DNA of 64,000 bases from Flavobacteriales bacterium (lineage in GTDB: Bacteria > Bacteroidota > Bacteroidia > Flavobacteriales_D > Crocinitomicaceae). Positions 1 to 64,000 of this stretch are shown one piece after another. Below the pieces are notes generated by a model, which saw nothing but the letters and a program-made list of their open reading frames with translations, searched no databases and was not told the DNA's origin. Within the stretch, counting starts at the first letter, position 1. Each line of letters starts with the position of its first letter. The stretch lies in contig CANJLG010000001.1 in assembly GCA_947475095.1 (NCBI GenBank), forward strand, positions 1-64,000. Direction: 5' to 3'. The translations under genes and the position numbers were made by a program.

Positions 1-794
1 ATCGTTTTATTTTACCTAAAATAGGCCCGAAAGCCAAGATTGTAGAATGGTCCCTTAAGAACATCCAACTAGAAATCATACAGCAACTCAAAACCGAAAT
101 CAAGCCTACTAATCCACCCAAAAGCCAAGTTACCTTAGCATTACAAGAAGCACTGGGATTAAAAAATAACCCCATTCATATCGAATGCTTCGATAACTCC
201 AACATCCAAGGGACTTCTGCCGTTGCAGCCTGCGTTGTTTTCAAGCATGGTGTTCCAAGTAAAAATGAATATCGACACTTCAATATCAAAACAGTCGTAG
301 GACCAGATGACTTCGCCTCGATGGCTGAAATTGTTTTTCGACGTTACAAAAGACTTTTAGAAGAAGGCGGGGCTCTCCCCGACTTAATAATCATTGACGG
401 AGGAAAGGGCCAACTCAGCGCAGCCCTTCAATCGATTGACCGGCTAAATTTAAGAGGTAAAATAGCCATCATGGGTTTAGCCAAAAGGCTTGAGGAAATC
501 TATTGGCCCGAACAAGCCCATCCATTGATGTTGGATAAAACCAGTGAGGCAATGAAACTTGTACAACACCTTAGAAATGAGGCCCACCGTTTTGGTATCA
601 GTCACCACAGAAACCAGCGAAGCGCCAACTTTATACAGTCAGAATTAGAACAAATTAAAGGAATAGGGCCTGCAACTATTGCGCAATTGTTCCAAACATT
701 TAAAACCATCGGTGCTATTAAATCGGCAAGTATAAATCAGCTAGAGGCGTGCGTAGGCGAAGCCAAGGCAAAGATTATCAAAGACCAGCAATGA
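1..794 (+). CDS. uvrC: UvrABC excinuclease subunit C, C-terminal part (5' end outside window)
   Basis: UvrC makes the two incisions around a lesion in nucleotide excision repair. The open frame enters from the left edge (first full codon at base 3), so an ATG at 321 is internal and not the start. The visible part holds the RNase H-like endonuclease domain, with the HIECFDNSNIQGTSAVAA motif (its Asp begins the catalytic triad), the LIIIDGGKGQL motif and the LRNEAHRFGISHHR motif. It ends in a C-terminal helix-hairpin-helix (IKGIGPATIAQLFQTF). The GIY-YIG and UVR domains must lie upstream of the window. The stop is followed after three bases by the stop of a convergent metalloprotease gene. Identification is firm; only the missing N-terminus is unknown. 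Confidence 0.96.
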   Translation, partial: RFILPKIGPKAKIVEWSLKNIQLEIIQQLKTEIKPTNPPKSQVTLALQEALGLKNNPIHIECFDNSNIQGTSAVAACVVFKHGVPSKNEYRHFNIKTVVGPDDFASMAEIVFRRYKRLLEEGGALPDLIIIDGGKGQLSAALQSIDRLNLRGKIAIMGLAKRLEEIYWPEQAHPLMLDKTSEAMKLVQHLRNEAHRFGISHHRNQRSANFIQSELEQIKGIGPATIAQLFQTFKTIGAIKSASINQLEACVGEAKAKIIKDQQ

Positions 795-797
795 AAC

Positions 798-2954
798 TTA
801 TTTCTTAATAAAAGGCAAGATAGTCTGACCTTTGGCGCTGCTCAATTTAACCATATAAGAACCTTGAGCCAAGGCTTGTATATCAAACACCACCATGTTT
901 TGACCTGAATTACTTTTGATGAAATAGTTTTGAAGTATTTTACCATTCAAGTCCAAAACACTTACGTTGACATCATCAACATCTTGAGAATGGTAGGATA
1001 CATGAACCTCTTCGTTGGATGGATTAGGATAAAGCACAGGATTAGAAAAAGACGCTTCATCATTCACTCCTAAAACCAAGGTGTTTGAAGGTGCCCCAGC
1101 GTAAAGGTTGATGTCATCTAAGTAAAAATTATTACCGCCTTCACCTTCAAAACGGAATCTCATTCGAAAATCAGCGGTAAAATAATTGCTCGTAACATTT
1201 GGCATATGCACGGTTACCCAATCTTGGCTTGATGATGGCGCCCATGAACTTGCTGTAGCAATATTTGATAATTGATTGCCCCCTATTGTTTTACGTTGGA
1301 CCCATGTATCGCCACAATTATTTGTAATAAAAACTTTAAGGTAATCAAAATCTTCAATCATTTTTTTACGATAGGCATATCGAAAACTCAAGGTTACCGC
1401 ACCACCCAAAGGGATGGTTGAGAGGTCAATCGGGGCACTCATTAATTCGTCGATATTGGATGGGGCGTCGTCAAAATTTACAAGTTTTGCACATTTTATC
1501 CCAGAATGGGCCGTGTTTGATTCCAACACAAATGCGTTGTTGTTATTTAGGTTATATACTTCCCAGTTTGGTAGATTAGCAAGTGAAGTATATGCTTCGA
1601 ATCCTTCCCAAAAAGGCAAAGAAGTGGGTGATGGAAGTACACGTATATAATTTGTTTTTGTTTCAATGTCATTCGTCGTTCCATCTGAAGCACTTAGCGT
1701 CACAGAATATAATCCTGGTTGACTATAGGTTACGCTCGGGTTGGAAATGGTTGATGATGATGGATTGCCACCTGAAAAACTCCAAACTCGATTGGTAACC
1801 AAGTTATAAGAAACATCTAAAAACTCTACTGATTGCCCTTGACAAATGGTCGTTCGATTAGAAGTGAAATCTGCATTGCACAGAATTAAATCACCATTAA
1901 TACCTGTAGCAATTATATTAGCCGGAGACCATAAATTTGATCGGCCTGTATTATTGGACAGTAAAGCTGTTCTAATTCTTGTTTTTTGGCCTTCAGTAAA
2001 CATCTTAGAACAATAAGAATAATCCATGTAATTTTCAACGTTATCATGAATATTAAATCCCCAATAAGCATCATCAGAATTACAGGTGTTTGAATTTAAT
2101 GCACATGATTGCACTCCAATGCAATTAGGTGTATCAGCTACGCCGTCATCTGTATCGCAATTGGTCGGAATATTTGGATTATTCGTCGAACCCCAAGTAT
2201 GCGGGAGATTTAACCAATGACCAACCTCGTGCGTTAAAACTCTTCCGTGCGAAGCAGAACTTGTACCGATAGAACCTAAATAATCATGCAAAAGCCAAAT
2301 GCCATTCGACATAGAAGTTGCGGTATTCCCAGATGGATAATAGGTATAGCCTGCCGCACCGCCTATACTTCCACAAACGAAAATATTAAGGTATTTATTC
2401 CCTGGCCATTGCCCTTGATATACATTATTGTTGGAGATGATTTCATTCACTTGGCTACCGCCATCATCACCTTGGTAACTCAAGAAAGAGAAGGTACGCG
2501 TAACACCATTAAAGCAAGATCCATCAGGTGCTTTGGTGGCCAACACGAATTCTACCTCTACATCAGCGGGCATGCCCTGAAAATCTTGTTGAACAGTTGC
2601 TGCATCCAAATTCTGAAGTCTAAAATCGCGATTTAAATTGGCTAGCCCACTCAAGATTTGCTCGTGCGTAATGTTTTCAATTCCATTATTATGAAGCACA
2701 TGAAAGACCACAGGTATTTTATAAACGGTTCCCTTTGGTACTGGAATTTTTGATAGCTTTTGACTTTCGGCTTGATCTTTTTCAAATTGCCGTGCAAAAA
2801 CAGAATCCTTCAAGGCCTCGATTAATTTTATATGCTGGTGACAATACTCAACACTTTCACCTTCCCTTGCATTGGAAGCATCGAATGGTTTTTTTTGCGC
2901 TGATACCGTAATAAATGATGCAATCAAAGAAGAAAATAAAAGGATGTTTTTCAT
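798..2954 (-). CDS. Secreted M43-family zinc metalloprotease with PKD domain and T9SS type A sorting domain
   Basis: The protein has 718 residues. It starts with a signal peptide (about 1-19), followed by a short pro-region with a lone Cys38 (VEYC). The catalytic domain has the zinc motif HEVGHWLNLPH (His242, Glu243, His246, His252) and a Met-turn (VENYMDYSYC, Met310), as in cytophagalysin/pappalysin-like M43 enzymes. A PKD domain follows (about 360-440), then a jelly-roll-like segment with GGNNFYLDDINLYAG, and a C-terminal type A sorting domain (LYPNPSNEEVHVSY onward). It is probably exported by Sec, moved across the outer membrane by T9SS and there degrades external protein; the substrate is unknown. 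The paralogue lies 38 bp upstream in the same direction, so both are probably one transcript. Confidence 0.9.
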   Translation of the reverse strand: MKNILLFSSLIASFITVSAQKKPFDASNAREGESVEYCHQHIKLIEALKDSVFARQFEKDQAESQKLSKIPVPKGTVYKIPVVFHVLHNNGIENITHEQILSGLANLNRDFRLQNLDAATVQQDFQGMPADVEVEFVLATKAPDGSCFNGVTRTFSFLSYQGDDGGSQVNEIISNNNVYQGQWPGNKYLNIFVCGSIGGAAGYTYYPSGNTATSMSNGIWLLHDYLGSIGTSSASHGRVLTHEVGHWLNLPHTWGSTNNPNIPTNCDTDDGVADTPNCIGVQSCALNSNTCNSDDAYWGFNIHDNVENYMDYSYCSKMFTEGQKTRIRTALLSNNTGRSNLWSPANIIATGINGDLILCNADFTSNRTTICQGQSVEFLDVSYNLVTNRVWSFSGGNPSSSTISNPSVTYSQPGLYSVTLSASDGTTNDIETKTNYIRVLPSPTSLPFWEGFEAYTSLANLPNWEVYNLNNNNAFVLESNTAHSGIKCAKLVNFDDAPSNIDELMSAPIDLSTIPLGGAVTLSFRYAYRKKMIEDFDYLKVFITNNCGDTWVQRKTIGGNQLSNIATASSWAPSSSQDWVTVHMPNVTSNYFTADFRMRFRFEGEGGNNFYLDDINLYAGAPSNTLVLGVNDEASFSNPVLYPNPSNEEVHVSYHSQDVDDVNVSVLDLNGKILQNYFIKSNSGQNMVVFDIQALAQGSYMVKLSSAKGQTILPFIKK

Positions 2955-2992
2955 TTAATTGTTTCCGTGATTAATGACTTTATTGTTTAAAA

Positions 2993-5155
2993 TCATTTTA
3001 TTACAAAAGGTAAGGTCTTAAAATGATCATCTGATATGATCTTCAAAAAGTAAGAGCCTGCAGCAAAGATCTGCGTGTCAAGCAAAACCAAATTTGATCC
3101 CTGTACAGCATTCACCAAATTGTTTTGAATTATTTTTCCTGTAATATCCAATACCTGAAATTGCATGTCTTTATTTTTTGAAGCACTAAAACTAACATTC
3201 AATTCACCATCAGTTGGATTAGGAAAAAGCGAAATGTCATTAATGCTTTCATTTAATTCATTTATACCCAACACTATTTCATTCGATGGCGCACCTGCAT
3301 ATAAATTAATGTCATCTAGATAAAAGTTATTGCCACCTTCCCCTTCAAATCGGAATTTAAATTTAAAGTTTTGACTAAAATAATTGCTGGTCACATTGGT
3401 TACATGAACCGTTACCCAATCTGCTTGAGAGGTAGGCGTCCAAGAGGAAGTAGTAACCAAAGAGCTTAACTGATTACCTCCTAATGTTTTTCTTTGCACC
3501 CAAGTGTCACCACAATCACCCGTAATGAAGACCTTTAAGTATTCGTAATCAGCGCTTGTTTTTTTGCGGTATGAGTAACGGAAACTTAGTGTAACCGCTC
3601 CAGTCTGAGGGATGACAGATAAATCCATTGGGGAAGATATCAACTCATCCACATTGGAAGGAGCTTGGCCGAAGTTCACCAACTTGGCACATTGACTACC
3701 ACTATACCCTGTAGTATTTTCAATGGTAAACGCATTATTATTTTCTTGGTTAAGTACTTCCCAATTCACAAGGTTGTTCAAAGAAGAATATCCCTCGAAT
3801 CCTTCCCAATAAGGGATGGTGCTTGATGTAGGTAATACCCGAATATAATTGGTTTTAACCTCAGAATCGTTGGTTGCTCCATCGGTAGCGGTCAGAGAAA
3901 CACTGTATAAACCAGGCTGAGAGTACGTAACAGTAACATTTTGCGCAGTAGAAGTAGCGGGCTGACCTCCGTTGAAGCTCCAATTCCATCCAGTTGCAGC
4001 ATTGTAAGAATCATCTTCAAATGAGATGGCGTCACCAACACAAATGGTAGTTCGATTGGTTGTAAAATCGGCCTTACACAAATATGGTGTTATTCCTGCC
4101 CCTACAGCTGTTAAATTAGTCGAAGAAATTACATTGGCACGCCCAGTTGAATTGCTTTGAAGCGCTGTTCTCATTCTAGTTTTTTGACCTAGGGTAAACA
4201 TTTTTGAACAATAAGAATAATCCATATAATTCTCAACATTATCCTTCATGTTCACACCGCCCCAATAGGCATTGTCTGTACTACAAGTATTGGAATTCAA
4301 CACGCAAGCAGTTACGCCAATACAATTCGGTGTATCTTGCACATTATCATCTGTAGAACAGCTTGTCGTATTACCCGGATTATTGTTTCCACCCCAAGTG
4401 TGGTCTAAATTCAACCAATGTCCTACTTCATGAGTAAGGGTTCGACTAGTTCCTGTAGAACTCGTACCTATAGAGCCTACATAATTATGTAAGACCCAAA
4501 TTCCGTTGGTCATTTGGTTGGCAGACCAATTTGAAGGCTTTGTCGTATACCCTGCGGCACCCCCAATTTCACCACAAATAAAAATATTTAGGTATTTATT
4601 TCCAGCCCAACTACCTTGGAAGACATCATTTCCTGCTACAATAGCATCCACTTGATTTCCCCCATCAGAACCATCGTAACTAATGGCATTCTTGGTACGG
4701 GTAATTCCCTTAAAACATGCTCCATTAGGCGCTTTGGTAGCCAAAAGGAATTCCACCTCAATGTCTGCAGGCATACCTGCGAATTCAGCCTGAACATTAT
4801 TGGCATCTGCATTAAGCAAACGATAATCACGATTTAAAATAGTGAGCGCATCGAAAATTTGCTCGTCAGAAATATTCTCGATACCATTGTTGTGAAGCAC
4901 GTGAAAAACAACAGGAATTTTATACACCGTTGCTTTTTCCGTAGGCCCTTTTGGTGGCTCAATCACTTCAAGCGCATCCAGCTCCAATGACTTCACATAT
5001 TCAGGAATTTGCATCAAAGCAGCCATTTTTTTGTGCGTAAGGCAATACTCCACTGTTTCTCCATCTCTGGCATTAGTTGCATCGAAGGGCTTAACTTGAG
5101 CAGTTAAAAAGAAAACTTGGCTCAGCAATAAGGTAGAAAATAAAATTTTAATCAT
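2993..5155 (-). CDS. Secreted M43-family zinc metalloprotease with PKD domain and T9SS type A sorting domain (paralogue)
   Basis: The protein has 720 residues with the same architecture as the next gene downstream: signal peptide 1-19, pro-region with Cys38, zinc motif HEVGHWLNLDH (His242, Glu243, His246, His252), Met-turn VENYMDYSYC, PKD domain, jelly-roll-like segment and type A sorting domain (LFPNPTDGELNVSF). Residues 1-260 align with the paralogue without a gap; over residues 81-260 I count 123 of 180 identical. This is a tandem duplication that has diverged, mostly in the pro-region and in the region before the PKD domain. It is the promoter-proximal gene of the pair and diverges from a thioesterase across an 89 bp gap. 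Confidence 0.9.
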   Translation of the reverse strand: MIKILFSTLLLSQVFFLTAQVKPFDATNARDGETVEYCLTHKKMAALMQIPEYVKSLELDALEVIEPPKGPTEKATVYKIPVVFHVLHNNGIENISDEQIFDALTILNRDYRLLNADANNVQAEFAGMPADIEVEFLLATKAPNGACFKGITRTKNAISYDGSDGGNQVDAIVAGNDVFQGSWAGNKYLNIFICGEIGGAAGYTTKPSNWSANQMTNGIWVLHNYVGSIGTSSTGTSRTLTHEVGHWLNLDHTWGGNNNPGNTTSCSTDDNVQDTPNCIGVTACVLNSNTCSTDNAYWGGVNMKDNVENYMDYSYCSKMFTLGQKTRMRTALQSNSTGRANVISSTNLTAVGAGITPYLCKADFTTNRTTICVGDAISFEDDSYNAATGWNWSFNGGQPATSTAQNVTVTYSQPGLYSVSLTATDGATNDSEVKTNYIRVLPTSSTIPYWEGFEGYSSLNNLVNWEVLNQENNNAFTIENTTGYSGSQCAKLVNFGQAPSNVDELISSPMDLSVIPQTGAVTLSFRYSYRKKTSADYEYLKVFITGDCGDTWVQRKTLGGNQLSSLVTTSSWTPTSQADWVTVHVTNVTSNYFSQNFKFKFRFEGEGGNNFYLDDINLYAGAPSNEIVLGINELNESINDISLFPNPTDGELNVSFSASKNKDMQFQVLDITGKIIQNNLVNAVQGSNLVLLDTQIFAAGSYFLKIISDDHFKTLPFVIK

Positions 5156-5232
5156 TTGTATAAATTAAGAGTCGGTAAATATAAAAAATTAATTATATTT
5201 TATAAAACATATTAGTCCTAACCATTAAAACT

Positions 5233-5240
5233 TAATTTTG
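5233..5240 (+). promoter_or_regulatory. Putative -7 promoter element TAATTTTG
   Basis: Matches the Bacteroidota -7 consensus TAnnTTTG and ends only four bases before the thioesterase ATG, so the transcript would be leaderless or nearly so. The -33 element is weak: TTAG at about 5212 with a 17-base spacer. Confidence 0.45.
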
Positions 5241-5244
5241 TTCT

Positions 5245-5766
5245 ATGAAAGAAAAAACAGCAAAAGAGACCTTATCAATAACAACCATTATTGTGTTACC
5301 AAATGATACCAATACACAGGGAAATTTATTTGGGGGTCAATTATTAGCTTGGATGGATGTCATATCAAGCGTGGCAGCTCAGCGTCATTGTAAACGAGTT
5401 GTTGTAACAGCTTCCGTTAATAATGTTTCTTTTAAAAAACCAATCCCGCACGCATCAATTGTAACCTTAGAAGCTAAAGTATCACGCGCATTCTCTACAT
5501 CCATGGAGATTTTTGTTGATGTATTTTTAGAAAATGCCATTACTGGTGATCGCGAAAAATGCAATGAAGCCATCTACACCTTTGTGGCTGTAGATCAAAA
5601 TGGTGCTCCCATTAATATTCCAGAACTCATTCCAGAAACAGAAGAAGAAAAAAAACGCTACGAAGGAGCCTTAAGAAGAAAACAACTGAGTTTAATTCTT
5701 GCAGGTAAAATGAAACCATCGGAAGCTTTGGAGCTAAAAAAAATATTCATTGAAGATGCGATTTAG
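5245..5766 (+). CDS. Acyl-CoA thioesterase, hotdog fold (YciA/BACH family)
   Basis: A 173-residue cytoplasmic enzyme predicted to hydrolyse acyl-CoA to free acid and CoA. The hotdog signature NTQGNLFGGQLLAWMDV carries the Asn/Asp active-site region typical of the family, followed by VVTASVNNVSFKKPI and the central strand motif VTLEAKVSRAF. The last 40 residues form a charged helix after the fold. The start is an ATG just after a good -7 box. The 3' end overlaps the start of the following hydrolase, suggesting co-translation. Chain-length preference cannot be read from the sequence. Confidence 0.9.
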   Translation: MKEKTAKETLSITTIIVLPNDTNTQGNLFGGQLLAWMDVISSVAAQRHCKRVVVTASVNNVSFKKPIPHASIVTLEAKVSRAFSTSMEIFVDVFLENAITGDREKCNEAIYTFVAVDQNGAPINIPELIPETEEEKKRYEGALRRKQLSLILAGKMKPSEALELKKIFIEDAI

Positions 5767-7162
5767 GCTAATTATATTTTTTAGCCTCCTTGGGTCTTCG
5801 CTTTTAAGTCAAACATTTCCGGGCACCTGGTACGCCACACTAGACGTAATGGGCGAGAAGTTACCCTTGGTTATTCATTTAAAAGATAGTTCAAATAGCT
5901 GGCTTGGGACCTTAGACAGCCCCAAACAAAAAGCATTTGGAATTCCGATGAATTCTGTTGAGGTTAATGGATCCAAGTTGTTTTTTACAATAGAAAAATT
6001 AAATGTGTCTTATCAAGGCATACTTACCGATACAGCCGTTATCGTTGGCACGTTTAAACAAGGCGCCTTTAAGGCCAATTTAAATTTCAAACAAACAATA
6101 AGCGCTCTTCCATCCCAACGCAAAATACAAGACCCTAAAGAACCAACTCCTTATATACAGGAAGAGGTGTCTATTTTCAATGCTAAGGGTCAATTCAACT
6201 TGAGCGGCACCGTGACCCGCCCCGAAACTGATAAACAAATCAAGGTGCCATGTGTCATTTTGATTACCGGAAGTGGGCCCCAAGACCGTAACGAAGAGAT
6301 TTTAGGACATCGGCCGTTTTTAGTCTTAGCAGACCGCCTTACCCTTGCGGGTTATAGCGTATTAAGAATGGATGATCGGGGCACAGCAAAATCAGGAGGG
6401 ACCTTTGAAGGCGCCACATCCTTAGATTTCGCAGAAGATATTGCGGCAGCTATACAGTTTGTAAAAACCCTTGCATATGTAGACACCCAACGCATTGTAT
6501 TAATGGGCCACAGTGAAGGCGGGATGATTGCCAACATGGTAGCAGCTAGATATCCAGAAATATATGCAGTGATTTCTTTAGCGGGACCTGGCATTTTAGG
6601 TTCCACCCTACTCCAAGAACAACAGCAATTAATAATTAAAGCGAATGGCGCGAGCAAAAAAGAACGTAGAGCGCTACAAAAGTTTTCGAGGTCCTTTTAC
6701 CCGATTTTAACCTTAGATAGTTTAGTTAGGGTTCGAAAAAATGCAAAAAGATTTTTAGACAACTACGCTCAAAAAATCAACGAAAAGGAACTCCGAGAAA
6801 ATGGGGTCCCGGACCGCGAAACTTGGGTTAAATTGAATTTAGATGCATATGTCAATCCTTGGATGATTTACTTCCTGAATTACAATCCCAAGAGCGATCT
6901 CCAAAAACTAACATGTCATTATCTAGCCCTCAACGGGAGCAATGATTTACAAGTTCCCGCAAAAATGAACCTAGATGCGATAACACTATATTGCAATCCG
7001 GGATCCGAAAAGATAAAACGCATTAAAAATATAGACGGATTGAATCACTTATTTCAGCCTTCGGTAAGCGGGAATCCTGCCGAATATGGCGCGAATGAAA
7101 TCACCTTTGACCCCTCAGCTATTCAGGAAATTCTGCTATTTCTTGGTGATATAAGGCGGTAA
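5756..7162 (+). CDS. Exported alpha/beta hydrolase
   Basis: The protein has 468 residues from the ATG at 5756; a TTG two codons earlier is the only longer start. An N-terminal signal peptide (RLIIFFSLLGSSLLSQ) is followed by a beta-rich domain (about 20-120) of the kind found before Bacteroidota hydrolases. The alpha/beta hydrolase domain has an oxyanion region VILITGSGPQDRNEE and the nucleophile elbow GHSEGG with Ser253. A C-terminal His (DGLNHLFQ) fits the catalytic His. It is likely a periplasmic or surface esterase or peptidase of unknown substrate. The start lies inside the end of the thioesterase gene. The 3' end overlaps the convergent glycosyltransferase by 44 bp. Confidence 0.85.
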   Translation: MRFRLIIFFSLLGSSLLSQTFPGTWYATLDVMGEKLPLVIHLKDSSNSWLGTLDSPKQKAFGIPMNSVEVNGSKLFFTIEKLNVSYQGILTDTAVIVGTFKQGAFKANLNFKQTISALPSQRKIQDPKEPTPYIQEEVSIFNAKGQFNLSGTVTRPETDKQIKVPCVILITGSGPQDRNEEILGHRPFLVLADRLTLAGYSVLRMDDRGTAKSGGTFEGATSLDFAEDIAAAIQFVKTLAYVDTQRIVLMGHSEGGMIANMVAARYPEIYAVISLAGPGILGSTLLQEQQQLIIKANGASKKERRALQKFSRSFYPILTLDSLVRVRKNAKRFLDNYAQKINEKELRENGVPDRETWVKLNLDAYVNPWMIYFLNYNPKSDLQKLTCHYLALNGSNDLQVPAKMNLDAITLYCNPGSEKIKRIKNIDGLNHLFQPSVSGNPAEYGANEITFDPSAIQEILLFLGDIRR

Positions 7163-8120
7163 TTTGAGTTGTAATTTTTACGGCGTCTTGCCTGAGCATG
7201 CAATCGAAATGGCCTTTTGGACAAGCTTGATGACCTATTTTCGAACAAGGTCTGCACGAAAGATCAGCAACTTCAGCATAAAAAACATTGCTTTTTTGAT
7301 AAGGATACATCCCAAAGTCGCGCGTTGTATTTCCCCAAATAGTTACTATGGGTGCCGCATAAAACGACGCCAAATGCATCAATCCAGTATCGTTGCTTAC
7401 TGTAACCTTTGCGTCGCGCAACACATCGGCAGATTGCCACAATGATGTTTTACCAACCAAGTTCGTAGCTTGCGGAAAAGCGTGAAGTAGTTCCATGGCC
7501 ATGGCGTGTTCTGAGTTACCTCCTAAAAAGACCACAGGCACATTAAGGAGAGAAAGGATTTCTTTTATTTTCTCAACAGGCAGTTGCTTCGTGGCGAATT
7601 TGGCGCCAAGTACCCAAGCCACATAGGATTGTTTCTGCAAACCGAATTCCTCTACCGAATGAGACGATGGCTTGAGGATATTACTAGAATGACTCAGGTC
7701 GAGCTGTAATTTCGTACAAGCCTCCAAGTAGCGATCTACCACATGCATTTGAGGCAGAGTATTTAGTTTAAATTGGGTCAGTAGCCATTTTCTAATATTC
7801 CACTTTTTAAAACGAGACCATTCCCACCTCAGCATGGCGAATTGGAGAAATCGCGTACGCAAGTTGTTGTGAAGATCTATGACGTGGGTAAAATGTTCTT
7901 TTTGCAGTTGGCGAGCTGTTTTATACAAGGATTGGTTTAAGGGATGAACCACAATAGGGACATCTATTCCCTCAAAAATAGAGGCGTTTTCTGCTTTGGT
8001 AAGGACGTGAATGTCCGCTTCTGGGTGAGTATTACGAATGGCTTTCAGCACATGAAAAGTTAGCAGAATATCCCCAATGGCACTAAAGCGAATAACTAAT
8101 ACTTTTAGTTTTTTCGCCAT
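7119..8120 (-). CDS. Glycosyltransferase family 9 (heptosyltransferase-like)
   Basis: The 333-residue protein begins with VLVIRFSAIGDILLTFHVL, the GT9 N-terminal signature. It has the family's C-terminal nucleotide-sugar region VSNDTGLMHLASFYAAPIVTIWG. Such enzymes add heptose or related sugars to the lipopolysaccharide core at the inner face of the inner membrane. A C-terminal cluster of Cys (CRPCSKIGHQACPKGHFDCM) resembles the metal-like cluster often seen in this branch. It is the last gene of a five-gene minus-strand operon, starting seven bases after the histidine kinase. Its acceptor sugar cannot be told. Confidence 0.9.
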   Translation of the reverse strand: MAKKLKVLVIRFSAIGDILLTFHVLKAIRNTHPEADIHVLTKAENASIFEGIDVPIVVHPLNQSLYKTARQLQKEHFTHVIDLHNNLRTRFLQFAMLRWEWSRFKKWNIRKWLLTQFKLNTLPQMHVVDRYLEACTKLQLDLSHSSNILKPSSHSVEEFGLQKQSYVAWVLGAKFATKQLPVEKIKEILSLLNVPVVFLGGNSEHAMAMELLHAFPQATNLVGKTSLWQSADVLRDAKVTVSNDTGLMHLASFYAAPIVTIWGNTTRDFGMYPYQKSNVFYAEVADLSCRPCSKIGHQACPKGHFDCMLRQDAVKITTQITALYHQEIAEFPE

Positions 8121-8127
8121 TACCTTA

Positions 8128-9483
8128 CTAGTTAAAAATCATTTTAATGGCGACCCCTTGCCCTAATATTGTGGTGTATTCGCTTTCAATGTTCAACATT
8201 TTCATTCTATATTGAATGTTTTGGATTCCCATTCCGGCTTGTGCCTTTTCGAATTCAAAACCTACTCCGTTATCTTTTAATAAAATAGAAACCTGATTTT
8301 TATTTTTTTCCATTAAAAAATAAATTTGCGTAGCCTTAGCATGTTTAAGCGTATTATTAACTAATTCCTGAATAATCCGATATAAATTAACGCGGTCTAT
8401 ATGATCGAGTGTTTCCTCGACAATTCCCTTCTGTATTTCAATCTTAAAATCAATTAGTCCGGTAGAATTAATCCGATTAGCGAAACGATGAATAGCATGT
8501 AAGAAACCATTTTCTAATTCTGGGGGATTGAGGTTATAGGAAATTTCCCTCAACTCACGAATGCTCTCCTTGAGTAAATTTGAAACAGTATGGTGGGCTG
8601 TTTCCTGATCTTTAGTAGGCGTGATATTTTGAAAAAGAAGGTTTACAAGTGTTAATTGTTGCCCCAAACCATCGTGCAACTCCCTAGCTATCTTTTTCTT
8701 TTCTCTTTCCTCAGCTTGTGAAATGACACTAAATTTTTGTTTTTCAAACTTCAACTCTTCCGTTCTATCAATAACCAAGGCAATGTATACCCCCTCCTCT
8801 TGTTCCAATTTATTGATTACTATTTCATTTATGATTTCAACACCATTTAAGGTTTTTTGCTTTAAGTATTTTTTTAAAGTACTCGAATTGGAATCGATTT
8901 CAATGCGTTGATCATTAAAATAATTGAAACTATAAATCGATTTTCCCAAAATTTCTGCTGCAGTTATTTCATAGAGCGCTAAGGCGGCAGGATTTGCCAT
9001 GGTAATCTCCATTGTTTCACCAAAAAGGCGAAGCATAGGCATAGGTGAATTATTAAAGACATCCCTATATGTTTTTTTAGACTTAGCAAGTTCTAATCGA
9101 ACAGACCTTCGTAGCATCGCGAAACGAATTGTTCTGCCTAATAATTCCGCATTTACATCCGATTTTTGAAGATAATCCTGGGCTCCTTTTGAAACAAGTT
9201 GAATCGCCAGTTCTTTATCATCTAAACCTGAAAGAATGATAATGGAAGCGTTGAAATACATTTTATTAATGGCATCGTAGGTAGCCAATCCACTAGAATC
9301 TAAAATAGTTAAATCTAACAATACAAGGTCGGGATCAATTTCATCCCGAAAGGAATTGGCCTCGCTTAAGGAAGTAGCTATAAAGACATTTTGAATATCA
9401 ATGCCCAACATTTCGAGTTGATGTTGAACAAGTTGGGCAAAAGATGGCTCATCTTCTACGATGAGAATTTTTAATGCTTCCAT
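8128..9483 (-). CDS. Soluble hybrid sensor: receiver, PAS and HisKA_3/HATPase histidine kinase
   Basis: A 451-residue protein with a receiver domain first (about 1-120; acidic pair VEDE, phospho-acceptor Asp57 in LVLLDLT, conserved Lys in YLQKS), then a PAS domain (about 135-250), then a NarX/DegS-type dimerisation helix with the phospho-accepting His270 (KKIARELHDGLGQQL), and a HATPase domain (N box ELVNNTLKHA, G1 box DNGVGF, G2 box GMGIQNI). No membrane segment is seen, so it should be cytoplasmic and driven through its receiver or PAS domain. No output response regulator lies nearby. It overlaps the upstream membrane-protein gene by 13 bp, suggesting translational coupling. Confidence 0.9.
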   Translation of the reverse strand: MEALKILIVEDEPSFAQLVQHQLEMLGIDIQNVFIATSLSEANSFRDEIDPDLVLLDLTILDSSGLATYDAINKMYFNASIIILSGLDDKELAIQLVSKGAQDYLQKSDVNAELLGRTIRFAMLRRSVRLELAKSKKTYRDVFNNSPMPMLRLFGETMEITMANPAALALYEITAAEILGKSIYSFNYFNDQRIEIDSNSSTLKKYLKQKTLNGVEIINEIVINKLEQEEGVYIALVIDRTEELKFEKQKFSVISQAEEREKKKIARELHDGLGQQLTLVNLLFQNITPTKDQETAHHTVSNLLKESIRELREISYNLNPPELENGFLHAIHRFANRINSTGLIDFKIEIQKGIVEETLDHIDRVNLYRIIQELVNNTLKHAKATQIYFLMEKNKNQVSILLKDNGVGFEFEKAQAGMGIQNIQYRMKMLNIESEYTTILGQGVAIKMIFN

Positions 9484-10145
9484 GCCTCCATGTTGGTAAA
9501 CATCACCTTGTTTTTATCCACTATATCATTTAGACCATTAATAATTTCTGCTTTATCCTCCATTCGAACACAATTCGTTGGGAAAGAAAGTTGCAATTCT
9601 TTTATGTAATCAAAATAGATCGTTTGCTGATCGACACTAATTTTTCTAAGTCCCTCGAAATACAAAACGGTTACTTCTCTATCGCTAATAATCAGGGCTT
9701 TTGAGCTTAAGCCTATTCGAAATCTTTTATTATACCCAATCAAAAGGAATAGAAAGTTGTCGAGTGAAAATGCAAAGAGCACTAGAGCAGGAACGATAGC
9801 TTTTGGAGTTAAATAATAAACCGAACAGCCAATAAATATCATAACAACGGCCTCAAGAATGGTATAAACAAGCACCCTGTTTTTTCGCGCTGAGCTCACC
9901 TCAAAATTAAAAAGAAATCTAGCGGTGGTGTTAACTATTTTCATTCCCATCCATCTCTTCACGCTTCTACGCATAGCAATAAGCCCCATTAAAGATGCCA
10001 AAATAAGAAAGCCCTCATTTGTAAAAGTTAAGTTATTGCCAGATGTTTTTAAAAACTCAACTGGCAAGTCAAATCCAATAATAATTGAAAGCGTAATTAA
10101 GGGAAAGGTAAGTGCTAATAAAATTACATTTACAAAGCTATTCAT
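9471..10145 (-). CDS. Four-helix membrane protein of unknown function, coupled to histidine kinase
   Basis: I do not recognise the family. The 224-residue protein has four hydrophobic segments (about 4-26, 40-58, 88-112, 115-138), followed by a soluble C-terminal domain of about 85 residues that is probably cytoplasmic. The pattern LRKISVDQQTIYFDYIKEL in that domain resembles a PH-like fold but this is not a firm call. The gene overlaps the DUF349 gene upstream by 8 bp and the sensor kinase downstream by 13 bp. The context suggests a membrane input or anchor for the soluble kinase; this is inference only. Confidence 0.8.
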   Translation of the reverse strand: MNSFVNVILLALTFPLITLSIIIGFDLPVEFLKTSGNNLTFTNEGFLILASLMGLIAMRRSVKRWMGMKIVNTTARFLFNFEVSSARKNRVLVYTILEAVVMIFIGCSVYYLTPKAIVPALVLFAFSLDNFLFLLIGYNKRFRIGLSSKALIISDREVTVLYFEGLRKISVDQQTIYFDYIKELQLSFPTNCVRMEDKAEIINGLNDIVDKNKVMFTNMEAWKH

Positions 10146-11847
10146 TTGGGATAAGTTTTAACTTTCCTCGAAGTTGAAGAATTTCTTGTTTTATTTTTTC
10201 AATTTTTTGCTCAACTTCTTTTTTCAAAATGTCTGCCCCTTTTGATTTAGCAAAGAAACCCAAATTCGTTTCATATTGCAAAGCTTCTTGATTCAATGCA
10301 TCCATTTGCCGCTTAATCTCTGCACGTTCTTTTTGGTAGAGCTTAGTTCGATCTGGGCTGGAATTTATAAGGTCTAGCTTGGCAGTAAAAAGTAACTTTA
10401 CCCGTTCATCTCCTTCTAATTTTAAATCATTGTATTTGGAATCTAGCGCTTTTTTAAAGCGCATGTAAACCGCCTCTTTTTTATTTAATGGAACATGACC
10501 TATTTCGGAAAACGTTTGGCTAAAGGTTTTGAAGGCTAAAAGGGCTGAAGATTTATCAGAAATTACGTACTTTTCTATTTGCTCAATCAAGGCTTCTTTC
10601 AATGTCAAATTATTCGTTAATTCATCAACTTGATCTTTTGCAAACTGCTCTCGTGCCTGAAAGAAAACATCGCAGGCAGATCTGAATTCCGACCAAAGTC
10701 TATTTTCAAATTTATGACCGGCTGATCCTATGGATTTCCAACGCTGTTGGATTTTGATGATCTTATCCGCTGTTAATTTCCAATCCTTCTCCTGATGGAT
10801 CGCTTTCACCTCTTCAATAAGACCTTTTTTCAAGGCTATATTTTCTTGCAAATGCCCATCTATTTTTTTACTTACGGCTTTCTTTGCACCAAAAAAGGTG
10901 TTGCATAACTCACGAAAAGTAGTCCAAACAGCATCGTTCTCTTTTTTTGACCCGGCGCCTATTTTTTTCCAATCCTCTTGTAATTTTAATACTTCAGCGG
11001 TTTTCCCTTCCCAAAATTTAGGAGATTCATTGTCCTCTATTTGAGTAAGAATGACACTTAGGGAATCAATTAGAACTTTCTTTTTTGATATGTTTTCACT
11101 TAAAAGTGATCGCTGACCTTCATAATGCGCATTTATTTTATCGTAAATAGATCGGACAGCTTCCCAGTAACTATTTTTCACCACTTCCCATTCATCGTTC
11201 GCGACCGGGCCAATTTCCTCCCATTCATCTTGGAGTACTCGTAAACTAGTTTCTAAATTCCGGACCAATTCATTACTATTCCTTAGTTTTTGAAGGCGAT
11301 GAATAATCCCTTGTTTTAGTTGTGCATTTCGTTTGTAGTCATGGTCTTTTATTTCCCGATAAATTTTCATCGTGTAAAAGAAAATCTCTAAAATCCGTGA
11401 ATATTCACGCTGAATTTCATCTCTTTTTTCACGTGGGATATCCCCAATTTTTTTCCATGTCTCATGAATTTCTTTGTACGCTTGAAAAGCTGTTGAAATA
11501 TTTTCTTCACTTTCAATCACTTCTTTTAAGCGACCCATCAATGACTTCTTAAGCTTTAGATTTTCCGCTTCAAGAGTATTTTTTAAGGATACTTGTTGCT
11601 TCCGTATTTCTTGAAATTTCTTAAATACTGAATAAAACCCTTCTTTTACAGATTCGAAATCAACTTCTTCTATTTCATTCCCAGCTTCTTTAGCTTCGAT
11701 TTTAGCAATTTGATAAAGTCTTTCCTGCTCGAGTAAATAATCATCAAAGTGACTTCTTAGCTCCGATACCTCCTTCCCTAACACCACTAAATCGTCAGCA
11801 GCAATTAGTTCGTTTATTTTATCAATATAAGACTGGAACTCAATCAT
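10138..11847 (-). CDS. DUF349-repeat protein
   Basis: The protein has 569 residues, is highly charged, mostly helical and coiled-coil, with no signal peptide. At least five copies of the DUF349 pattern (a Trp or Phe, two or three residues, Ile-Gly) are visible: WKKIGDIP, WEEIGPVA, WKKIGAGS, WKSIGSAG and FSEIGHVP, each about 70-75 residues apart. The function of DUF349 proteins in Bacteroidota is not established. The gene starts four bases inside the end of the PfkB kinase gene (ATGA overlap) and runs into the membrane-protein gene with an 8 bp overlap, so it is part of one operon. Confidence 0.9.
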   Translation of the reverse strand: MIEFQSYIDKINELIAADDLVVLGKEVSELRSHFDDYLLEQERLYQIAKIEAKEAGNEIEEVDFESVKEGFYSVFKKFQEIRKQQVSLKNTLEAENLKLKKSLMGRLKEVIESEENISTAFQAYKEIHETWKKIGDIPREKRDEIQREYSRILEIFFYTMKIYREIKDHDYKRNAQLKQGIIHRLQKLRNSNELVRNLETSLRVLQDEWEEIGPVANDEWEVVKNSYWEAVRSIYDKINAHYEGQRSLLSENISKKKVLIDSLSVILTQIEDNESPKFWEGKTAEVLKLQEDWKKIGAGSKKENDAVWTTFRELCNTFFGAKKAVSKKIDGHLQENIALKKGLIEEVKAIHQEKDWKLTADKIIKIQQRWKSIGSAGHKFENRLWSEFRSACDVFFQAREQFAKDQVDELTNNLTLKEALIEQIEKYVISDKSSALLAFKTFSQTFSEIGHVPLNKKEAVYMRFKKALDSKYNDLKLEGDERVKLLFTAKLDLINSSPDRTKLYQKERAEIKRQMDALNQEALQYETNLGFFAKSKGADILKKEVEQKIEKIKQEILQLRGKLKLIPNE

Positions 11848-12767
11848 ATTTCTTTCATTTGAAAATGTGACAATTCAACAAATCGAGCAATTCGATTATT
11901 CAATTCGGTTGTTGTAATTTCTTTCAAGCGATTTGTTCCAAATTTCTCAACACAAAAAGAGGCTAAGGCAGAACCTGCAATGACGGCACTTTTCATATTC
12001 TCGAAACTAAAATCGTCTGTGGAAGCAATGTATCCCATAAATCCACCAGCAAAAGTATCTCCTGCACCCGTTGGATCAAAGACCTCTTCCAAGGGAAGAG
12101 CTGGCGCATAAAATATTTTTTCTCCATGGAACAATAATGCACCATGTTCACCTTTTTTAATAATCACGATTTTGGGTCCCATAGCTTGAATAGTCGAAGC
12201 GGCCTTAACCAAAGAATACGTGCCTGATAATTGCCTTGCTTCTTCATCATTAATGATAATTACGTCTACTAATTTAATGGTTTTTTTCAATTCCTCCAAA
12301 GCGATGTCCATCCAAAAATTCATCGTGTCCATTGCGATCAATTTTGGTCGTTTAACTAAGCGCTCAATAACCGTTCGCTGTACTTCTGGGCTTAAGTTTC
12401 CTAATAATAGATAATCTACACCTTGATAATTTTCTGGTACAATTGGGTCAAAGGTTCCTAGTACATTAAGCTCTGTTGCCAAGGTATCTCTTGAATTCAT
12501 ATCGTTGTGATACTTTCCTGACCAGAAAAATGTCTTGCCTCCCTGAATTATTTGTAAACCGTCTAAATTAACTCCTTTTTCCTTCAATTCTTGAAGTGTT
12601 TCCGAAGGAAAATCCTCACCCACAACAGAAATTATCCCTTGTTCTTTTAAAAAAAATGCAGCAGAAAAACAGATATATGTACCTGCCCCACCGACAATTT
12701 TATCTGTTTTACCAAAAGGTGTTTCAATAGCATCGAATGCAACACTACCTACCGTTAATAATTTCAT
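11844..12767 (-). CDS. PfkB-family carbohydrate/nucleoside kinase
   Basis: The 307-residue protein has the PfkB N-terminal glycine pair (KIVGGAGTYICFSAA) and the C-terminal signature FDPTGAGDTFAGGF, whose Asp is the catalytic base and whose GAGD forms the anion hole. It also has IIINDEEARQLSG, a typical PfkB segment. The substrate could be a sugar or a nucleoside; the sequence does not decide. It is the first gene of a five-gene minus-strand operon and has its own promoter just upstream. Confidence 0.9.
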   Translation of the reverse strand: MKLLTVGSVAFDAIETPFGKTDKIVGGAGTYICFSAAFFLKEQGIISVVGEDFPSETLQELKEKGVNLDGLQIIQGGKTFFWSGKYHNDMNSRDTLATELNVLGTFDPIVPENYQGVDYLLLGNLSPEVQRTVIERLVKRPKLIAMDTMNFWMDIALEELKKTIKLVDVIIINDEEARQLSGTYSLVKAASTIQAMGPKIVIIKKGEHGALLFHGEKIFYAPALPLEEVFDPTGAGDTFAGGFMGYIASTDDFSFENMKSAVIAGSALASFCVEKFGTNRLKEITTTELNNRIARFVELSHFQMKEI

Positions 12768-12781
12768 GCAATTTTTTTTGG

Positions 12782-12809
12782 CAAAGATAAGGAATTACAC
12801 TTTTATCAA
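12782..12809 (-). promoter_or_regulatory. Putative promoter of the PfkB operon
   Basis: On the minus strand this reads TTG, a 17-base spacer, then TATCTTTG, a full match to the Bacteroidota -33/-7 pattern. It lies 14 bases before the kinase ATG. Confidence 0.6.
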
Positions 12810-12840
12810 CCTATGAAATAAAGCAATTAAACAATAATTG

Positions 12841-12848
12841 TAGCTTTG
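12841..12848 (+). promoter_or_regulatory. Putative -7 element TAGCTTTG for the methyltransferase gene
   Basis: Matches TAnnTTTG and lies 37 bases before the ATG. I see no clear TTG at the right distance upstream, so confidence is moderate. Confidence 0.4.
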
Positions 12849-12885
12849 AAAAATAGAATAGTAAAACATATTTAAAAATAATTAA

Positions 12886-13710
12886 ATGAGTAAATTGCCG
12901 GAGGCTGATAATTACAAAGAAATTAACCAAATTGCTTGGGATGAAAAAGTGGCAGTTCATCTCCAATCTGATTTTTATAATGTAGCTGCATTTAAAAAAG
13001 GTTGGTGTTCTTTAAAAACTCCAGAGCTCAAACTCCTAGGGGATATTAAAGGTAAAAAAATACTCCACTTACAATGCCATTTTGGTCAAGACTCCATCAG
13101 TTTAGCAAGAATGGGCGGACAAGTTACCGGAGTTGACTTTTCACCAAAGGCTATAGATGCAGCACAATCTTTAAGCAGTGAAATGGGTATTGACATTAAT
13201 TTTATATGTTGTGATATTTATTCATTAAAAGAACAATTGAACGAAAAATTCGATCTAGTATTTACCAGTTATGGAACCATTGGATGGCTGCCTGATGTTT
13301 CAAAATGGGCGGAGATTGTAGGTCATTTTTTAAAACTAGGCGGTAATTTTATTATGGCGGATTTCCATCCCTTTATTTGGACTTTTGACGACAAGTTGGA
13401 ATTTATTGCCTTCGACTATTTTAATACCGGACCTATTGTCGAGGAGGTGGCAGGTACTTATGCAGATTCAAAGGCTGATATTTGCAACAAAACGATTGGT
13501 TGGAATCACAGTTTAGCATCCCTATTTCAGGCGCTAATTGATCAAGGAATCAACATAAAAAAGTTCGATGAACACGATTATTCTCCCTATAGTTGCTTTC
13601 AAAACCTCGAGGAACAAAGTCCATCAGAATTTCGCTTCAAACATATTAAGTTTAAAATACCAATGATGTATTCCATACTCGGCGAAAAAACTTCTATAAA
13701 TCAAATTTAA
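12886..13710 (+). CDS. Class I SAM-dependent methyltransferase
   Basis: The 274-residue protein has motif I KKILHLQCHFGQDSISLA followed by the acidic end of strand 2 (VTGVDFSPKAID) and motif post-I CCDIYSL. This fits the Methyltransf_25/11 group, which acts on small molecules or proteins. The substrate is not predictable. It stands alone on the plus strand between two minus-strand operons, and its last 17 bases overlap the end of the convergent aldehyde dehydrogenase gene. Confidence 0.88.
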   Translation: MSKLPEADNYKEINQIAWDEKVAVHLQSDFYNVAAFKKGWCSLKTPELKLLGDIKGKKILHLQCHFGQDSISLARMGGQVTGVDFSPKAIDAAQSLSSEMGIDINFICCDIYSLKEQLNEKFDLVFTSYGTIGWLPDVSKWAEIVGHFLKLGGNFIMADFHPFIWTFDDKLEFIAFDYFNTGPIVEEVAGTYADSKADICNKTIGWNHSLASLFQALIDQGINIKKFDEHDYSPYSCFQNLEEQSPSEFRFKHIKFKIPMMYSILGEKTSINQI

Positions 13711-15223
13711 TCCCCTGAGCCAATGGTAAGCTATCAGAATAATTGATTGTATTTGTTTGTCTTCTCATATAAACTTTCCAGGCATCAGAACCCGATTCAC
13801 GTCCACCTCCTGTTTCCTTTTCGCCACCAAATGCACCTCCAATTTCGGCACCAGAAGTACCAATATTAACATTTGCTATACCGCAGTCAGATCCAGATGC
13901 TGCTAAAAAAGCTTCCGCCTCTTTTAGATTATTGGTCATGATTGCAGATGAAAGGCCTTGTGGAACGTTGTTTTGAAGCGCAACGGCATTGGAAACATCG
14001 CCCGTATATTTCATTAAATATAAAATCGGAGCAAAGGTCTCATGCTGAACCATGGAAAAATGATTTTCCGCTTCAAGAATAACGGGTTTTACATAGCAAC
14101 CAGATGCATATTGATCTCCTGTGAGTACCTCGCCATCAATTAAAACAGTGGCTCCTTCCGCCTTCGCTTTTTCAATCGCTACTAAATAATTGTTTACGGC
14201 ATCTTTATCGATTAATGGCCCAACATGATTATCTGTATCAAGAGGATTCCCTATTTTCAATTGTCCATACGCTTTTACGATGGCATCCCGTACCTTTTCA
14301 TAAATGTCTTCATGAATAATTAATCGGCGAGTTGAGGTGCATCGTTGTCCAGCGGTTCCTACAGCGCCAAAAACTGCGCCTGGTACCACCACTTTTAAAT
14401 CGGCAGAAGGTGCAATAATGATCGCATTATTTCCTCCGAGTTCTAGAAGGGCTCTTCCAAGTCTTGCGCCAACTAAAGCACCGACACTTTTTCCCATTCT
14501 TGTTGACCCAGTAGCTGAAATAAGAGGAACTCTTGCATCATTTGCCATTAACTTCCCAATTTCAGCATCTCCGATAACTAAAGAAGATACACCCTCTGGA
14601 ACATTATTTTCTTTGAAAACTTCATTCGTAATAAATTGACACGCAAGAGCAGTAAGTGGGGTTTTTTCAGATGGTTTCCAAACACAAACATCACCACAAA
14701 CCCAGGCTAGAGCAGTATTCCAATTCCAAACAGCAACAGGAAAATTAAAAGCAGAAATAATACCTACAATTCCTAAAGGATGATATTGCTCATACATACG
14801 ATGACTAGGTCTTTCAGAATGCATGGTTAAGCCATAAAGTTGGCGTGATAAGCCGACTGCAAAATCACAAATGTCAATCATCTCCTGTACCTCTCCTAAT
14901 CCTTCCTGAAGTGATTTTCCCATTTCATAGGAAACTAATTTTCCAAGAGGTTCTTTATAAAACCTAATTCTTTCGGCTAACTGACGAACTACTTCACCGC
15001 GTTTAGGCGCAGGTATTTGACGCCATTCTAAAAATGCTGCTTGAGCTGTTTTGATGACCCTATCATAATCTGATGCATTTGCTGATTTAACAGACGCTAT
15101 TAATTTTCCATCGACAGGCGAATACGAATCGATGAGTGCTCCTGTAGTAGTCCAGCAATCTTGACCAGTTGAAGCGCCATTATTTATTGACTGAATATTG
15201 AATGTCGTTAAAATATTATCCAT
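13694..15223 (-). CDS. Aldehyde dehydrogenase, ALDH7 / piperideine-6-carboxylate dehydrogenase type
   Basis: The protein has 509 residues, the normal length. NAD-binding region FNFPVAVWNWNTALAWVCGD, catalytic Glu in LLELGGNNAI and catalytic Cys in GTAGQRCTSTRRL are intact. The ELGGNNAI form and the C-terminal GGEKETGGGRESGSDAWK are typical of ALDH7 (antiquitin/AmaB), which oxidises alpha-aminoadipate semialdehyde in lysine breakdown. No other lysine-degradation gene is in the window, so the substrate assignment is by family only. A terminator separates it from rplY upstream. Confidence 0.88.
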   Translation of the reverse strand: MDNILTTFNIQSINNGASTGQDCWTTTGALIDSYSPVDGKLIASVKSANASDYDRVIKTAQAAFLEWRQIPAPKRGEVVRQLAERIRFYKEPLGKLVSYEMGKSLQEGLGEVQEMIDICDFAVGLSRQLYGLTMHSERPSHRMYEQYHPLGIVGIISAFNFPVAVWNWNTALAWVCGDVCVWKPSEKTPLTALACQFITNEVFKENNVPEGVSSLVIGDAEIGKLMANDARVPLISATGSTRMGKSVGALVGARLGRALLELGGNNAIIIAPSADLKVVVPGAVFGAVGTAGQRCTSTRRLIIHEDIYEKVRDAIVKAYGQLKIGNPLDTDNHVGPLIDKDAVNNYLVAIEKAKAEGATVLIDGEVLTGDQYASGCYVKPVILEAENHFSMVQHETFAPILYLMKYTGDVSNAVALQNNVPQGLSSAIMTNNLKEAEAFLAASGSDCGIANVNIGTSGAEIGGAFGGEKETGGGRESGSDAWKVYMRRQTNTINYSDSLPLAQGIKFDL

Positions 15224-15253
15224 GATTATAAAAGTTGAATGGTGTTTAGACTA

Positions 15254-15261
15254 CAAATTTA
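15254..15261 (-). promoter_or_regulatory. Putative -7 element TAAATTTG for the aldehyde dehydrogenase gene
   Basis: A TAnnTTTG match on the minus strand, 30 bases before the ATG. The best -33 candidate is TTTTC with a 22-base spacer, so the match is partial. Confidence 0.4.
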
Positions 15262-15314
15262 ATCGCTTTTTGTGTAGTAATTAGAAAAGGTTTTTATACT
15301 AGAAATATTTAGCT

Positions 15315-15348
15315 AAAAAAAAACCGTTAAGAGTTCATCCTAACGGTT
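15315..15348 (-). terminator. Rho-independent terminator of prs-rplY
   Basis: On the minus strand the stem AACCGTTA / TAACGGTT (8 bp, 11-base loop) is followed by a run of seven or more T. It lies between the end of rplY and the start of the aldehyde dehydrogenase gene. Confidence 0.8.
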
Positions 15349-15368
15349 CGTATTTTGTTACAAGAAAC

Positions 15369-16058
15369 TTATGCCTCTTCTTGAGTGTCAGCTTCAGTAT
15401 TAGTGTCAGTATTAGTGTCAGCTTCAGTATTAGTATCAGCCTCAGTAACAGTTTCAGTAACAGCTTCAGTACTAGTATCGTCTTCGTCTTCGTCAGTATC
15501 TGCAGGCTTAACGGCACCTCTTGCCATCTTAACCGAAACAACCACTGCGTTAGCAGGGTCTAAAAAGGTAATACCTGGAATGGAAATGCTATTTACCCTA
15601 AAAGATTGACCAATTTTCAAAGTAGAAATATCAAGCGTAATTGCATCAGGAATTGCTGAAGGCAATCCTACACATGATAAAGTACGGAAAACTTGCATTA
15701 ATCGACCACCCGCCAAAACACCTCGTGCTGAACCTACCAGTCTAACAGGTAATTTTACGCTCACCACCTTAGCATCGTTTAACTCGTAAAAGTCAACATG
15801 TTGAATGGTATCTTTCGTTGGATGCTGCTGCAATTCACGAATGATTCCCATTGCTTTTTTACCTTCGATATCCAAGGCAACTTGGTATACTTCAGGTGAA
15901 AAAACGATTTTATCTATGTCTACTCGTTTTACGGAAAAGTGGGTTTGATCACCTTGTCCGTAAAGTACACATGGAACCCTACCTTCATTTCTTAGAAGTG
16001 TAGCATCCTTTTTCCCTACGTTCGTTCTAAGCGAACCGCTCAATTGTGCTGTTTTCAT
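15369..16058 (-). CDS. rplY: 50S ribosomal protein L25 (general stress protein Ctc type)
   Basis: The 229-residue protein binds 5S rRNA. The L25 domain is at the N-terminus (LRTNVGKKDATLLRNEGRVPCVLYG) and is followed by the beta domain of the long Ctc form (FYELNDAKVVSVKLPVRLVG). The last 45 residues are a repetitive acidic tail not needed for the fold. It starts 11 bases after prs, a pairing common in Bacteroidota, so the two are co-transcribed and end at the hairpin downstream. Confidence 0.93.
   Translation of the reverse strand: MKTAQLSGSLRTNVGKKDATLLRNEGRVPCVLYGQGDQTHFSVKRVDIDKIVFSPEVYQVALDIEGKKAMGIIRELQQHPTKDTIQHVDFYELNDAKVVSVKLPVRLVGSARGVLAGGRLMQVFRTLSCVGLPSAIPDAITLDISTLKIGQSFRVNSISIPGITFLDPANAVVVSVKMARGAVKPADTDEDEDDTSTEAVTETVTEADTNTEADTNTDTNTEADTQEEA
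15384..15500 (-). repeat. Low-complexity repeat coding the acidic Thr/Glu/Asp tail of L25
   Basis: Short degenerate units around agtattagtgtc and agcttcagt repeat in phase with the reading frame and encode a tail rich in Thr, Glu, Asp and Asn (TEADTNTEADTNTDTNTE). This kind of tract may change length by slippage between strains. Confidence 0.7.
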
Positions 16059-16069
16059 TTATTATATAG

Positions 16070-16999
16070 TTAAGAGATTACAAAATGTGAACTTATTGAT
16101 TCATTATTAATCAATCTTTTTATTACATCGGCGAATAAATCAGAAATGGCAACCACTCTAATTTTAGGACTCGATTTCGCCAAGGGAATAGTATCAGTTA
16201 CGATAAGTTCGGTAAGTTTAGAATTAGCGATTCTTTCATAGGCAGGACCGGACAAAACCGCATGCGTACAAAACGCACGAACGCTTAGCGCGCCCTTTTC
16301 CATTAACAGATCTGCTGCTGTTGTAAGCGTGCCTGCTGTATCGCACATGTCATCAACAATAATTACATCTTTTCCTCGAACATCACCAATCACAGTCATT
16401 TCAGCAATCTCATTTGCTCGCTTTCTATTCTTATGGCAAAGAGCGAGGCCGCAATTAAGATTTTTCGCATACGAGTTGGCTCTTTTAGCCCCGCCTACGT
16501 CAGGAGCAGCCATGATGATATTGTTAGTATTTAGTATTTGTATTTCCTTAAGAAAAAGAGAAGATGCGTATAAATGATCAACAGGAACTTCAAAAAAGCC
16601 CTGAATTTGATCTGCATGTAAATCCATCGTCATTACTCTATCAACACCTGCAGCCATTAGCATATTTGCTACTAATTTCGCTCCTATTGCTACCCTAGGC
16701 TTGTCTTTTCTGTCTTGACGAGCAAAACCAAAATAGGGGATGACAGCAATAATTTTACGTGCTGAGGCTCTTTTGGCCGCGTCGATTAATAATAATAATT
16801 CAAATATATTTTCCGTCGGGGGCATAGTAGACTGCACAATAAATACATCCTGGCCCCTAACTGTTTCTTCGAAGGAAGGTTGAAATTCACCATCACTAAA
16901 AACAGTAACGTTCACATCCCCTAAAGGCTGGCCAAAATGCTCAGCAATTTGAGTTGCTAAATTCAGTGAAGCTCTTCCAGAAAATATCTTAACGCCCAT
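16070..16999 (-). CDS. prs: Ribose-phosphate pyrophosphokinase
   Basis: The enzyme makes PRPP from ribose 5-phosphate and ATP for purine, pyrimidine, His, Trp and NAD synthesis. It has 309 residues, the usual length. Visible motifs are the ATP region FARQDRKDKPR, the catalytic KNRKRANE segment and the PRPP-binding loop VIIVDDMCDTAGT. The ATG start is at GVKIFSGRA, as expected for the family. It leads the prs-rplY operon; an imperfect -7 box (TAACTTCG) is present upstream on the minus strand. Confidence 0.96.
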   Translation of the reverse strand: MGVKIFSGRASLNLATQIAEHFGQPLGDVNVTVFSDGEFQPSFEETVRGQDVFIVQSTMPPTENIFELLLLIDAAKRASARKIIAVIPYFGFARQDRKDKPRVAIGAKLVANMLMAAGVDRVMTMDLHADQIQGFFEVPVDHLYASSLFLKEIQILNTNNIIMAAPDVGGAKRANSYAKNLNCGLALCHKNRKRANEIAEMTVIGDVRGKDVIIVDDMCDTAGTLTTAADLLMEKGALSVRAFCTHAVLSGPAYERIANSKLTELIVTDTIPLAKSSPKIRVVAISDLFADVIKRLINNESISSHFVIS

Positions 17000-17120
17000 T
17001 ATTTTATTTAAGAGTGCGAAGTTAGGGATTTAAAAGAAAATAAAATAATTTTAGGAATCAATTTAATATAGAAAATTTCGTATTATTTTTTTTGTAATTT
17101 GCACAAAAAAACCGATTTCA

Positions 17121-19745
17121 ATGAAAATATTAAAAATACAAGCATTACAAGGTCCAAATATTTGGAGTATTTCAAGAAAAAAACTTATCCAAATGCGATT
17201 AGATTTGGAGGAATTAGAAGAGTTACCTACGAATAAAATCGAGGGGTTTAGAGAACGCATTGAGCTCTTGATACCATCGTTAATCACACATCGTTGTTCT
17301 GAGGGTTGTCATGGCGGATTTTTTATGCGAATTGATAATGGAACGTGGATGGGACATGTGATCGAACATATTGCCTTAGAGATACAAACACTTGCCGGCA
17401 TGGATGTCGGATATGGTCGAACGAGAGAAACCAAAACGAAAGGCGTCTATAACGTTGTTTTTAATTATATCGAAGAAAAAGTAGGTGTATTTGCTGCTGA
17501 AGCATCTGTAAATATTGCTCAGGCACTTATCGATAACGTTCCGTATGATTTACAGCGGGACATTCAAAACATGCGGGAAATTCGTGAAAAAGTTCGCCTA
17601 GGACCGAGCACAGGAAGCATCGTTGATGAGGCAAAAGCAAGAGATATCCCATGGATTCGCTTAGGGACTAATTCATTAATTCAATTGGGGTACGGGATAA
17701 ATCAAATGCGCTTTCAAGCTACTATTACCTGTAAAACCAGCAACATTGCAGTGGATATTGCTTGCAACAAAGAGCAGACAAAAAAAATGTTAGACGCGGC
17801 CTCAATTCCAGTTGCGAAAGGATCCATTTGTGTAGATGCTGAAGACCTTGAAGCTACCATTAAATCGATTGGTTATCCGATAGTACTAAAACCACTTGAT
17901 GGGAATCATGGAAAAGGCGCATCCATCAACGTAACCAAATGGGAAGATGCCTTATTGGGCTTGGAATATGCACAAAAATATTCAAGAAAAGTTATTGTTG
18001 AACGTTTTATAACTGGGTATGATTTCCGGGTTTTAGTAATCGATAATAAACTAGTTGCTGCCGCCCAAAGAGTTCCTGCCCATGTAGTTGGAGACGGAAA
18101 ACATACGATTAATGAATTAATTGCTCAAGTAAACGATGATCCTCGCAGGGGCTACGGCCACGAAAACGTATTAACTGAAATTGAAATTGATAGAGACAGT
18201 TTAGAATTATTAGACAAAAGAGGTTTTACTGTTGATACAATTCCAGAAAAAGCTGACATTGTCTATCTAAAATCAACCGCAAATTTGAGTACCGGAGGAA
18301 CCTCGATTGATGTTACCGATATGATGCACCCGGAAAATATTTTTATGGCGGAAAGAATCTCTAGAATTATTGGCTTAGATATTTGCGGAGTAGATATTAT
18401 GGCGCGCAATTTAACAGAATCATTAAAAGAAAATGGCGGTGTTATTTTGGAGGTGAATGCTGCTCCCGGATTTAGGATGCATTTAGCCCCTTCTGAAGGA
18501 TTGCCAAGAAATGTTGCTGCTCCAGTTATTGATATGCTCTATCCTCCGGGGAAACCCTCACGGATTCCAATAATTGCTATAACAGGGACCAATGGAAAAA
18601 CCACAACAACTCGTTTAATTGCGCACATTGTTAAAAATAATGGCTTCCGCGTTGGTTTTACGACCTCTGACGGAATCTATATTCAAAATCATTTAATGGA
18701 AAAAGGAGATACAACCGGTCCTATTTCAGCCGAGTATATCCTAAAAGATCCAAATGTTGAGTTTGCTGTACTAGAAACAGCCAGAGGAGGTATTTTGCGC
18801 TCTGGCCTTGGATTTAGTAAATGTGATATTGGTGTCATTACAAATATTCAGGAAGACCATTTAGGAATAAGTGATATCCATGACCTTAAAGATTTATCAC
18901 GCGTAAAATCTGTTGTTGTTGAGAGTATAAAAAAAGGAGGGTGGGCTGTTCTAAACGGAGAAGATGAATATTGTTTAAAGATTGCTGAAAAACTCGATTG
19001 TAATGTTGCGTTATTTAGCTTAAACGAAAACAACGAGGCTATTGTTGAGCATTGTAAAAAGGGAGGTATTGCAGCCATTTATGAAAATGGATTCATTACT
19101 ATAAAAAAGGGAGATTGGAAGATTCGAGTCGAAAAAGCGACCGTTATTCCATTAACAATGAGTGGGAAAGCTAAATTCATGATTGCAAATGTTCTGGCAG
19201 CCACGCTTGCCTCTTATATTTATGGATTTAAAATCGAGGACATTAAATTATCCTTAGCCACCTTTATCCCTGGCACTGCTCAGACTCCAGGACGCATGAA
19301 TGTTTTTGAGTTTTCAAAATTTAAGGTAATGATTGATTTTGCACACAATCCTATGGGATACCGTGGCATTGAAGATTACCTTCAAAGTATAGATGCAAGC
19401 CGAAAAATTGGCATTATATCCGGCATTGGAGACCGTCGAGATGAAGACATTAAAGAGTGCGCGAGAATAGGCGCGAGAATGTTTGATCATATCATTATTC
19501 GGCAGGAAAAATACTTGCGAGGTAGAACAGAAAAAGAAATAATTGACCTCATCATTGAAGGAATAATTGAATCAGATCCTACAACAACGTATGAAGTAGT
19601 CAACCTCGAGATAGATGCTATTCGACATGCTATTTCTTTAGCAAAAGAAGGAACGTATATTGTTGCACTGAGCGATGTAGTGGCAAATGCTATTGAGATT
19701 GTTCAAGGATATTTAGATGAGGAAATCGAAAATGTTGCGGGCTGA
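17121..19745 (+). CDS. cphA: Cyanophycin synthetase
   Basis: The 874-residue protein has the standard three-part CphA layout. The N-domain (about 1-160) includes HVIEH at residues 79-83. The ATP-grasp domain (about 215-480) activates the Asp backbone (PIVLKPLDGNHGKGA, ILEVNAAPGFRMH). The Mur-ligase-like domain has the P-loop GTNGKTTTTR beginning at residue 489 and a C-terminal Mur domain (VMIDFAHNP). The family polymerises Asp and Arg to multi-L-arginyl-poly-L-aspartate, a nitrogen store. No cyanophycinase or isoaspartyl dipeptidase lies in this window. It diverges from prs and is followed after four bases by xseA. Confidence 0.93.
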   Translation: MKILKIQALQGPNIWSISRKKLIQMRLDLEELEELPTNKIEGFRERIELLIPSLITHRCSEGCHGGFFMRIDNGTWMGHVIEHIALEIQTLAGMDVGYGRTRETKTKGVYNVVFNYIEEKVGVFAAEASVNIAQALIDNVPYDLQRDIQNMREIREKVRLGPSTGSIVDEAKARDIPWIRLGTNSLIQLGYGINQMRFQATITCKTSNIAVDIACNKEQTKKMLDAASIPVAKGSICVDAEDLEATIKSIGYPIVLKPLDGNHGKGASINVTKWEDALLGLEYAQKYSRKVIVERFITGYDFRVLVIDNKLVAAAQRVPAHVVGDGKHTINELIAQVNDDPRRGYGHENVLTEIEIDRDSLELLDKRGFTVDTIPEKADIVYLKSTANLSTGGTSIDVTDMMHPENIFMAERISRIIGLDICGVDIMARNLTESLKENGGVILEVNAAPGFRMHLAPSEGLPRNVAAPVIDMLYPPGKPSRIPIIAITGTNGKTTTTRLIAHIVKNNGFRVGFTTSDGIYIQNHLMEKGDTTGPISAEYILKDPNVEFAVLETARGGILRSGLGFSKCDIGVITNIQEDHLGISDIHDLKDLSRVKSVVVESIKKGGWAVLNGEDEYCLKIAEKLDCNVALFSLNENNEAIVEHCKKGGIAAIYENGFITIKKGDWKIRVEKATVIPLTMSGKAKFMIANVLAATLASYIYGFKIEDIKLSLATFIPGTAQTPGRMNVFEFSKFKVMIDFAHNPMGYRGIEDYLQSIDASRKIGIISGIGDRRDEDIKECARIGARMFDHIIIRQEKYLRGRTEKEIIDLIIEGIIESDPTTTYEVVNLEIDAIRHAISLAKEGTYIVALSDVVANAIEIVQGYLDEEIENVAG

Positions 19746-19749
19746 ATAA

Positions 19750-21150
19750 ATGAGCGAACGACAGATTTTCACCCTAAAGCAGGTGGTGTCTTCAATAAAG
19801 AAAACCATTGAAGATCGCTACCAAAGTCCTTATTGGGTAAAAGCGGAAATGCATAAGCTAAACCTTTACCCAAGTGGGCACGCATTTCCTGAATTAGTTC
19901 AAAAAGAAGGCGATAAAATAGTTGCTCAAATTAATGCCACTATTTGGAAAACTCAATTTAATCAGATTAACCGACGATTTATTGAGGTCGTTAAAGAACC
20001 TTTAGATGAGGGTAAAAACTTACTGTTGTATGTTAAAATAGTATTCAATGAATCCTATGGCTTAAGCCTACAAATTTTAGACATCGACCCCTCGTTTTCC
20101 TTAGGAGAATTGCAAAAAGAACGTGATGAATCAATAAAAAAATTACATGAATTAGGTATTTTGAATAAAAATCAAAACCTACCTTTTCCCTTATTGCCCA
20201 AACGAATTGCTATCATTTCGGCAGAATCCAGCAAAGGGCTTTCGGATTTTATGCAGATGTTGGCCGAATCAAGCCATAAATACATCCTTGAAACCCATTT
20301 ATTCCCCGCCTATCTTCAAGGTGATGTTGCTGTGAATTCAATTGTGCAAGTATTAACTAAAATAAAAAAGGTGCAACACCATTTTGATGTTGTCCTTATT
20401 ATTCGAGGCGGTGGTGGTGAAGTAGGTCTTTCTTGCTATAATAATTTTGAACTTTGTAAATGTATTGCTGAGTTTCCTCTTCCTGTTTTAACCGGCATTG
20501 GTCATTCAACCAATTTAACCGTGGCGGAAATGGTTTCGTTTAGGCACGCCATAACTCCAACTAAATTAGCAGAGTTTTTATTGGTAAACTTTAAAGAATA
20601 TGATGCTGAAATTCAAAATGCTTGCTACATTCTAAAGACAAAAAGCATAAACTGTCTGGCGCATTCAAAAACAGCCTTTAAAAATACGGCAGGTATGCTA
20701 AAACAATTAACGTTAAACCTGAGCCTCTCTGCACGAAACAACCTTAGTATTAGTTCTACTAAAATATCCTATTCAACATCACAAATGATAGAACGAGCGA
20801 ATGGAAAAATCGATCGAGTTGTATTTACAATTGAGCGGACTGCCAAAAATCAGTTAACAAATTACACCACCATTTTTGATGGATATAATACCCGGATTTT
20901 GTTGGCTATAGTGCATAAAAATGAACAAGAGGCGAAGCAATTAGTTGCATTTGAAAATATTATTAATGCCCTAAATCCTGAAAACGTTCTCAAAAGAGGC
21001 TACTCAATGACCTTGCATAAAGGTAAATTGATAAGCAAAGCAACGCCATTAAAAGAAGGCGATATTTTGTTGACCAAGACGGAAGATTTATTGATTACAT
21101 CTACTTGGATAAAATCTGAATTGCCTACCGATCAAGAACGAATTGAATAA
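19750..21150 (+). CDS. xseA: Exodeoxyribonuclease VII large subunit
   Basis: The 466-residue protein carries an N-terminal OB fold (PYWVKAEMHKLNLYPSGHAF), then the catalytic region with KRIAIISAESSKGLSDF, IIRGGGGEVGLS and the signature TGIGHSTNLTVAEMVS, and a helical C-terminal half. Exonuclease VII degrades single-stranded DNA from both ends and needs several copies of the small subunit XseB. No xseB is found in the 48 bases before rnpA or elsewhere in the window. The gene starts four bases after cphA and is probably in the same transcript. Confidence 0.93.
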   Translation: MSERQIFTLKQVVSSIKKTIEDRYQSPYWVKAEMHKLNLYPSGHAFPELVQKEGDKIVAQINATIWKTQFNQINRRFIEVVKEPLDEGKNLLLYVKIVFNESYGLSLQILDIDPSFSLGELQKERDESIKKLHELGILNKNQNLPFPLLPKRIAIISAESSKGLSDFMQMLAESSHKYILETHLFPAYLQGDVAVNSIVQVLTKIKKVQHHFDVVLIIRGGGGEVGLSCYNNFELCKCIAEFPLPVLTGIGHSTNLTVAEMVSFRHAITPTKLAEFLLVNFKEYDAEIQNACYILKTKSINCLAHSKTAFKNTAGMLKQLTLNLSLSARNNLSISSTKISYSTSQMIERANGKIDRVVFTIERTAKNQLTNYTTIFDGYNTRILLAIVHKNEQEAKQLVAFENIINALNPENVLKRGYSMTLHKGKLISKATPLKEGDILLTKTEDLLITSTWIKSELPTDQERIE

Positions 21151-21162
21151 TAGATAGAATTA

Positions 21163-21193
21163 TTGCAAGCAGCTAACAAGTTGATTACCTTTG
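21163..21193 (+). promoter_or_regulatory. Promoter of rnpA
   Basis: TTG, a 20-base spacer, then TACCTTTG: a full match to the Bacteroidota promoter pattern. The -7 box ends five bases before the rnpA ATG at 21199, which implies a leaderless transcript and also rules out the longer TTG-initiated frame that begins at 21163. Confidence 0.65.
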
Positions 21194-21198
21194 TAAGT

Positions 21199-21588
21199 AT
21201 GAATTTCACCTTTGGAAAAGCATATCATTTATGCGGAAAAAAAAAGATTGATGCCGTCTTTCAAGGGGGTGTTAAAATCCATGGATTCCCCTTTCTTTCG
21301 TATCATTTGCCCCAGCCAAAAGATGATTCAACGTTCAAGATTTTAGTGAGTGTTCCAAAAAAATTTATCAAGAAAGCACACGAACGTAACTACATAAAAC
21401 GTTGTATGCGGGAAGGAATTAGAAAAAACAAGGAGCTGTTAGAAGAATTGCTACTTTTGAAAGGATTTGGACTGGATATTGCCTTGGTATATGTTTCCCG
21501 AGAAAGAAAAGAATCAATTGAAATAGAACTAAAAATCGTTAGTCATTTAAAAAAAATCAGAAATGAATTACAAAATCAACTTAATTAA
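21199..21588 (+). CDS. rnpA: Ribonuclease P protein component
   Basis: A 129-residue basic protein that helps the RnpB RNA cut the 5' leader from tRNA precursors. The RNR-type signature is KKAHERNYIKRCMREGIRKN, preceded by FKILVSVPKKFIKKAHERN. The start is the ATG at 21199; a frame opening at a TTG 36 bases earlier would run through its own promoter. The usual neighbour rpmH is absent; here the gene lies between xseA and an S41 protease, whose start it overlaps by 26 bp. Confidence 0.93.
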   Translation: MNFTFGKAYHLCGKKKIDAVFQGGVKIHGFPFLSYHLPQPKDDSTFKILVSVPKKFIKKAHERNYIKRCMREGIRKNKELLEELLLLKGFGLDIALVYVSRERKESIEIELKIVSHLKKIRNELQNQLN

Positions 21589-23209
21589 GCAATTATTTTT
21601 TAGCGTAGCCTTGCTTTTTTCGCTCCAAGCGAAAGCCCAATCCAATGGTTTTGAGGTCATAAAAAGCCTTGAACTAATGGACCAAATTTATGAAAATCTC
21701 GATCTTTATTTTGTAGACGATGTTCAGCCTGGGAAATTATCAAAAGTTGCTATTGATGCGATGCTAAAAGAACTTGATCCCTACACGGTTTACTATGCTG
21801 AAGCCAATATCGAAGATTATCGCCTAATGACAACGGGACAATATGGTGGAATCGGATCTTTAATAAAAAAAGCAGATGAGTATGTCTACATTAGCGAGCC
21901 ATATGAAGGAAACCCTGCTCAAAAAAGTGGCTTGAGAGCAGGAGATAAAATCTTAGAAGTTGATGGTAAAACGATGTTTAACAAACCAAGTGACCAAGTA
22001 TCCGATGCTTTAAAGGGACCAAAAGGAACGGTGGTAAAAATACTAGTGGAACGATTCAATGAAGGAAATAAATTAATCGAAATAACACGTGATGAAATTA
22101 AAATTCCTGATGTTCCATATTACGGAATAATTAAAGAGAAGGTCGGTTATATTTCATTAAATAGCTTTACTCAAACCGCTTCTGAAGAGGTTAAAAAAGG
22201 AATCATCGCCATGCAAAAAGAGGGCATGGAGCAATTAATTTTAGATTTAAGAGGAAATGGTGGGGGCTTATTAATTGAGGCGGTAAAAATTGTAAATTTC
22301 TTTGTGCCCAAGGATAAGGTTGTTGTTTTTACAAAGGGGCGAGTAAAAGAGGAAAATCATGTTTATAAAACGATGGAGGAACCTATTGCCTTGGGGCTGC
22401 CCCTGATTGTATTGATAGATGAGGGTTCTGCATCCGCAAGCGAAATTGTTGCAGGCAGCTTACAGGATCTAGACCGTGCCGTTATTATTGGAGAGCAAAG
22501 TTATGGAAAGGGATTAGTTCAACGCACCTATGATTTGAAATACGGATCTAAAGTTAAGATAACCATTGCGAAATACTATACCCCTTCTGGGCGCTGTGTG
22601 CAACGCTTGGAATACTATGATAAAGAGTCAGGGGCCAAGCCGAAAGAAATTTCAGATTCTTTATTGCGTAAATTTAAAACGCAAAATGGCAGGGATGTCA
22701 TTGATGGTCGCGGAATAGATCCAGATCTTGCCATTGAAAAAGAAGACTTAAGTCAATTTAGCGCCCTGCTATTTAGCAAAAACATATTCTTTAATTATGC
22801 CACCCAATACCGTTCTAATAATAAAGAAATCGCTGCAGCAGATAAATTTCAATTATCTGATGATGAATACGCTATATTTAAAACATATGTCTTAAATGCT
22901 AAATTAAATTACTCGACAGCTGCACAAAACGCATTAAAAAAGTTGAAACTAGAAGCCGAAAAGGAGGGGACGTTTGACGAGCTTAAAGCAGAATACGAAA
23001 ATATACTTGTGAAAATAAGCCCTGACCCAGCAAAAGACCTTGATAAATATCGAACTGAAATTACTGAAATGCTAGAAAATGAAATTGTTTCCCGGTACTA
23101 TTTCCAAAAAGGACGTACAATAAATTCCTTTGAACATGATCCAGCAGTCATCAAAGCAATTCAAACGGCAATGGATAACAATTCCTATAATGCCATTCTG
23201 AAAAATTAA
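21563..23209 (+). CDS. S41 family carboxy-terminal processing peptidase
   Basis: The 548-residue protein begins with a signal peptide (about 1-25), a helical N-domain, and a PDZ domain (about 85-165, GLRAGDKILEVDGK). The protease domain has the SASASE motif with Ser291 and the paired Lys316 in SYGKGLVQ, 25 residues apart as in Prc/CtpA enzymes. A long helical C-domain follows (about 380-548). It is exported and likely trims or degrades envelope proteins. The start lies inside the end of rnpA. Confidence 0.92.
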   Translation: MNYKINLIKQLFFSVALLFSLQAKAQSNGFEVIKSLELMDQIYENLDLYFVDDVQPGKLSKVAIDAMLKELDPYTVYYAEANIEDYRLMTTGQYGGIGSLIKKADEYVYISEPYEGNPAQKSGLRAGDKILEVDGKTMFNKPSDQVSDALKGPKGTVVKILVERFNEGNKLIEITRDEIKIPDVPYYGIIKEKVGYISLNSFTQTASEEVKKGIIAMQKEGMEQLILDLRGNGGGLLIEAVKIVNFFVPKDKVVVFTKGRVKEENHVYKTMEEPIALGLPLIVLIDEGSASASEIVAGSLQDLDRAVIIGEQSYGKGLVQRTYDLKYGSKVKITIAKYYTPSGRCVQRLEYYDKESGAKPKEISDSLLRKFKTQNGRDVIDGRGIDPDLAIEKEDLSQFSALLFSKNIFFNYATQYRSNNKEIAAADKFQLSDDEYAIFKTYVLNAKLNYSTAAQNALKKLKLEAEKEGTFDELKAEYENILVKISPDPAKDLDKYRTEITEMLENEIVSRYYFQKGRTINSFEHDPAVIKAIQTAMDNNSYNAILKN

Positions 23210-23216
23210 GCGCCTA

Positions 23217-24668
23217 GTGAGTAGCACGATAAAAGGTATTTCGAAACGAACAAGCGATAGGATTCACCTTTTCCTTATTGGAATTATGCTAATAGGCATA
23301 GTTTGCAGTAAGTTTCTTATGTCTATCACCCTATTTCTATGCATTGGAAATCTACTTCTAGAAATGGATTTTCGTGCCTATTGGAAACGAATTAAAGAAA
23401 ATCATCTTTTACACCTGATTCTTGGTTTTTATCTATTACATCTTCTAAGTCTTTTTTGGAGTGAAAACATCGCATACGGCCTTAATGATTTAAGGGTCAA
23501 GGCTCCCTTATTGGTTATTCCTGTCATTCTAATTGCTAAACCGATTGCAAAAGCCAATCTTAAATGGCTGTACTTACTGTTAATTGTTAGTTTGTTGATT
23601 ACGTCCCTTATCAATTTCTGTAGTTATCAATTTTCCTTAGCGAACCATACCGCTATAGATATTCGAGAACTTTCATTGTTTGGATCACATATCCGATATG
23701 GAATGTTATTGTCATTTGGTCTTGGCGTCTGTTTTTTTCTAAGCCGCGAACTTAAGAAGTATTCTCTTATTTGGATATTCATCGGGGCTTGGTTTATTTT
23801 CTATACCTATTATAGCCAAATACTTTCAGGGCTTATTGCCTTACTTGTTGTTATTACGATTTTGGTAATTTTTCACCTGAAAGAAAGGAAATGGATCTTA
23901 TTTAGTGTCTTTACGCTGGTGATTTTTGGGATAAGTGCTATACTCTTTTATATTTTTACGCCAAAAACCACAACACATAAACAAGCTAATAATATCGCTG
24001 AAGTCCGCTCGGCATGGAATAAAAGATCACCGTATGCATTCGATAGCCTTGACCTAAAAAAACAAGCATTAAAAACCACTCTAACAAGGTATTTAGATTC
24101 AAAAGAATTGCCACATAATGATCTTGGAATTAGTGCACTTAGCCAAAAGGATGTGCATAATATTGAAAATGGATATGCTGATGTTCATGAAACAGGGTTC
24201 GGGTTTGCAGCAAGAATGTACGGGGTTAGGTATCAAATACAGCATAGCCAAAATCCAAACGGACATTCCCTGCTACAACGGTTGGAATCATGGCATACGG
24301 CACGCCAAATCATACAAAAAAATTGGTTGCTCGGAGTAGGTGCTGGGGATGTCGCCGACGAATTTGAAAAAAAATATAACGAGAATAAATCTCTTTTAAT
24401 CAAAGAAAATAGAATCCGTGCACATAATTCATACCTTACCTATTGCTTAAGTTTTGGTATTTTAGGGCTCCTCTTATTTGTCTATTTACAATTCGCCTTC
24501 TTTTTCAAGCAGTTTAAGGAAATGAACTATTTAGGCATCTTATTCCTCAGCGTTTCAATTGTGTCTTTTCTTTTAGAAGATACCTTAGAAACACAAACCG
24601 GTGTTACTTTTTTCGCCTTTTTCTATGCCCTTTATGCTATAAAAGAAACAAGACTAAACGACAATTAA
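23217..24668 (+). CDS. O-antigen ligase / polymerase-like membrane protein
   Basis: The 483-residue polytopic inner-membrane protein has about ten to twelve hydrophobic segments and one large periplasmic loop (about 255-390), the layout of the Wzy_C/O-antigen ligase family. The loop motifs WHTARQIIQKNWLLGVGAGD and RAHNSYLTYCLSFGILGLL are typical, the latter carrying the His that is conserved in ligases. It would join polysaccharide to lipid A core or polymerise it; which of the two is not decidable. The start codon is GTG, seven bases after the protease stop. Confidence 0.82.
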   Translation: MSSTIKGISKRTSDRIHLFLIGIMLIGIVCSKFLMSITLFLCIGNLLLEMDFRAYWKRIKENHLLHLILGFYLLHLLSLFWSENIAYGLNDLRVKAPLLVIPVILIAKPIAKANLKWLYLLLIVSLLITSLINFCSYQFSLANHTAIDIRELSLFGSHIRYGMLLSFGLGVCFFLSRELKKYSLIWIFIGAWFIFYTYYSQILSGLIALLVVITILVIFHLKERKWILFSVFTLVIFGISAILFYIFTPKTTTHKQANNIAEVRSAWNKRSPYAFDSLDLKKQALKTTLTRYLDSKELPHNDLGISALSQKDVHNIENGYADVHETGFGFAARMYGVRYQIQHSQNPNGHSLLQRLESWHTARQIIQKNWLLGVGAGDVADEFEKKYNENKSLLIKENRIRAHNSYLTYCLSFGILGLLLFVYLQFAFFFKQFKEMNYLGILFLSVSIVSFLLEDTLETQTGVTFFAFFYALYAIKETRLNDN

Positions 24669-24693
24669 TCTTTTTTAATTACCTTCGTCGAGC

Positions 24694-25593
24694 ATGTCAA
24701 TAGAAGTAAAAAATCTTTTTAAATATTACGGTCAACAAGCCGCTGTGAACGATGTTTCGTTCTCTGTTAAGCAAGGCGAAATTCTTGGTTTTCTTGGTCC
24801 GAACGGAGCAGGTAAATCGACCACTATGAAAATAATTACGGGGTTTATCCCCTCCCATTCAGGCGAGGTGACAGTTTGTGGTCTAAAAGTAGATGTAGAT
24901 AATCTAGAAGCAAGAAAGTTGATTGGGTATCTTCCAGAAAATAACCCTTTATACCTCGACATGTATGTGAAAGAATACCTTGAGTTTGTTGGAGGGATTT
25001 ATAAAATAAACAAGTTAAAAAGCAGAGTGAATGAGATGATTGATGCTGTTGGTTTAGGCATTGAGCAAAATAAAAAAATTGGTGCATTATCGAAAGGATA
25101 TCGGCAACGAGTTGGTTTAGCTCAAGCAATCATTCACGATCCAAAAGTGCTAATTCTAGACGAACCAACCTCTGGTTTAGACCCCAATCAATTAGTGGAA
25201 ATTCGCGAACTAATCCGAACCATTGGCCAGCAGAAAACCGTGATGTTCTCTACGCACATCATGCAAGAAGCTGAGGCTATTTGCGATCGTTTGGTCATTA
25301 TAAATAAAGGCCGTATTGTAGCTAATGAAAAAGCACTAAGCTTACAGGAAACAAATGAAGAGCAAACCAGTTATATTGAATTTGATCAAGTTGTTTCCAA
25401 AACGCAATTGGCCAAAATTATAGGCGTAAAAAAAGTGGAAGCTGTCAAAAATGGCTGGTTAGTGTCTTCTGATCAAAAAATTGATTTGAATAAAGAAATA
25501 GCGCTGCATGCGCAACAAGAAGGGTGGCTTATTTTAACCTTAAAGACCGAAAAGAAAACCCTTGAAGAAGTGTTTAGAAACTTAACCAAATAA
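24694..25593 (+). CDS. gldA: Gliding-motility-type ABC transporter ATP-binding protein GldA
   Basis: The 299-residue protein is an ABC ATPase with Walker A GPNGAGKST, signature LSKGYRQRVGLAQAI, Walker B VLILDEPTSGLDP and H-loop STHIM. The length, the LIGYLPENNPLYLDMYVKEY segment and the C-terminal extension fit GldA, the ATPase of the GldAFG transporter needed for gliding in flavobacteria. The membrane partners gldF and gldG are not in the window, so a role in gliding is by family only. An imperfect -7 box (TACCTTCG, 24680-24687) lies just before the ATG. Confidence 0.85.
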   Translation: MSIEVKNLFKYYGQQAAVNDVSFSVKQGEILGFLGPNGAGKSTTMKIITGFIPSHSGEVTVCGLKVDVDNLEARKLIGYLPENNPLYLDMYVKEYLEFVGGIYKINKLKSRVNEMIDAVGLGIEQNKKIGALSKGYRQRVGLAQAIIHDPKVLILDEPTSGLDPNQLVEIRELIRTIGQQKTVMFSTHIMQEAEAICDRLVIINKGRIVANEKALSLQETNEEQTSYIEFDQVVSKTQLAKIIGVKKVEAVKNGWLVSSDQKIDLNKEIALHAQQEGWLILTLKTEKKTLEEVFRNLTK

Positions 25594-25596
25594 ATA

Positions 25597-26880
25597 ATGC
25601 CGTCTAATTTTATTGCTGAATTACGTTGGAGAGGAATGATACATGATATCATGCCCGGTACTGAAGAAGCGCTAAATAGGCAGGTCTCTGCTGGGTATAT
25701 CGGATTCGATCCTACTGCCGATTCACTTCACGTTGGTCATCTGGTACAAATCATGACCTTAGTTCATTTTCAACGTGCAGGACATAAACCATTTGCATTG
25801 GTTGGTGGGGCAACAGGAATGGTTGGAGATCCCTCCGGGAAGTCAAAGGAGCGAAATTTATTGAATGCCGAAACTTTAAATCATAATGTGGCCTGCGTAA
25901 AAAAACAACTTGAGAAGTTTTTAGATTTTGATCGTGGTGAAAATGTAGCAGAATTGGTTAACAACTTCGATTGGTTTAAGAATTTTTCTTTTTTAGATTT
26001 TATCCGCGATGTGGGTAAACACATTTCGATTAATTATATGCTCTCAAAGGATTCTGTTAAATCAAGGCTGGAAACCGGCATGTCTTTTACTGAATTTAGC
26101 TATCAGTTAGTTCAGGGCTATGATTTCTATTACCTCAACCAACATAAAAATTGCATATTACAATTGGGAGGATCAGATCAATGGGGAAATATAGTGACAG
26201 GAACCGAATTGATTCGACGAAAATCTGGAAATGAGGCCTATGCAGTAACCACTCCTCTTATCAAAAAAGCAGATGGAACAAAATTCGGCAAAACTGAAGG
26301 GGAAAGCGTATGGCTTGATCCGATGAAAACATCCCCCTATCAATTTTATCAGTTTTGGTTAAATACGAGTGATGCAGATGCGCCAAATTACATTCGAATC
26401 TTCACCCTAAAAACGAAGAAAGAAATTGATGAAATAATCAGCCTTCACGAAGCCGAACCGCATGTGAGATTATTACAAAAAGCACTGGCCGAAGACATTA
26501 CCTTAAGAGTCCATGGAGAGGATGATTTAGCAAATGCTATTCTGGCATCCAAAATATTATTTGGAAATTCTACTACAGCAGAGTTAATGGAGATAAATGA
26601 GCGTGATTTTTTAACTATTTTCGAAGGCGTTCAGCAGGTAGATATTCCCAAAATTGAACTGGAAAATGGCTTAACTATTGTTGACGCCCTATCTTCAAAA
26701 TCTGGGTTTCTATCGTCTAATGGAGAAGCACGTAGAGAATTGAAGGCCAATGCAATTTCAGTGAATAAGCAAAAGGTAAACGAAGAATTTGTATTATCAA
26801 ATAAGGATTTAATACAAGGTAAATTCATCCTTTTAGGAAAAGGAAAAAAAACCAACTACATTCTAACGATTAGTGATTGA
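25597..26880 (+). CDS. tyrS: Tyrosyl-tRNA synthetase
   Basis: The 427-residue class I synthetase charges tRNA-Tyr. The HIGH-like motif is HVGHL (in DSLHVGHL) and the KMSKS-like motif is KFGKT (GTKFGKTEGES). Tyrosine-binding residues lie in YQLVQGYDFYYL and QLGGSDQWGNI. A C-terminal S4 RNA-binding domain follows (about 360-427, ARRELKANAISVNKQKV). It starts three bases after gldA. Its stop is separated by one base from the stop of the convergent queA. Confidence 0.96.
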   Translation: MPSNFIAELRWRGMIHDIMPGTEEALNRQVSAGYIGFDPTADSLHVGHLVQIMTLVHFQRAGHKPFALVGGATGMVGDPSGKSKERNLLNAETLNHNVACVKKQLEKFLDFDRGENVAELVNNFDWFKNFSFLDFIRDVGKHISINYMLSKDSVKSRLETGMSFTEFSYQLVQGYDFYYLNQHKNCILQLGGSDQWGNIVTGTELIRRKSGNEAYAVTTPLIKKADGTKFGKTEGESVWLDPMKTSPYQFYQFWLNTSDADAPNYIRIFTLKTKKEIDEIISLHEAEPHVRLLQKALAEDITLRVHGEDDLANAILASKILFGNSTTAELMEINERDFLTIFEGVQQVDIPKIELENGLTIVDALSSKSGFLSSNGEARRELKANAISVNKQKVNEEFVLSNKDLIQGKFILLGKGKKTNYILTISD

Positions 26881-26881
26881 T

Positions 26882-27940
26882 TTATAAAATCAACATGGCA
26901 TCGCCGTACGAATAAAATCGATACTTTTCTTGAATCGCTTCACGATATGCCTTCATCATTAATTCGTGTCCGCAAAAAGCAGAAATCATCATTAACAAGG
27001 TAGAAAGTGGCGTATGAAAATTCGTTATTAAACTATCCGCTATCGAAAAGTCATAAGGAGGAAAAATAAATTTATTAGACCATCCATCAAAAGGCTTCAA
27101 GTCACCAGTAGTTGAAACGGATGTTTCAATGGCACGCATAGAGGTTGTTCCCACAGCGCAAACTCTTTTCTTGTTTTGCTTTGCTTCATTTACAATTCTT
27201 ACCGCTTCTTCAGAAATAATGACCTGCTCTGAATCCATTTTGTGTTTAGTTAAATCTTCCACTTCTACCGATCGAAAGGTTCCAAGACCAACATGAAGAG
27301 TTACCTCAGCAAAATTAATTCCTTTAATTTCTAATCTTTTTAATAATTCTCTAGAAAAATGAAGTCCTGCAGTTGGAGCTGCAACAGCACCTTCTTCTTT
27401 TGCATATATAGTTTGGTAACGCTCTTCATCTGATTCTTCCACAGCCCTTTTTATGTATTTTGGTAATGGTGTTTCACCAAATTCAGTTATTTTGGCTTTA
27501 AATTCCTCATAAGGCCCATCAAATAAAAATCGCAGGGTGCGACCACGAGAAGTTGTATTATCAATCACCTCAGCAACTAATGAATCATCTTCTCCAAAAT
27601 ACAATTTATTGCCAATTCTGATTTTCCTAGCTGGATCAACAAGGACGTCCCATAATAGGCTTTCGCGATTTAATTCGCGCAATAGGAAAACTTCTATTTT
27701 AGCCCCTGTCTTTTCTTTGTTGCCATACATTCGGGCAGGAAAAACACGCGTATTATTCCTTACCATCACATCACCTTCACTAAAATAAGACAAAACATCT
27801 TTAAATAATTTATGCTCGATTTTTCCAGTTTTTCGATGAATGACCATTAACCTTGCTTCATCGCGATTATCTGATGGGTATTCTGCTATCAACTCTTCTG
27901 GTAAATCAAAGCTAAACTCTGATAATTTCATTTTACTCAT
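26882..27940 (-). CDS. queA: tRNA preQ1 ribosyltransferase-isomerase (QueA)
   Basis: QueA transfers the ribosyl group of SAM to preQ1 in tRNA to give epoxyqueuosine. The protein has 352 residues. Family motifs are [57 protein letters not shown] and [19 protein letters not shown]. It is transcribed alone from its own promoter upstream. Other queuosine genes are not in this window. Confidence 0.95.
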
Positions 27941-27974
27941 ATCTATTTTTTAAGGGGCATTTTTGAAATGCTTG

Positions 27975-28006
27975 CAAAGATACACTATCTCACCCCCATT
28001 TGTCAA
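27975..28006 (-). promoter_or_regulatory. Promoter of queA
   Basis: On the minus strand: TTG, 21-base spacer, TATCTTTG. The -7 box lies 34 bases before the queA ATG. Confidence 0.6.
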
Positions 28007-28127
28007 GGATTTTCTTAATTTATTATAATTTAGCATGTCTTCAGTCACTGAAATGCCTTTAACAAACAATAATTAATTAATGTGTCCAAGATTGGATTCA
28101 CTTTTAATTCCATGTTCTCAGAATCAT

Positions 28128-28135
28128 TATTTTTG
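28128..28135 (+). promoter_or_regulatory. Putative -7 element TATTTTTG for the SPATA20-like gene
   Basis: Matches TAnnTTTG, 40 bases before the GTG start. A TTTTA about 22 bases upstream may be a weak -33 element. The rest of the 235 bp gap between queA and this gene shows no ORF or hairpin I can support. Confidence 0.4.
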
Positions 28136-28175
28136 CCTGCGGTCTTAGCTGCAAAATTCATTCTTAATAAATCTA

Positions 28176-30173
28176 GTGAAGCACTTAAAAAATAAATTAG
28201 CCAAGGAAAGCTCCCCCTATTTATTGCAACACGCCAATAATCCCGTGAATTGGGTGCCTTGGTCTAACGAAGTATTTGAAACGGCAAGAAAAGAAGGTAA
28301 ATTAATCTTAATTAGTATTGGCTATTCGGCGTGCCATTGGTGCCACGTTATGGAAAAAGAATGTTTTGAAGATGATGAAGTGGCGGCATTTATGAATCAA
28401 TACTTTGTTAATGTCAAGGTGGACCGTGAAGAAAGACCCGATGTTGATCAAGTGTATATGAGCGCCCTTCACCTTATGACACAGAAGGGTGGATGGCCGT
28501 TAAATTGTTTTTGTTTGGATGACGGAAGACCAATCTATGGGGGAACTTATTTTCCTAAAGAGAATTGGTTGGAGGTAATGGCTGCATTGGTTAAAACTCA
28601 ACAGAATGATTTTGCAAGAATGTTAGATTTTGCAAGCAAGCTTGAGGAAGGTATTCAATCCAGTGAATTGATTACTGAGCCTGTATTACCTCACCAATTA
28701 GACGAAAACATACTGCATAATACCATCGACACTTGGAAGAATAATTTTGACAATAAGGAAGGTGGCTCGGCAAGAGCTCCTAAGTTTCCATTGCCTAATA
28801 ATTATCTTTTCCTTCTCTATTATAGTCAGTTGTTTAATCACAACGAAGTAAGAAATCATGTTAAACTCACCCTAAATAAGATGGGGCAAGGCGGAATCTT
28901 TGATCAAATTGGCGGTGGTTTTTCTCGCTATTCCGTTGATGTCTTATGGAAGGCTCCCCATTTTGAGAAAATGCTGTATGATAATGCCCAATTAATCGAA
29001 TTATATACGATCGCTTATCAGATTTTTGGTGATCCTTGTTATCAACAAATTGTTGAGCAAACAGTTGAATGGCTGAATCGAGAAATGCGCTCGGAAGAAG
29101 GTTGTTTTTATAGCGCACTTGATGCCGATAGCGAGGGTGAAGAAGGGCGATTTTATTGTTGGAACAAAGAGGAATTGAAAAAAATACTCGGCAAGGACTT
29201 TGGTTGGGCTGAAAAATTTTATTCAATAAACGAAGACGGATACTGGGAAGAAGGTAAATATATTTTACTGAAACGAAAGAGCGATCAAGATTTTGCAGAA
29301 GAAATGGCTTGGACAAACAGTCATTTAAAAAATAAAATCGCAGAAATTAATGAAAACTTACTGTTTCATAGACAGAAAAGAGTGCGTCCCGGTTTAGATT
29401 ACAAGTGCCTTACTTCTTGGAACGCCCTGCTCATTTCAGCCTTATGCCAAGCATATAACACCTTTGATAATGATGCTTACCTTACCGCTGCTGAGCAAAC
29501 TGGTCAATGGATCCTTACGGTTCAAATGGACAAAAACAACCAGCTTTTCCATAGTTTTGCTAAGGGTAAAGCAGCAATAAGTGGCTTTCTAGAAGATTAT
29601 GCCTGTACTATTGATGCGTTCATTAAGCTTTATAAAAGTTCTAAAAATAGTAAGTGGCTTCTTACAGCAGAAAAATTAACAAAAACGGTCGAAAAAGAGT
29701 TTATGCATCCCGAAAGTAAAATGTGCTATTTTACGAATGAAGGAAATACGCTCATTGCGAGAAAGATGGAGTTACACGACAACGTAATGCCCGCAAGCAA
29801 TTCTGTTATGGCTAAAAATTTCTGGATAATGGGTCATTATTTTAAAAATGAAAATTGGATTGGGTATGCGCAACAAATGTTAGCAAATGCTAGTGAAGAT
29901 ATGGAAGGCTATGGACCAGGGCATTCCAATTGGGGTATTTTATATTTAATGGAGTTAAAAGGAGCAGTAGAAATCAGCTGCCTTGAGAAATTGCCAAACA
30001 ACTTAAATAAACACCCCGTATATCCACCAGAAAGAGTGATTTTATCGTATCATTCTGAAATTTCATCGGAAATTTCCAAGGGTGAAAAAGGCATCTATAT
30101 CTGTGCTAACGGGAGTTGTTTTCCACCTGTATCAAGTGAAAAAGAATACCTTGAACTACTAATTGGCGTATAA
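28176..30173 (+). CDS. Thioredoxin-domain protein of the YyaL/SPATA20 family (DUF255)
   Basis: The 665-residue protein has an N-terminal thioredoxin-like domain (about 1-165) with the active-site CHWC at residues 53-56 in GYSACHWCHVME, then a long all-helical (alpha/alpha) region like N-acylglucosamine epimerases and glycoside hydrolases (GGGFSRYSVDVLWKAPHFEK). There is no signal peptide, so it should be cytoplasmic. The biochemical role of the family is not established. The start is GTG; the matching LAKESSPYLLQHANNPVNW segment confirms the N-terminus. The stop abuts the stop of the convergent transketolase subunit. Confidence 0.9.
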   Translation: MKHLKNKLAKESSPYLLQHANNPVNWVPWSNEVFETARKEGKLILISIGYSACHWCHVMEKECFEDDEVAAFMNQYFVNVKVDREERPDVDQVYMSALHLMTQKGGWPLNCFCLDDGRPIYGGTYFPKENWLEVMAALVKTQQNDFARMLDFASKLEEGIQSSELITEPVLPHQLDENILHNTIDTWKNNFDNKEGGSARAPKFPLPNNYLFLLYYSQLFNHNEVRNHVKLTLNKMGQGGIFDQIGGGFSRYSVDVLWKAPHFEKMLYDNAQLIELYTIAYQIFGDPCYQQIVEQTVEWLNREMRSEEGCFYSALDADSEGEEGRFYCWNKEELKKILGKDFGWAEKFYSINEDGYWEEGKYILLKRKSDQDFAEEMAWTNSHLKNKIAEINENLLFHRQKRVRPGLDYKCLTSWNALLISALCQAYNTFDNDAYLTAAEQTGQWILTVQMDKNNQLFHSFAKGKAAISGFLEDYACTIDAFIKLYKSSKNSKWLLTAEKLTKTVEKEFMHPESKMCYFTNEGNTLIARKMELHDNVMPASNSVMAKNFWIMGHYFKNENWIGYAQQMLANASEDMEGYGPGHSNWGILYLMELKGAVEISCLEKLPNNLNKHPVYPPERVILSYHSEISSEISKGEKGIYICANGSCFPPVSSEKEYLELLIGV

Positions 30174-31127
30174 TTAACCTTTTCTAGCCAAAACCTTAAG
30201 GACTGCCGAAATAATATTTTGGGTATCTATACCATATTTGGTCATAAGTTCCATGGGTGCGCCACTCTCGCCAAAAGAATCATCAACGCCTACAAACTCT
30301 TGCGGAACAGGCAGATTTCTTGATAAAACTTGTGAAATTGCCTCACCTAGCCCACCATTAATCATGTGTTCCTCAGCGCTTACTACACATTTTGTTTTGG
30401 CAACTGACGCTAAAATAGCTGCTTCGTCCAAGGGTTTTATCGTGTGCATGTTTATCAATTCAACTGATATTCCACGCTCCTCCAATGTTTTAATCGCTTC
30501 AATTGATTTCCACACCAAATGCCCACAAGCAATTATTGTTACGTCATTCCCTTCTTTGATGACATCGGCCTTGCCGATAATAAAAGGTGCATCAGGTTTG
30601 ATGAAAATAGGCATCACAGGACGACCAAACCTAAGATAAACTGGACCTTGATGGTCTGCAATTGCAATTGTTGCTTGTTTTGTTTGATTAAAATCTGCCG
30701 GAACAATAACGGTCATATTGGGTAACATGCGCATCATTCCAATATCTTCTAATATCTGATGGGTTGCACCATCTTCTCCCAAAGTCAATCCTGCATGTGA
30801 AGCACAAATTTTTACATTCTTTTGAGAATAAGCTATTGATTGCCGTATTTGGTCATAAACCCTACCGGTAGAAAAATTAGCAAAAGTACCTGTGAAAGGT
30901 ATCTTTCCACCGATCGTCATCCCTGCAGCAATCCCCATCATATTTGCTTCGGCAATTCCAATTTGAAAAAATCGATCTGGATTTTCTTTCAAAAAGGCGT
31001 CCATTTTTAAAGACCCAGTTAAATCCGCACAAAGTGCAAGTACATTCGGATTTACCCTTCCTAATTCCGCTAATCCTTCACCAAATCCTGAGCGTGTATC
31101 TTTATGTCCTAGTATTTCAATTTCCAT
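30174..31127 (-). CDS. Transketolase, C-terminal subunit
   Basis: The 317-residue protein carries the pyrimidine-binding and C-terminal domains of transketolase. Visible are [19 protein letters not shown], with the Glu that activates thiamine diphosphate, and the segment [18 protein letters not shown] that contacts cofactor and substrate. It must pair with the separate N-terminal subunit encoded two genes upstream. The enzyme moves two-carbon units in the non-oxidative pentose phosphate pathway. A pairing with another ketose-acceptor chemistry cannot be ruled out. Confidence 0.9.
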
Positions 31128-31130
31128 CGG

Positions 31131-32465
31131 TTATAAATTTATTAGTGTATTTTTGATTGATTCAATTTTGAATTTTTTTTCTTGAGTATATCCTGTAGAC
31201 TTTTGATCCCTTTCTCTACAAACTAGTTTGTAATTGCCTGGCTGAAGTGAAAACATAGCATTCAATGCTTTTTCATCTAAATTCAAAACCCATTCAAATC
31301 TGCCATTTCCACGATCCACAAATACTTGCCCGACCATGTTTTTGGCACTTTTCAATTCCAGTGTTCCCGGTGATTTAATATTTACGATACTTGTTTTACT
31401 TTGTGTGATTTCAACCCTTTCATAAGTTCTTGGTAAGGTTAAAATTTCCAGGTCATACGTCCCTATTAGGTATTTGTCTTGTGAATTAACGGCTTGAACA
31501 TGTATTGTTTCCGTATTACCCTTTAACATAATCCTAGTTAAAACAGAAGGAGGACCTGTAAATTTTAGAAAGCCCTGCCCTGCATCTATTTGAATAATAT
31601 TGTGAGTATTTCGTGTTATTTTAATGCCTTTCTTTTGAATTTTAGGCAGGGTATTTATTACTAAATCATAACTGATTGATGGATCAATTACTAAGGTGTC
31701 TGGATTATTGTATCGATTCATTGTGTGAAGAAAAGTATACTTTAAATTTTCTGTGCCACTTTCAACTAAAAACATACTGACATTTGTTTCTGTCGGTTTC
31801 TTAGCCTGATCATTTAAGTTAATTTGAACAGTTGTTCGTGTTATTATTTTTTCAATAATCGTAGTTAATACACTTTTAAAGGAATCCTTGTCTTCGGCAT
31901 CAGAATAGGATCCTATGCAAGCGAAATTTTCTAAATAGCTGAGGTCCATGCCCAATCCAATGACAAAAGGAGTTACTTTAACGCCCTTTTCTCGAAGTTT
32001 TTTTGCAATTACGCAGGGATTATTATCGCAAGATTCCAAGCCGTCAGTAATTAAGATAATTACATTCCGGGATAAGGTATCTGGAAAATCGCCTGCCGCT
32101 GCTTCTAAAGACCTCGCAATTGGTGTGGCTCCTTTAGCAATGAGACCACGAATTTTATTTTTTATTATGTCAATATTTCCAATGCTAAAAGGGACTTCCA
32201 ATTTGGTGTCATTGCAATCTTGTATGTCATTCGTAATAGGAACTTGGTGCCCATAAACACGCAAGGCAATTTCGGTATTCGGAACCTCCTTGAACATTTC
32301 CATCGCTTGAATCAATACTTCTTTTGCGCCAACTAATCGAGTTTGTTTACCCCACGTTGAATTCATACTATTCGAAGCATCTAAAATAAAAAGTATACGC
32401 GTTGTTCTTTCTTGCTGTGCAGCGCAAAGCAGTGGAAAAAAGAGAACGAGTATAAAATATCTCAT
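31131..32465 (-). CDS. Secreted von Willebrand factor A domain protein
   Basis: The 444-residue protein starts with a signal peptide (RYFILVLFFPLLCAAQQ). The vWA domain (about 22-210) has an intact metal-ion-dependent adhesion site, DASNSMNS, with the later conserved Thr/Asp region LITDGLESCD. The rest (about 215-444) is beta-rich with no family I recognise, perhaps two or three Ig-like units. It would act in the periplasm or on the surface. The gene sits between the transketolase halves with gaps of only 1 and 3 bases, so it must be co-transcribed with them, which is odd for an exported protein. Confidence 0.85.
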   Translation of the reverse strand: MRYFILVLFFPLLCAAQQERTTRILFILDASNSMNSTWGKQTRLVGAKEVLIQAMEMFKEVPNTEIALRVYGHQVPITNDIQDCNDTKLEVPFSIGNIDIIKNKIRGLIAKGATPIARSLEAAAGDFPDTLSRNVIILITDGLESCDNNPCVIAKKLREKGVKVTPFVIGLGMDLSYLENFACIGSYSDAEDKDSFKSVLTTIIEKIITRTTVQINLNDQAKKPTETNVSMFLVESGTENLKYTFLHTMNRYNNPDTLVIDPSISYDLVINTLPKIQKKGIKITRNTHNIIQIDAGQGFLKFTGPPSVLTRIMLKGNTETIHVQAVNSQDKYLIGTYDLEILTLPRTYERVEITQSKTSIVNIKSPGTLELKSAKNMVGQVFVDRGNGRFEWVLNLDEKALNAMFSLQPGNYKLVCRERDQKSTGYTQEKKFKIESIKNTLINL

Positions 32466-32466
32466 A

Positions 32467-33309
32467 TTAGTAATCGCCTAAGGTTTCTGCCAGTTGCTCT
32501 AATGCCGCTTCTAATTGTTGATCATTTGGCGCAGAACCATGCCACTTGTGGGTGCCCATCATAAAATCAACGCCTTGACCCATTTCTGTCTTCATTATAA
32601 TAACAATTGGTTTGCCTTTACCTGTCAAGCTAATTGCTGAATCCATAACGCTACGAATTGAATTGAAATTGTGCCCATCCATTTCAAGCACTTCCCAACC
32701 AAAAGCTTTCCATTTTTCAGACAGGTTGCCAAGTGGTAAAACATCGTCTAAATCACCATCAATTTGCCTGCCATTAAAATCAATTGTAGCAATGATGTTA
32801 TCAACCTTGTTTGCTGAAGCATACATTGCCGCTTCCCAAATTTGCCCTTCTTGTAGTTCACCATCACCGTGCAAAGTGAACACCAAATTAGTGTCGTGAT
32901 TAAGTTTTTTTGAAATCGCAGCACCGATCCCTACGGATAAGCCTTGACCTAAAGAACCTGAGGCCATTCGAATGCCTGGTAACTTTTTGTCTGTAGAAGG
33001 ATGTCCCTGCAATCGTGATGACAGTCGTCTAAATGTTGCCAACTCAGAAACCGGAAAATATCCTGCCCGAGCCAAAACACTATACCAAACGGGCGATATA
33101 TGGCCGTTTGATAAGAAAAACAAGTCTTCTTCCTTTCCGTCCATTGTAAAGTTTTCTGCATTAATCCGTAGTTTTTCAAAATAGAGAAAAGATAAAAAAT
33201 CAGCGCAGCCAAGTGATCCTCCAGGATGACCAGAGTTTACTGCGTGAACCATTCTCAGGACATCTCTCCTTACTTGCGAGGCAATTTCTACTAATTTATT
33301 ATTATCCAT
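32467..33309 (-). CDS. Transketolase, N-terminal subunit
   Basis: The 280-residue protein is the thiamine-diphosphate-binding half of transketolase. It shows VNSGHPGGSLGCADFLSFL, the GDG motif (TLHGDGELQEGQIWEAAM) and the Asn about 28 residues later (TIDFNGRQIDGD). It lacks the pyrimidine and C-terminal domains, which lie in the separate gene two places downstream. This two-gene form is common in Bacteroidota and Archaea. It leads the three-gene operon. Confidence 0.92.
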   Translation of the reverse strand: MDNNKLVEIASQVRRDVLRMVHAVNSGHPGGSLGCADFLSFLYFEKLRINAENFTMDGKEEDLFFLSNGHISPVWYSVLARAGYFPVSELATFRRLSSRLQGHPSTDKKLPGIRMASGSLGQGLSVGIGAAISKKLNHDTNLVFTLHGDGELQEGQIWEAAMYASANKVDNIIATIDFNGRQIDGDLDDVLPLGNLSEKWKAFGWEVLEMDGHNFNSIRSVMDSAISLTGKGKPIVIIMKTEMGQGVDFMMGTHKWHGSAPNDQQLEAALEQLAETLGDY

Positions 33310-33331
33310 TTGTCTATTTTTTTCTTTCGGA

Positions 33332-33339
33332 CAAAGCTA
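33332..33339 (-). promoter_or_regulatory. Putative -7 element TAGCTTTG for the transketolase operon
   Basis: TAnnTTTG match on the minus strand, 22 bases before the ATG of the N-terminal subunit. The -33 region is weak (TTTC, spacer about 22). Confidence 0.45.
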
Positions 33340-33447
33340 AGTTTAATTAAGCAGCACTATTGAAATAAAAAATGAACAATATGTGCAACTTTTCAACGAA
33401 AAAATGGTCTATGAACTTGTTGTAAGGAAAACTATCGTCGAATTAGC

Positions 33448-33455
33448 TACTTTTG
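33448..33455 (+). promoter_or_regulatory. Putative -7 element TACTTTTG for the secreted-protein pair
   Basis: TAnnTTTG match, 18 bases before the ATG of the small secreted protein. The nearest TTG is 25 bases upstream, slightly longer than the usual spacer. Confidence 0.4.
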
Positions 33456-33473
33456 CTATCTAATAAATAAATT

Positions 33474-33857
33474 ATGAATAAAATATTACTCTTTATAAGC
33501 CTTTTATTTTTAGGCTTAACAACTCAAGCTCAAGTATCGTCTAAAAAAGTTCTAAAGGAGCTGAAAAAAGTATACTCTAAATCAGAATTAGAATCCTTCA
33601 AAAAGGAATACGGCAGCCTTGATATTCTTTTCTATGCATACGATCATGCCGTTTTTAATGTAAATAATAACGGAGGAAAAGAGACTTCTGCACTTCCTGT
33701 TTCAGCACATTCGAATCATTTCACGGACTTCGGCGTAAAGCTTTTACCCTATAACCAATACTTTAGAAATGAAAATCCTGAAGTCATTGTTGCCATTAAG
33801 TCGATTTTCATGCTTCAATATGAAATGAACCTAAACGCATCTAAACCTATAAAATAA
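33474..33857 (+). CDS. Small secreted protein of unknown function
   Basis: The 127-residue protein has a signal peptide (KILLFISLLFLGLTTQAQ) and a mature part of about 108 residues with mixed helix and strand and no Cys. I do not recognise a family. Notable segments are YGSLDILFYAYDHAVFNV and DFGVKLLPYNQYF. It precedes the T9SS type B protein by four bases, so the two are likely made together and may be partners. The signal peptide and the spacing are seen; a joint role is inferred. Confidence 0.75.
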   Translation: MNKILLFISLLFLGLTTQAQVSSKKVLKELKKVYSKSELESFKKEYGSLDILFYAYDHAVFNVNNNGGKETSALPVSAHSNHFTDFGVKLLPYNQYFRNENPEVIVAIKSIFMLQYEMNLNASKPIK

Positions 33858-33861
33858 TCAG

Positions 33862-36321
33862 ATGAAGCAATTTATATTCTCCGCACTAACCATTATCCTT
33901 GGGTTCTCTTTAAATTCTCAGATTTTATTAACAGGGCCAGACTATCCAACGAGTAATCCCTTAAACTGCTCAGCGATTATCCCACCTGCTGGGGGAACGA
34001 ATTTTTCAGATGGCGCTGCCAATTACCTGCCAAATATGAATGAGGTAATTACCTTTTGCCCAGACCTTACTCAGGGCTCAAAAGTTTCCATCGTTTTTGC
34101 AACAAACATTGGATTCACTTTCGATGTGCACCCCACTGATACACTTTATGTGTATGATGGTCCATCCATTGCCTCACCTTTACTAGGCGCCTACAATTCC
34201 GGAACTAATCCAAATGGATTTTTTGTTCAGGCCTCGTTTCAAAATAATCCCAGTGGTTGCTTAACACTGAAGTTCAAATCAAATGGAACTTCTGAAGGAA
34301 CAGGTTGGGACGCCAATGTAGCATGTGGAAATCCTCAACAACCCTTCTTCCCGCACATGCACGCCTATGTGAATGGCTCAGGACCAGACGCACTAAATCC
34401 AGCAGACACAGGATATGTAGATGTTTGTTTTGGAGACTCAATATTATTTGTGGCAGATCCCGCTTTTCCCTTTGCTTTTGAAGCAACCAATACAGGCTAC
34501 TCACAAAATCCAAACAATTGTGCTTACCAATGGACCATTGGTGGTGTTGGTCAATTCAATAATGATTCTGTATGGTTTACCCCACCCAGCAGAGCCGGCT
34601 ACTTTGTAGACTTAAGGGTAACCGATATTTTTCCTCAAATTAAAAGAATTACAGCAAAAGTCCGCGTTTCACAACTCCCTAATTTTGCAGGAACAGGACC
34701 ATTTCAAGACACCGTTTGTTTAGGCCAAAACACCTTGCTTATAGGCGGGGTCACCTCTCAAGATACCGTTGGGGTTGACATCCCTTTTGGACAATTTGAA
34801 ATTGGTGGTATTTTCGCAGGATTAACCTTTCTCCCTGATGGAAGTGGAGTGCAATACCAAACCAACATTGCCATATCTGGATTTGACGATACTACAACTA
34901 TCACCAGTGCGGGAGATTTCGATCAACTATGTATAGATATCGAGCATTCTTATATTGGCGATTTAGAAATTGCCTTAACATGTCCTAATGGAACCGTTGT
35001 TTCATTGATGAATGCCTATAACCAAACCCCTTTTGGTTGGGCAGAATTGGTGCCTGGCGGTTGCGGAAATGGTATTGGCACCTTTTTGGGCAACGACACC
35101 AATTTAGATGGTGGCGCTCCTGGCGCTCCGGTTTGGTCGTATTGCTTTTCGCCGACCCAAGCCACTTTAGGCACCATCTGTTCCGAAAATGCAGCAGGAA
35201 ATTGGATTACAAACGACTATGGGTTTCCCTCTATGAACCCAAATGGGGTCTACCTACCAGATGGCGACTTTAATGGTTTTATCGGCTGTCCGGTAAATGG
35301 AAATTGGACCATCACCGTGCAAGATAACCAAGGAATTGATGATGGATATATTTTTCAATGGGGAATTTACTTTAATGCATCTCTTTACCCTGAATCCGAG
35401 GGCTATCAAAACACCATAGTAAGTGATTTCTGGTCAAATAACCCAACCATAATTTCTGGTCAATTAGATACCGCCATTATTATTCAACCCTTGGTTTCTG
35501 GCCCTACTTTTTACACTTACAATGTGGTAGATGATTTTGGGTGCAGCTACGACACCACAGTAACACTCGAGGTTTTGCCCTTGCCTGCAATTTTTAGCGA
35601 CACCATTGCGTGTAATTTATTTTATCAAGTAAGTAATACTTTCTCCTACAGCGGTGGCGTTTGGAGCGCAGCCGATACAGCGGTCTACTTTTCAAATACA
35701 ACTAGTTCAAACCCAATTATATCAACCACAACTCCTGGGATATATACCGTTTCTTTTACCGACAATGCGTGCCAAAATGTACTGACTGCCGATATTGAAT
35801 TTCCTCCATATGTATACACAGATATTTTGGACTCCGCTATTTGTAATGGGGCAAGCATAGACTTGATTGCTGCAACGATCAACTCCGGAAATTTACAACA
35901 AGGGTACAACCCAACCTTTCAATTACTGTGGAATACGGGAGCTACAAATAACCTTATCGTGGTTGATCAACCCGGACAATATTCGGTTACGATGTCTAAC
36001 ACTTGCCATAGTTATACCGACATTTCTATAGTCTCCATCAAACCTTGTGACATAGAAGTTCCTAATATTATCGTGTTATCATCTGCGGCAGGCAACCATA
36101 TATTTAATGTAGATTACAATGGAATCGCCGAATTCGAATGTGTTATTTTAAATCGTTGGGGAAATACTATCTACACGTATACTGATCCTGCTGGGGGTTG
36201 GGATGGAAAAACCCAAGATGGAAAATTAGTAGAAGAGGGCACTTATTTTTATAAAATACAGGCAACCTTTGATGGCGGTATTGATATTGAGAAGCACGGC
36301 TTCGTTTACGTTAAATACTAA
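33862..36321 (+). CDS. Secreted multidomain protein with CUB-like and P domains and T9SS type B sorting domain
   Basis: The 819-residue protein has a signal peptide (QFIFSALTIILGFSLNSQ), a CUB-like domain (about 32-155; DTLYVYDGPSIASPLLG), a PKD/Ig-like segment (about 165-275), a proprotein convertase P-type domain (about 340-505; LCIDIEHSYIGDLEIALTCP and NGNWTITVQDNQGIDDG), further Ig-like repeats, and a C-terminal type B (CHU_C/gliding-associated) sorting domain (about 728-819; CVILNRWGNTIYTY, GTYFYKIQATFDGG). It lacks a visible protease domain. It is probably a surface or extracellular adhesin or matrix protein exported by T9SS. Confidence 0.88.
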   Translation: MKQFIFSALTIILGFSLNSQILLTGPDYPTSNPLNCSAIIPPAGGTNFSDGAANYLPNMNEVITFCPDLTQGSKVSIVFATNIGFTFDVHPTDTLYVYDGPSIASPLLGAYNSGTNPNGFFVQASFQNNPSGCLTLKFKSNGTSEGTGWDANVACGNPQQPFFPHMHAYVNGSGPDALNPADTGYVDVCFGDSILFVADPAFPFAFEATNTGYSQNPNNCAYQWTIGGVGQFNNDSVWFTPPSRAGYFVDLRVTDIFPQIKRITAKVRVSQLPNFAGTGPFQDTVCLGQNTLLIGGVTSQDTVGVDIPFGQFEIGGIFAGLTFLPDGSGVQYQTNIAISGFDDTTTITSAGDFDQLCIDIEHSYIGDLEIALTCPNGTVVSLMNAYNQTPFGWAELVPGGCGNGIGTFLGNDTNLDGGAPGAPVWSYCFSPTQATLGTICSENAAGNWITNDYGFPSMNPNGVYLPDGDFNGFIGCPVNGNWTITVQDNQGIDDGYIFQWGIYFNASLYPESEGYQNTIVSDFWSNNPTIISGQLDTAIIIQPLVSGPTFYTYNVVDDFGCSYDTTVTLEVLPLPAIFSDTIACNLFYQVSNTFSYSGGVWSAADTAVYFSNTTSSNPIISTTTPGIYTVSFTDNACQNVLTADIEFPPYVYTDILDSAICNGASIDLIAATINSGNLQQGYNPTFQLLWNTGATNNLIVVDQPGQYSVTMSNTCHSYTDISIVSIKPCDIEVPNIIVLSSAAGNHIFNVDYNGIAEFECVILNRWGNTIYTYTDPAGGWDGKTQDGKLVEEGTYFYKIQATFDGGIDIEKHGFVYVKY

Positions 36322-36463
36322 TCTCCCCCCATTATTTTTACTTGATTAAAGGGCAATGTCATTCGAGAAATGCTCAATAATTAAATTATGTTCTGCATTA
36401 AAGATAATTCCAACAAACAAAGAGCTTAATTCTATGTTTACCTATTTTATTAAGGTGTTTTTG

Positions 36464-36471
36464 TAATTTTG
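36464..36471 (+). promoter_or_regulatory. Putative -7 element TAATTTTG for gap
   Basis: TAnnTTTG match, 14 bases before the gap ATG; a clear TTG at the usual distance is not seen. Confidence 0.45.
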
Positions 36472-36485
36472 TAAAAAAGAAACGA

Positions 36486-37475
36486 ATGAAAGTTGTAGGG
36501 ATTAATGGTTTTGGTAGAATTGGGCGTTGTTTTACTCGTTTAGCTCTTTTAGATCCAAACATTGAGGTGGCGCTTGTGAATGATTTGGCCGATGTGAATA
36601 CCTTGGCACATTTACTAAAATACGATAGTATCCATGGAGGGCTTAACCTTCCCTTTACCATTGAAGGAAATTCTCTTCATTTTTCAAATGGGAAAAAGAT
36701 CCATTTTATCAATCAAAAAAACCCAGCAGACATCAATTGGTCAGCGCACAATGTGTCTTACGTATTAGAATCTACAGGTCTATTTTTAACCAAAGAAAAC
36801 GCATCTAAACACTTACAGCCCGGAGTAAAAAGGGTGATTTTGTCGGCGCCAGCCTCCGATAAGGATATAAAAAGCATCGTTTTAGGGGTTAATGAGCACG
36901 AATTAAACGAGAACGATTTGATAATTTCAAATGCATCCTGTACAACTAATAATTCTGCACCGATGATCAAAGTGTTAAAGGAATTATTTCCAATAGACGT
37001 TGCTTATATTTCAACCATTCATAGCTATACATCAGACCAGCGATTACACGACTCACCACATAAAGATTTAAGAAGAGCTCGCGCAGCAAGCATGTCTATT
37101 ATCCCAACCTCAACAGGTGCAGCGAAAGCAATAACACAGATATTCCCTGAGCTCGATGGTAAAATTACCGGAGGAAGCGTTCGCGTTCCAGTTAGTGATG
37201 GTTCAATGACAGAACTAACTCTTGTTACCACTCAAAATATAAGTGCTGCAGAAATCAATACGGCTATGAAAAATGCAGCAGAAGGTAACTTAAAAGGAAT
37301 TCTATCCTATACAGAAGACCCCATAGTATCCGTTGATATAATTGGCAATCCCAATAGTTGTGTATTCGATGGTGGACTGACTGTGGTATGTAATAATCTT
37401 GTTAAAGTAGTTGGTTGGTATGACAATGAAGTGGGTTATTCAAACCGATTAGTTGATTTAATCAAGCTACTTTAA
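36486..37475 (+). CDS. gap: Glyceraldehyde-3-phosphate dehydrogenase, type I
   Basis: The 329-residue glycolytic enzyme converts glyceraldehyde 3-phosphate to 1,3-bisphosphoglycerate. The NAD-binding start is GINGFGRIGRCFTRLAL with an Asp after strand 2 (VNDLAD), which favours NAD over NADP. The catalytic Cys152 is in ISNASCTTN, and the C-terminal WYDNEVGYSNRLVDL is typical. Its TAA stop is nested with the stop of the convergent pgk (4 bp overlap). Other gap copies may exist elsewhere in the genome. Confidence 0.96.
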   Translation: MKVVGINGFGRIGRCFTRLALLDPNIEVALVNDLADVNTLAHLLKYDSIHGGLNLPFTIEGNSLHFSNGKKIHFINQKNPADINWSAHNVSYVLESTGLFLTKENASKHLQPGVKRVILSAPASDKDIKSIVLGVNEHELNENDLIISNASCTTNNSAPMIKVLKELFPIDVAYISTIHSYTSDQRLHDSPHKDLRRARAASMSIIPTSTGAAKAITQIFPELDGKITGGSVRVPVSDGSMTELTLVTTQNISAAEINTAMKNAAEGNLKGILSYTEDPIVSVDIIGNPNSCVFDGGLTVVCNNLVKVVGWYDNEVGYSNRLVDLIKLL

Positions 37476-38665
37476 GAAGCTAAGGCTGTAATGCCAGGCA
37501 ATTCCTTTCCTTCAAAATATTCTAATAGTGCCCCCCCTCCTGTGCTTATATAACTTACTTCGTTTTCAAAGCCAAACTTTAATACTGCTGCAGCACTATC
37601 TCCACCTCCAATTAGACTAAATGATCCATTCTTCGTTGCTGAGGCAACAGCCGAAGCCATCGATTTTGTGCCTTCAGAAAAAGACTCCATTTCAAATACC
37701 CCCATTGGACCATTCCATAAGATTGTCATACTTTTGGACAGGACATTTTCGAATTCACGGCTTGACTTTTCTCCAATATCTAAGCCCATCCATCCATCAG
37801 GAATTTGATTGCTTAAGCAATTAGTTCGCTTAGCGGTGGGCGAAAATTCATCGGCTATTACCGAATCAATGGGCAAATGAATTTGCACACCATTTAGCTT
37901 AGCCTTTTCGATAATAGCTAAACAGATAGGAATGCGTTCTACTTCACATATTGAGTTTCCTATATTACCACCTAATGCTTTGATAAATGTATACGCCATT
38001 CCTCCACCAATAATAATGTGATCAGCTATAGACAAGAGGTTTTCAACGATTAAAATTTTATCTGAAACCTTTGCTCCGCCAATAATAGCAGCAAATGGCT
38101 TTTTGCCATAAGTTAGAACTTTCTGGGCGTTTTCAATTTCTGCTTTCATCAAGAACCCCATCATTTTGTCAGCTGGAAAAAAGGAAGCAATTTGAGTTGT
38201 ACTTGCGTGAGCGCGATGCGCGGCACCAAAAGCATCATTTACGAAACAATCCCCTAAACTTGATAGTTTTTGTGCAAATTCGATCGAACCGGCGGTTTCC
38301 TCTTTGTGAAATCGGACGTTTTCAAGTAACAATACTTCACCTGGCTGTAATGATTTAGAGTGTCTAATTGCCTCATCGCCAATACAATCCATAGCAAATT
38401 GAACCGGCAAATCTACTAAATCAGAAATGCATGGCAAGATGTTTTTTAAGGAATACTGTTGCTCAGGTCCATTTTTTGGACGTCCAAAATGCGAGATTAA
38501 AATTACAGCACCACCGTTCCCTAAAATATACTTAATCGTCGGTAAGGCCGCTCTAATTCGTTTATCATCTAGTACATTGAATGTTAATTTATCCAATGGA
38601 ACATTAAAATCCACTCGAATTATTGCCTTCTTTCCCTTAAAATTGTAGTCGGTAATGGTAATCAT
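37472..38665 (-). CDS. pgk: Phosphoglycerate kinase
   Basis: The 397-residue enzyme makes ATP from 1,3-bisphosphoglycerate, the step after GAPDH. Motifs are IIRVDFNVPLD, ILISHFGRPK, LLLENVRFHKEE, the IIGGAKVSDKI hinge region and the C-terminal FSLIGGGDSAAAVLKF. I place the start at the ATG at 38665 (MITITDYNFKGKKAIIRVDF); the frame stays open upstream to a TTG, but the extra residues do not match the family. It lies tail to tail with gap instead of in the common gap-pgk operon. Confidence 0.95.
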   Translation of the reverse strand: MITITDYNFKGKKAIIRVDFNVPLDKLTFNVLDDKRIRAALPTIKYILGNGGAVILISHFGRPKNGPEQQYSLKNILPCISDLVDLPVQFAMDCIGDEAIRHSKSLQPGEVLLLENVRFHKEETAGSIEFAQKLSSLGDCFVNDAFGAAHRAHASTTQIASFFPADKMMGFLMKAEIENAQKVLTYGKKPFAAIIGGAKVSDKILIVENLLSIADHIIIGGGMAYTFIKALGGNIGNSICEVERIPICLAIIEKAKLNGVQIHLPIDSVIADEFSPTAKRTNCLSNQIPDGWMGLDIGEKSSREFENVLSKSMTILWNGPMGVFEMESFSEGTKSMASAVASATKNGSFSLIGGGDSAAAVLKFGFENEVSYISTGGGALLEYFEGKELPGITALAS

Positions 38666-38780
38666 CTTAGCTGTTTTCAGCGAAATTAACAAAAAAAGAA
38701 GCGAAGAGGAACAATTATGGTCTGAATAAGGGCTCAACTAAAAATAATCACTAATATTGAAATTCATAAATAAACATAAC

Positions 38781-41447
38781 ATGATAAAGTACCTTTTAAT
38801 TACATTAATGCTATGCGCTCTTGTCGCTTGTAAAACCAGTAAAGCAATCGAAGTAGATGCCGAATTCACCGAGGAAGATTTTAGCGAAATTACAGATAGC
38901 ATGTATACGGATGATGGGTTTCCTATTTATGAGGATTTTGCAGAGGAAGAGTTAACAGGCATTCGAGGAATCTACAAGCCATCCAGAACCCTATTAACCG
39001 ATTTAATTCATACGAAATTAGATGTTCGATTTAATTGGGCACAATCACGGATGAATGGAAGAGCAACAATTAGTGCTAAGCAACATTTCTATCCATCCGA
39101 TAGTTTAGTCTTAGATGCAAAAGGAATGGATATATTAAAAGTAGAATTAAATGGATCTCCCTTAGTTTATACCTACCGCGATAGCCTAAAACTATCTATT
39201 AATTTAGGAAAAACATACAAGAAAGATGAGGTGTTTACTGTTACAATAGAGTATGTTGCGAAACCTGATGAGCGGAAAACGAGTGGAAGCGCTGCCATTA
39301 CCTCTGATAAAGGCCTCTACTTTATTAATCCTAAAGGAGAAAATAAAGACAAAATGCCTCAGATTTGGACACAGGGAGAAACCGAAGCAAATTCAGTTTG
39401 GTTTCCAACTATTGATGCGCCAAATGCGAAAACGACGCAAGAAATCTTTATGACCGTTGATAAGAAATATAGCACATTGTCCAATGGAAAATTAATGAGC
39501 AGCAAGCAAAATGAAGATGGCACTCGAACAGATCATTGGAAACAAGATCAAGCGCACGCCCCTTACCTATTCATGATGGCTGTTGGTGAATTTGTAACCG
39601 TGAAAGATTCCTATACCCGTCAGAATGGAACTAAAATGGACGTTAACTATATTGTAGAGCCTTCATTTGAAAAAGATGCTCGCGCTATTTTTGGAGAAAC
39701 ACCAGCCATGATTAAGTATTTTTCAGAACGATTAGGGGTGGATTACCCTTGGGATAAGTATTCTCAAATCGTCGTTCGGGATTATGTTTCAGGTGCAATG
39801 GAAAATACGGGTGCTGTCATTTTTGGCGATTACGTTTATAAAACAGACCGTGAATTATTAGATAATAACGATCAATCTACTATAGCACATGAATTGTTTC
39901 ATCATTGGTTTGGCGATTTGGTTACTTGCGAATCATGGGCAAACCTACCCCTCAATGAATCCTTTGCTAATTATGCACAATACTTGTGGGATGAATATCG
40001 CTATGGTCTTGATGAAGCAGATTATCAAGCAGAGAGCGAAGCAAAAGGCTATTTCGAATCTGCCATGTATCAAGGGTACCATAATTTAATTTGGTTTGGA
40101 CATGATGATAAAGAAGAAATGTTTGATGGTCATTCCTATAATAAAGGAGGGCGAATCTTACACATGCTCAGATCTTATTTAGGTGATGATGCCTTTTTTA
40201 AGGGACTTAATAATTATTTAGTTTCAAATAAATATAAAACTGCAGAAGTTCATCACCTAAGGCTTGCCTTTGAAGAGGTTTCTGGAGAAGACTTAAATTG
40301 GTTTTTTGACCAATGGTTTTTATCCAAAGGACATGCGATTGTTCATACGAATCAAACCATCGATATGGAAAACAATACAGTAACACTCCATATTATGCAG
40401 AAACAGAAGACACCTAATTTTCCTGTTTTTAGAATCCCTGTAAAAATAGCCATTTGGGATGCTAATGGTAAAAGATCCGAGAAAATAATCATCGATAGTT
40501 TGGAGCAATCATTCACCTTTGAAATTAAAGGTGAACTGCAAAATATGTTGTTTGATGAAGACCAAATGCTCTTAGGAAAATATTATGAGGATAAACCCAT
40601 TAATCAATTTGTACACCAATACTATCATTCCGAAAGATATAAAGCAAGATTAACAGCTTTAAATCGTGCCTCAAAAAGAAAAACAAGCGCAACTGATAAA
40701 TTAATTTTTGATGCAATGAGTGATAAACATTGGGGTATTAGAACGAAAGCAATAGAAGTATACACCGCTGCCAATAAAACACTATCTGATGATGCCGTAA
40801 ACATACTTAAAAATGTAGCGCTGAAGGATCCTAAATCAAGCGTTCGTTCAATTGCGATTAAAAACATTAGCGCCTCCGATAAAACAATGCTAATTAACCT
40901 GTGCAAAAACATTATTTCCAATGATCAATCATATAGCGTAATTTCAACTGCATTAGGAAAACTAGTTGTACTTGATTCAACAGAAGGACTAAATCAAGCA
41001 AGAATCCTAACAAAAATTAAAAATGCAAAACTAACTAGCAAGGCGGCTGAAATCTTGGGTTCTTTTGGGACTGCTGAAGATTACCCTTTTTTAGAAAAAC
41101 TTAATTTAATAGATAAACCTAAGGGTGAAGATGAATTAAATGCAATGGTTTCATATACCTTGTTTATTACTAGACAAGAGATTGATTTACAGGAGAAATC
41201 ATTAGCGGTCTATAGCTATTTAAATGATGTTGGTAATGAGTTTACAAAAATGTGGTTATCACGTGCTGTAAAATATACTATTGATAATTACACTGAAAAA
41301 TCAAGTGTTCTTGAAAGTGAAATTGCTGAGGCTGAAATGGCTAAAAATACCCAACTAATGGTTGAAAAGAAAAAGCTGAAGCAAAGATATGACGATTTGA
41401 TTACCAACCTAAGCCCTATAGCAGTGGAAGAAGAGTCAGAGTATTAA
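38781..41447 (+). CDS. M1 family aminopeptidase, lipoprotein
   Basis: The protein has 888 residues from the ATG at 38781; an in-frame TTG at 38757 is rejected. A lipoprotein signal ends in LVAC. The M1 domain has the exopeptidase motif GAMEN (338-342) and the zinc motif HELFH (His370, Glu371, His374) with the third ligand Glu393 (LPLNES). About 250 C-terminal residues form a helical HEAT-like region. It removes N-terminal residues from peptides at the cell envelope, probably for peptide uptake. An acidic stretch follows the lipobox, as is usual for exported lipoproteins in this phylum. Confidence 0.93.
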   Translation: MIKYLLITLMLCALVACKTSKAIEVDAEFTEEDFSEITDSMYTDDGFPIYEDFAEEELTGIRGIYKPSRTLLTDLIHTKLDVRFNWAQSRMNGRATISAKQHFYPSDSLVLDAKGMDILKVELNGSPLVYTYRDSLKLSINLGKTYKKDEVFTVTIEYVAKPDERKTSGSAAITSDKGLYFINPKGENKDKMPQIWTQGETEANSVWFPTIDAPNAKTTQEIFMTVDKKYSTLSNGKLMSSKQNEDGTRTDHWKQDQAHAPYLFMMAVGEFVTVKDSYTRQNGTKMDVNYIVEPSFEKDARAIFGETPAMIKYFSERLGVDYPWDKYSQIVVRDYVSGAMENTGAVIFGDYVYKTDRELLDNNDQSTIAHELFHHWFGDLVTCESWANLPLNESFANYAQYLWDEYRYGLDEADYQAESEAKGYFESAMYQGYHNLIWFGHDDKEEMFDGHSYNKGGRILHMLRSYLGDDAFFKGLNNYLVSNKYKTAEVHHLRLAFEEVSGEDLNWFFDQWFLSKGHAIVHTNQTIDMENNTVTLHIMQKQKTPNFPVFRIPVKIAIWDANGKRSEKIIIDSLEQSFTFEIKGELQNMLFDEDQMLLGKYYEDKPINQFVHQYYHSERYKARLTALNRASKRKTSATDKLIFDAMSDKHWGIRTKAIEVYTAANKTLSDDAVNILKNVALKDPKSSVRSIAIKNISASDKTMLINLCKNIISNDQSYSVISTALGKLVVLDSTEGLNQARILTKIKNAKLTSKAAEILGSFGTAEDYPFLEKLNLIDKPKGEDELNAMVSYTLFITRQEIDLQEKSLAVYSYLNDVGNEFTKMWLSRAVKYTIDNYTEKSSVLESEIAEAEMAKNTQLMVEKKKLKQRYDDLITNLSPIAVEEESEY

Positions 41448-41472
41448 TCCGACAAAAGAACTTTTCAGACAA

Positions 41473-41500
41473 GGCAAAAAAAATAATTGCCATTTTTTTT
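41473..41500 (+). terminator. Probable terminator of the M1 aminopeptidase gene
   Basis: Stem GGCAA / TTGCC with a nine-base A-rich loop, followed by A and eight T. The stem is short, so confidence is moderate. Confidence 0.5.
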
Positions 41501-41519
41501 AAAAAAAAGAATGAAATAA

Positions 41520-41549
41520 TTGCTTGAAAGAAAATAATGATTAGTTTTG
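41520..41549 (+). promoter_or_regulatory. Promoter of bcp
   Basis: TTG, 19-base spacer, TAGTTTTG. The -7 box lies 39 bases before the ATG. Confidence 0.55.
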
Positions 41550-41588
41550 ATTAATTAAACGTCAATTAATCGATTAATTTTTAAGCAA

Positions 41589-42050
41589 ATGATAGAAATC
41601 GGAAATCTAATACCAAAGGTTAATGGCCTAGATCAATTAGGAGAAACAATACATTTGGCTGACCATAAAGGAAAAAAAACAGTTATCTATTTTTATCCGA
41701 AAGATGATACGCCTGGCTGTACGGCACAAGCTTGCAACATAAGAGATAATTATGAACTGCTACTTGAAAAAAATATACGGATCATCGGTGTAAGTGCAGA
41801 CTCATCTAGTTCACATGCTAAATTTACAAAAAAATACGATTTGCCTTTTCCCTTAATTGCGGATACCGATAAAGAAATAATCAAGGCATTTGGAGTTTGG
41901 GGAGAAAAAAAATTCATGGGAAAAACCTACGATGGTATCCACAGAACAACCTTTTTAGCAAATGAATTAGGCGAAATTGTTTCAATCATTGCAAAACCAA
42001 ACACCAAAGAACATAGCAAAGAAATTATAGAATTATTTAATATTAAATAG
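41589..42050 (+). CDS. bcp: Thioredoxin-dependent peroxiredoxin (Bcp/PrxQ)
   Basis: The 153-residue cytoplasmic thiol peroxidase reduces hydrogen and alkyl peroxides. Peroxidatic Cys44 and resolving Cys49 lie five residues apart in PKDDTPGCTAQACNIRD, the arrangement of PrxQ/BCP. Its Thr and a downstream Arg (IHRTTFL) complete the active site. It is a separate unit upstream of recA. Confidence 0.94.
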   Translation: MIEIGNLIPKVNGLDQLGETIHLADHKGKKTVIYFYPKDDTPGCTAQACNIRDNYELLLEKNIRIIGVSADSSSSHAKFTKKYDLPFPLIADTDKEIIKAFGVWGEKKFMGKTYDGIHRTTFLANELGEIVSIIAKPNTKEHSKEIIELFNIK

Positions 42051-42051
42051 C

Positions 42052-42068
42052 TCGTAAATAGTTTACGA
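42052..42068. promoter_or_regulatory. Perfect palindrome upstream of recA, candidate operator
   Basis: TCGTAAA-TAG-TTTACGA: seven-base arms with a three-base centre. It starts just after the bcp stop and lies where the -33 element of the recA promoter should be. There is no T-run, so it is not a normal terminator. A repressor site is inferred. Confidence 0.5.
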
Positions 42069-42079
42069 CCTATAGCGAT

Positions 42080-42087
42080 TACCTTTG
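42080..42087 (+). promoter_or_regulatory. -7 element TACCTTTG of recA
   Basis: Exact match to the TAnnTTTG consensus, 31 bases before the recA ATG. No TTG is found at the normal distance upstream; the palindrome at 42052-42068 occupies that place. Confidence 0.55.
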
Positions 42088-42118
42088 ACAAAAATTAAAA
42101 AACTAAACACTTAAAAAA

Positions 42119-43150
42119 ATGGCAAAAAAAGAAATAAATGAAGAAAAGCTTAAAGCGCTTCAATTAACAATGGAAAAATTAGATAAAGCATACGGAAAGG
42201 GATCCGTTATGAAACTTGGTGATGCACCAGTAGAGAAAGTTGATGTAATACCTACAGGTTCATTAACATTAGATTTAGCATTAGGCATTAATGGTTACCC
42301 AAAAGGCAGAGTGGTGGAAATTTATGGCCCGGAATCTTCTGGAAAAACAACCTTAGCAATTCATGCGATAGCAGAAGTACAAAAACAAGGCGGAATAGCT
42401 GCATTTATTGATGCAGAACATGCATTCGATCAATTTTATGCTAAGAATCTAGGTGTAGACATCGCTAACTTATTAATATCACAACCTGATAATGGCGAAC
42501 AAGCATTAGAAATTGCTGATAACCTAATCAGATCAGGTGCAATTGACCTAATTGTAATCGACTCTGTAGCGGCATTAACACCTAAAGCGGAAATTGAAGG
42601 AGAAATGGGAGACTCACAAATGGGTTTACAAGCAAGATTAATGTCCAAAGCACTAAGAAAATTAACTGGCTCCATCAACAAGGCAGGAACATGTTGCATT
42701 TTTATCAATCAATTACGTGATAAAATAGGGGTTATGTTTGGAAATCCTGAAACAACTACAGGTGGAAATGCATTAAAATTCTATTCATCCATTAGATTAG
42801 ACATTAGAAGATCAACACAATTGAAAGATGGGGAAGAAATTGTAGGTAACCGAGTAAAAGTTAAAGTCGTAAAAAACAAGGTGGCTCCACCGTTTAGAAA
42901 AGCAGAGTTTGACATCCTTTATGGTACAGGCATCTCCAAAATTGGGGAGATTATCGATCTTGGTGTTGAACTAAATGTTTTAAAGAAAAGCGGATCCTGG
43001 TTCTCCTATGGAGAAACTCGCTTAGGACAAGGTCGAGATTCAATTAAATCGATTTTATTGGACAACCCAGAATTAGCTGAGGAATTAGAAGCGAAAATTA
43101 AAGCCCTGTTAGTAAAGGGTACACCTATTGAACTCGTCATCCAAGAATGA
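42119..43150 (+). CDS. recA: Recombinase RecA
   Basis: The 343-residue protein drives homologous strand exchange. Walker A is GPESSGKTT (about 69-77), Walker B is [10 protein letters not shown], and loop L2 is [14 protein letters not shown]. The full-length core is present with a short C-terminal tail. It ends at a clear terminator and is preceded by a palindrome that may control it. Confidence 0.98.
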
Positions 43151-43163
43151 TTTAAATAAAAAT

Positions 43164-43194
43164 AAAAAACGGTTTGAAGCCGTTTTTTTTTTGC
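43164..43194 (+). terminator. Rho-independent terminator of recA
   Basis: AAAACGG-tttgaag-CCGTTTT hairpin running into a tract of ten T, starting 14 bases after the recA stop. Confidence 0.8.
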
Positions 43195-43217
43195 TTTATT
43201 TTTTAAAAAATTAGTTA

Positions 43218-43225
43218 TATCTTTG
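43218..43225 (+). promoter_or_regulatory. Putative -7 element TATCTTTG for the lipoprotein gene
   Basis: TAnnTTTG match, 15 bases before the ATG at 43241. The nearest TTG is 24 bases upstream, inside the T-run of the recA terminator. Confidence 0.45.
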
Positions 43226-43240
43226 ATAAAAATAAAAATT

Positions 43241-43948
43241 ATGAAAAACACATACTTAATCCTAGCTATCGTTATGATAGCGTTAACTCTAGGCTCTTGC
43301 AAGAAAAAAGGATGCACTGATGCCTCAGCTTCAAATTACAATTCTATCGCAAAAAAAGACGATGGATCTTGTTTGTACAAACCTTATATCACCTTGAATG
43401 GAGCACCTACAGTAACGATTAATGTTGGTACTACTTACACCGATGCTGGAGCAACCGCTGTAAACAAAGATGGTTCTGCCGTAACTGTTACAACAACTAA
43501 TCAAGTTGACGTAACAACAGTAGGCACCTATTTTGTAAATTACTCAGCTACCAATGCAAATGGTACAACAACAGCAAAAAGAACTGTTAATGTAGTTATC
43601 AGTGCCGACAACTGGACTAGCCCTACATGGGTAGTGAGTTCAACCTGTGGAGCAACTGCTTTTCCATTAGCAACGGATCCTACCATTATAACTGGAGCTA
43701 CAGCAAATGCTATTGATATTGATAACTTCTTTAATTTGGTTGGAGGAACAGCCAGTGGAACCATTAATGGAGCAAGTGTAAGCATTCCACTTCAAACAAT
43801 CAATATTACTTTAGGTGATGTAAATTTTTCAGGAACAGGAACTATGAATTCGACAGGAACGCAGATTCAAATTACCTATAACTATGACAACACCACCCCA
43901 TTAATTGGCGGCCAAGGTACTTGCGTAGCAATCTATGATAAGCAATAA
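43241..43948 (+). CDS. Lipoprotein with a Cys-bounded mini-motif and Ig-like (DUF5011-type) domain
   Basis: The protein has 235 residues from the ATG at 43241; an upstream TTG is rejected. The lipobox is TLGSC. Directly after it comes a 20-odd residue unit (GCTDASASNYNSIAKKDDGS then Cys-Leu-Tyr), a short motif known in many Bacteroidota surface proteins. An Ig-like domain of the DUF5011 type follows (about 50-125; TVTINVGTTYTDAGATAV, VGTYFVNYSATNANG). The C-terminal 110 residues are beta-rich and unrecognised. It is likely anchored in the outer membrane. Terminators on both sides make it a single-gene unit. Confidence 0.85.
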   Translation: MKNTYLILAIVMIALTLGSCKKKGCTDASASNYNSIAKKDDGSCLYKPYITLNGAPTVTINVGTTYTDAGATAVNKDGSAVTVTTTNQVDVTTVGTYFVNYSATNANGTTTAKRTVNVVISADNWTSPTWVVSSTCGATAFPLATDPTIITGATANAIDIDNFFNLVGGTASGTINGASVSIPLQTINITLGDVNFSGTGTMNSTGTQIQITYNYDNTTPLIGGQGTCVAIYDKQ

Positions 43949-43965
43949 GGTTTAACGAAATATGA

Positions 43966-44000
43966 ACAAAAAAGGCTGGCAGATCTGCTGGCCTTTTTTT
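43966..44000 (+). terminator. Strong rho-independent terminator
   Basis: A near-perfect hairpin, AAAAAGGCTGGCAGA pairing with TCTGCTGGCCTTTTT (two G-T pairs in the stem), ends in a T-run. It closes the lipoprotein gene just before the thioredoxin gene. Confidence 0.85.
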
Positions 44001-44011
44001 ATGATAACAAA

Positions 44012-44299
44012 ATGGGTAAATTTCAAAAGATAATTGGTTCAAGCACCCCAACCCTAGTCGAGTTTTACGGCACATGGTGCATGCCTTGCAGAACCATGAA
44101 TTCAATATTAGACGAATTAAGAAATCAACGAAAGGATACGCTCAGCGTTGTAAAAATAGATGTGGATAAAAACCTAGAAATTACAAATCAATTCAAGATA
44201 AAAAGTGTCCCAACACTTATTTTATTTAAATCTGGGGAAATTGTCTGGCGGAAAAGCGGCATAATGAGTATCAAAGAAATTTTAGCGCTGGTGAACTAA
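44012..44299 (+). CDS. Thioredoxin-like protein
   Basis: A 95-residue cytoplasmic thioredoxin fold with the redox pair Cys23-Cys26 in WCMPCR and the cis-Pro loop KSVPTLILFK. It is a little shorter than classical thioredoxin (about 105) and has Met-Pro where Gly-Pro is usual between the cysteines, so it may not be the housekeeping form. It starts 11 bases after a strong terminator. I see no clear promoter. Its stop abuts the stop of the convergent gene. Confidence 0.88.
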   Translation: MGKFQKIIGSSTPTLVEFYGTWCMPCRTMNSILDELRNQRKDTLSVVKIDVDKNLEITNQFKIKSVPTLILFKSGEIVWRKSGIMSIKEILALVN

Positions 44300-44704
44300 T
44301 TATTGTGCTAGCAAGCCCTTTTTTTCAAAAACTTCCATGTAGTTAAAATTGGAAAGGATAATAGATTCCGGCGGGAATAAAAATTGCTTGTCATGTAAGA
44401 CCTCATCCACCCAGAAACTCACCCAATATTCATTATAGAGCCCAAAGACTTCGGGCATAATCGATTCTATTTTTGCCACTTCATTAGGAAGCAAGACCTC
44501 TAGACTATGTCTCAAAGTAGCCGTTTTTATCTTTTCTCCTGTACTTGGATGTTCGCCAAAACCGTTACTGGTAATGATAACTCCTTCAATGATTACCTCT
44601 CTGCGATTCCATAGATAGACGTTATACTCAGCATTAATTTCATTATCAAGAAGTATGAGTACCTCAATACCTTCCACTTTTGGGCCTAAAATTCCTTCTT
44701 TCAT
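44300..44704 (-). CDS. Conserved hypothetical protein
   Basis: The 134-residue protein has no signal peptide or membrane segment, a mixed alpha/beta composition, and only one notable element, a Trp/Phe-rich strand YWVSFWVDEVLHDKQFLFPP. I do not recognise the family. Its start overlaps the end of the serine hydrolase gene by four bases (ATGA), so it is the last gene of the operon that begins at the acyl-CoA carboxylase gene. Confidence 0.75.
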   Translation of the reverse strand: MKEGILGPKVEGIEVLILLDNEINAEYNVYLWNRREVIIEGVIITSNGFGEHPSTGEKIKTATLRHSLEVLLPNEVAKIESIMPEVFGLYNEYWVSFWVDEVLHDKQFLFPPESIILSNFNYMEVFEKKGLLAQ

Positions 44705-45954
44705 CGCTTTTGGCTTTTTTGGTTTAACATCCTATTTACCATTTTTAAATAAACAAACAAATCTCGTGGGTGCCCAATTTGAGAAACTAAGTTTTGCTTA
44801 GTCATTCCTATATTGGAAAGAGAAGCATCTGTTATTCTAACATCCCTATCTCTATCATTTCCTAAACGCACAATTACAATCTTTCGAGAAGGAATCGTAA
44901 TAATAAACTGACCTTTAAATCCGATACAATAATAAACCCATTCTGATCCGTTTTTGTAGACCCAAAAATGCAAGCCATAACGCTGATTCTTTATTCCTTC
45001 CTTCGTAATTAAATCTCCCCATTTTACAACCTCATTCATATAAGCCTCACTTACAATTCGCTTTCCTGAAAAAGCCCCCTTATTTACTAACAAAGAACCT
45101 ATTCGAGCAAAGTCCCGAGCCGTTGCATAATAACAACAAAATGATTTTTCGTTGCCATTTTCTTTATCCAAGCTCCAATAAGCAGGGTTTTCTGCACCTA
45201 AAGGGCCCCAAAGCTTTGATGCTGCATAATTTGATAAAGAAATCCCCGTAGCCTTTTCTAGCACATGGCCAAGTACCTGCGTATTGCCACTTTGATAAAT
45301 AAACGCTTTACCAGGATCCGCAGCAACGCGTTGCCGCATCATTAAATCATATAAATTATCCGTATAATATGCCTCAGCATTTTCCGACAAGGGATTAGAG
45401 CCACTTTCATTCCATTCAAAACCGGAAGACATCGATAAAAGGTGTCTTAGTGTAATTGATTTCCGTCCATACTCCTTAAAGGAAGGAAGGTAATGCCATA
45501 CCGGTTCATCAAGATTTTTTATTTTTTTCTCTTCTAATGCAATACCAATAAGTAAACTGACAATTGATTTTGACATTGAAAAGGAGTTTGATACTTTGCC
45601 TATGCTATGCTCGTCCCAATATTTCTCATAGATAATAGTATCATTTTGCAAGATGATAAAAGCCTTACTGTCGAATTGCTGATGATATTCTTCTTCTGAT
45701 TTAGAAAGGCTGATTGGAGCGTTTCCGGTGTTTATAGCCCATGGAATTGGGGAGGTGCTTTGACTGATTTTACGCTTATGGAAATTAGGGAGATCATAAA
45801 TTCCCGGAGAGGAACGTCCGTGAAGATATGTTTGAAAAATACCTTCATACAAATATGTTTTCCCTGAAAACAAGATAAATAAATTAAATAATAGCAGGAT
45901 GTAAAAAAGAACAATGCCGGTTTTTTTCAGGATAAAGACAACTGATTTTTTCAT
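44701..45954 (-). CDS. Membrane-anchored serine hydrolase, class C beta-lactamase family
   Basis: The 417-residue protein has an N-terminal hydrophobic anchor (about 12-30) and a beta-lactamase/penicillin-binding-like domain in the periplasm. The SxxK motif is Ser126-Met-Ser-Lys129 and the Tyr-x-Asn-type position is in YQSGNTQVLGHVL; a GLHFWVYKNG segment occupies the KTG-like strand region. The family includes esterases, D-amino peptidases and beta-lactamases; resistance is not implied. It starts eight bases after lipB. Confidence 0.87.
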   Translation of the reverse strand: MKKSVVFILKKTGIVLFYILLLFNLFILFSGKTYLYEGIFQTYLHGRSSPGIYDLPNFHKRKISQSTSPIPWAINTGNAPISLSKSEEEYHQQFDSKAFIILQNDTIIYEKYWDEHSIGKVSNSFSMSKSIVSLLIGIALEEKKIKNLDEPVWHYLPSFKEYGRKSITLRHLLSMSSGFEWNESGSNPLSENAEAYYTDNLYDLMMRQRVAADPGKAFIYQSGNTQVLGHVLEKATGISLSNYAASKLWGPLGAENPAYWSLDKENGNEKSFCCYYATARDFARIGSLLVNKGAFSGKRIVSEAYMNEVVKWGDLITKEGIKNQRYGLHFWVYKNGSEWVYYCIGFKGQFIITIPSRKIVIVRLGNDRDRDVRITDASLSNIGMTKQNLVSQIGHPRDLFVYLKMVNRMLNQKSQKR

Positions 45955-45962
45955 GACCTTGC

Positions 45963-46658
45963 TTAATAAGTAAATTCAAATAAGTTCGACATATTGACTA
46001 AAAGTTTATTCGACAATTCTTTCATATCCACCTTTTCGCCCAATTCATTTGCCATTGAAGTAACCGATTTATCACTAATCCCGCAAGGAATTATATGATC
46101 AAAATACCGTAAGTCCGAATTTACATTAAACCCCAAACCATGCATGGTTACCCATCTAGAGCTTTTAACGCCCATCGCGCAAATTTTTCTAGCCTGAATA
46201 GAACCCACACCTAACCAAACACCCGTTTGTCCCTCCATTCGTTGTGCGATAATATCATATTCAAGCAAGGTCATAATTACAGCCTCTTCTAACAGTCGCA
46301 TATACTTATGAATATCAGTAAAAAACTGTTCAAGGTCAAAAATTGGGTATACAACCAATTGACCTGGACCATGATATGTTATATCGCCGCCACGATTGAT
46401 TTTATAAAATGAAACATCATTGTCCAGTAAGCCTTTCTTATCAAGTAACAAATGATCTTCTTTCCCGCTTTTGCCTAGGGTATATACATTAGGATGTTCG
46501 CAAAACACCAAATGATTTTGTGGCAAGATACTCGTGTCTTCGTTTCTATTTTTAATCTTTAAATCAACTATTTCCTTGAATAAATTTTCTTGGTAATCCC
46601 AGGCTTGCTTATAGTCAATAAGTCCTAGTCGATGAATGATTACCTCACTTTTACCCAT
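45963..46658 (-). CDS. lipB: Octanoyl-[ACP]:protein N-octanoyltransferase
   Basis: LipB moves octanoyl groups from acyl carrier protein to lipoyl domains, the first step in lipoate assembly. The 231-residue protein has the signature RGGDITYHGPGQLVVYPI, catalytic Lys158 (ARKICAMGVK) and catalytic Cys192 (HIIPCGISD). The start ATG overlaps the upstream stop by one base (TAATG). LipA, the partner, is not in this window. Confidence 0.95.
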   Translation of the reverse strand: MGKSEVIIHRLGLIDYKQAWDYQENLFKEIVDLKIKNRNEDTSILPQNHLVFCEHPNVYTLGKSGKEDHLLLDKKGLLDNDVSFYKINRGGDITYHGPGQLVVYPIFDLEQFFTDIHKYMRLLEEAVIMTLLEYDIIAQRMEGQTGVWLGVGSIQARKICAMGVKSSRWVTMHGLGFNVNSDLRYFDHIIPCGISDKSVTSMANELGEKVDMKELSNKLLVNMSNLFEFTY

Positions 46659-47641
46659 TAAAACTGCGCTAGTTCGCCTTTTAAATAATCAATTATTTGA
46701 ATATCCATAATGTCTGCTTTATTAAGCTCACATAGATAAAAAGATGCCCAATCGACAATATGAATAAAATACAAGGAACGTTCAATAATGCTATCCCCCT
46801 TTGCATCAATAACAAATACACTTCCTGTTTTCTTTTGTATCGCGGCTAAAGAAATTTGAAAACGTTTGCTGTTTCGCGGATGCATATCCGTCGTGTTAAA
46901 GAAAACAGGAGCAAAGCGTTCATCTCCACCACCCCAACCAACGAGCTCATTATGGTTCATTTCAGGAATAACATGATGCCACCCTAAATACTTTGAGTTT
47001 TCATTAAATTGTTGTCTAGCACGCACAATAACACCTTCATATTTTGTCTCCGCATAATATACCCCTACTTTATTAAATAAATAATCCGCCAACTTTCGAC
47101 CGATTGCTTGAATAAAATCAATGTCCTCCACTAATGCATCTGCCCCTTTTGACATCGATGCTATGCAATTCGAAGAAATGAATCCTTGTTTCGCGAGGTA
47201 ATTTAATAACTGAACCAATGAAAATGCCAAGGCGCTCCGTGGAGGATTTCCACCTGGTACAATAATACAATCATACGTATGTTGCGCACAAAATGCTTGC
47301 AGATTTCCACCACTTGTAATACCAATAATATGACACCCTTTGGCATGAGCTTCATCGATAGCCATCGTCGTTTCTTCCGTATTTCCAGAATACGAACAAC
47401 CAATCACCAAGGTGTTTTTATTCGCAAATGAAGGCAAAGAATATTCATTAACGCAGGTGATTGGAATCATAATTTCACCTTGCGTCCAATTCTGAACAAT
47501 CTTAGCACCAATGCCAGAGCCACCTAAACCACATATAATAATGTTTTTTATTTCAGTTGTTGGTTTGGTAAAATGATGCGAATTTCCAATTTGGATAGCA
47601 TCTTTAATGTTTTGTGGAAATTCTTCTATTAACTTTTTCAT
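46658..47641 (-). CDS. Bifunctional phosphoglucose/phosphomannose isomerase (SIS domain)
   Basis: The protein has 327 residues from the ATG at 47641 (MKKLIEEFPQNIKDAIQIG); the frame is open further upstream but would run into the carboxylase gene. Two SIS-type halves are present, with IICGLGGSGIGAKIVQNW, CSYSGNTEETTMAI and GGNPPRSALAFSLVQLL, the last typical of PGI/PMI. The family isomerises glucose 6-phosphate and mannose 6-phosphate to fructose 6-phosphate. It lies between acyl-CoA carboxylase and lipB in one operon. Confidence 0.9.
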   Translation of the reverse strand: MKKLIEEFPQNIKDAIQIGNSHHFTKPTTEIKNIIICGLGGSGIGAKIVQNWTQGEIMIPITCVNEYSLPSFANKNTLVIGCSYSGNTEETTMAIDEAHAKGCHIIGITSGGNLQAFCAQHTYDCIIVPGGNPPRSALAFSLVQLLNYLAKQGFISSNCIASMSKGADALVEDIDFIQAIGRKLADYLFNKVGVYYAETKYEGVIVRARQQFNENSKYLGWHHVIPEMNHNELVGWGGGDERFAPVFFNTTDMHPRNSKRFQISLAAIQKKTGSVFVIDAKGDSIIERSLYFIHIVDWASFYLCELNKADIMDIQIIDYLKGELAQF

Positions 47642-47660
47642 ACTTTTCAAGTGATTATTA

Positions 47661-49202
47661 TTAAAGCGGGATATTCCCGTGTTTTTTATAAGGTAAATTT
47701 TCTGCCTTCTTTTCAAGCATTTTAAAACCAGCAATTAACCTACTCCTTGTTTCCTCTGGCAAGATGACCTCATCAATTATCCCTCGCTCTGCCGCCCGGT
47801 AGGGATTGGCAAATAATTCGGCATATTCCGCTTCCTTTTCCAACCATTTTTCTGATGGATTATCGGCGCTAGAAATCTCTTTTTTGAAAATAATTTCGGC
47901 TGCTCCCTTTGCTCCCATAACAGCAATTTCAGCTGTTGGCCAGGCAAAATTTAAATCGGCACCTAAGGTTTTAGAATTCATTACACAGTATGCTCCGCCA
48001 TATGCTTTTCGAGTAATTACAGTAATTCTAGGCACCGTGGCTTCCGCAAATGCGTAGAGTAATTTAGCACCATGCGTAATAATTCCATTCCATTCCTGAT
48101 CCGTACCAGGAAGAAAGCCCGGAACATCTTCAATAACCAATAAAGGGATATTAAATGAATCACAAAAACGGACGAAGCGAGCGGCCTTTCTAGAAGCATC
48201 AATATCCAAAACCCCAGCTAATGAAGCGGGTTGATTCGCGACAATACCCAATGACTGTCCTTCCAAGCGACCAAATCCAACAACTATATTTTTGGCAAAA
48301 TCAATATGCACCTCTCTAAAGGAAAGATCATCAATAATACAATCAATAATTTTTCTACAGTCATATGGCAAATTAGCATTTTCTGGCAAAATATCTTTTA
48401 TATGATTTGTTTTAGCTGAAGTAAACTCAATAACAGTAGGCACAGGAGCTGTTTCATAAGCGTTTTGAGGAATGTAAGAAATTAAATCCCTTACTTTTTT
48501 CAAGCACTCAACATCGTTAGAAGCGGTAAAGTGATTAACACCGGATTTTTCAGCATGTGTCTTTGCACCACCCAAATCTTCGGAGCTAACTTCTTCATGA
48601 GTTACTGTCTTAACGACATTGGGACCCGTTACAAACATGTAAGAAGTTTCCTCTACCATGAAAACAAAATCAGTAAGGGAAGGAGAATAAACAGCACCGC
48701 CAGCGCAAGGCCCCATAATAACAGAGATCTGAGGGATAACCCCCGATGCCCTTGTATTACGGAAGAAAATGTCGGCATATCCAGAGAGAGATACCACACC
48801 TTCTTGAATTCTCGCCCCACCAGAATCATTGATGCCAATAATTGGAGCACCATTCTTCATAGCCATGTCCATCAAGCGACAAATTTTTGCTGCATGCGTT
48901 TCAGACAACGAACCCCCAAGAACTGTAAAGTCCTGGGAAAACACATAAATTAATCGACCAAAAATAGTTCCATAACCAGTTATCACTCCATCGCCAGGTA
49001 CTCGTTGATTTTCAAGACCAAAGGTCGTAGCACGATGTTCCACTAAAGCACCTAGTTCATGAAAAGAAGCTTCATCCAACAATAAGATAATTCGCTCCCT
49101 TGCTGTTAATTTACCTTGTTGATGTTGTTTTTGAATTCGCTCCTCACCACCTCCTTGTGATAAAAGAGCACGCTTCTCTAATAATTGATTGATTTTTTTC
49201 AT
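47661..49202 (-). CDS. Acyl-CoA carboxylase beta (carboxyltransferase) subunit, PccB/MmdA type
   Basis: The protein has 513 residues from the ATG at 49202; a TTG five codons upstream is rejected because it lies in the -7 box. Crotonase-like carboxyltransferase halves are visible: INDSGGARIQEGV and MGPCAGGAVYSPSLTDF (acyl-CoA and oxyanion region), then IVANQPASLAGVLDIDASRK, LPGTDQEWNGIITHGAKLL and KAYGGAYCVM. It carboxylates propionyl-CoA or acts in methylmalonyl-CoA decarboxylation; the biotin carboxylase/carrier partner is not here. It leads the operon. Confidence 0.92.
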   Translation of the reverse strand: MKKINQLLEKRALLSQGGGEERIQKQHQQGKLTARERIILLLDEASFHELGALVEHRATTFGLENQRVPGDGVITGYGTIFGRLIYVFSQDFTVLGGSLSETHAAKICRLMDMAMKNGAPIIGINDSGGARIQEGVVSLSGYADIFFRNTRASGVIPQISVIMGPCAGGAVYSPSLTDFVFMVEETSYMFVTGPNVVKTVTHEEVSSEDLGGAKTHAEKSGVNHFTASNDVECLKKVRDLISYIPQNAYETAPVPTVIEFTSAKTNHIKDILPENANLPYDCRKIIDCIIDDLSFREVHIDFAKNIVVGFGRLEGQSLGIVANQPASLAGVLDIDASRKAARFVRFCDSFNIPLLVIEDVPGFLPGTDQEWNGIITHGAKLLYAFAEATVPRITVITRKAYGGAYCVMNSKTLGADLNFAWPTAEIAVMGAKGAAEIIFKKEISSADNPSEKWLEKEAEYAELFANPYRAAERGIIDEVILPEETRSRLIAGFKMLEKKAENLPYKKHGNIPL

Positions 49203-49214
49203 GGAATATCGGGT

Positions 49215-49248
49215 CAAAAATACGTGATTTTTTGTCTAATTATACCAA
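49215..49248 (-). promoter_or_regulatory. Promoter of the acyl-CoA carboxylase operon
   Basis: On the minus strand: TTTTG, 23-base spacer, TATTTTTG. The -7 box ends 12 bases before the ATG at 49202. Confidence 0.5.
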
Positions 49249-49260
49249 AATGGTGTGGAA

Positions 49261-49848
49261 TTACATTTCTTTATTCTTTTTAGCAACTGGCACAAATGCC
49301 GTCAAACCAATTCCAGTAAGAAAAATAAAGACCACTAAAAGCTCAGGAATAAGCGTAAAATTGATTATTCCCAAAAGTAATCCCAAAATAGACAGTAATA
49401 TTTGAGCTTGTTTGAGAACGTGATTAATTTTGAAACGTTTAATTTCTGTAGATTTTATCACCTTATTATCTGTTTTTAGCTTAAGCCATTCCGCAGTAAA
49501 TAATAGGGGTACTAAAATAAACCCCTGTTGAATACCCATGTCTTTATACATTATAAAGTTGAGGCTTTCTTGAAATAGATTAAAATTAGGGTTTAGCTGA
49601 TAATTTATCAATAATATCATCAATATCTGAAAGAGAAAAAGCAGCATGCTTTTAGTGAAAATAATTGCTTTGCGGGGCAGAATTACTTGAGCGCTAACGA
49701 GCCGCGGAAGCAAGAAAACTTGTTTAGCGAATTGATCGATTAAGAAATATAGTGCAATAAAATAAAAACCCCAATCCCAAAAGAAAAATCCAATCAAGGG
49801 TAAAGCAACATCGCCTATTAAAACAGCAATTTTCTCTTGATGCCTCAA
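49261..49848 (-). CDS. Membrane protein of unknown function
   Basis: The 195-residue protein has about five hydrophobic segments (about 10-36, 57-80, 98-118 weak, 148-168, 167-186) and no family I recognise. The first four bases overlap the end of the TPR lipoprotein gene, so it is translated from the same message and may work with it at the inner membrane. The tail is lysine-rich (VAKKNKEM). Confidence 0.75.
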   Translation of the reverse strand: MRHQEKIAVLIGDVALPLIGFFFWDWGFYFIALYFLIDQFAKQVFLLPRLVSAQVILPRKAIIFTKSMLLFLFQILMILLINYQLNPNFNLFQESLNFIMYKDMGIQQGFILVPLLFTAEWLKLKTDNKVIKSTEIKRFKINHVLKQAQILLSILGLLLGIINFTLIPELLVVFIFLTGIGLTAFVPVAKKNKEM

Positions 49849-50846
49849 AGTCGTTTTTTTAAAACTGCAACCCGTTCTTTTGTTAATTCAAAGTCAGGGT
49901 TATACTTTAATGCTTTAGCATAGGAGAGCAAAGCATTTGAGATATCTTTTTTATCCTCATATATGAGCCCTATGTTATGATTTGATTCGATATGGCGAGG
50001 TTCAACATCAAGGGCGGCATTGTAAAAATATAGCGCACTATCTAGGTCTTTATCAATAAATTGCTTCATGTATCCTAGTTGAAAATTCGCTTCATAGTAC
50101 TTATTGTCGAGTTTTAGCATTTTCCGATAAATAACTGTTGCCTCTTTTTCTTTTCCAAAAATTTGTTTCGAATAAGCCAATGAATATAAAACATCAGGAT
50201 TAGATGGTTGCAATTGTGCTGCTGTTGTATAATATTCAATGCATAGTGGGTCTTTTTGCGACTCATTGAGTGCACCCAACATTAGATAGCCACCGTAAAA
50301 AGAAGGGTCTTGTTGTACCGCTGTTTCATACGAGGCTTTCGCTAATTTTAGATTACCCAAAACACGGTAGTTACTTCCTTTCAAAATATAAGCATTTCGA
50401 TATTTTGGGTTTATTTTTAATGCTAAATTGATGTATTTAAACGAATTATCATAATCTTGTCGAAAACTGTAGGTGTTTGCCATTCCAACGAGTGCCCTAA
50501 CATTTTTAGGTTCTTTATCAATCAATTTTTTATAATGATATTGTGCTTTTGAAACATCCGCATTTTGAATAGCAGGATTGTTGCAAATAGCATCTGCATA
50601 TAACATTCTTGTATCAGTTCGAGAGCTGTCCAAACGAAATGCTTTAGCCGCATCTGCTATAGCAATATCATATTTGAAGTTATTCAATGCAAGTTCACCG
50701 TGTTTAACCAGAAGATTAACGCTATCGGGATACTTAAGCAATAAACTATCCAGGGAAGCTCCTTTTTCACTGGGCAAAGCCTTTTTGTTTTCACATGAGC
50801 TCAATACGAAATAAAAAACAAGAACGATTCCTAAAAATACTTTCAT
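49845..50846 (-). CDS. TPR-repeat lipoprotein
   Basis: The 333-residue protein starts with a lipoprotein signal ending in LSSC and is then almost all tetratricopeptide repeats, about seven or eight, e.g. ALVGMANTYSFRQDYDNSFK and ALKINPKYRNAYILKGSNYR. TPRs bind partner proteins. It is anchored in the envelope, and is followed by a membrane protein whose start overlaps its end. The ATG is five bases after a -7 box, so the message may lack a leader. Confidence 0.88.
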   Translation of the reverse strand: MKVFLGIVLVFYFVLSSCENKKALPSEKGASLDSLLLKYPDSVNLLVKHGELALNNFKYDIAIADAAKAFRLDSSRTDTRMLYADAICNNPAIQNADVSKAQYHYKKLIDKEPKNVRALVGMANTYSFRQDYDNSFKYINLALKINPKYRNAYILKGSNYRVLGNLKLAKASYETAVQQDPSFYGGYLMLGALNESQKDPLCIEYYTTAAQLQPSNPDVLYSLAYSKQIFGKEKEATVIYRKMLKLDNKYYEANFQLGYMKQFIDKDLDSALYFYNAALDVEPRHIESNHNIGLIYEDKKDISNALLSYAKALKYNPDFELTKERVAVLKKRL

Positions 50847-50851
50847 TAGAA

Positions 50852-50859
50852 CAAAGATA
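50852..50859 (-). promoter_or_regulatory. Putative -7 element TATCTTTG of the TPR lipoprotein gene
   Basis: TAnnTTTG match on the minus strand ending five bases before the ATG; it lies back to back with the divergent promoter at 50864-50894. No -33 TTG is evident. Confidence 0.45.
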
Positions 50860-50863
50860 AGTA

Positions 50864-50894
50864 TTTTGTGTTGTTTGATTAAAGCTTACCTTTG
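50864..50894 (+). promoter_or_regulatory. Promoter of the small CxxC membrane-protein gene
   Basis: TTTTG, 18-base spacer, TACCTTTG, with the ATG 16 bases after the -7 box. A full match to the consensus. Confidence 0.65.
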
Positions 50895-50910
50895 TAAATA
50901 TTATAGGTTT

Positions 50911-51156
50911 ATGAAAAATAAATTTTTGTTTTTAGGCATAATCTTACTCTTTTTTGACATGGAACTATTCGGGCAGGGTTGTTCCCAATGCAAATTAATG
51001 GCTGAACAAGGTTTAGAAATGGAAGAGACTGCTTTTGGAACGAATATAAATACTGGAATACTGTACCTAATGATCATTCCCTATTTATTGATTTTGTTTC
51101 TTTTCCGGAAGCAACTTTTCGGCTTGTTTAAAAGCTTAATAAAATCTTCGCGCTAA
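50911..51156 (+). CDS. Small membrane protein with periplasmic CxxC
   Basis: The protein has 81 residues from the ATG at 50911; an upstream TTG lies inside the promoter and is rejected. An N-terminal signal or anchor (FLFLGIILLFFDMELFGQG) is followed by a short exposed loop with CSQCKLMAEQGLEMEE, then one transmembrane helix (GILYLMIIPYLLILFLFR) and a basic tail. I recall similar small proteins in other Bacteroidota but no function. The CxxC pair could bind metal or be redox-active. Its stop overlaps that of the convergent oxidoreductase by four bases. Confidence 0.8.
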   Translation: MKNKFLFLGIILLFFDMELFGQGCSQCKLMAEQGLEMEETAFGTNINTGILYLMIIPYLLILFLFRKQLFGLFKSLIKSSR

Positions 51157-52181
51157 TTCCAAAAAACAGTTACTTTACCTGTTGATTTACCACTTTCTAA
51201 ATAATTGTGTGCCTCTGAAATATCAGCCACATGATATACTTTACCTACCTGAGGCACTAATTTACCGCTCTCGAAAAGAGCCATAACCTCCTTCATACAC
51301 GCTTCAATAACATGCGGTTTATTATCCGCTATTTTTAACATATTAACCCCTAAAATGCTTTTTGATCGCATCATTAATGCAACAGGTAAGATGATGCCCA
51401 TCTTACGCAAGAACGATAGTTTTGAGAAAATTCCCCATCGACCCTTCAACAATTCAGCCCCTCCAAAGAGGAATAACCGACCTCCCGAACCCAATAGTCG
51501 CATGTCTTTCTTTACGCTCGCGCCCCCCACTGCATTAAAACTAATGTCTAATCTTCGCCCTTTTAAAATAGATTCAATTTCCACTTCATATGGTTTTTTA
51601 GTATAGTTTATTGTGAAATCGGCTCCTAACCTTTTCGCTAATTCTTCTTTTTCATCGCTACTTACTTTCGCGATAACAATTGCGCCGGCTAGCTTTGATA
51701 ATTGAATGAGCAATGAGCCAACTCCCCCTGCTGCCGCATGGATAAGAACGATGTCGTTTCTACGAATAGTAGATATATAATCCGACATATAATAAGCGGT
51801 TACCGCTTGTGTGCTCAAAGCCATGGCAATCTCTGCTTTCGAATTTGGCAAGGGAATAATTGCGTTGAGCTTCGTAATCACTAATTTCGCATAGGCCCCA
51901 AAACGACTAAAAGCCAATACGCGTTGCCCAATAAGATGCTGGTGTTCCTTATTCCCAACGTCAATGATTTTGCCCACTAATTCATACCCAATTACACAAG
52001 GCAGCGGTGGCGCTTCTTTGTATAATCCTCTTCTAGCCATAACATCTGCATAATTTAATCCAAAAGCTTCTGAATCAATCAATACTTCATCAGGTTTTAA
52101 TGCTGGCAGGGTGATTTCTTGGTTCGAAAAAGCGTGCGATGCACTTCCTATTTTAGATAATACAATAGCGTTTGTTTTCAT
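51153..52181 (-). CDS. Medium-chain dehydrogenase/reductase, quinone oxidoreductase-like
   Basis: The 342-residue protein has the GroES-like N-domain (LPALKPDEVLIDSEAFGLNY, with YADVMARRGLYKEAPPLP) and the Rossmann motif AAAGGVGSLLIQLSKLAGA. No structural or catalytic zinc ligands are seen, so it belongs to the NADPH-dependent zinc-free quinone oxidoreductase/VAT-1-like branch. The substrate is unknown. It starts four bases inside the end of an outer-membrane-like protein gene. Confidence 0.88.
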   Translation of the reverse strand: MKTNAIVLSKIGSASHAFSNQEITLPALKPDEVLIDSEAFGLNYADVMARRGLYKEAPPLPCVIGYELVGKIIDVGNKEHQHLIGQRVLAFSRFGAYAKLVITKLNAIIPLPNSKAEIAMALSTQAVTAYYMSDYISTIRRNDIVLIHAAAGGVGSLLIQLSKLAGAIVIAKVSSDEKEELAKRLGADFTINYTKKPYEVEIESILKGRRLDISFNAVGGASVKKDMRLLGSGGRLFLFGGAELLKGRWGIFSKLSFLRKMGIILPVALMMRSKSILGVNMLKIADNKPHVIEACMKEVMALFESGKLVPQVGKVYHVADISEAHNYLESGKSTGKVTVFWN

Positions 52182-52678
52182 TTTTTTATTTTTGTATTAT
52201 TAATTAGCACAAAACGCAAGCTTATAAAAAGTGTGTTTGTCTCGAAGGAAGTACTTTTTGTTTTTAACAAAAACTGATAACCGGTTTGAACATGTAATTG
52301 CCATATTTTGTATCCTATCACTGGTGCGAATCCTAACTTTGTATTAGTAAAGTTCGATCGTAGAAGAAGAGCCGCTCCATAAGTAAGGCCAATATTGCTA
52401 GGTTTATACCAATAGCCAACATCATAACCCAAGACATTATTTAAAAAATCATAATTGAATCCGATGTTTAAAGCATGAGTTTTAGGTTTTCGAAATTGAA
52501 AATCTTTCCATTGCCGTTCTCCACCAATTTCGGCAACAAGAAACGCTCCTTTTTGAAGTCCAAAATAAGGACCGTTTTTCACAATGTCAATCCTTCTCTT
52601 TTCAAGTAACCCTTTTTTTTGGGCCTGTGACATGGTAGCAAAAAAGATAAAAAATAAGAAGGTGATTAATTTTAGCAT
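52178..52678 (-). CDS. Exported, probably outer-membrane beta-barrel-like protein
   Basis: The 166-residue protein has a signal peptide (KLITFLFFIFFATMSQAQ) and a mature part of amphipathic beta strands with many aromatic residues (LGYDVGYWYKPSNIGLTYG, LHVQTGYQFLL), suggesting a small barrel. No family is recognised. It overlaps the oxidoreductase start by four bases. It diverges from tadA. Confidence 0.75.
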   Translation of the reverse strand: MLKLITFLFFIFFATMSQAQKKGLLEKRRIDIVKNGPYFGLQKGAFLVAEIGGERQWKDFQFRKPKTHALNIGFNYDFLNNVLGYDVGYWYKPSNIGLTYGAALLLRSNFTNTKLGFAPVIGYKIWQLHVQTGYQFLLKTKSTSFETNTLFISLRFVLINNTKIKK

Positions 52679-52814
52679 CGATTTACTTCATTAATTGGTG
52701 AACTCTTGTCTGTTTAAACACGGTGGTTTCGAAATTAACAATTTGATGCGACATATATTCGAATCTTATTATTATTGCGATATTTGCGATCCAAATCACA
52801 TTAAAAACCCTTGT

Positions 52815-53264
52815 TTGAACCTTATTTCCCCATACAACGAGACGTATTTTATGCAGCAGGCATTGTTAGAAGCTGAAAAAGCTTTTTCACTAAACGAAGT
52901 GCCTGTTGGAGCGGTCGTTGTTTGTAATAATCAAATTATTGGCAAAGGGCACAATTTGACGGAAACATTAAATGATATTACAGCACATGCAGAAATGCAG
53001 GCGATAACTGCAGCCGCTACATTTTTAGGCGGGAAATATTTAAAGGGTTGCACCTTATTTGTAACGTTAGAGCCATGTCCAATGTGCGCCGGAGCTTTAT
53101 ATTGGTCCCAAATTGAAAAGGTGGTTTTTGCTACACGGGACGAAAAAAGAGGTGCCTGCCGCCAACAACCTTCGTTATTTCACCCAAGCACCTTGGTTAC
53201 CAACGGAATCTTGGAGGCGCCCTGTTCAGAAATATTAAAACGATTCTTTCTTGACAAACGTTAA
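52815..53264 (+). CDS. tadA: tRNA-specific adenosine deaminase
   Basis: TadA converts the wobble adenosine of tRNA-Arg to inosine. The zinc site is HAE (ITAHAEMQAI) with PCPMC (TLEPCPMCAGALYWS). The frame is open from 52695 with an ATG at 52746, but those extra residues (IFESYYYCDICDPNHIKN) do not fit the family and contain a promoter-like GATATTTGC; the best start is the TTG at 52815, giving 149 residues and the expected SPYNETYFMQQALLEAE N-terminus. An ATG at 52851 would cut into the first helix. The start remains uncertain. Confidence 0.9.
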   Translation: MNLISPYNETYFMQQALLEAEKAFSLNEVPVGAVVVCNNQIIGKGHNLTETLNDITAHAEMQAITAAATFLGGKYLKGCTLFVTLEPCPMCAGALYWSQIEKVVFATRDEKRGACRQQPSLFHPSTLVTNGILEAPCSEILKRFFLDKR

Positions 53265-53275
53265 GGATAAAATCC

Positions 53276-53307
53276 TTTTCTAAATTCATCTCGATTCTTT
53301 ATATTTG
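53276..53307 (+). promoter_or_regulatory. Promoter of the RidA-like gene
   Basis: TTTTC, 19-base spacer, TATATTTGCAC: the -7 box is the commonest Bacteroidota form; the -33 has one mismatch. The ATG follows 13 bases after the box. Confidence 0.6.
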
Positions 53308-53320
53308 CACAAATTAAGCG

Positions 53321-53758
53321 ATGTCAGATAAGCCTATTTCTATAACTAATGCCCCTAAACCAGTTGGGTTATATCCTCATGCAAGACGTGTTGGGAACCT
53401 ATTGTTTTTATCGGGGGTTGGACCTCGAGTGGCAGGCTCGGATGCATCAGACTCGGTAGTTCCCGGCTTAACTTTAGATAAAAATGGAAATTTCATCGCA
53501 TTCGATTTTGAAGCACAGTGTCGAAGTGTCTTCGAAAATGTACGTGTCATTCTTGAATCTTCCGGGTCAAGCTGGGCAGAACTAATCGATGTGACTGTCT
53601 TTTTGGTTGACATGAAGCGTGACTTTCAATTATACAATCGACTTTATGCGGAGTACTTTAAAGATAATTTACCTTGTCGAACTACCGTGGAAGTTAATTG
53701 TTTGCCGACACCTATAGCCATTGAATTAAAATGCATAGCCTCAATTAAAGAAATATGA
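53321..53758 (+). CDS. RidA-family (YjgF/YER057c/UK114) protein
   Basis: A 145-residue trimeric enamine/imine deaminase-like protein. Conserved parts are GNLLFLSGVGPR, the substrate Arg in PCRTTVEVNCLPTPIAIELK, and VFENVRVILESSGSSWAEL. The branch resembles 2-aminomuconate deaminase-like members, with an insertion GSDASDSVVPGL. RidA proteins remove reactive enamines; a specific pathway is not indicated. It overlaps the next gene by four bases. Confidence 0.88.
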   Translation: MSDKPISITNAPKPVGLYPHARRVGNLLFLSGVGPRVAGSDASDSVVPGLTLDKNGNFIAFDFEAQCRSVFENVRVILESSGSSWAELIDVTVFLVDMKRDFQLYNRLYAEYFKDNLPCRTTVEVNCLPTPIAIELKCIASIKEI

Positions 53759-54336
53759 TTGGATTTATTTTGCGATGCCTAATCGCGCTAAGTGCTCTTA
53801 GCTTTAATACCTACCTTTTTGTCAGCGGCTCTTGGGGCTGGGGAATTTCATTTATCGTAATTACGGCACTCATTGTCTTGTCGTTTTTTAGAAATGAAAG
53901 CATGATTTTAGCACTCAACCAAATGCGAGTAGGCAATCAAGACAAAGCAAAAAAATACATAAATCGCATTTCTGCGCCACAATTTTTACCTCGAAAACAA
54001 CACGCATATGTACTTTATCTGCAAGCTGTTATGAATGCCCAAGAGCTTGGATTTGCGAACAGTGAGGTCTTACTTAGGAAAGCCTTATTTCTTGGATTAA
54101 GGACTGCTGAAGATAATGCTGTGGCAAGAATGCATTTATCAAGTATTTGTGCGCAAACAGGAAGGAAATCAGAAGCCGTTGCTTTACTAGCTGAAGCTAA
54201 GAAATTAGATAAGGCCGGTATGATGAAAGACCAAATAAAAATGATGCAACAACAATTGCAAATGGCACCATCAAAAAACCAAATGCGAATGGCCCAAATG
54301 ATGGGTGGACGAAAGAAAATGCCCAAAATGCGTTAA
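53755..54336 (+). CDS. Membrane protein with helical repeats and Met-rich C-terminus, unknown function
   Basis: The 193-residue protein has two transmembrane helices (about 2-20 and 25-45), then a TPR-like helical domain (about 50-150; ARMHLSSICAQTGRKSEAVA), then a 38-residue tail with 11 Met and 9 Lys/Arg that ends MAQMMGGRKKMPKMR. I do not recognise a characterised family. The tail recalls the C-terminal part of the SRP protein Ffh. Start overlaps the RidA stop (ATGA) and the stop is nine bases before the methyltransferase gene. Confidence 0.78.
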   Translation: MIGFILRCLIALSALSFNTYLFVSGSWGWGISFIVITALIVLSFFRNESMILALNQMRVGNQDKAKKYINRISAPQFLPRKQHAYVLYLQAVMNAQELGFANSEVLLRKALFLGLRTAEDNAVARMHLSSICAQTGRKSEAVALLAEAKKLDKAGMMKDQIKMMQQQLQMAPSKNQMRMAQMMGGRKKMPKMR

Positions 54337-54345
54337 GCAAAACTC

Positions 54346-55224
54346 ATGGCTAAAAACAAACAGATTTCATCAACTTCATGGGAAGATTATGAATTAATGG
54401 ATGCTGGTGGTGGTAAAAAACTAGAACGTTGGGGTAAAATAATAACGATACGACCTGAAGTAAATGCCTATTTCCGAAGTGGTCTGCCCTTTGAAGAATG
54501 GAATAAAATGGCTCATCTAGAATTTATTGTAAAAAAAGGGCAACAGGGAATTTGGAAAAATCTAAAAAAAGATGCGCCAAATACATGGAACCTCCACTAT
54601 GAAAAACTTGCATTTGAATTAAAGCAAACTTCCTATAAACATCTTGGTTTATTTCCAGAACAGAGAACCAATTGGGATTTTATAAAAAAGCACCTCCACC
54701 GAGACGATAAATTTTTAAACCTATTTGGATATTCTGGAGCAGCATCTTGCATGGCAAGGTATATAGGGGCCGATACCTATCACGTAGATTCGTCGAAAAC
54801 AGCTCTTAATGCAGCAAAAGCAAATATGGAATTAAATAAGCTTTTAAATATTCGATGGGTTTTTGAAGATGCGGCAAAATTCTTAGCAAAGGAAGTTCAA
54901 CGCGGACATCAATTTCACGGGATTCAAATGGACCCTCCCGCATGGGGAAATGGTGCTAAAGGAGAAAAGTGGAGGTTGGAGGATCAAATCGATGAGCTTA
55001 TGAGCAATGCTTCAAGAGCACTAAGTCCTAACGGATTTCTTATTATGAATACCTATTCCCCTTCGGTTGATCTATCATTAATTAATGATTTGAGCTCACT
55101 TTATTTTCCTGATAGAAAAAAAGAAGTCGTTGAACTTGTTATGAGCACAACGACTAAAAAAACGTTATCGTTTGGAAATTTACTACGCGTATTACCAAGT
55201 ACTATTTCCCAAGAAACCCATTAG
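54346..55224 (+). CDS. Class I SAM-dependent rRNA methyltransferase-like protein (RlmI/RlmK family)
   Basis: The 292-residue protein has motif I FLNLFGYSGAASCMARYIGA, the acidic loop VDSSKTALNAAKANMELN, and the catalytic motif IQMDPPAWGNG, typical of the RlmI-like COG1092 group. It lacks the N-terminal PUA domain of RlmI, and the Cys of true m5C enzymes is not evident, so the modified base is uncertain. It ends in a 23 bp overlap with the convergent thioredoxin gene. Confidence 0.85.
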   Translation: MAKNKQISSTSWEDYELMDAGGGKKLERWGKIITIRPEVNAYFRSGLPFEEWNKMAHLEFIVKKGQQGIWKNLKKDAPNTWNLHYEKLAFELKQTSYKHLGLFPEQRTNWDFIKKHLHRDDKFLNLFGYSGAASCMARYIGADTYHVDSSKTALNAAKANMELNKLLNIRWVFEDAAKFLAKEVQRGHQFHGIQMDPPAWGNGAKGEKWRLEDQIDELMSNASRALSPNGFLIMNTYSPSVDLSLINDLSSLYFPDRKKEVVELVMSTTTKKTLSFGNLLRVLPSTISQETH

Positions 55225-55669
55225 CATTAGAAGTCCAAACAGATGGCCCACCTGCCATGTAACCCGATTGACCTAATTTAGAATATTGATAATTCCCTGC
55301 TGAACCTGCAGCAGCAACAAACCAAACTGTAGGATAACCCCTTACTTCATATTGACGTGCTAGTAAATTGTTTTGATTTTGAAGCGCAACTGACTGTTTG
55401 CTTTTATCTTTAGGGAAGTCAACATCGACCAAAATCACGCTTTCGGCTGCCCATTTTTTAAAATCGTCTGTTAAAAAAACTTCCTTTTGAAGCCTTACAC
55501 ACCAACCACACCAATCACTTCCTGTGAAAAACAACATAAGTGGTTTATTGGTTTTGGCAGAAATTTTAGACGCCTCATTTAAATCAGTGTACCAGGTTAA
55601 TTGTTCTTTTTGAGCAGATAGATTAGCAGAGAAGAGAACAATGAACAATAAAAAGAATGTGTTTTTCAT
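55202..55669 (-). CDS. Exported thioredoxin-family protein
   Basis: The protein has 155 residues from the ATG at 55669, chosen because the signal peptide (KNTFFLLFIVLFSANLSAQ) begins there; the frame extends 15 codons upstream without support. The redox pair is Cys54-Cys57 in SDWCGWCVRL, with the cis-Pro loop RGYPTVWFV. It belongs to the periplasmic Thioredoxin_7-like (DUF953/DsbD-C-like) group and may reduce or isomerise disulfides. Its 3' end overlaps the methyltransferase gene by 23 bp. Confidence 0.87.
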   Translation of the reverse strand: MKNTFFLLFIVLFSANLSAQKEQLTWYTDLNEASKISAKTNKPLMLFFTGSDWCGWCVRLQKEVFLTDDFKKWAAESVILVDVDFPKDKSKQSVALQNQNNLLARQYEVRGYPTVWFVAAAGSAGNYQYSKLGQSGYMAGGPSVWTSNANGFLGK

Positions 55670-55806
55670 AAAGATAATTTTAGTAAAGTTAATAATGCGA
55701 AATCGATTTTGCAAATACCATGCAAATTATTCTCTTAAGGCTACTTAATAGTATGTTTTTAATGTGCTAATTATAAATGGCTTATATTCGTACTAAATAT
55801 ACTATT

Positions 55807-58254
55807 ATGAAACTAAGCATTACCTTCCTTCTTTTCTCGTTCTTCTCGATGTCACTAATCGCACAAACACCAACTCAAACGATCCGTGGCAAAGTGGTCG
55901 ATAGTGAATCAAAATCCCCATTAATCGGGGTTAAAGTTGAAGTTAAAATAGCAAGTGGAGAACAATTTCGCGCTTTAAGCGACGTAGATGGCAATTTCGA
56001 ATTATTAAATGTTCCAATTGGTAAACATCAAGTGGCTGCCACATTTTCTATGTATGAGGCAAAAACAGTTACCGCTGAACTATCATCAGGGAAAGAATTA
56101 ATTTTAACCATTGCGATGTCGGAGATGATTGCAAAACAAGGAGAAGTGTCAATTGTTGGCAGACGAAAAGGACAAGTATTAAATGAGATGGCCATGCTAT
56201 CTGCCCAACAATTTAGTGTCGAAGAAACAAATCGTTATCCCGGTTCTCGAATGGATCCTGCCCGTATGGCCTCAAACTTTGCTGGAGTGCAAGGTTCAGA
56301 TGACTCCCGAAACGATATAGTAATCCGAGGAAATTCCCCATTAGGAGTCGTTTGGAAAATGGAAGGCATTGATTTGCCTAATCCCTCTCACTTTGCAATT
56401 TCAGGAAGTACAGGTGGGCCTGTTTCCATTATTAACAATAAGTTCTTGGGGAATTCAGACTTTTTTATGAGTGCCTTCCCGGCAGAATATGGGAATAGCA
56501 CTTCCGGTGTCTTTGATTTAAAAGTGAGAAATGGAAATGATAAGCGCCATGAATTTACTGGTCAATTTGGTTTTTTAGGAACCGAAATGATGGCGGAAGG
56601 TCCATTAAACAAAAAAGGAAGCGCGAGTTACCTTATTATGGGGAGGTATTCTACGCTAAGTATTTTTCAAAAAATCGGAATACAAATTGGCACCGATGCT
56701 GTGCCTGTATATGGGGATGCCTCATTCAAATTTAATTGGAAACTAAAAAATGGGGGCGACCTTGCTTTATTTGGTTTAGGAGGAGCCAGTAACATTGCTA
56801 TTGAAATCTCGAAACAAAAAGAATACACTAAAGAATTTTATGGAGAAGGTGATCGAGATCAATATTTTGGGACAGCCATGGGAATTGTTGGTCTTAATTT
56901 TAAGAAGTCCTTAAGTGAAAAAACATATATTACATCAACTATTGCGGTATCATATGAAAACCAGCACGCCGAACATAATTACCTAAAACGCAGTTTAGAT
57001 ACGCTTTCAACAGGAGCAATTGAAATTAAAGTAGACACCTCCTATGCCTTAATGGCCTACACTTTTAATTTCAACAAATATTCTGGCTTCATAAGTATTA
57101 ATCATAAAATAACAAAGCAGCACCTGATTAAGGCAGGCATAAACGTTGATCTCATTACGATGCAACAATTGGATTCAGGACTAGTAGATATTGGCGTACC
57201 CAACGTTTTTAAAAACCGGTGGGATTATAATGGCGCGTGTGTATTAATACAACCTTTTATACAATGGAAATGGCGTATTAGTGACAAAATGGATTTTACG
57301 GCCGGGGTTCACTCACAATACTTTAGTTTAAGCAATAGTTTAAGTATTGCAGAACCGAGGTTAGGTTGGAAATACCGAATGAATGGAAATCAATCCATCT
57401 TTGCTGGCGGAGGCATGCACAGCCAAATGCAACCCTTATACACCTATACTTATAATAAGTACGGCACGCAAGCTAATCCAATCTATCATAATAAAAACAT
57501 GGATTTTATGCGTAGTTTACATACCGGGATAGGGTATGAAAAATTCTTTAAAAAAGGAATAAGTATCCGGACCGAAGCCTATTATCAGTATCTCTATAAT
57601 GTACCCGTAACGATTGCTCCTTCATCATTTTCGATGATCAATTTAGGTAGTTCCTTTTCACGTGTTTTCGCAGATGCTCTTGAAAATACAGGGACAGGAG
57701 TTAATTATGGTTTAGAATTGACCGTTCAAAAATATTTTGATAAAAACTTTTTCTTTTTGTTTTCAGGAACTATGTATAATTCGACTTATAAAGGAAGTGA
57801 CGGTGTCAAACGCAACACCTCCTACAATGGGAATTATGTTGCCAATCTATTAGCCGGAAAAGAATTTAAGTTAGGGAAAAATAATGTGATCGGACTTGGA
57901 GTTAAAGTAACAAGGGCAGGTGGTAAAAAATATGGGTATGTTGATGTGGCTGCAACAAATCAAAATTACGATTTGACATTCCTGGATTCAGCATTCAACA
58001 CGCGACAATTTAAAGACTATTTTAGGCTTGATTTGAAAATTAGTTGGCGTTTAAATACGGCGAAAATGACCCATGAAATTGGCCTAGATTTAGTGAATCT
58101 TTTAGGAACAAGAAATATTCTTGGACTTACATACGCTCCTAGTTTAGACCCTGCGGAATCAAGTGCGCCAGGGTATCAGCCTACTGCAGAAAAGACACAG
58201 CTCGGATTCTTGCCAATATTTTACTATAAGATTGATTTCCGGCGAGCAAAATAA
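55807..58254 (+). CDS. TonB-dependent receptor with carboxypeptidase-regulatory-like domain
   Basis: The protein has 815 residues from the ATG at 55807, where the signal peptide begins; an ATG ten codons earlier is less likely since a -7-like TATATTCG lies between. The N-terminal CarboxypepD_reg domain (about 25-110, IRGKVVDSESKSPLIGVKV) is followed by a plug with DIVIRGNSPLGVVWKMEG and a 22-strand-type barrel, ending in an aromatic strand (FLPIFYYKIDFRRAK). It is an outer-membrane transporter. No SusD partner is adjacent, so it is an orphan receptor of unknown ligand. Confidence 0.88.
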   Translation: MKLSITFLLFSFFSMSLIAQTPTQTIRGKVVDSESKSPLIGVKVEVKIASGEQFRALSDVDGNFELLNVPIGKHQVAATFSMYEAKTVTAELSSGKELILTIAMSEMIAKQGEVSIVGRRKGQVLNEMAMLSAQQFSVEETNRYPGSRMDPARMASNFAGVQGSDDSRNDIVIRGNSPLGVVWKMEGIDLPNPSHFAISGSTGGPVSIINNKFLGNSDFFMSAFPAEYGNSTSGVFDLKVRNGNDKRHEFTGQFGFLGTEMMAEGPLNKKGSASYLIMGRYSTLSIFQKIGIQIGTDAVPVYGDASFKFNWKLKNGGDLALFGLGGASNIAIEISKQKEYTKEFYGEGDRDQYFGTAMGIVGLNFKKSLSEKTYITSTIAVSYENQHAEHNYLKRSLDTLSTGAIEIKVDTSYALMAYTFNFNKYSGFISINHKITKQHLIKAGINVDLITMQQLDSGLVDIGVPNVFKNRWDYNGACVLIQPFIQWKWRISDKMDFTAGVHSQYFSLSNSLSIAEPRLGWKYRMNGNQSIFAGGGMHSQMQPLYTYTYNKYGTQANPIYHNKNMDFMRSLHTGIGYEKFFKKGISIRTEAYYQYLYNVPVTIAPSSFSMINLGSSFSRVFADALENTGTGVNYGLELTVQKYFDKNFFFLFSGTMYNSTYKGSDGVKRNTSYNGNYVANLLAGKEFKLGKNNVIGLGVKVTRAGGKKYGYVDVAATNQNYDLTFLDSAFNTRQFKDYFRLDLKISWRLNTAKMTHEIGLDLVNLLGTRNILGLTYAPSLDPAESSAPGYQPTAEKTQLGFLPIFYYKIDFRRAK

Positions 58255-59133
58255 CTAGTTCCAGACTGGGCAATCACAGTCTTTTTTTGACTTTAGATAC
58301 ACTATAACTCCTGCTGAAATAGTGGTGTTAAATGCACCAAAAAAATGAGAAACTTTGTTTTTCGCTGCATTTTGGTGGGTATAAACCCCTATTTGATCTA
58401 AAAAAGCAGCAGAGAGATTGGGTTGCAAATAAAAATACTTAAAGAACTCAAAACGCAAGCCAGCATTGGCATTCACCCCAAACCCAGACAAGCTGCTTTT
58501 ACTTTCTTCAAAACCTCCGAAATTGAACGTAGAGTTGGTGTGTAAAACACCTGCTCCAATGCCGTAAATAGCATTAACTACAAAATTTCGGCGTTTCGTT
58601 CTATATAAATTTTGCATTAAATTTAATTCAATGCTCACATAACTCATCCCAACATCAGAACCAAATTGAATCCGGGCAGAATCGAGGTTAATTAATTCAT
58701 TTGTATATTGTCCAGATAAATTAGAAACGGTATCCATTTCTGAACTTACATAACCATTTAGAAAAACGGTTTGCCCAGGCTTGATTCCATATTTAAGTCT
58801 ATCAATCCCAAGTGATAAATTAACTCCCCTGCGAATATTATAACCAACACTAATGTTATATTGATTTGAAAGCAGTTTACTAAAATCTGGCATTGAAAAA
58901 GCGGGAGAATTTTGCCATAATGCAACATCATCCAGAGAAAAATCATAGCCCGAACCTGAAAATTGAAGGTTAGATTTAGAGTAAAAATTAGAGCCTAATC
59001 CGATGGAAAAATTGAAGTTTCCTGCAAATGTTGAATTTTTAGCCTTAGCATTTTGAGCCTGCAAAAGCAAAGGAGAAAAGCAAGCGATAAAAAGAATTGA
59101 AATTCTAATTAATGAGAAATAATTTTTAGCCAT
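58255..59133 (-). CDS. Outer-membrane beta-barrel protein
   Basis: The 292-residue protein has a signal peptide (ISILFIACFSPLLLQAQ) and alternating-strand segments (YNISVGYNIRRGVNLSLGI, VSIELNLMQNLYR, FNTTISAGVIVYLKSK), ending in a short Cys-containing tail (KKDCDCPVWN). The pattern fits an OmpA/OprF-like small barrel (outer membrane beta-barrel superfamily). Its start lies inside the end of the lipoprotein gene (25 bp overlap), as part of the rlu-led operon. Confidence 0.78.
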   Translation of the reverse strand: MAKNYFSLIRISILFIACFSPLLLQAQNAKAKNSTFAGNFNFSIGLGSNFYSKSNLQFSGSGYDFSLDDVALWQNSPAFSMPDFSKLLSNQYNISVGYNIRRGVNLSLGIDRLKYGIKPGQTVFLNGYVSSEMDTVSNLSGQYTNELINLDSARIQFGSDVGMSYVSIELNLMQNLYRTKRRNFVVNAIYGIGAGVLHTNSTFNFGGFEESKSSLSGFGVNANAGLRFEFFKYFYLQPNLSAAFLDQIGVYTHQNAAKNKVSHFFGAFNTTISAGVIVYLKSKKDCDCPVWN

Positions 59134-59795
59134 TCGTCTTGATTTAAAATTTGTTCTAAACGAAAATGTACTTTTTTGTCTAAGCTATGCCATTCGACTA
59201 AACCTATACCTTCTGCAAAATACGAAATTTGCTCCGCTTCAATCATGTTTTCTTTTTTGGTAAACGGATTTAAAAGTGTCTGGCGTATAATATCATGAAA
59301 TTCCAAACAGCTAGATTCCTTCTCCATGATTTCCTTTAATACACCCTGCCTCACAAGGTTACGCTTTAGTTCTTTCAAAAAAAGTGTAGAATCATTTATT
59401 CCTTGAAATTTGGTGGCGAACCAGGTTTGATTTTCTTTATTAAGCGGGAACAATTTGGTTTTGTATAATTTCGCTTTTGTTTTTTCTTGCTTGAAATTAA
59501 CAACCATATGATCTTGCACATCCAATGAATCCAAGTTGTAATTTAGTGCTTCTAGTATCCTGCCATCTGAGGCATACCGTTCAACAATGATGTGCTGGCC
59601 CTCCTGATCTTTAAGAGAATAAACTCTGTGGAATTCCTCCTCCAAGCCATTGGCGACATCACGATAAAGGTAAATTTGAGGGCTTACATTATACGGATAA
59701 AAATAATTTACTAAAGGATGAGTACTTTTAGTTTGTTCCTTAGAACCACATGAAAGTAAGAGTATAACTACTAAAAATGATGTCAATAGCTTCAT
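59109..59795 (-). CDS. Lipoprotein of unknown function
   Basis: The 228-residue protein has a lipobox ending LLSC and a mature part rich in Lys and Glu with mixed structure; no family is recognised. Notable segments are YPYNVSPQIYLYRDVANG and IGLVEWHSLDKKVHFRLEQI. It overlaps the pseudouridine synthase by four bases upstream and the beta-barrel gene by 25 bases downstream, so the lipoprotein and the barrel may function together in the envelope. Confidence 0.8.
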   Translation of the reverse strand: MKLLTSFLVVILLLSCGSKEQTKSTHPLVNYFYPYNVSPQIYLYRDVANGLEEEFHRVYSLKDQEGQHIIVERYASDGRILEALNYNLDSLDVQDHMVVNFKQEKTKAKLYKTKLFPLNKENQTWFATKFQGINDSTLFLKELKRNLVRQGVLKEIMEKESSCLEFHDIIRQTLLNPFTKKENMIEAEQISYFAEGIGLVEWHSLDKKVHFRLEQILNQDEWLKIISH

Positions 59796-60694
59796 AAAGA
59801 TTTAGACATTTTTAAGAAAGAGACTTCTTGTTCTGTTAAGTGCCGGTACATACCACGTGGCAAATCTTTCTTTGTTAGTGTGGAAAATTGAACGCGATCT
59901 AATTTTATCACTTCATAACCAAGCGCTTCAAATAAACGCCTTACAATTCTGTTTTTTCCTGAATGTATTTCTACGCCAACTTCTTTAGAAGACGCATCTG
60001 TAACGAAAGAAACTTGGTCAACTTTAGATCGACCATCCTCTAAATCAACACCTTTTAAAAGCTTATCGAAATCTGCCTTATTAACGGATTTATTTAATTC
60101 AACATGATACAATTTTTTGGATTGATACCTTGGATGCGTTAATTTTTTTGCCATATCGCCATCATTAGTAAACAATAGTAATCCTGTCGTTTCTCGGTCG
60201 AGTCGTCCGACTGGATAGATCCTTTCCTTACAAGCTTTACTCACTAAAGTCATCACTGTTTTGCGCCCTCGAGGGTCTTCCATGGTCGTTATAAACCCTT
60301 TTGGTTTATTTAATAGTACGTAGCGTTTTTTCTCAGCATTAATGGTCTCACCATCATACTGCACAACATCTTCTGGTTTTATCTTATAGCCTAATTCCGT
60401 TATGGTTACACCATTAATTGTTACTACTCCTGTAGCGATTAATACATCGGCTTCTCTTCTTGAACAAATTCCCGCATTTGCTAAAAATTTGTTTAATCGA
60501 ATTGCGTCCTCATTAAATGAAGGCAAGGGATCCCCTTTTTTAACCTTTATCTTATAATCTATGTATTTTCTTTTGTCCCTAGCCGATACTTCTTTTGTAT
60601 CCGTTTTTTTTTCAGACGTAGGTTTTGCCGTTGTTTTACGAGTTGGCTTCTCATTTCTTTTTACCCCTCGTTTGGAGGTTTTAGGTGTGTTCAT
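59792..60694 (-). CDS. RsuA/RluB-family pseudouridine synthase
   Basis: The 300-residue protein has a basic N-terminal tail (about 1-50, rich in Lys, Thr, Arg), an S4 domain (about 63-108, RLNKFLANAGICSRREAD), and the catalytic domain with YVLLNKPKGFITT and the catalytic Asp in VGRLDRETTGLLLF. It isomerises uridine in rRNA, probably 23S (RluB-like) given the S4 domain and length, but RsuA-like or RluE/F-like specificity is not excluded. It has its own promoter and leads a three-gene operon. Confidence 0.92.
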   Translation of the reverse strand: MNTPKTSKRGVKRNEKPTRKTTAKPTSEKKTDTKEVSARDKRKYIDYKIKVKKGDPLPSFNEDAIRLNKFLANAGICSRREADVLIATGVVTINGVTITELGYKIKPEDVVQYDGETINAEKKRYVLLNKPKGFITTMEDPRGRKTVMTLVSKACKERIYPVGRLDRETTGLLLFTNDGDMAKKLTHPRYQSKKLYHVELNKSVNKADFDKLLKGVDLEDGRSKVDQVSFVTDASSKEVGVEIHSGKNRIVRRLFEALGYEVIKLDRVQFSTLTKKDLPRGMYRHLTEQEVSFLKMSKSL

Positions 60695-60710
60695 CGCGAG
60701 CAGATTTTCA

Positions 60711-60740
60711 CAAAGATACAGCTATTTAAGTCTTAAGCAA
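60711..60740 (-). promoter_or_regulatory. Promoter of the pseudouridine synthase operon
   Basis: On the minus strand: TTG, 19-base spacer, TATCTTTG, a full consensus match. The -33 part overlaps the last codons of yraN. Confidence 0.7.
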
Positions 60741-61092
60741 TAGGACTGAAAGCATCTTCAATATGAATTATTTTAGTGTGATACTGATTATGGACAATTG
60801 ATACCACATCAAAACGAACGTCTATTTCGCGATCCTGAGATTGAACATAATAGTTGGCAACTTTAATGATTTGCCGCTGTTTATTTCTTGTTACGGCTTT
60901 CCATGGCTCACCAATTTCGGCTGTTTGACGTGTCTTAACCTCAGCAATTATCAATGAATCATTTTTGCTTAACACAATGTCTATTTCGTGCTTTTTAAAG
61001 CGAAAATTTCGCGCTTCAATTTTATATCCTTTAGATACTAATAAACTACAGGCTGTTTCCTCACCCCATTGCCCCAACTCTTCATTTGTCAT
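60733..61092 (-). CDS. YraN/UPF0102 family endonuclease-like protein
   Basis: The 119-residue protein has the UPF0102 pattern: LGQWGEETACSLLVSKGYKI, the Asp and Glu-x-Lys of a restriction-endonuclease-like fold (KHEIDIVLSKNDSLIIAEVK), and VTRNKQRQIIKVANYYV. The true role is unknown; a link to DNA processing or recombination has been suggested for the family. It is a single unit between the type B adhesin and the rlu operon. Confidence 0.92.
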   Translation of the reverse strand: MTNEELGQWGEETACSLLVSKGYKIEARNFRFKKHEIDIVLSKNDSLIIAEVKTRQTAEIGEPWKAVTRNKQRQIIKVANYYVQSQDREIDVRFDVVSIVHNQYHTKIIHIEDAFSPIA

Positions 61093-61123
61093 AACTTCTT
61101 TTTATGAAGTTACCTTTTTTTTA

Positions 61124-63382
61124 CTACTTAAGCAAATGAATAAAACCATGTCCTTCTAGCTCTTGACCACCAATTCCAATGGCTGTAAATTTATAAAAAT
61201 AAATTCCATCGCTTACTGGTTTTCCATCTGAATCGCCATTCCAACTTGGGTTGTTATTAATTAAATCGTCACTAAACTCTTCAAACACAATGTTCCCCCA
61301 TCGATTAATAATAATAAGATTCAGTGAAGTAACATTTTTCCACGTCAAAAAGAATTCATCATTTTTAGTATCCTCATTTGGTGTTAATACATTAGGCACA
61401 CTTATTTCTGGGTAAGGATAAATACAATTAGATGGCACGTTCACATTCGCCAGTGGGTTGTAATTGGTTGCTTCAGGGTCGTTGCAGTCGCACACATCAA
61501 CCTGAATAACTAGTGTAAACGTATCCGAACAAAATTGCCCTTGCGAGACCACCAAGGTGGCTGTGTAGCTTTCAGGAACAGGTGTAGTATACGTCATGTT
61601 TTGATTACTAGTGGCATTAGCATTAGCCGTTTGGCCATTGCCAAAATTCCAATTGTATATGGTGCCGTTTTGACTATTGTTGGTAAATTGAACCGTCAAA
61701 GGAGAACAACCGGAAACAGGAACTGCGGAAAAATTAGCAAGCGGAGGGGCAATAATATCAACAAATGCACTGTCTGTCGTTGAACAAACCGCATCTGTTA
61801 CGGTCACTTGATACCAAGCACTAACGATATTTTGTATGGATTGAGTTGTTTGTCCTGATGACCAGCTATACGTCACATTACCATTGGTTCCTGAGGTTTG
61901 AACAGACAATGAACCACTGGGCACACACGAAGAATTTACCACGGTAATGTTGTCAATGGAGATTGTTTCTAACACAGTTACAGTAGCTGTATCGGTTTGA
62001 GTAAAATTACATTGGTCGGTCGCAGTTACTAAATACTGAATGACACCATTTTGAGATACGGCAACATAAAATGAATCTACAATCGAAACAGGACTCCCCG
62101 TTAATGTGGTCCACACAAAATTATATGGCCCATAGCCCCCAGAGGCCGAAGCAGTTAGTAATACTGAGTCCGGGAAACATTGGACCAGAACATCCGATTC
62201 CATGATGTTTATAATGGGCCCATCGCCAATGTAAATCGTACCCTGCGATATGATGGTATCACCGCAAGGATTGATGATGGATACCGTAATTGTTACCGAT
62301 TCAAAACCCTCATTCAAGCCGTCTTGTACGGGGGTTAAATTCAATATAACTGTATCTTGACCTGGTAAAAATACAATAGGATTGATCATGTTGTTATAGT
62401 CTACCCCTTGAGTTGCCGTTCCATTAATCGTGTAATTGATAATTAGAGTGTCACCCATTTGGGTATCTGGACGAGTAAAAATAAAGTCTGCATAGGTGCA
62501 TCCCTCCACAATCGTTGTGTCTCCAGAAACTGTTGCCACGGCAACACTAACAGCAGAAGAGGAAAAAGATCCTGCTTCTAAGAAAACTCCTGAATCGTAG
62601 GCTTGATCTAAAACATTCGCAATGGCAAACTTAATGTGATACGTTTGGTTGCACTGAACAGATGCAGATGCTGTTAATTTAACCGTGGTCCCGTCGTACT
62701 GAATGGCATCGCCGTATGTATCTTGAGGAGATTCATTAAAGACGTAATATTGAGAATTGGTAACCGGATTTATATTGTTAATCGTAACAGGTATACCACC
62801 TGGAATAACCGCAATGTTTGCCCCCCCATTGGGATACCCTGGAAAGGTAAAAGGCCCAGAAATGCCCGGCCCCCACAAGAAAATACCAAAGGCATCATTG
62901 AATGAAGAATTGTTTGGCGGAGCAAACTCAATATATTCATCCGAGCCAAAGAGATAATTAAAAATTAGGGTATCACCAGCAGGGATAAAATCGAACTCTA
63001 AAAGAACACCATTCGTAATAGTTCCATTAGCAATGGCATTCAAATCAGGGTCGAAGGACACAGATTGTGAGGCGCCAGGATTGGTTGAAGTCCCACTTGA
63101 ATTCGGCCCCATTGAACCCATTGCGTCTCCGGTTGTTAGAACAAGGCCCGAAGTCATGGGAAAAGTACCGTTCACATTGGTAAAGTAACCAATATTACCG
63201 AAGGGTGTATTGGCCATTCCAGCAACACCATTGATGGTGATATTAGATGCCGTAACACCAGATCCCAAAAGGACACTGTTAACCAATTGCTGAGGTGTTT
63301 GGGTACTTGTAACGTTAATGTTTTGAGAAAAAACGTGTGCACAGACACTAAAAAACAGGGTAATTGTACAGACTAACTTCAT
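61124..63382 (-). CDS. Choice-of-anchor L adhesin with Calx-beta-like and PKD domains and T9SS type B sorting domain
   Basis: The 752-residue protein has a signal peptide (KLVCTITLFFSVCAHVFSQ). A choice-of-anchor L domain follows (about 30-270; GLVLTTGDAMGSMGPNSSG, FNYLFGSDEYIEFAPP, DAFGIFLWGPG). After it come a Calx-beta-like segment (about 280-385; TINYTINGTATQGVDYNN), two Ig-like segments, a PKD domain (about 545-630; VYNWNFGNGQT-like), a Cys-bounded motif (CNDPEATNYNPLANVNVPSN then Cys) and the type B sorting domain (about 660-752; IIINRWGNIVFEEF). It is likely a surface adhesin. It is transcribed alone; the upstream region contains no clear promoter on that strand. Confidence 0.88.
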   Translation of the reverse strand: MKLVCTITLFFSVCAHVFSQNINVTSTQTPQQLVNSVLLGSGVTASNITINGVAGMANTPFGNIGYFTNVNGTFPMTSGLVLTTGDAMGSMGPNSSGTSTNPGASQSVSFDPDLNAIANGTITNGVLLEFDFIPAGDTLIFNYLFGSDEYIEFAPPNNSSFNDAFGIFLWGPGISGPFTFPGYPNGGANIAVIPGGIPVTINNINPVTNSQYYVFNESPQDTYGDAIQYDGTTVKLTASASVQCNQTYHIKFAIANVLDQAYDSGVFLEAGSFSSSAVSVAVATVSGDTTIVEGCTYADFIFTRPDTQMGDTLIINYTINGTATQGVDYNNMINPIVFLPGQDTVILNLTPVQDGLNEGFESVTITVSIINPCGDTIISQGTIYIGDGPIINIMESDVLVQCFPDSVLLTASASGGYGPYNFVWTTLTGSPVSIVDSFYVAVSQNGVIQYLVTATDQCNFTQTDTATVTVLETISIDNITVVNSSCVPSGSLSVQTSGTNGNVTYSWSSGQTTQSIQNIVSAWYQVTVTDAVCSTTDSAFVDIIAPPLANFSAVPVSGCSPLTVQFTNNSQNGTIYNWNFGNGQTANANATSNQNMTYTTPVPESYTATLVVSQGQFCSDTFTLVIQVDVCDCNDPEATNYNPLANVNVPSNCIYPYPEISVPNVLTPNEDTKNDEFFLTWKNVTSLNLIIINRWGNIVFEEFSDDLINNNPSWNGDSDGKPVSDGIYFYKFTAIGIGGQELEGHGFIHLLK

Positions 63383-63403
63383 TCGTTGACTTTTTATTTA
63401 ATA

Positions 63404-63411
63404 TAACTTTG
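63404..63411 (+). promoter_or_regulatory. Possible -7 element TAACTTTG upstream of the M20 gene
   Basis: TAnnTTTG match with TTGAC 15 bases upstream, but 111 bases before the M20 ATG; an alternative box TATTTTCG lies at 63486-63493. Confidence 0.3.
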
Positions 63412-63522
63412 TCGTTTAGACCTAAACTTTCTTATTTTAGTTGCATTTCAATCCAATTCATGCCAAACATTCATCAAAAATATAGTATTTTCGAAAGATA
63501 ATTAAAAAATTAATCTTCACTG

Positions 63523-64000
63523 ATGTTAAACAGCCAAGCTTATATCCAAAAAAATCGGGAAAAATTCTTGTCGGAATTGCTCTCCTTACTCAAAATACCC
63601 TCTGTTTCCGCTGACCCTTCATTTACTAAAGATGTAAATGATTGTGCCGAAATTCTCGCGGAAAACCTTAAAGAAATTGGAATAGAAAGAGTAGAAATTT
63701 GTCAAACTGCAGGATTTCCAATCGTGTATGGTGAGAAAATTATCGATGAGGCATTACCAACCGTATTAGTATATGGACATTATGATGTGCAACCAGCAGA
63801 TCCGTTAGATTTATGGACATCTCCTCCTTTTGAACCTCAACTAAAACAAACAGAAATACATCCTGATGGTGCCATTTTTGCACGTGGTTCATGCGACGAT
63901 AAAGGGCAAATGTTCATGCATGTAAAAGCAGTTGAAGCGATGTTGCAATCGGGAGAATTGCCCTGTAACGTAAAATTTATGATTGAAGGAGAAGAAGAGG
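63523..64000 (+). CDS. M20 family metallopeptidase, N-terminal part (runs off the right edge)
   Basis: The open frame starts at the ATG at 63523 and is still open at the window end (159 codons). It has the M20 metal-site motifs: VYGHYDVQPADP (His and downstream Asp), ARGSCDDKGQMF (bridging Asp) and the catalytic Glu pair region MIEGEEE. These match cytosolic dipeptidase-like zinc peptidases (M20A/C, CNDP-like). The lid and C-terminal domains lie outside. No signal peptide is seen. Confidence 0.92.
   Translation, partial: MLNSQAYIQKNREKFLSELLSLLKIPSVSADPSFTKDVNDCAEILAENLKEIGIERVEICQTAGFPIVYGEKIIDEALPTVLVYGHYDVQPADPLDLWTSPPFEPQLKQTEIHPDGAIFARGSCDDKGQMFMHVKAVEAMLQSGELPCNVKFMIEGEEE

Follow-up and report, generated by a model that had tools for sequence, protein, structure and literature searches.

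Which regulator reads the palindrome that covers the promoter of recA in this member of the Crocinitomicaceae, and does it place the gene under DNA-damage control? The window analysed here, a stretch of 64,000 nucleotides, carries a bcp-like peroxiredoxin gene of the AhpC-TSA family (41589–42050, + strand) and, 3′ of it, recA (42119–43150, + strand, 343 aa), the gene that we take to be controlled.

A conserved operator at recA and other repair genes

Between the two genes lies the core palindrome TCGTAAATAGTTTACGA (42052–42068, no assigned strand), our proposed WYL-activator operator. On the forward strand it reads TCGTAAA-TAG-TTTACGA, with perfect 7-bp arms about a 3-bp centre, and it contains the conserved core CGTAA-N5-TTACG (42053–42067). 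Eleven bases (42069–42079) separate it from the −7 box TACCTTTG (42080–42087, + strand), which is of the sigma-A type TAnnTTTG. Palindrome, arms, centre and this distance are all as the original prediction had described them, as is the absence of a T-run after the palindrome. With one mismatch beside the core, the arms extend into a longer imperfect palindrome (42047–42073, no assigned strand; 12-nt arms, 92%), which overlaps the stop codon of the bcp-like gene and whose outermost bases agree with the AG...CT flanks in the order-wide logo described below. In Flavobacterium psychrophilum, TAnnTTTG occupies positions −12 to −5 according to the available text of PMC9723704; if the same holds here, the midpoint of the palindrome falls near −32, where a −33 element would be sought, and transcription of recA would be expected to start near 42092. 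No −33 element was recognisable under the palindrome at this promoter. Just 3′ of recA, a CGG/CCG hairpin followed by a T run (43164–43193 of the window) looks like the recA terminator.

The palindrome alone is unremarkable, since the window holds 13 palindromes with 7-bp arms and a 3-bp spacer against a mean of 7.9 (sd 2.7) in 20 first-order Markov shuffles; for the extended form, scored as 11 or more of the 12 pairs that lie 2 to 13 positions from the centre, the count is one, against 0.3 in 10 shuffles. We regard the palindrome as real because it is conserved at recA in same-genus relatives. We sought recA in 60 genomes, 37 from the same genus and 23 from the wider order, and found it in 56; four same-genus genomes were left out, two in which recA was not found (G010, G035) and two in which its locus was incomplete (G029, G032). 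Conservation in close relatives, on which the original prediction had made itself depend, extended to at least nine of the ten core bases ahead of recA in every one of the 33 same-genus genomes examined (10/10 in 30; 9/10 in L043, L059 and L062). Across these sites, identity was 94–100% in the ten core columns, 45–100% in the inner five and mostly 33–82% in the flanks.

Among the order-level genomes, recA was found in 21 of 23. A 10/10 site lay directly 5′ of recA in five (G038, G044, G049, G054, G056), before a bcp-recA pair in three (G039, G050, G057), and before a 132-aa gene followed by bcp and recA in G042; a 9/10 site preceded bcp-recA in G037 and G048, an 8/10 site was present in G046, and G045 carried an altered operator at recA. 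In families f2 and f4 the site stands before bcp, so there bcp is probably co-transcribed with recA as a single operon. The site was not found at recA in 8 of the 21 (G040, G043, G047, G051, G052, G055, G058, G059), the searched upstream sequence amounting to some hundreds of bases in G055 and G059. RecA was also compared with GTDB species genomes, where 77 of the best 80 named loci of a longer list had enough upstream DNA. Seven of these 77 had a 10/10 core (L249–L253, L255, L257) and L279 a 9/10 core; the eight are named as Crocinitomicaceae, Crocinitomix or Flavobacteriales, with the exception of L252, a MAG labelled Chitinophaga pinensis whose label we doubt. Within the same best-listed 77, the core was absent at recA from other Flavobacteriales-named records (e.g. 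L254, L270, L273) and from Flavobacterium, and CTAA-N5-TTAG stood at recA in ten (Pedobacter, Mucilaginibacter, Runella, Marinoscillum, a Chitinophagales MAG and others). This dyad (n = 10) and CGTAA-N5-TTACG (n = 7) were mutually exclusive, no genome of the 77 having both.

Elsewhere in the source genome the site is rare: the 17-mer, allowing up to one mismatch, occurs once, and the exact core three times, namely at recA, on contig C4 (37846–37860) before a 102-aa gene (37900–38208), and on contig C7 (86004) inside a coding sequence, so that only recA and the 102-aa gene combine a recA-type site with a promoter. Across 199 genomes of the order, the composite motif CGTAA-N5-TTACG-N15/16-TTTG gave 326 sites in 138 genomes, against 22 sites for the reversed pattern, and it was present in 22/22 same-genus genomes of that set. 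We read the genes behind 72 sites, drawn from tool-picked loci (30) and loci hand-picked from the matches listed (40), a selection that favoured site-rich genomes rather than a random one and counted one recA locus twice (L382, L416). Behind them stood recA (19), radA (4), dinB (3), umuC (1), xthA opposite a radA (1) and a ~105-aa protein (17 by BLAST match and three by resemblance to the eye), while 24 of the 72 had other genes, or none found, behind them. The targets tested were assigned by NCBIfam or Pfam to RadA, DNA polymerase IV, UmuC and exonuclease III. The logo of 69 unique sites reads AGAA-CGTAAATAG[TA]TTACG-WWCTRC, followed after 11 nt (46 sites) or 12 nt (23 sites) by TANNTTTG, the ten core bases and the 11–12 nt spacing having been fixed by the search pattern. 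The site thus lies over the −35/−33 region at a set distance from the downstream box, 11 and 12 nt being the only spacings that the pattern allowed.

The proposal of a DNA-damage-control site therefore stands, as the site is kept at recA in relatives and recurs at other DNA-repair genes; nor are its copies random around the genome, a pattern that would have counted against it. Its predicted recurrence near further repair genes held at the scale of the order (radA, dinB, umuC, xthA), but in the source genome it reached only recA and the 102-aa gene. On this sequence evidence, we conclude that the palindrome is a regulatory site at the recA promoter, common to other DNA-repair genes across the order, and that it marks a putative DNA-damage regulon.

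In relatives from the order, some copies of the site stand before genes for an IS1595 transposase, a serine recombinase and an HsdM-like N6-adenine methyltransferase (L402, L409, L371, L182), so mobile or defence genes may use the same switch. In one genome, G200, motif plus promoter occur in eight identical copies, with a ninth that is nearly so, on contigs C4, C9, C12, C13, C29, C35, C36 and C51; several lie within ~100 bases of a contig end, suggesting a repeated, perhaps mobile, element with a damage-type promoter.

Candidate readers of the operator

A protein with WYL and WCX domains (Pfam) was first met as a neighbour of the site in family f9. Its ortholog in the source genome is encoded outside the window (G000 contig C25, 22738–23757); the WYL and WCX domains score over the cut-off, and the HTH comes from the structural model and structure match only. 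The model (pLDDT 79, pTM 0.48) comprises an HTH, a helical bundle, WYL and WCX. By profile, the protein matched PafBC (E = 1e−20) and DriD (3e−15); Foldseek returned DriD bound to ssDNA and DNA (8tp8) as the best match and also PafBC on RNA polymerase, with E near 3e−14 and full-length TM-scores of 0.34–0.49 against the DriD and PafBC chains.

When whole loci were scanned, perfect sites adjoined the WYL gene in 11 of 39 fetched loci of 3 kb and in 5 of 30 earlier WYL loci, versus 0 of 30 S24 loci. By family, the fetched loci with a perfect site numbered 10/17 in f9, 1/8 in f3, 0/1 in f4, 0/1 in f8 and 0/12 in f1, the family of the source genome, with none near L204. In G042 the site that precedes the recA operon coincides with the end of the WYL gene. 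Taking the 21 order-level genomes with recA, a WYL ortholog was present in 13/13 with the site (the altered G045 included); six of the eight without a recA site had no ortholog, and the other two (G043, G059) had a site beside the WYL gene. Within the genus, the ortholog was missing from four of the 33 genomes examined: G007 (99% complete) and G025 (98%) carry the recA site with only distant WYL proteins, and in G016 and G018 (85% and 81% complete) the recA site is present and no ortholog was found. Over all 199 genomes, 125 had both composite motif and WYL ortholog, 44 WYL only, 13 the motif only and 17 neither (Fisher p = 0.002, relatedness ignored); the corresponding numbers at ≥95% completeness were 96, 20, 3 and 8.

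The putative recognition helix and the operator change together. The helix reads ST[IVL]EKD in 24 WYL proteins outside f1 whose genome or locus has at least a 9/10 CGTAA-type site. An SLST[IV]DKD helix accompanies TGTAA-N5-TTACA, at the same place and with 11-nt spacing, in f9 (L434, L440) and in f8 (L442), which branches apart from f9 in the WYL tree. Helices of this type also occur in G103 and G067 (both SLSTIDKD) and in G106 (SLSTVDKD). In G045 (f10), the helix is STIQKD and CGCAG-N5-TTGCG stands, again at 11 nt, before recA and beside the WYL gene. There are exceptions: G057 keeps a CGTAA operator with the helix SASTIDKD, L439 (SLSTIDKD) has a mixed site and L428 (STIEKD) only a 7/10 remnant, and no site was seen in L431 and L438 (both SLSTIDKD). 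A Fisher comparison of helix against operator set 24:0 against 1:4, ignoring relatedness and leaving out L439 and L428. This co-variation, which rests on three evolutionary events, weighs more than any other line of evidence that the WYL protein is the reader; its proposed role at the sites of DNA-repair genes is based on the co-variation together with the gene linkage.

The other candidate belongs to the S24 family. According to the available text of PMC8565304, the SOS response of Bacteroidetes is governed by an S24 protein with the box CTAA-N5-TTAG or GGA-N5-TCC, with diverged boxes in the Weeksellaceae. The original prediction had named no LexA box for the phylum; boxes have been published, and they differ from the core found here, the recA site reading GTAA-ATAGT-TTAC and matching neither form. 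In the source genome (assembly 98.7% complete) the single S24 match is an HTH_3-S24 protein, and a canonical LexA, with its own wHTH and S24, was not found, the only S24 match having HTH_3. GTAA-N5-TTAC occurred in 0/30 S24 promoters of the genus (L219–L248) and a GATTA-N5-TAATC dyad in 16/30, so the S24 protein seems to have a separate box; no perfect core was present in 108 kb of S24 loci. The S24 promoter of the source genome (L002:2150–2330, contig C20) has a palindrome TTAAAAAATAATC-N8-GATTATTTTTTAA over TAACTTTG. Short dyads alone are uninformative, because their counts in the source genome fall below those of reversed controls (CTAA-N5-TTAG, 81 versus 117; GTAA-N5-TTAC, 56 versus 125). 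At order level, the S24 protein is missing from G046, which has sites, and present in G040, G051, G052 and G055, in which no recA site was found, and it tracks the recA site less well than the WYL protein does. Within the genus it tracks the site no worse, being missing from three of the 33 examined genomes (G014, G018, G031) versus four for WYL.

A proposed damage-activated switch and its alternatives

We consider it rather probable that a dimeric WYL activator of the PafBC/DriD kind binds the palindrome and switches recA on upon DNA damage. The site, its conservation, its fixed spacing, its target set, its linkage to the WYL gene and the helix–operator co-variation are read from the sequence. 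That the WYL protein binds the site is what the latter two suggest, and its action as an activator rather than a repressor is proposed by analogy. The recA promoter has a −7 box and no recognisable −33 element. Upon DNA damage the WYL protein would be switched on, most likely by single-stranded DNA; the two HTH domains of the dimer would hold the CGTAA half-sites flanking the −33 position, and RNA polymerase would be recruited to recA and, in the source genome, to the ~102-aa gene. In the larger genomes of the order, the switch may also cover radA, dinB, umuC and xthA. Damage-triggered activation is proposed because of the analogy with DriD, PafBC and SiwR. Single-stranded DNA as the signal is the weakest step: the arginine pair R211/R214 of PafB is needed for ssDNA binding (available text of PMC11804915), and by our mapping the first position is apparently A, G or E in all 20 aligned WYL proteins, while the second is invariant (R218).

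The S24/LexA reading, which was tested over 60 genomes and 30 S24 promoters and ranked second, takes the site for a diverged box of a non-canonical LexA repressor that covers the −33 position until RecA-driven self-cleavage. The shared layout of two 4-bp dyad halves around N5, the diverged boxes of the Weeksellaceae (PMC8565304, available text) and the presence of one HTH_3-S24 protein in the source genome, with homologs in nearly all genomes of the genus, speak for it. We find it unlikely, since none of the 30 S24 promoters holds GTAA-N5-TTAC and about half hold a different dyad, the S24 loci contain no perfect core, the protein is distributed unevenly against the site at order level, and neither the WYL linkage nor the co-variation is explained; the S24-type regulator named in the original prediction is accordingly not favoured. 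The WYL protein might also read the site as a repressor, blocking the −33 region and leaving upon DNA damage. Some WYL regulators of defence systems are reported to act in this way, the site lies over −33, and linkage and co-variation fit equally well. However, the source-genome promoter shows no −33 element beneath the site, the spacing of 11–12 nt to the −7 box is fixed, and both DriD and PafBC, the WYL protein's nearest relatives of solved structure, activate transcription, making repression quite unlikely. The repressor operator originally predicted is thus not borne out, the anatomy fitting a WYL activator at least as well.

It is improbable that another conserved regulator of the order reads the site. 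Such a regulator would account for G007 and G025, which have sites and no WYL ortholog, and for the composite motif in 13 of 30 WYL-less genomes, but several of these 13 are incomplete, and the operator changes coincide with changes of the WYL helix in three lineages. Finally, the palindrome could act as an RNA hairpin, for example as terminator of the bcp transcript. Its predicted fold (−8.0 kcal/mol, z = −2.4) was equalled by 3 of 200 shuffles; nevertheless, the T-run is absent and the palindrome is found again ahead of various other genes with a fixed spacing to the −7 box, which makes this reading very improbable.

The proposed WYL activator resembles several described regulators without coinciding with any. 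DriD of Caulobacter crescentus, a WYL activator of an SOS-independent DNA damage response, binds a pseudo-palindromic site that covers a weak −35 element and keeps a constant distance to the −10 box, with its DNA-binding domains flanking sigma-4 (PMC12340889, preprint, available text). It shares with our protein the domain order HTH–helical bundle–WYL–WCX, and its site shares this layout with the proposed operator; in contrast, the targets given in the available text are didA, bapE, recJ and dnaG, not recA, and its site is 20 bp rather than CGTAA-N5-TTACG (PMC12340889). PafBC of mycobacteria, switched on by ssDNA, is a WYL-WCX activator of DNA-repair genes including recA and the best profile match of the WYL protein, whereas the available texts describe a heterodimer on a non-palindromic motif (PMC6789036, PMC11804915), and of the two PafB arginines that contact ssDNA, one is, by our mapping, not kept here. 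SiwR of Mycobacterium smegmatis is a WYL homodimer and genotoxic-stress activator that binds a promoter palindrome, with its gene beside its targets; as far as the available text goes, it differs in controlling adjacent DinB/YfiT-like genes, not recA, through a 19-bp palindrome from −35 to −10 (PMC10693628). The S24 LexA of Bacteroidetes belongs to the same phylum, targets recA, umuDC and dinB, and has a dyad-N5-dyad box, but that box is CTAA-N5-TTAG or GGA-N5-TCC (PMC8565304, available text).

Together, these comparisons suggest that the system is a damage regulon of the WYL type, new in its setting and its operator, whose core includes small uncharacterised proteins. The characterised WYL damage activators PafBC, SiwR and DriD come from mycobacteria and Caulobacter, with LexA working alongside, and to our knowledge the Bacteroidota lack a canonical LexA. 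A search of the open-licence PMC literature, with subscription papers and bioRxiv outside its scope, gave no paper on such a WYL regulon in Bacteroidota among the matches listed. We hold it about evenly balanced whether one order of Bacteroidota runs a recA-centred damage response through a single WYL activator in place of a LexA-type repressor, with small, fast-evolving core targets of ~105 and ~80 aa and an S24 LexA-like protein that has a separate operator. If true, an activator can hold the core of the bacterial damage response in a phylum without canonical LexA, and operators that changed along with the recognition helix would offer natural variants for tests of WYL specificity.

Small proteins behind the operator

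The ~105-aa and ~80-aa proteins would be new candidate damage-response effectors. The former, small protein A (102 aa in the source genome, L139:1555–1863), gave a model with pLDDT 88, no Pfam or NCBIfam family above cut-off and no PDB match at E = 0.001 or better. In an alignment of 22 small protein A sequences (A1), identity to the source-genome protein was mostly 10–16% outside the genus, so that it is uncertain whether all 22 form one family. A ~80-aa protein (…SRPxGxNxYxW…) recurs behind the site in f9, f8 and f4, often beside the WYL gene (e.g. L425:2266–2499, L210:1340–1615, L169:1226–1468); the one tested, from L169, matched no Pfam or NCBIfam family. For the G042 protein of 132 aa, a candidate HIRAN-like protein, Pfam likewise gave no match. 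HIRAN-domain proteins do occur beside the small gene or directly behind the site in L179, L180 and L174 (PF08797 in L179 and L180).
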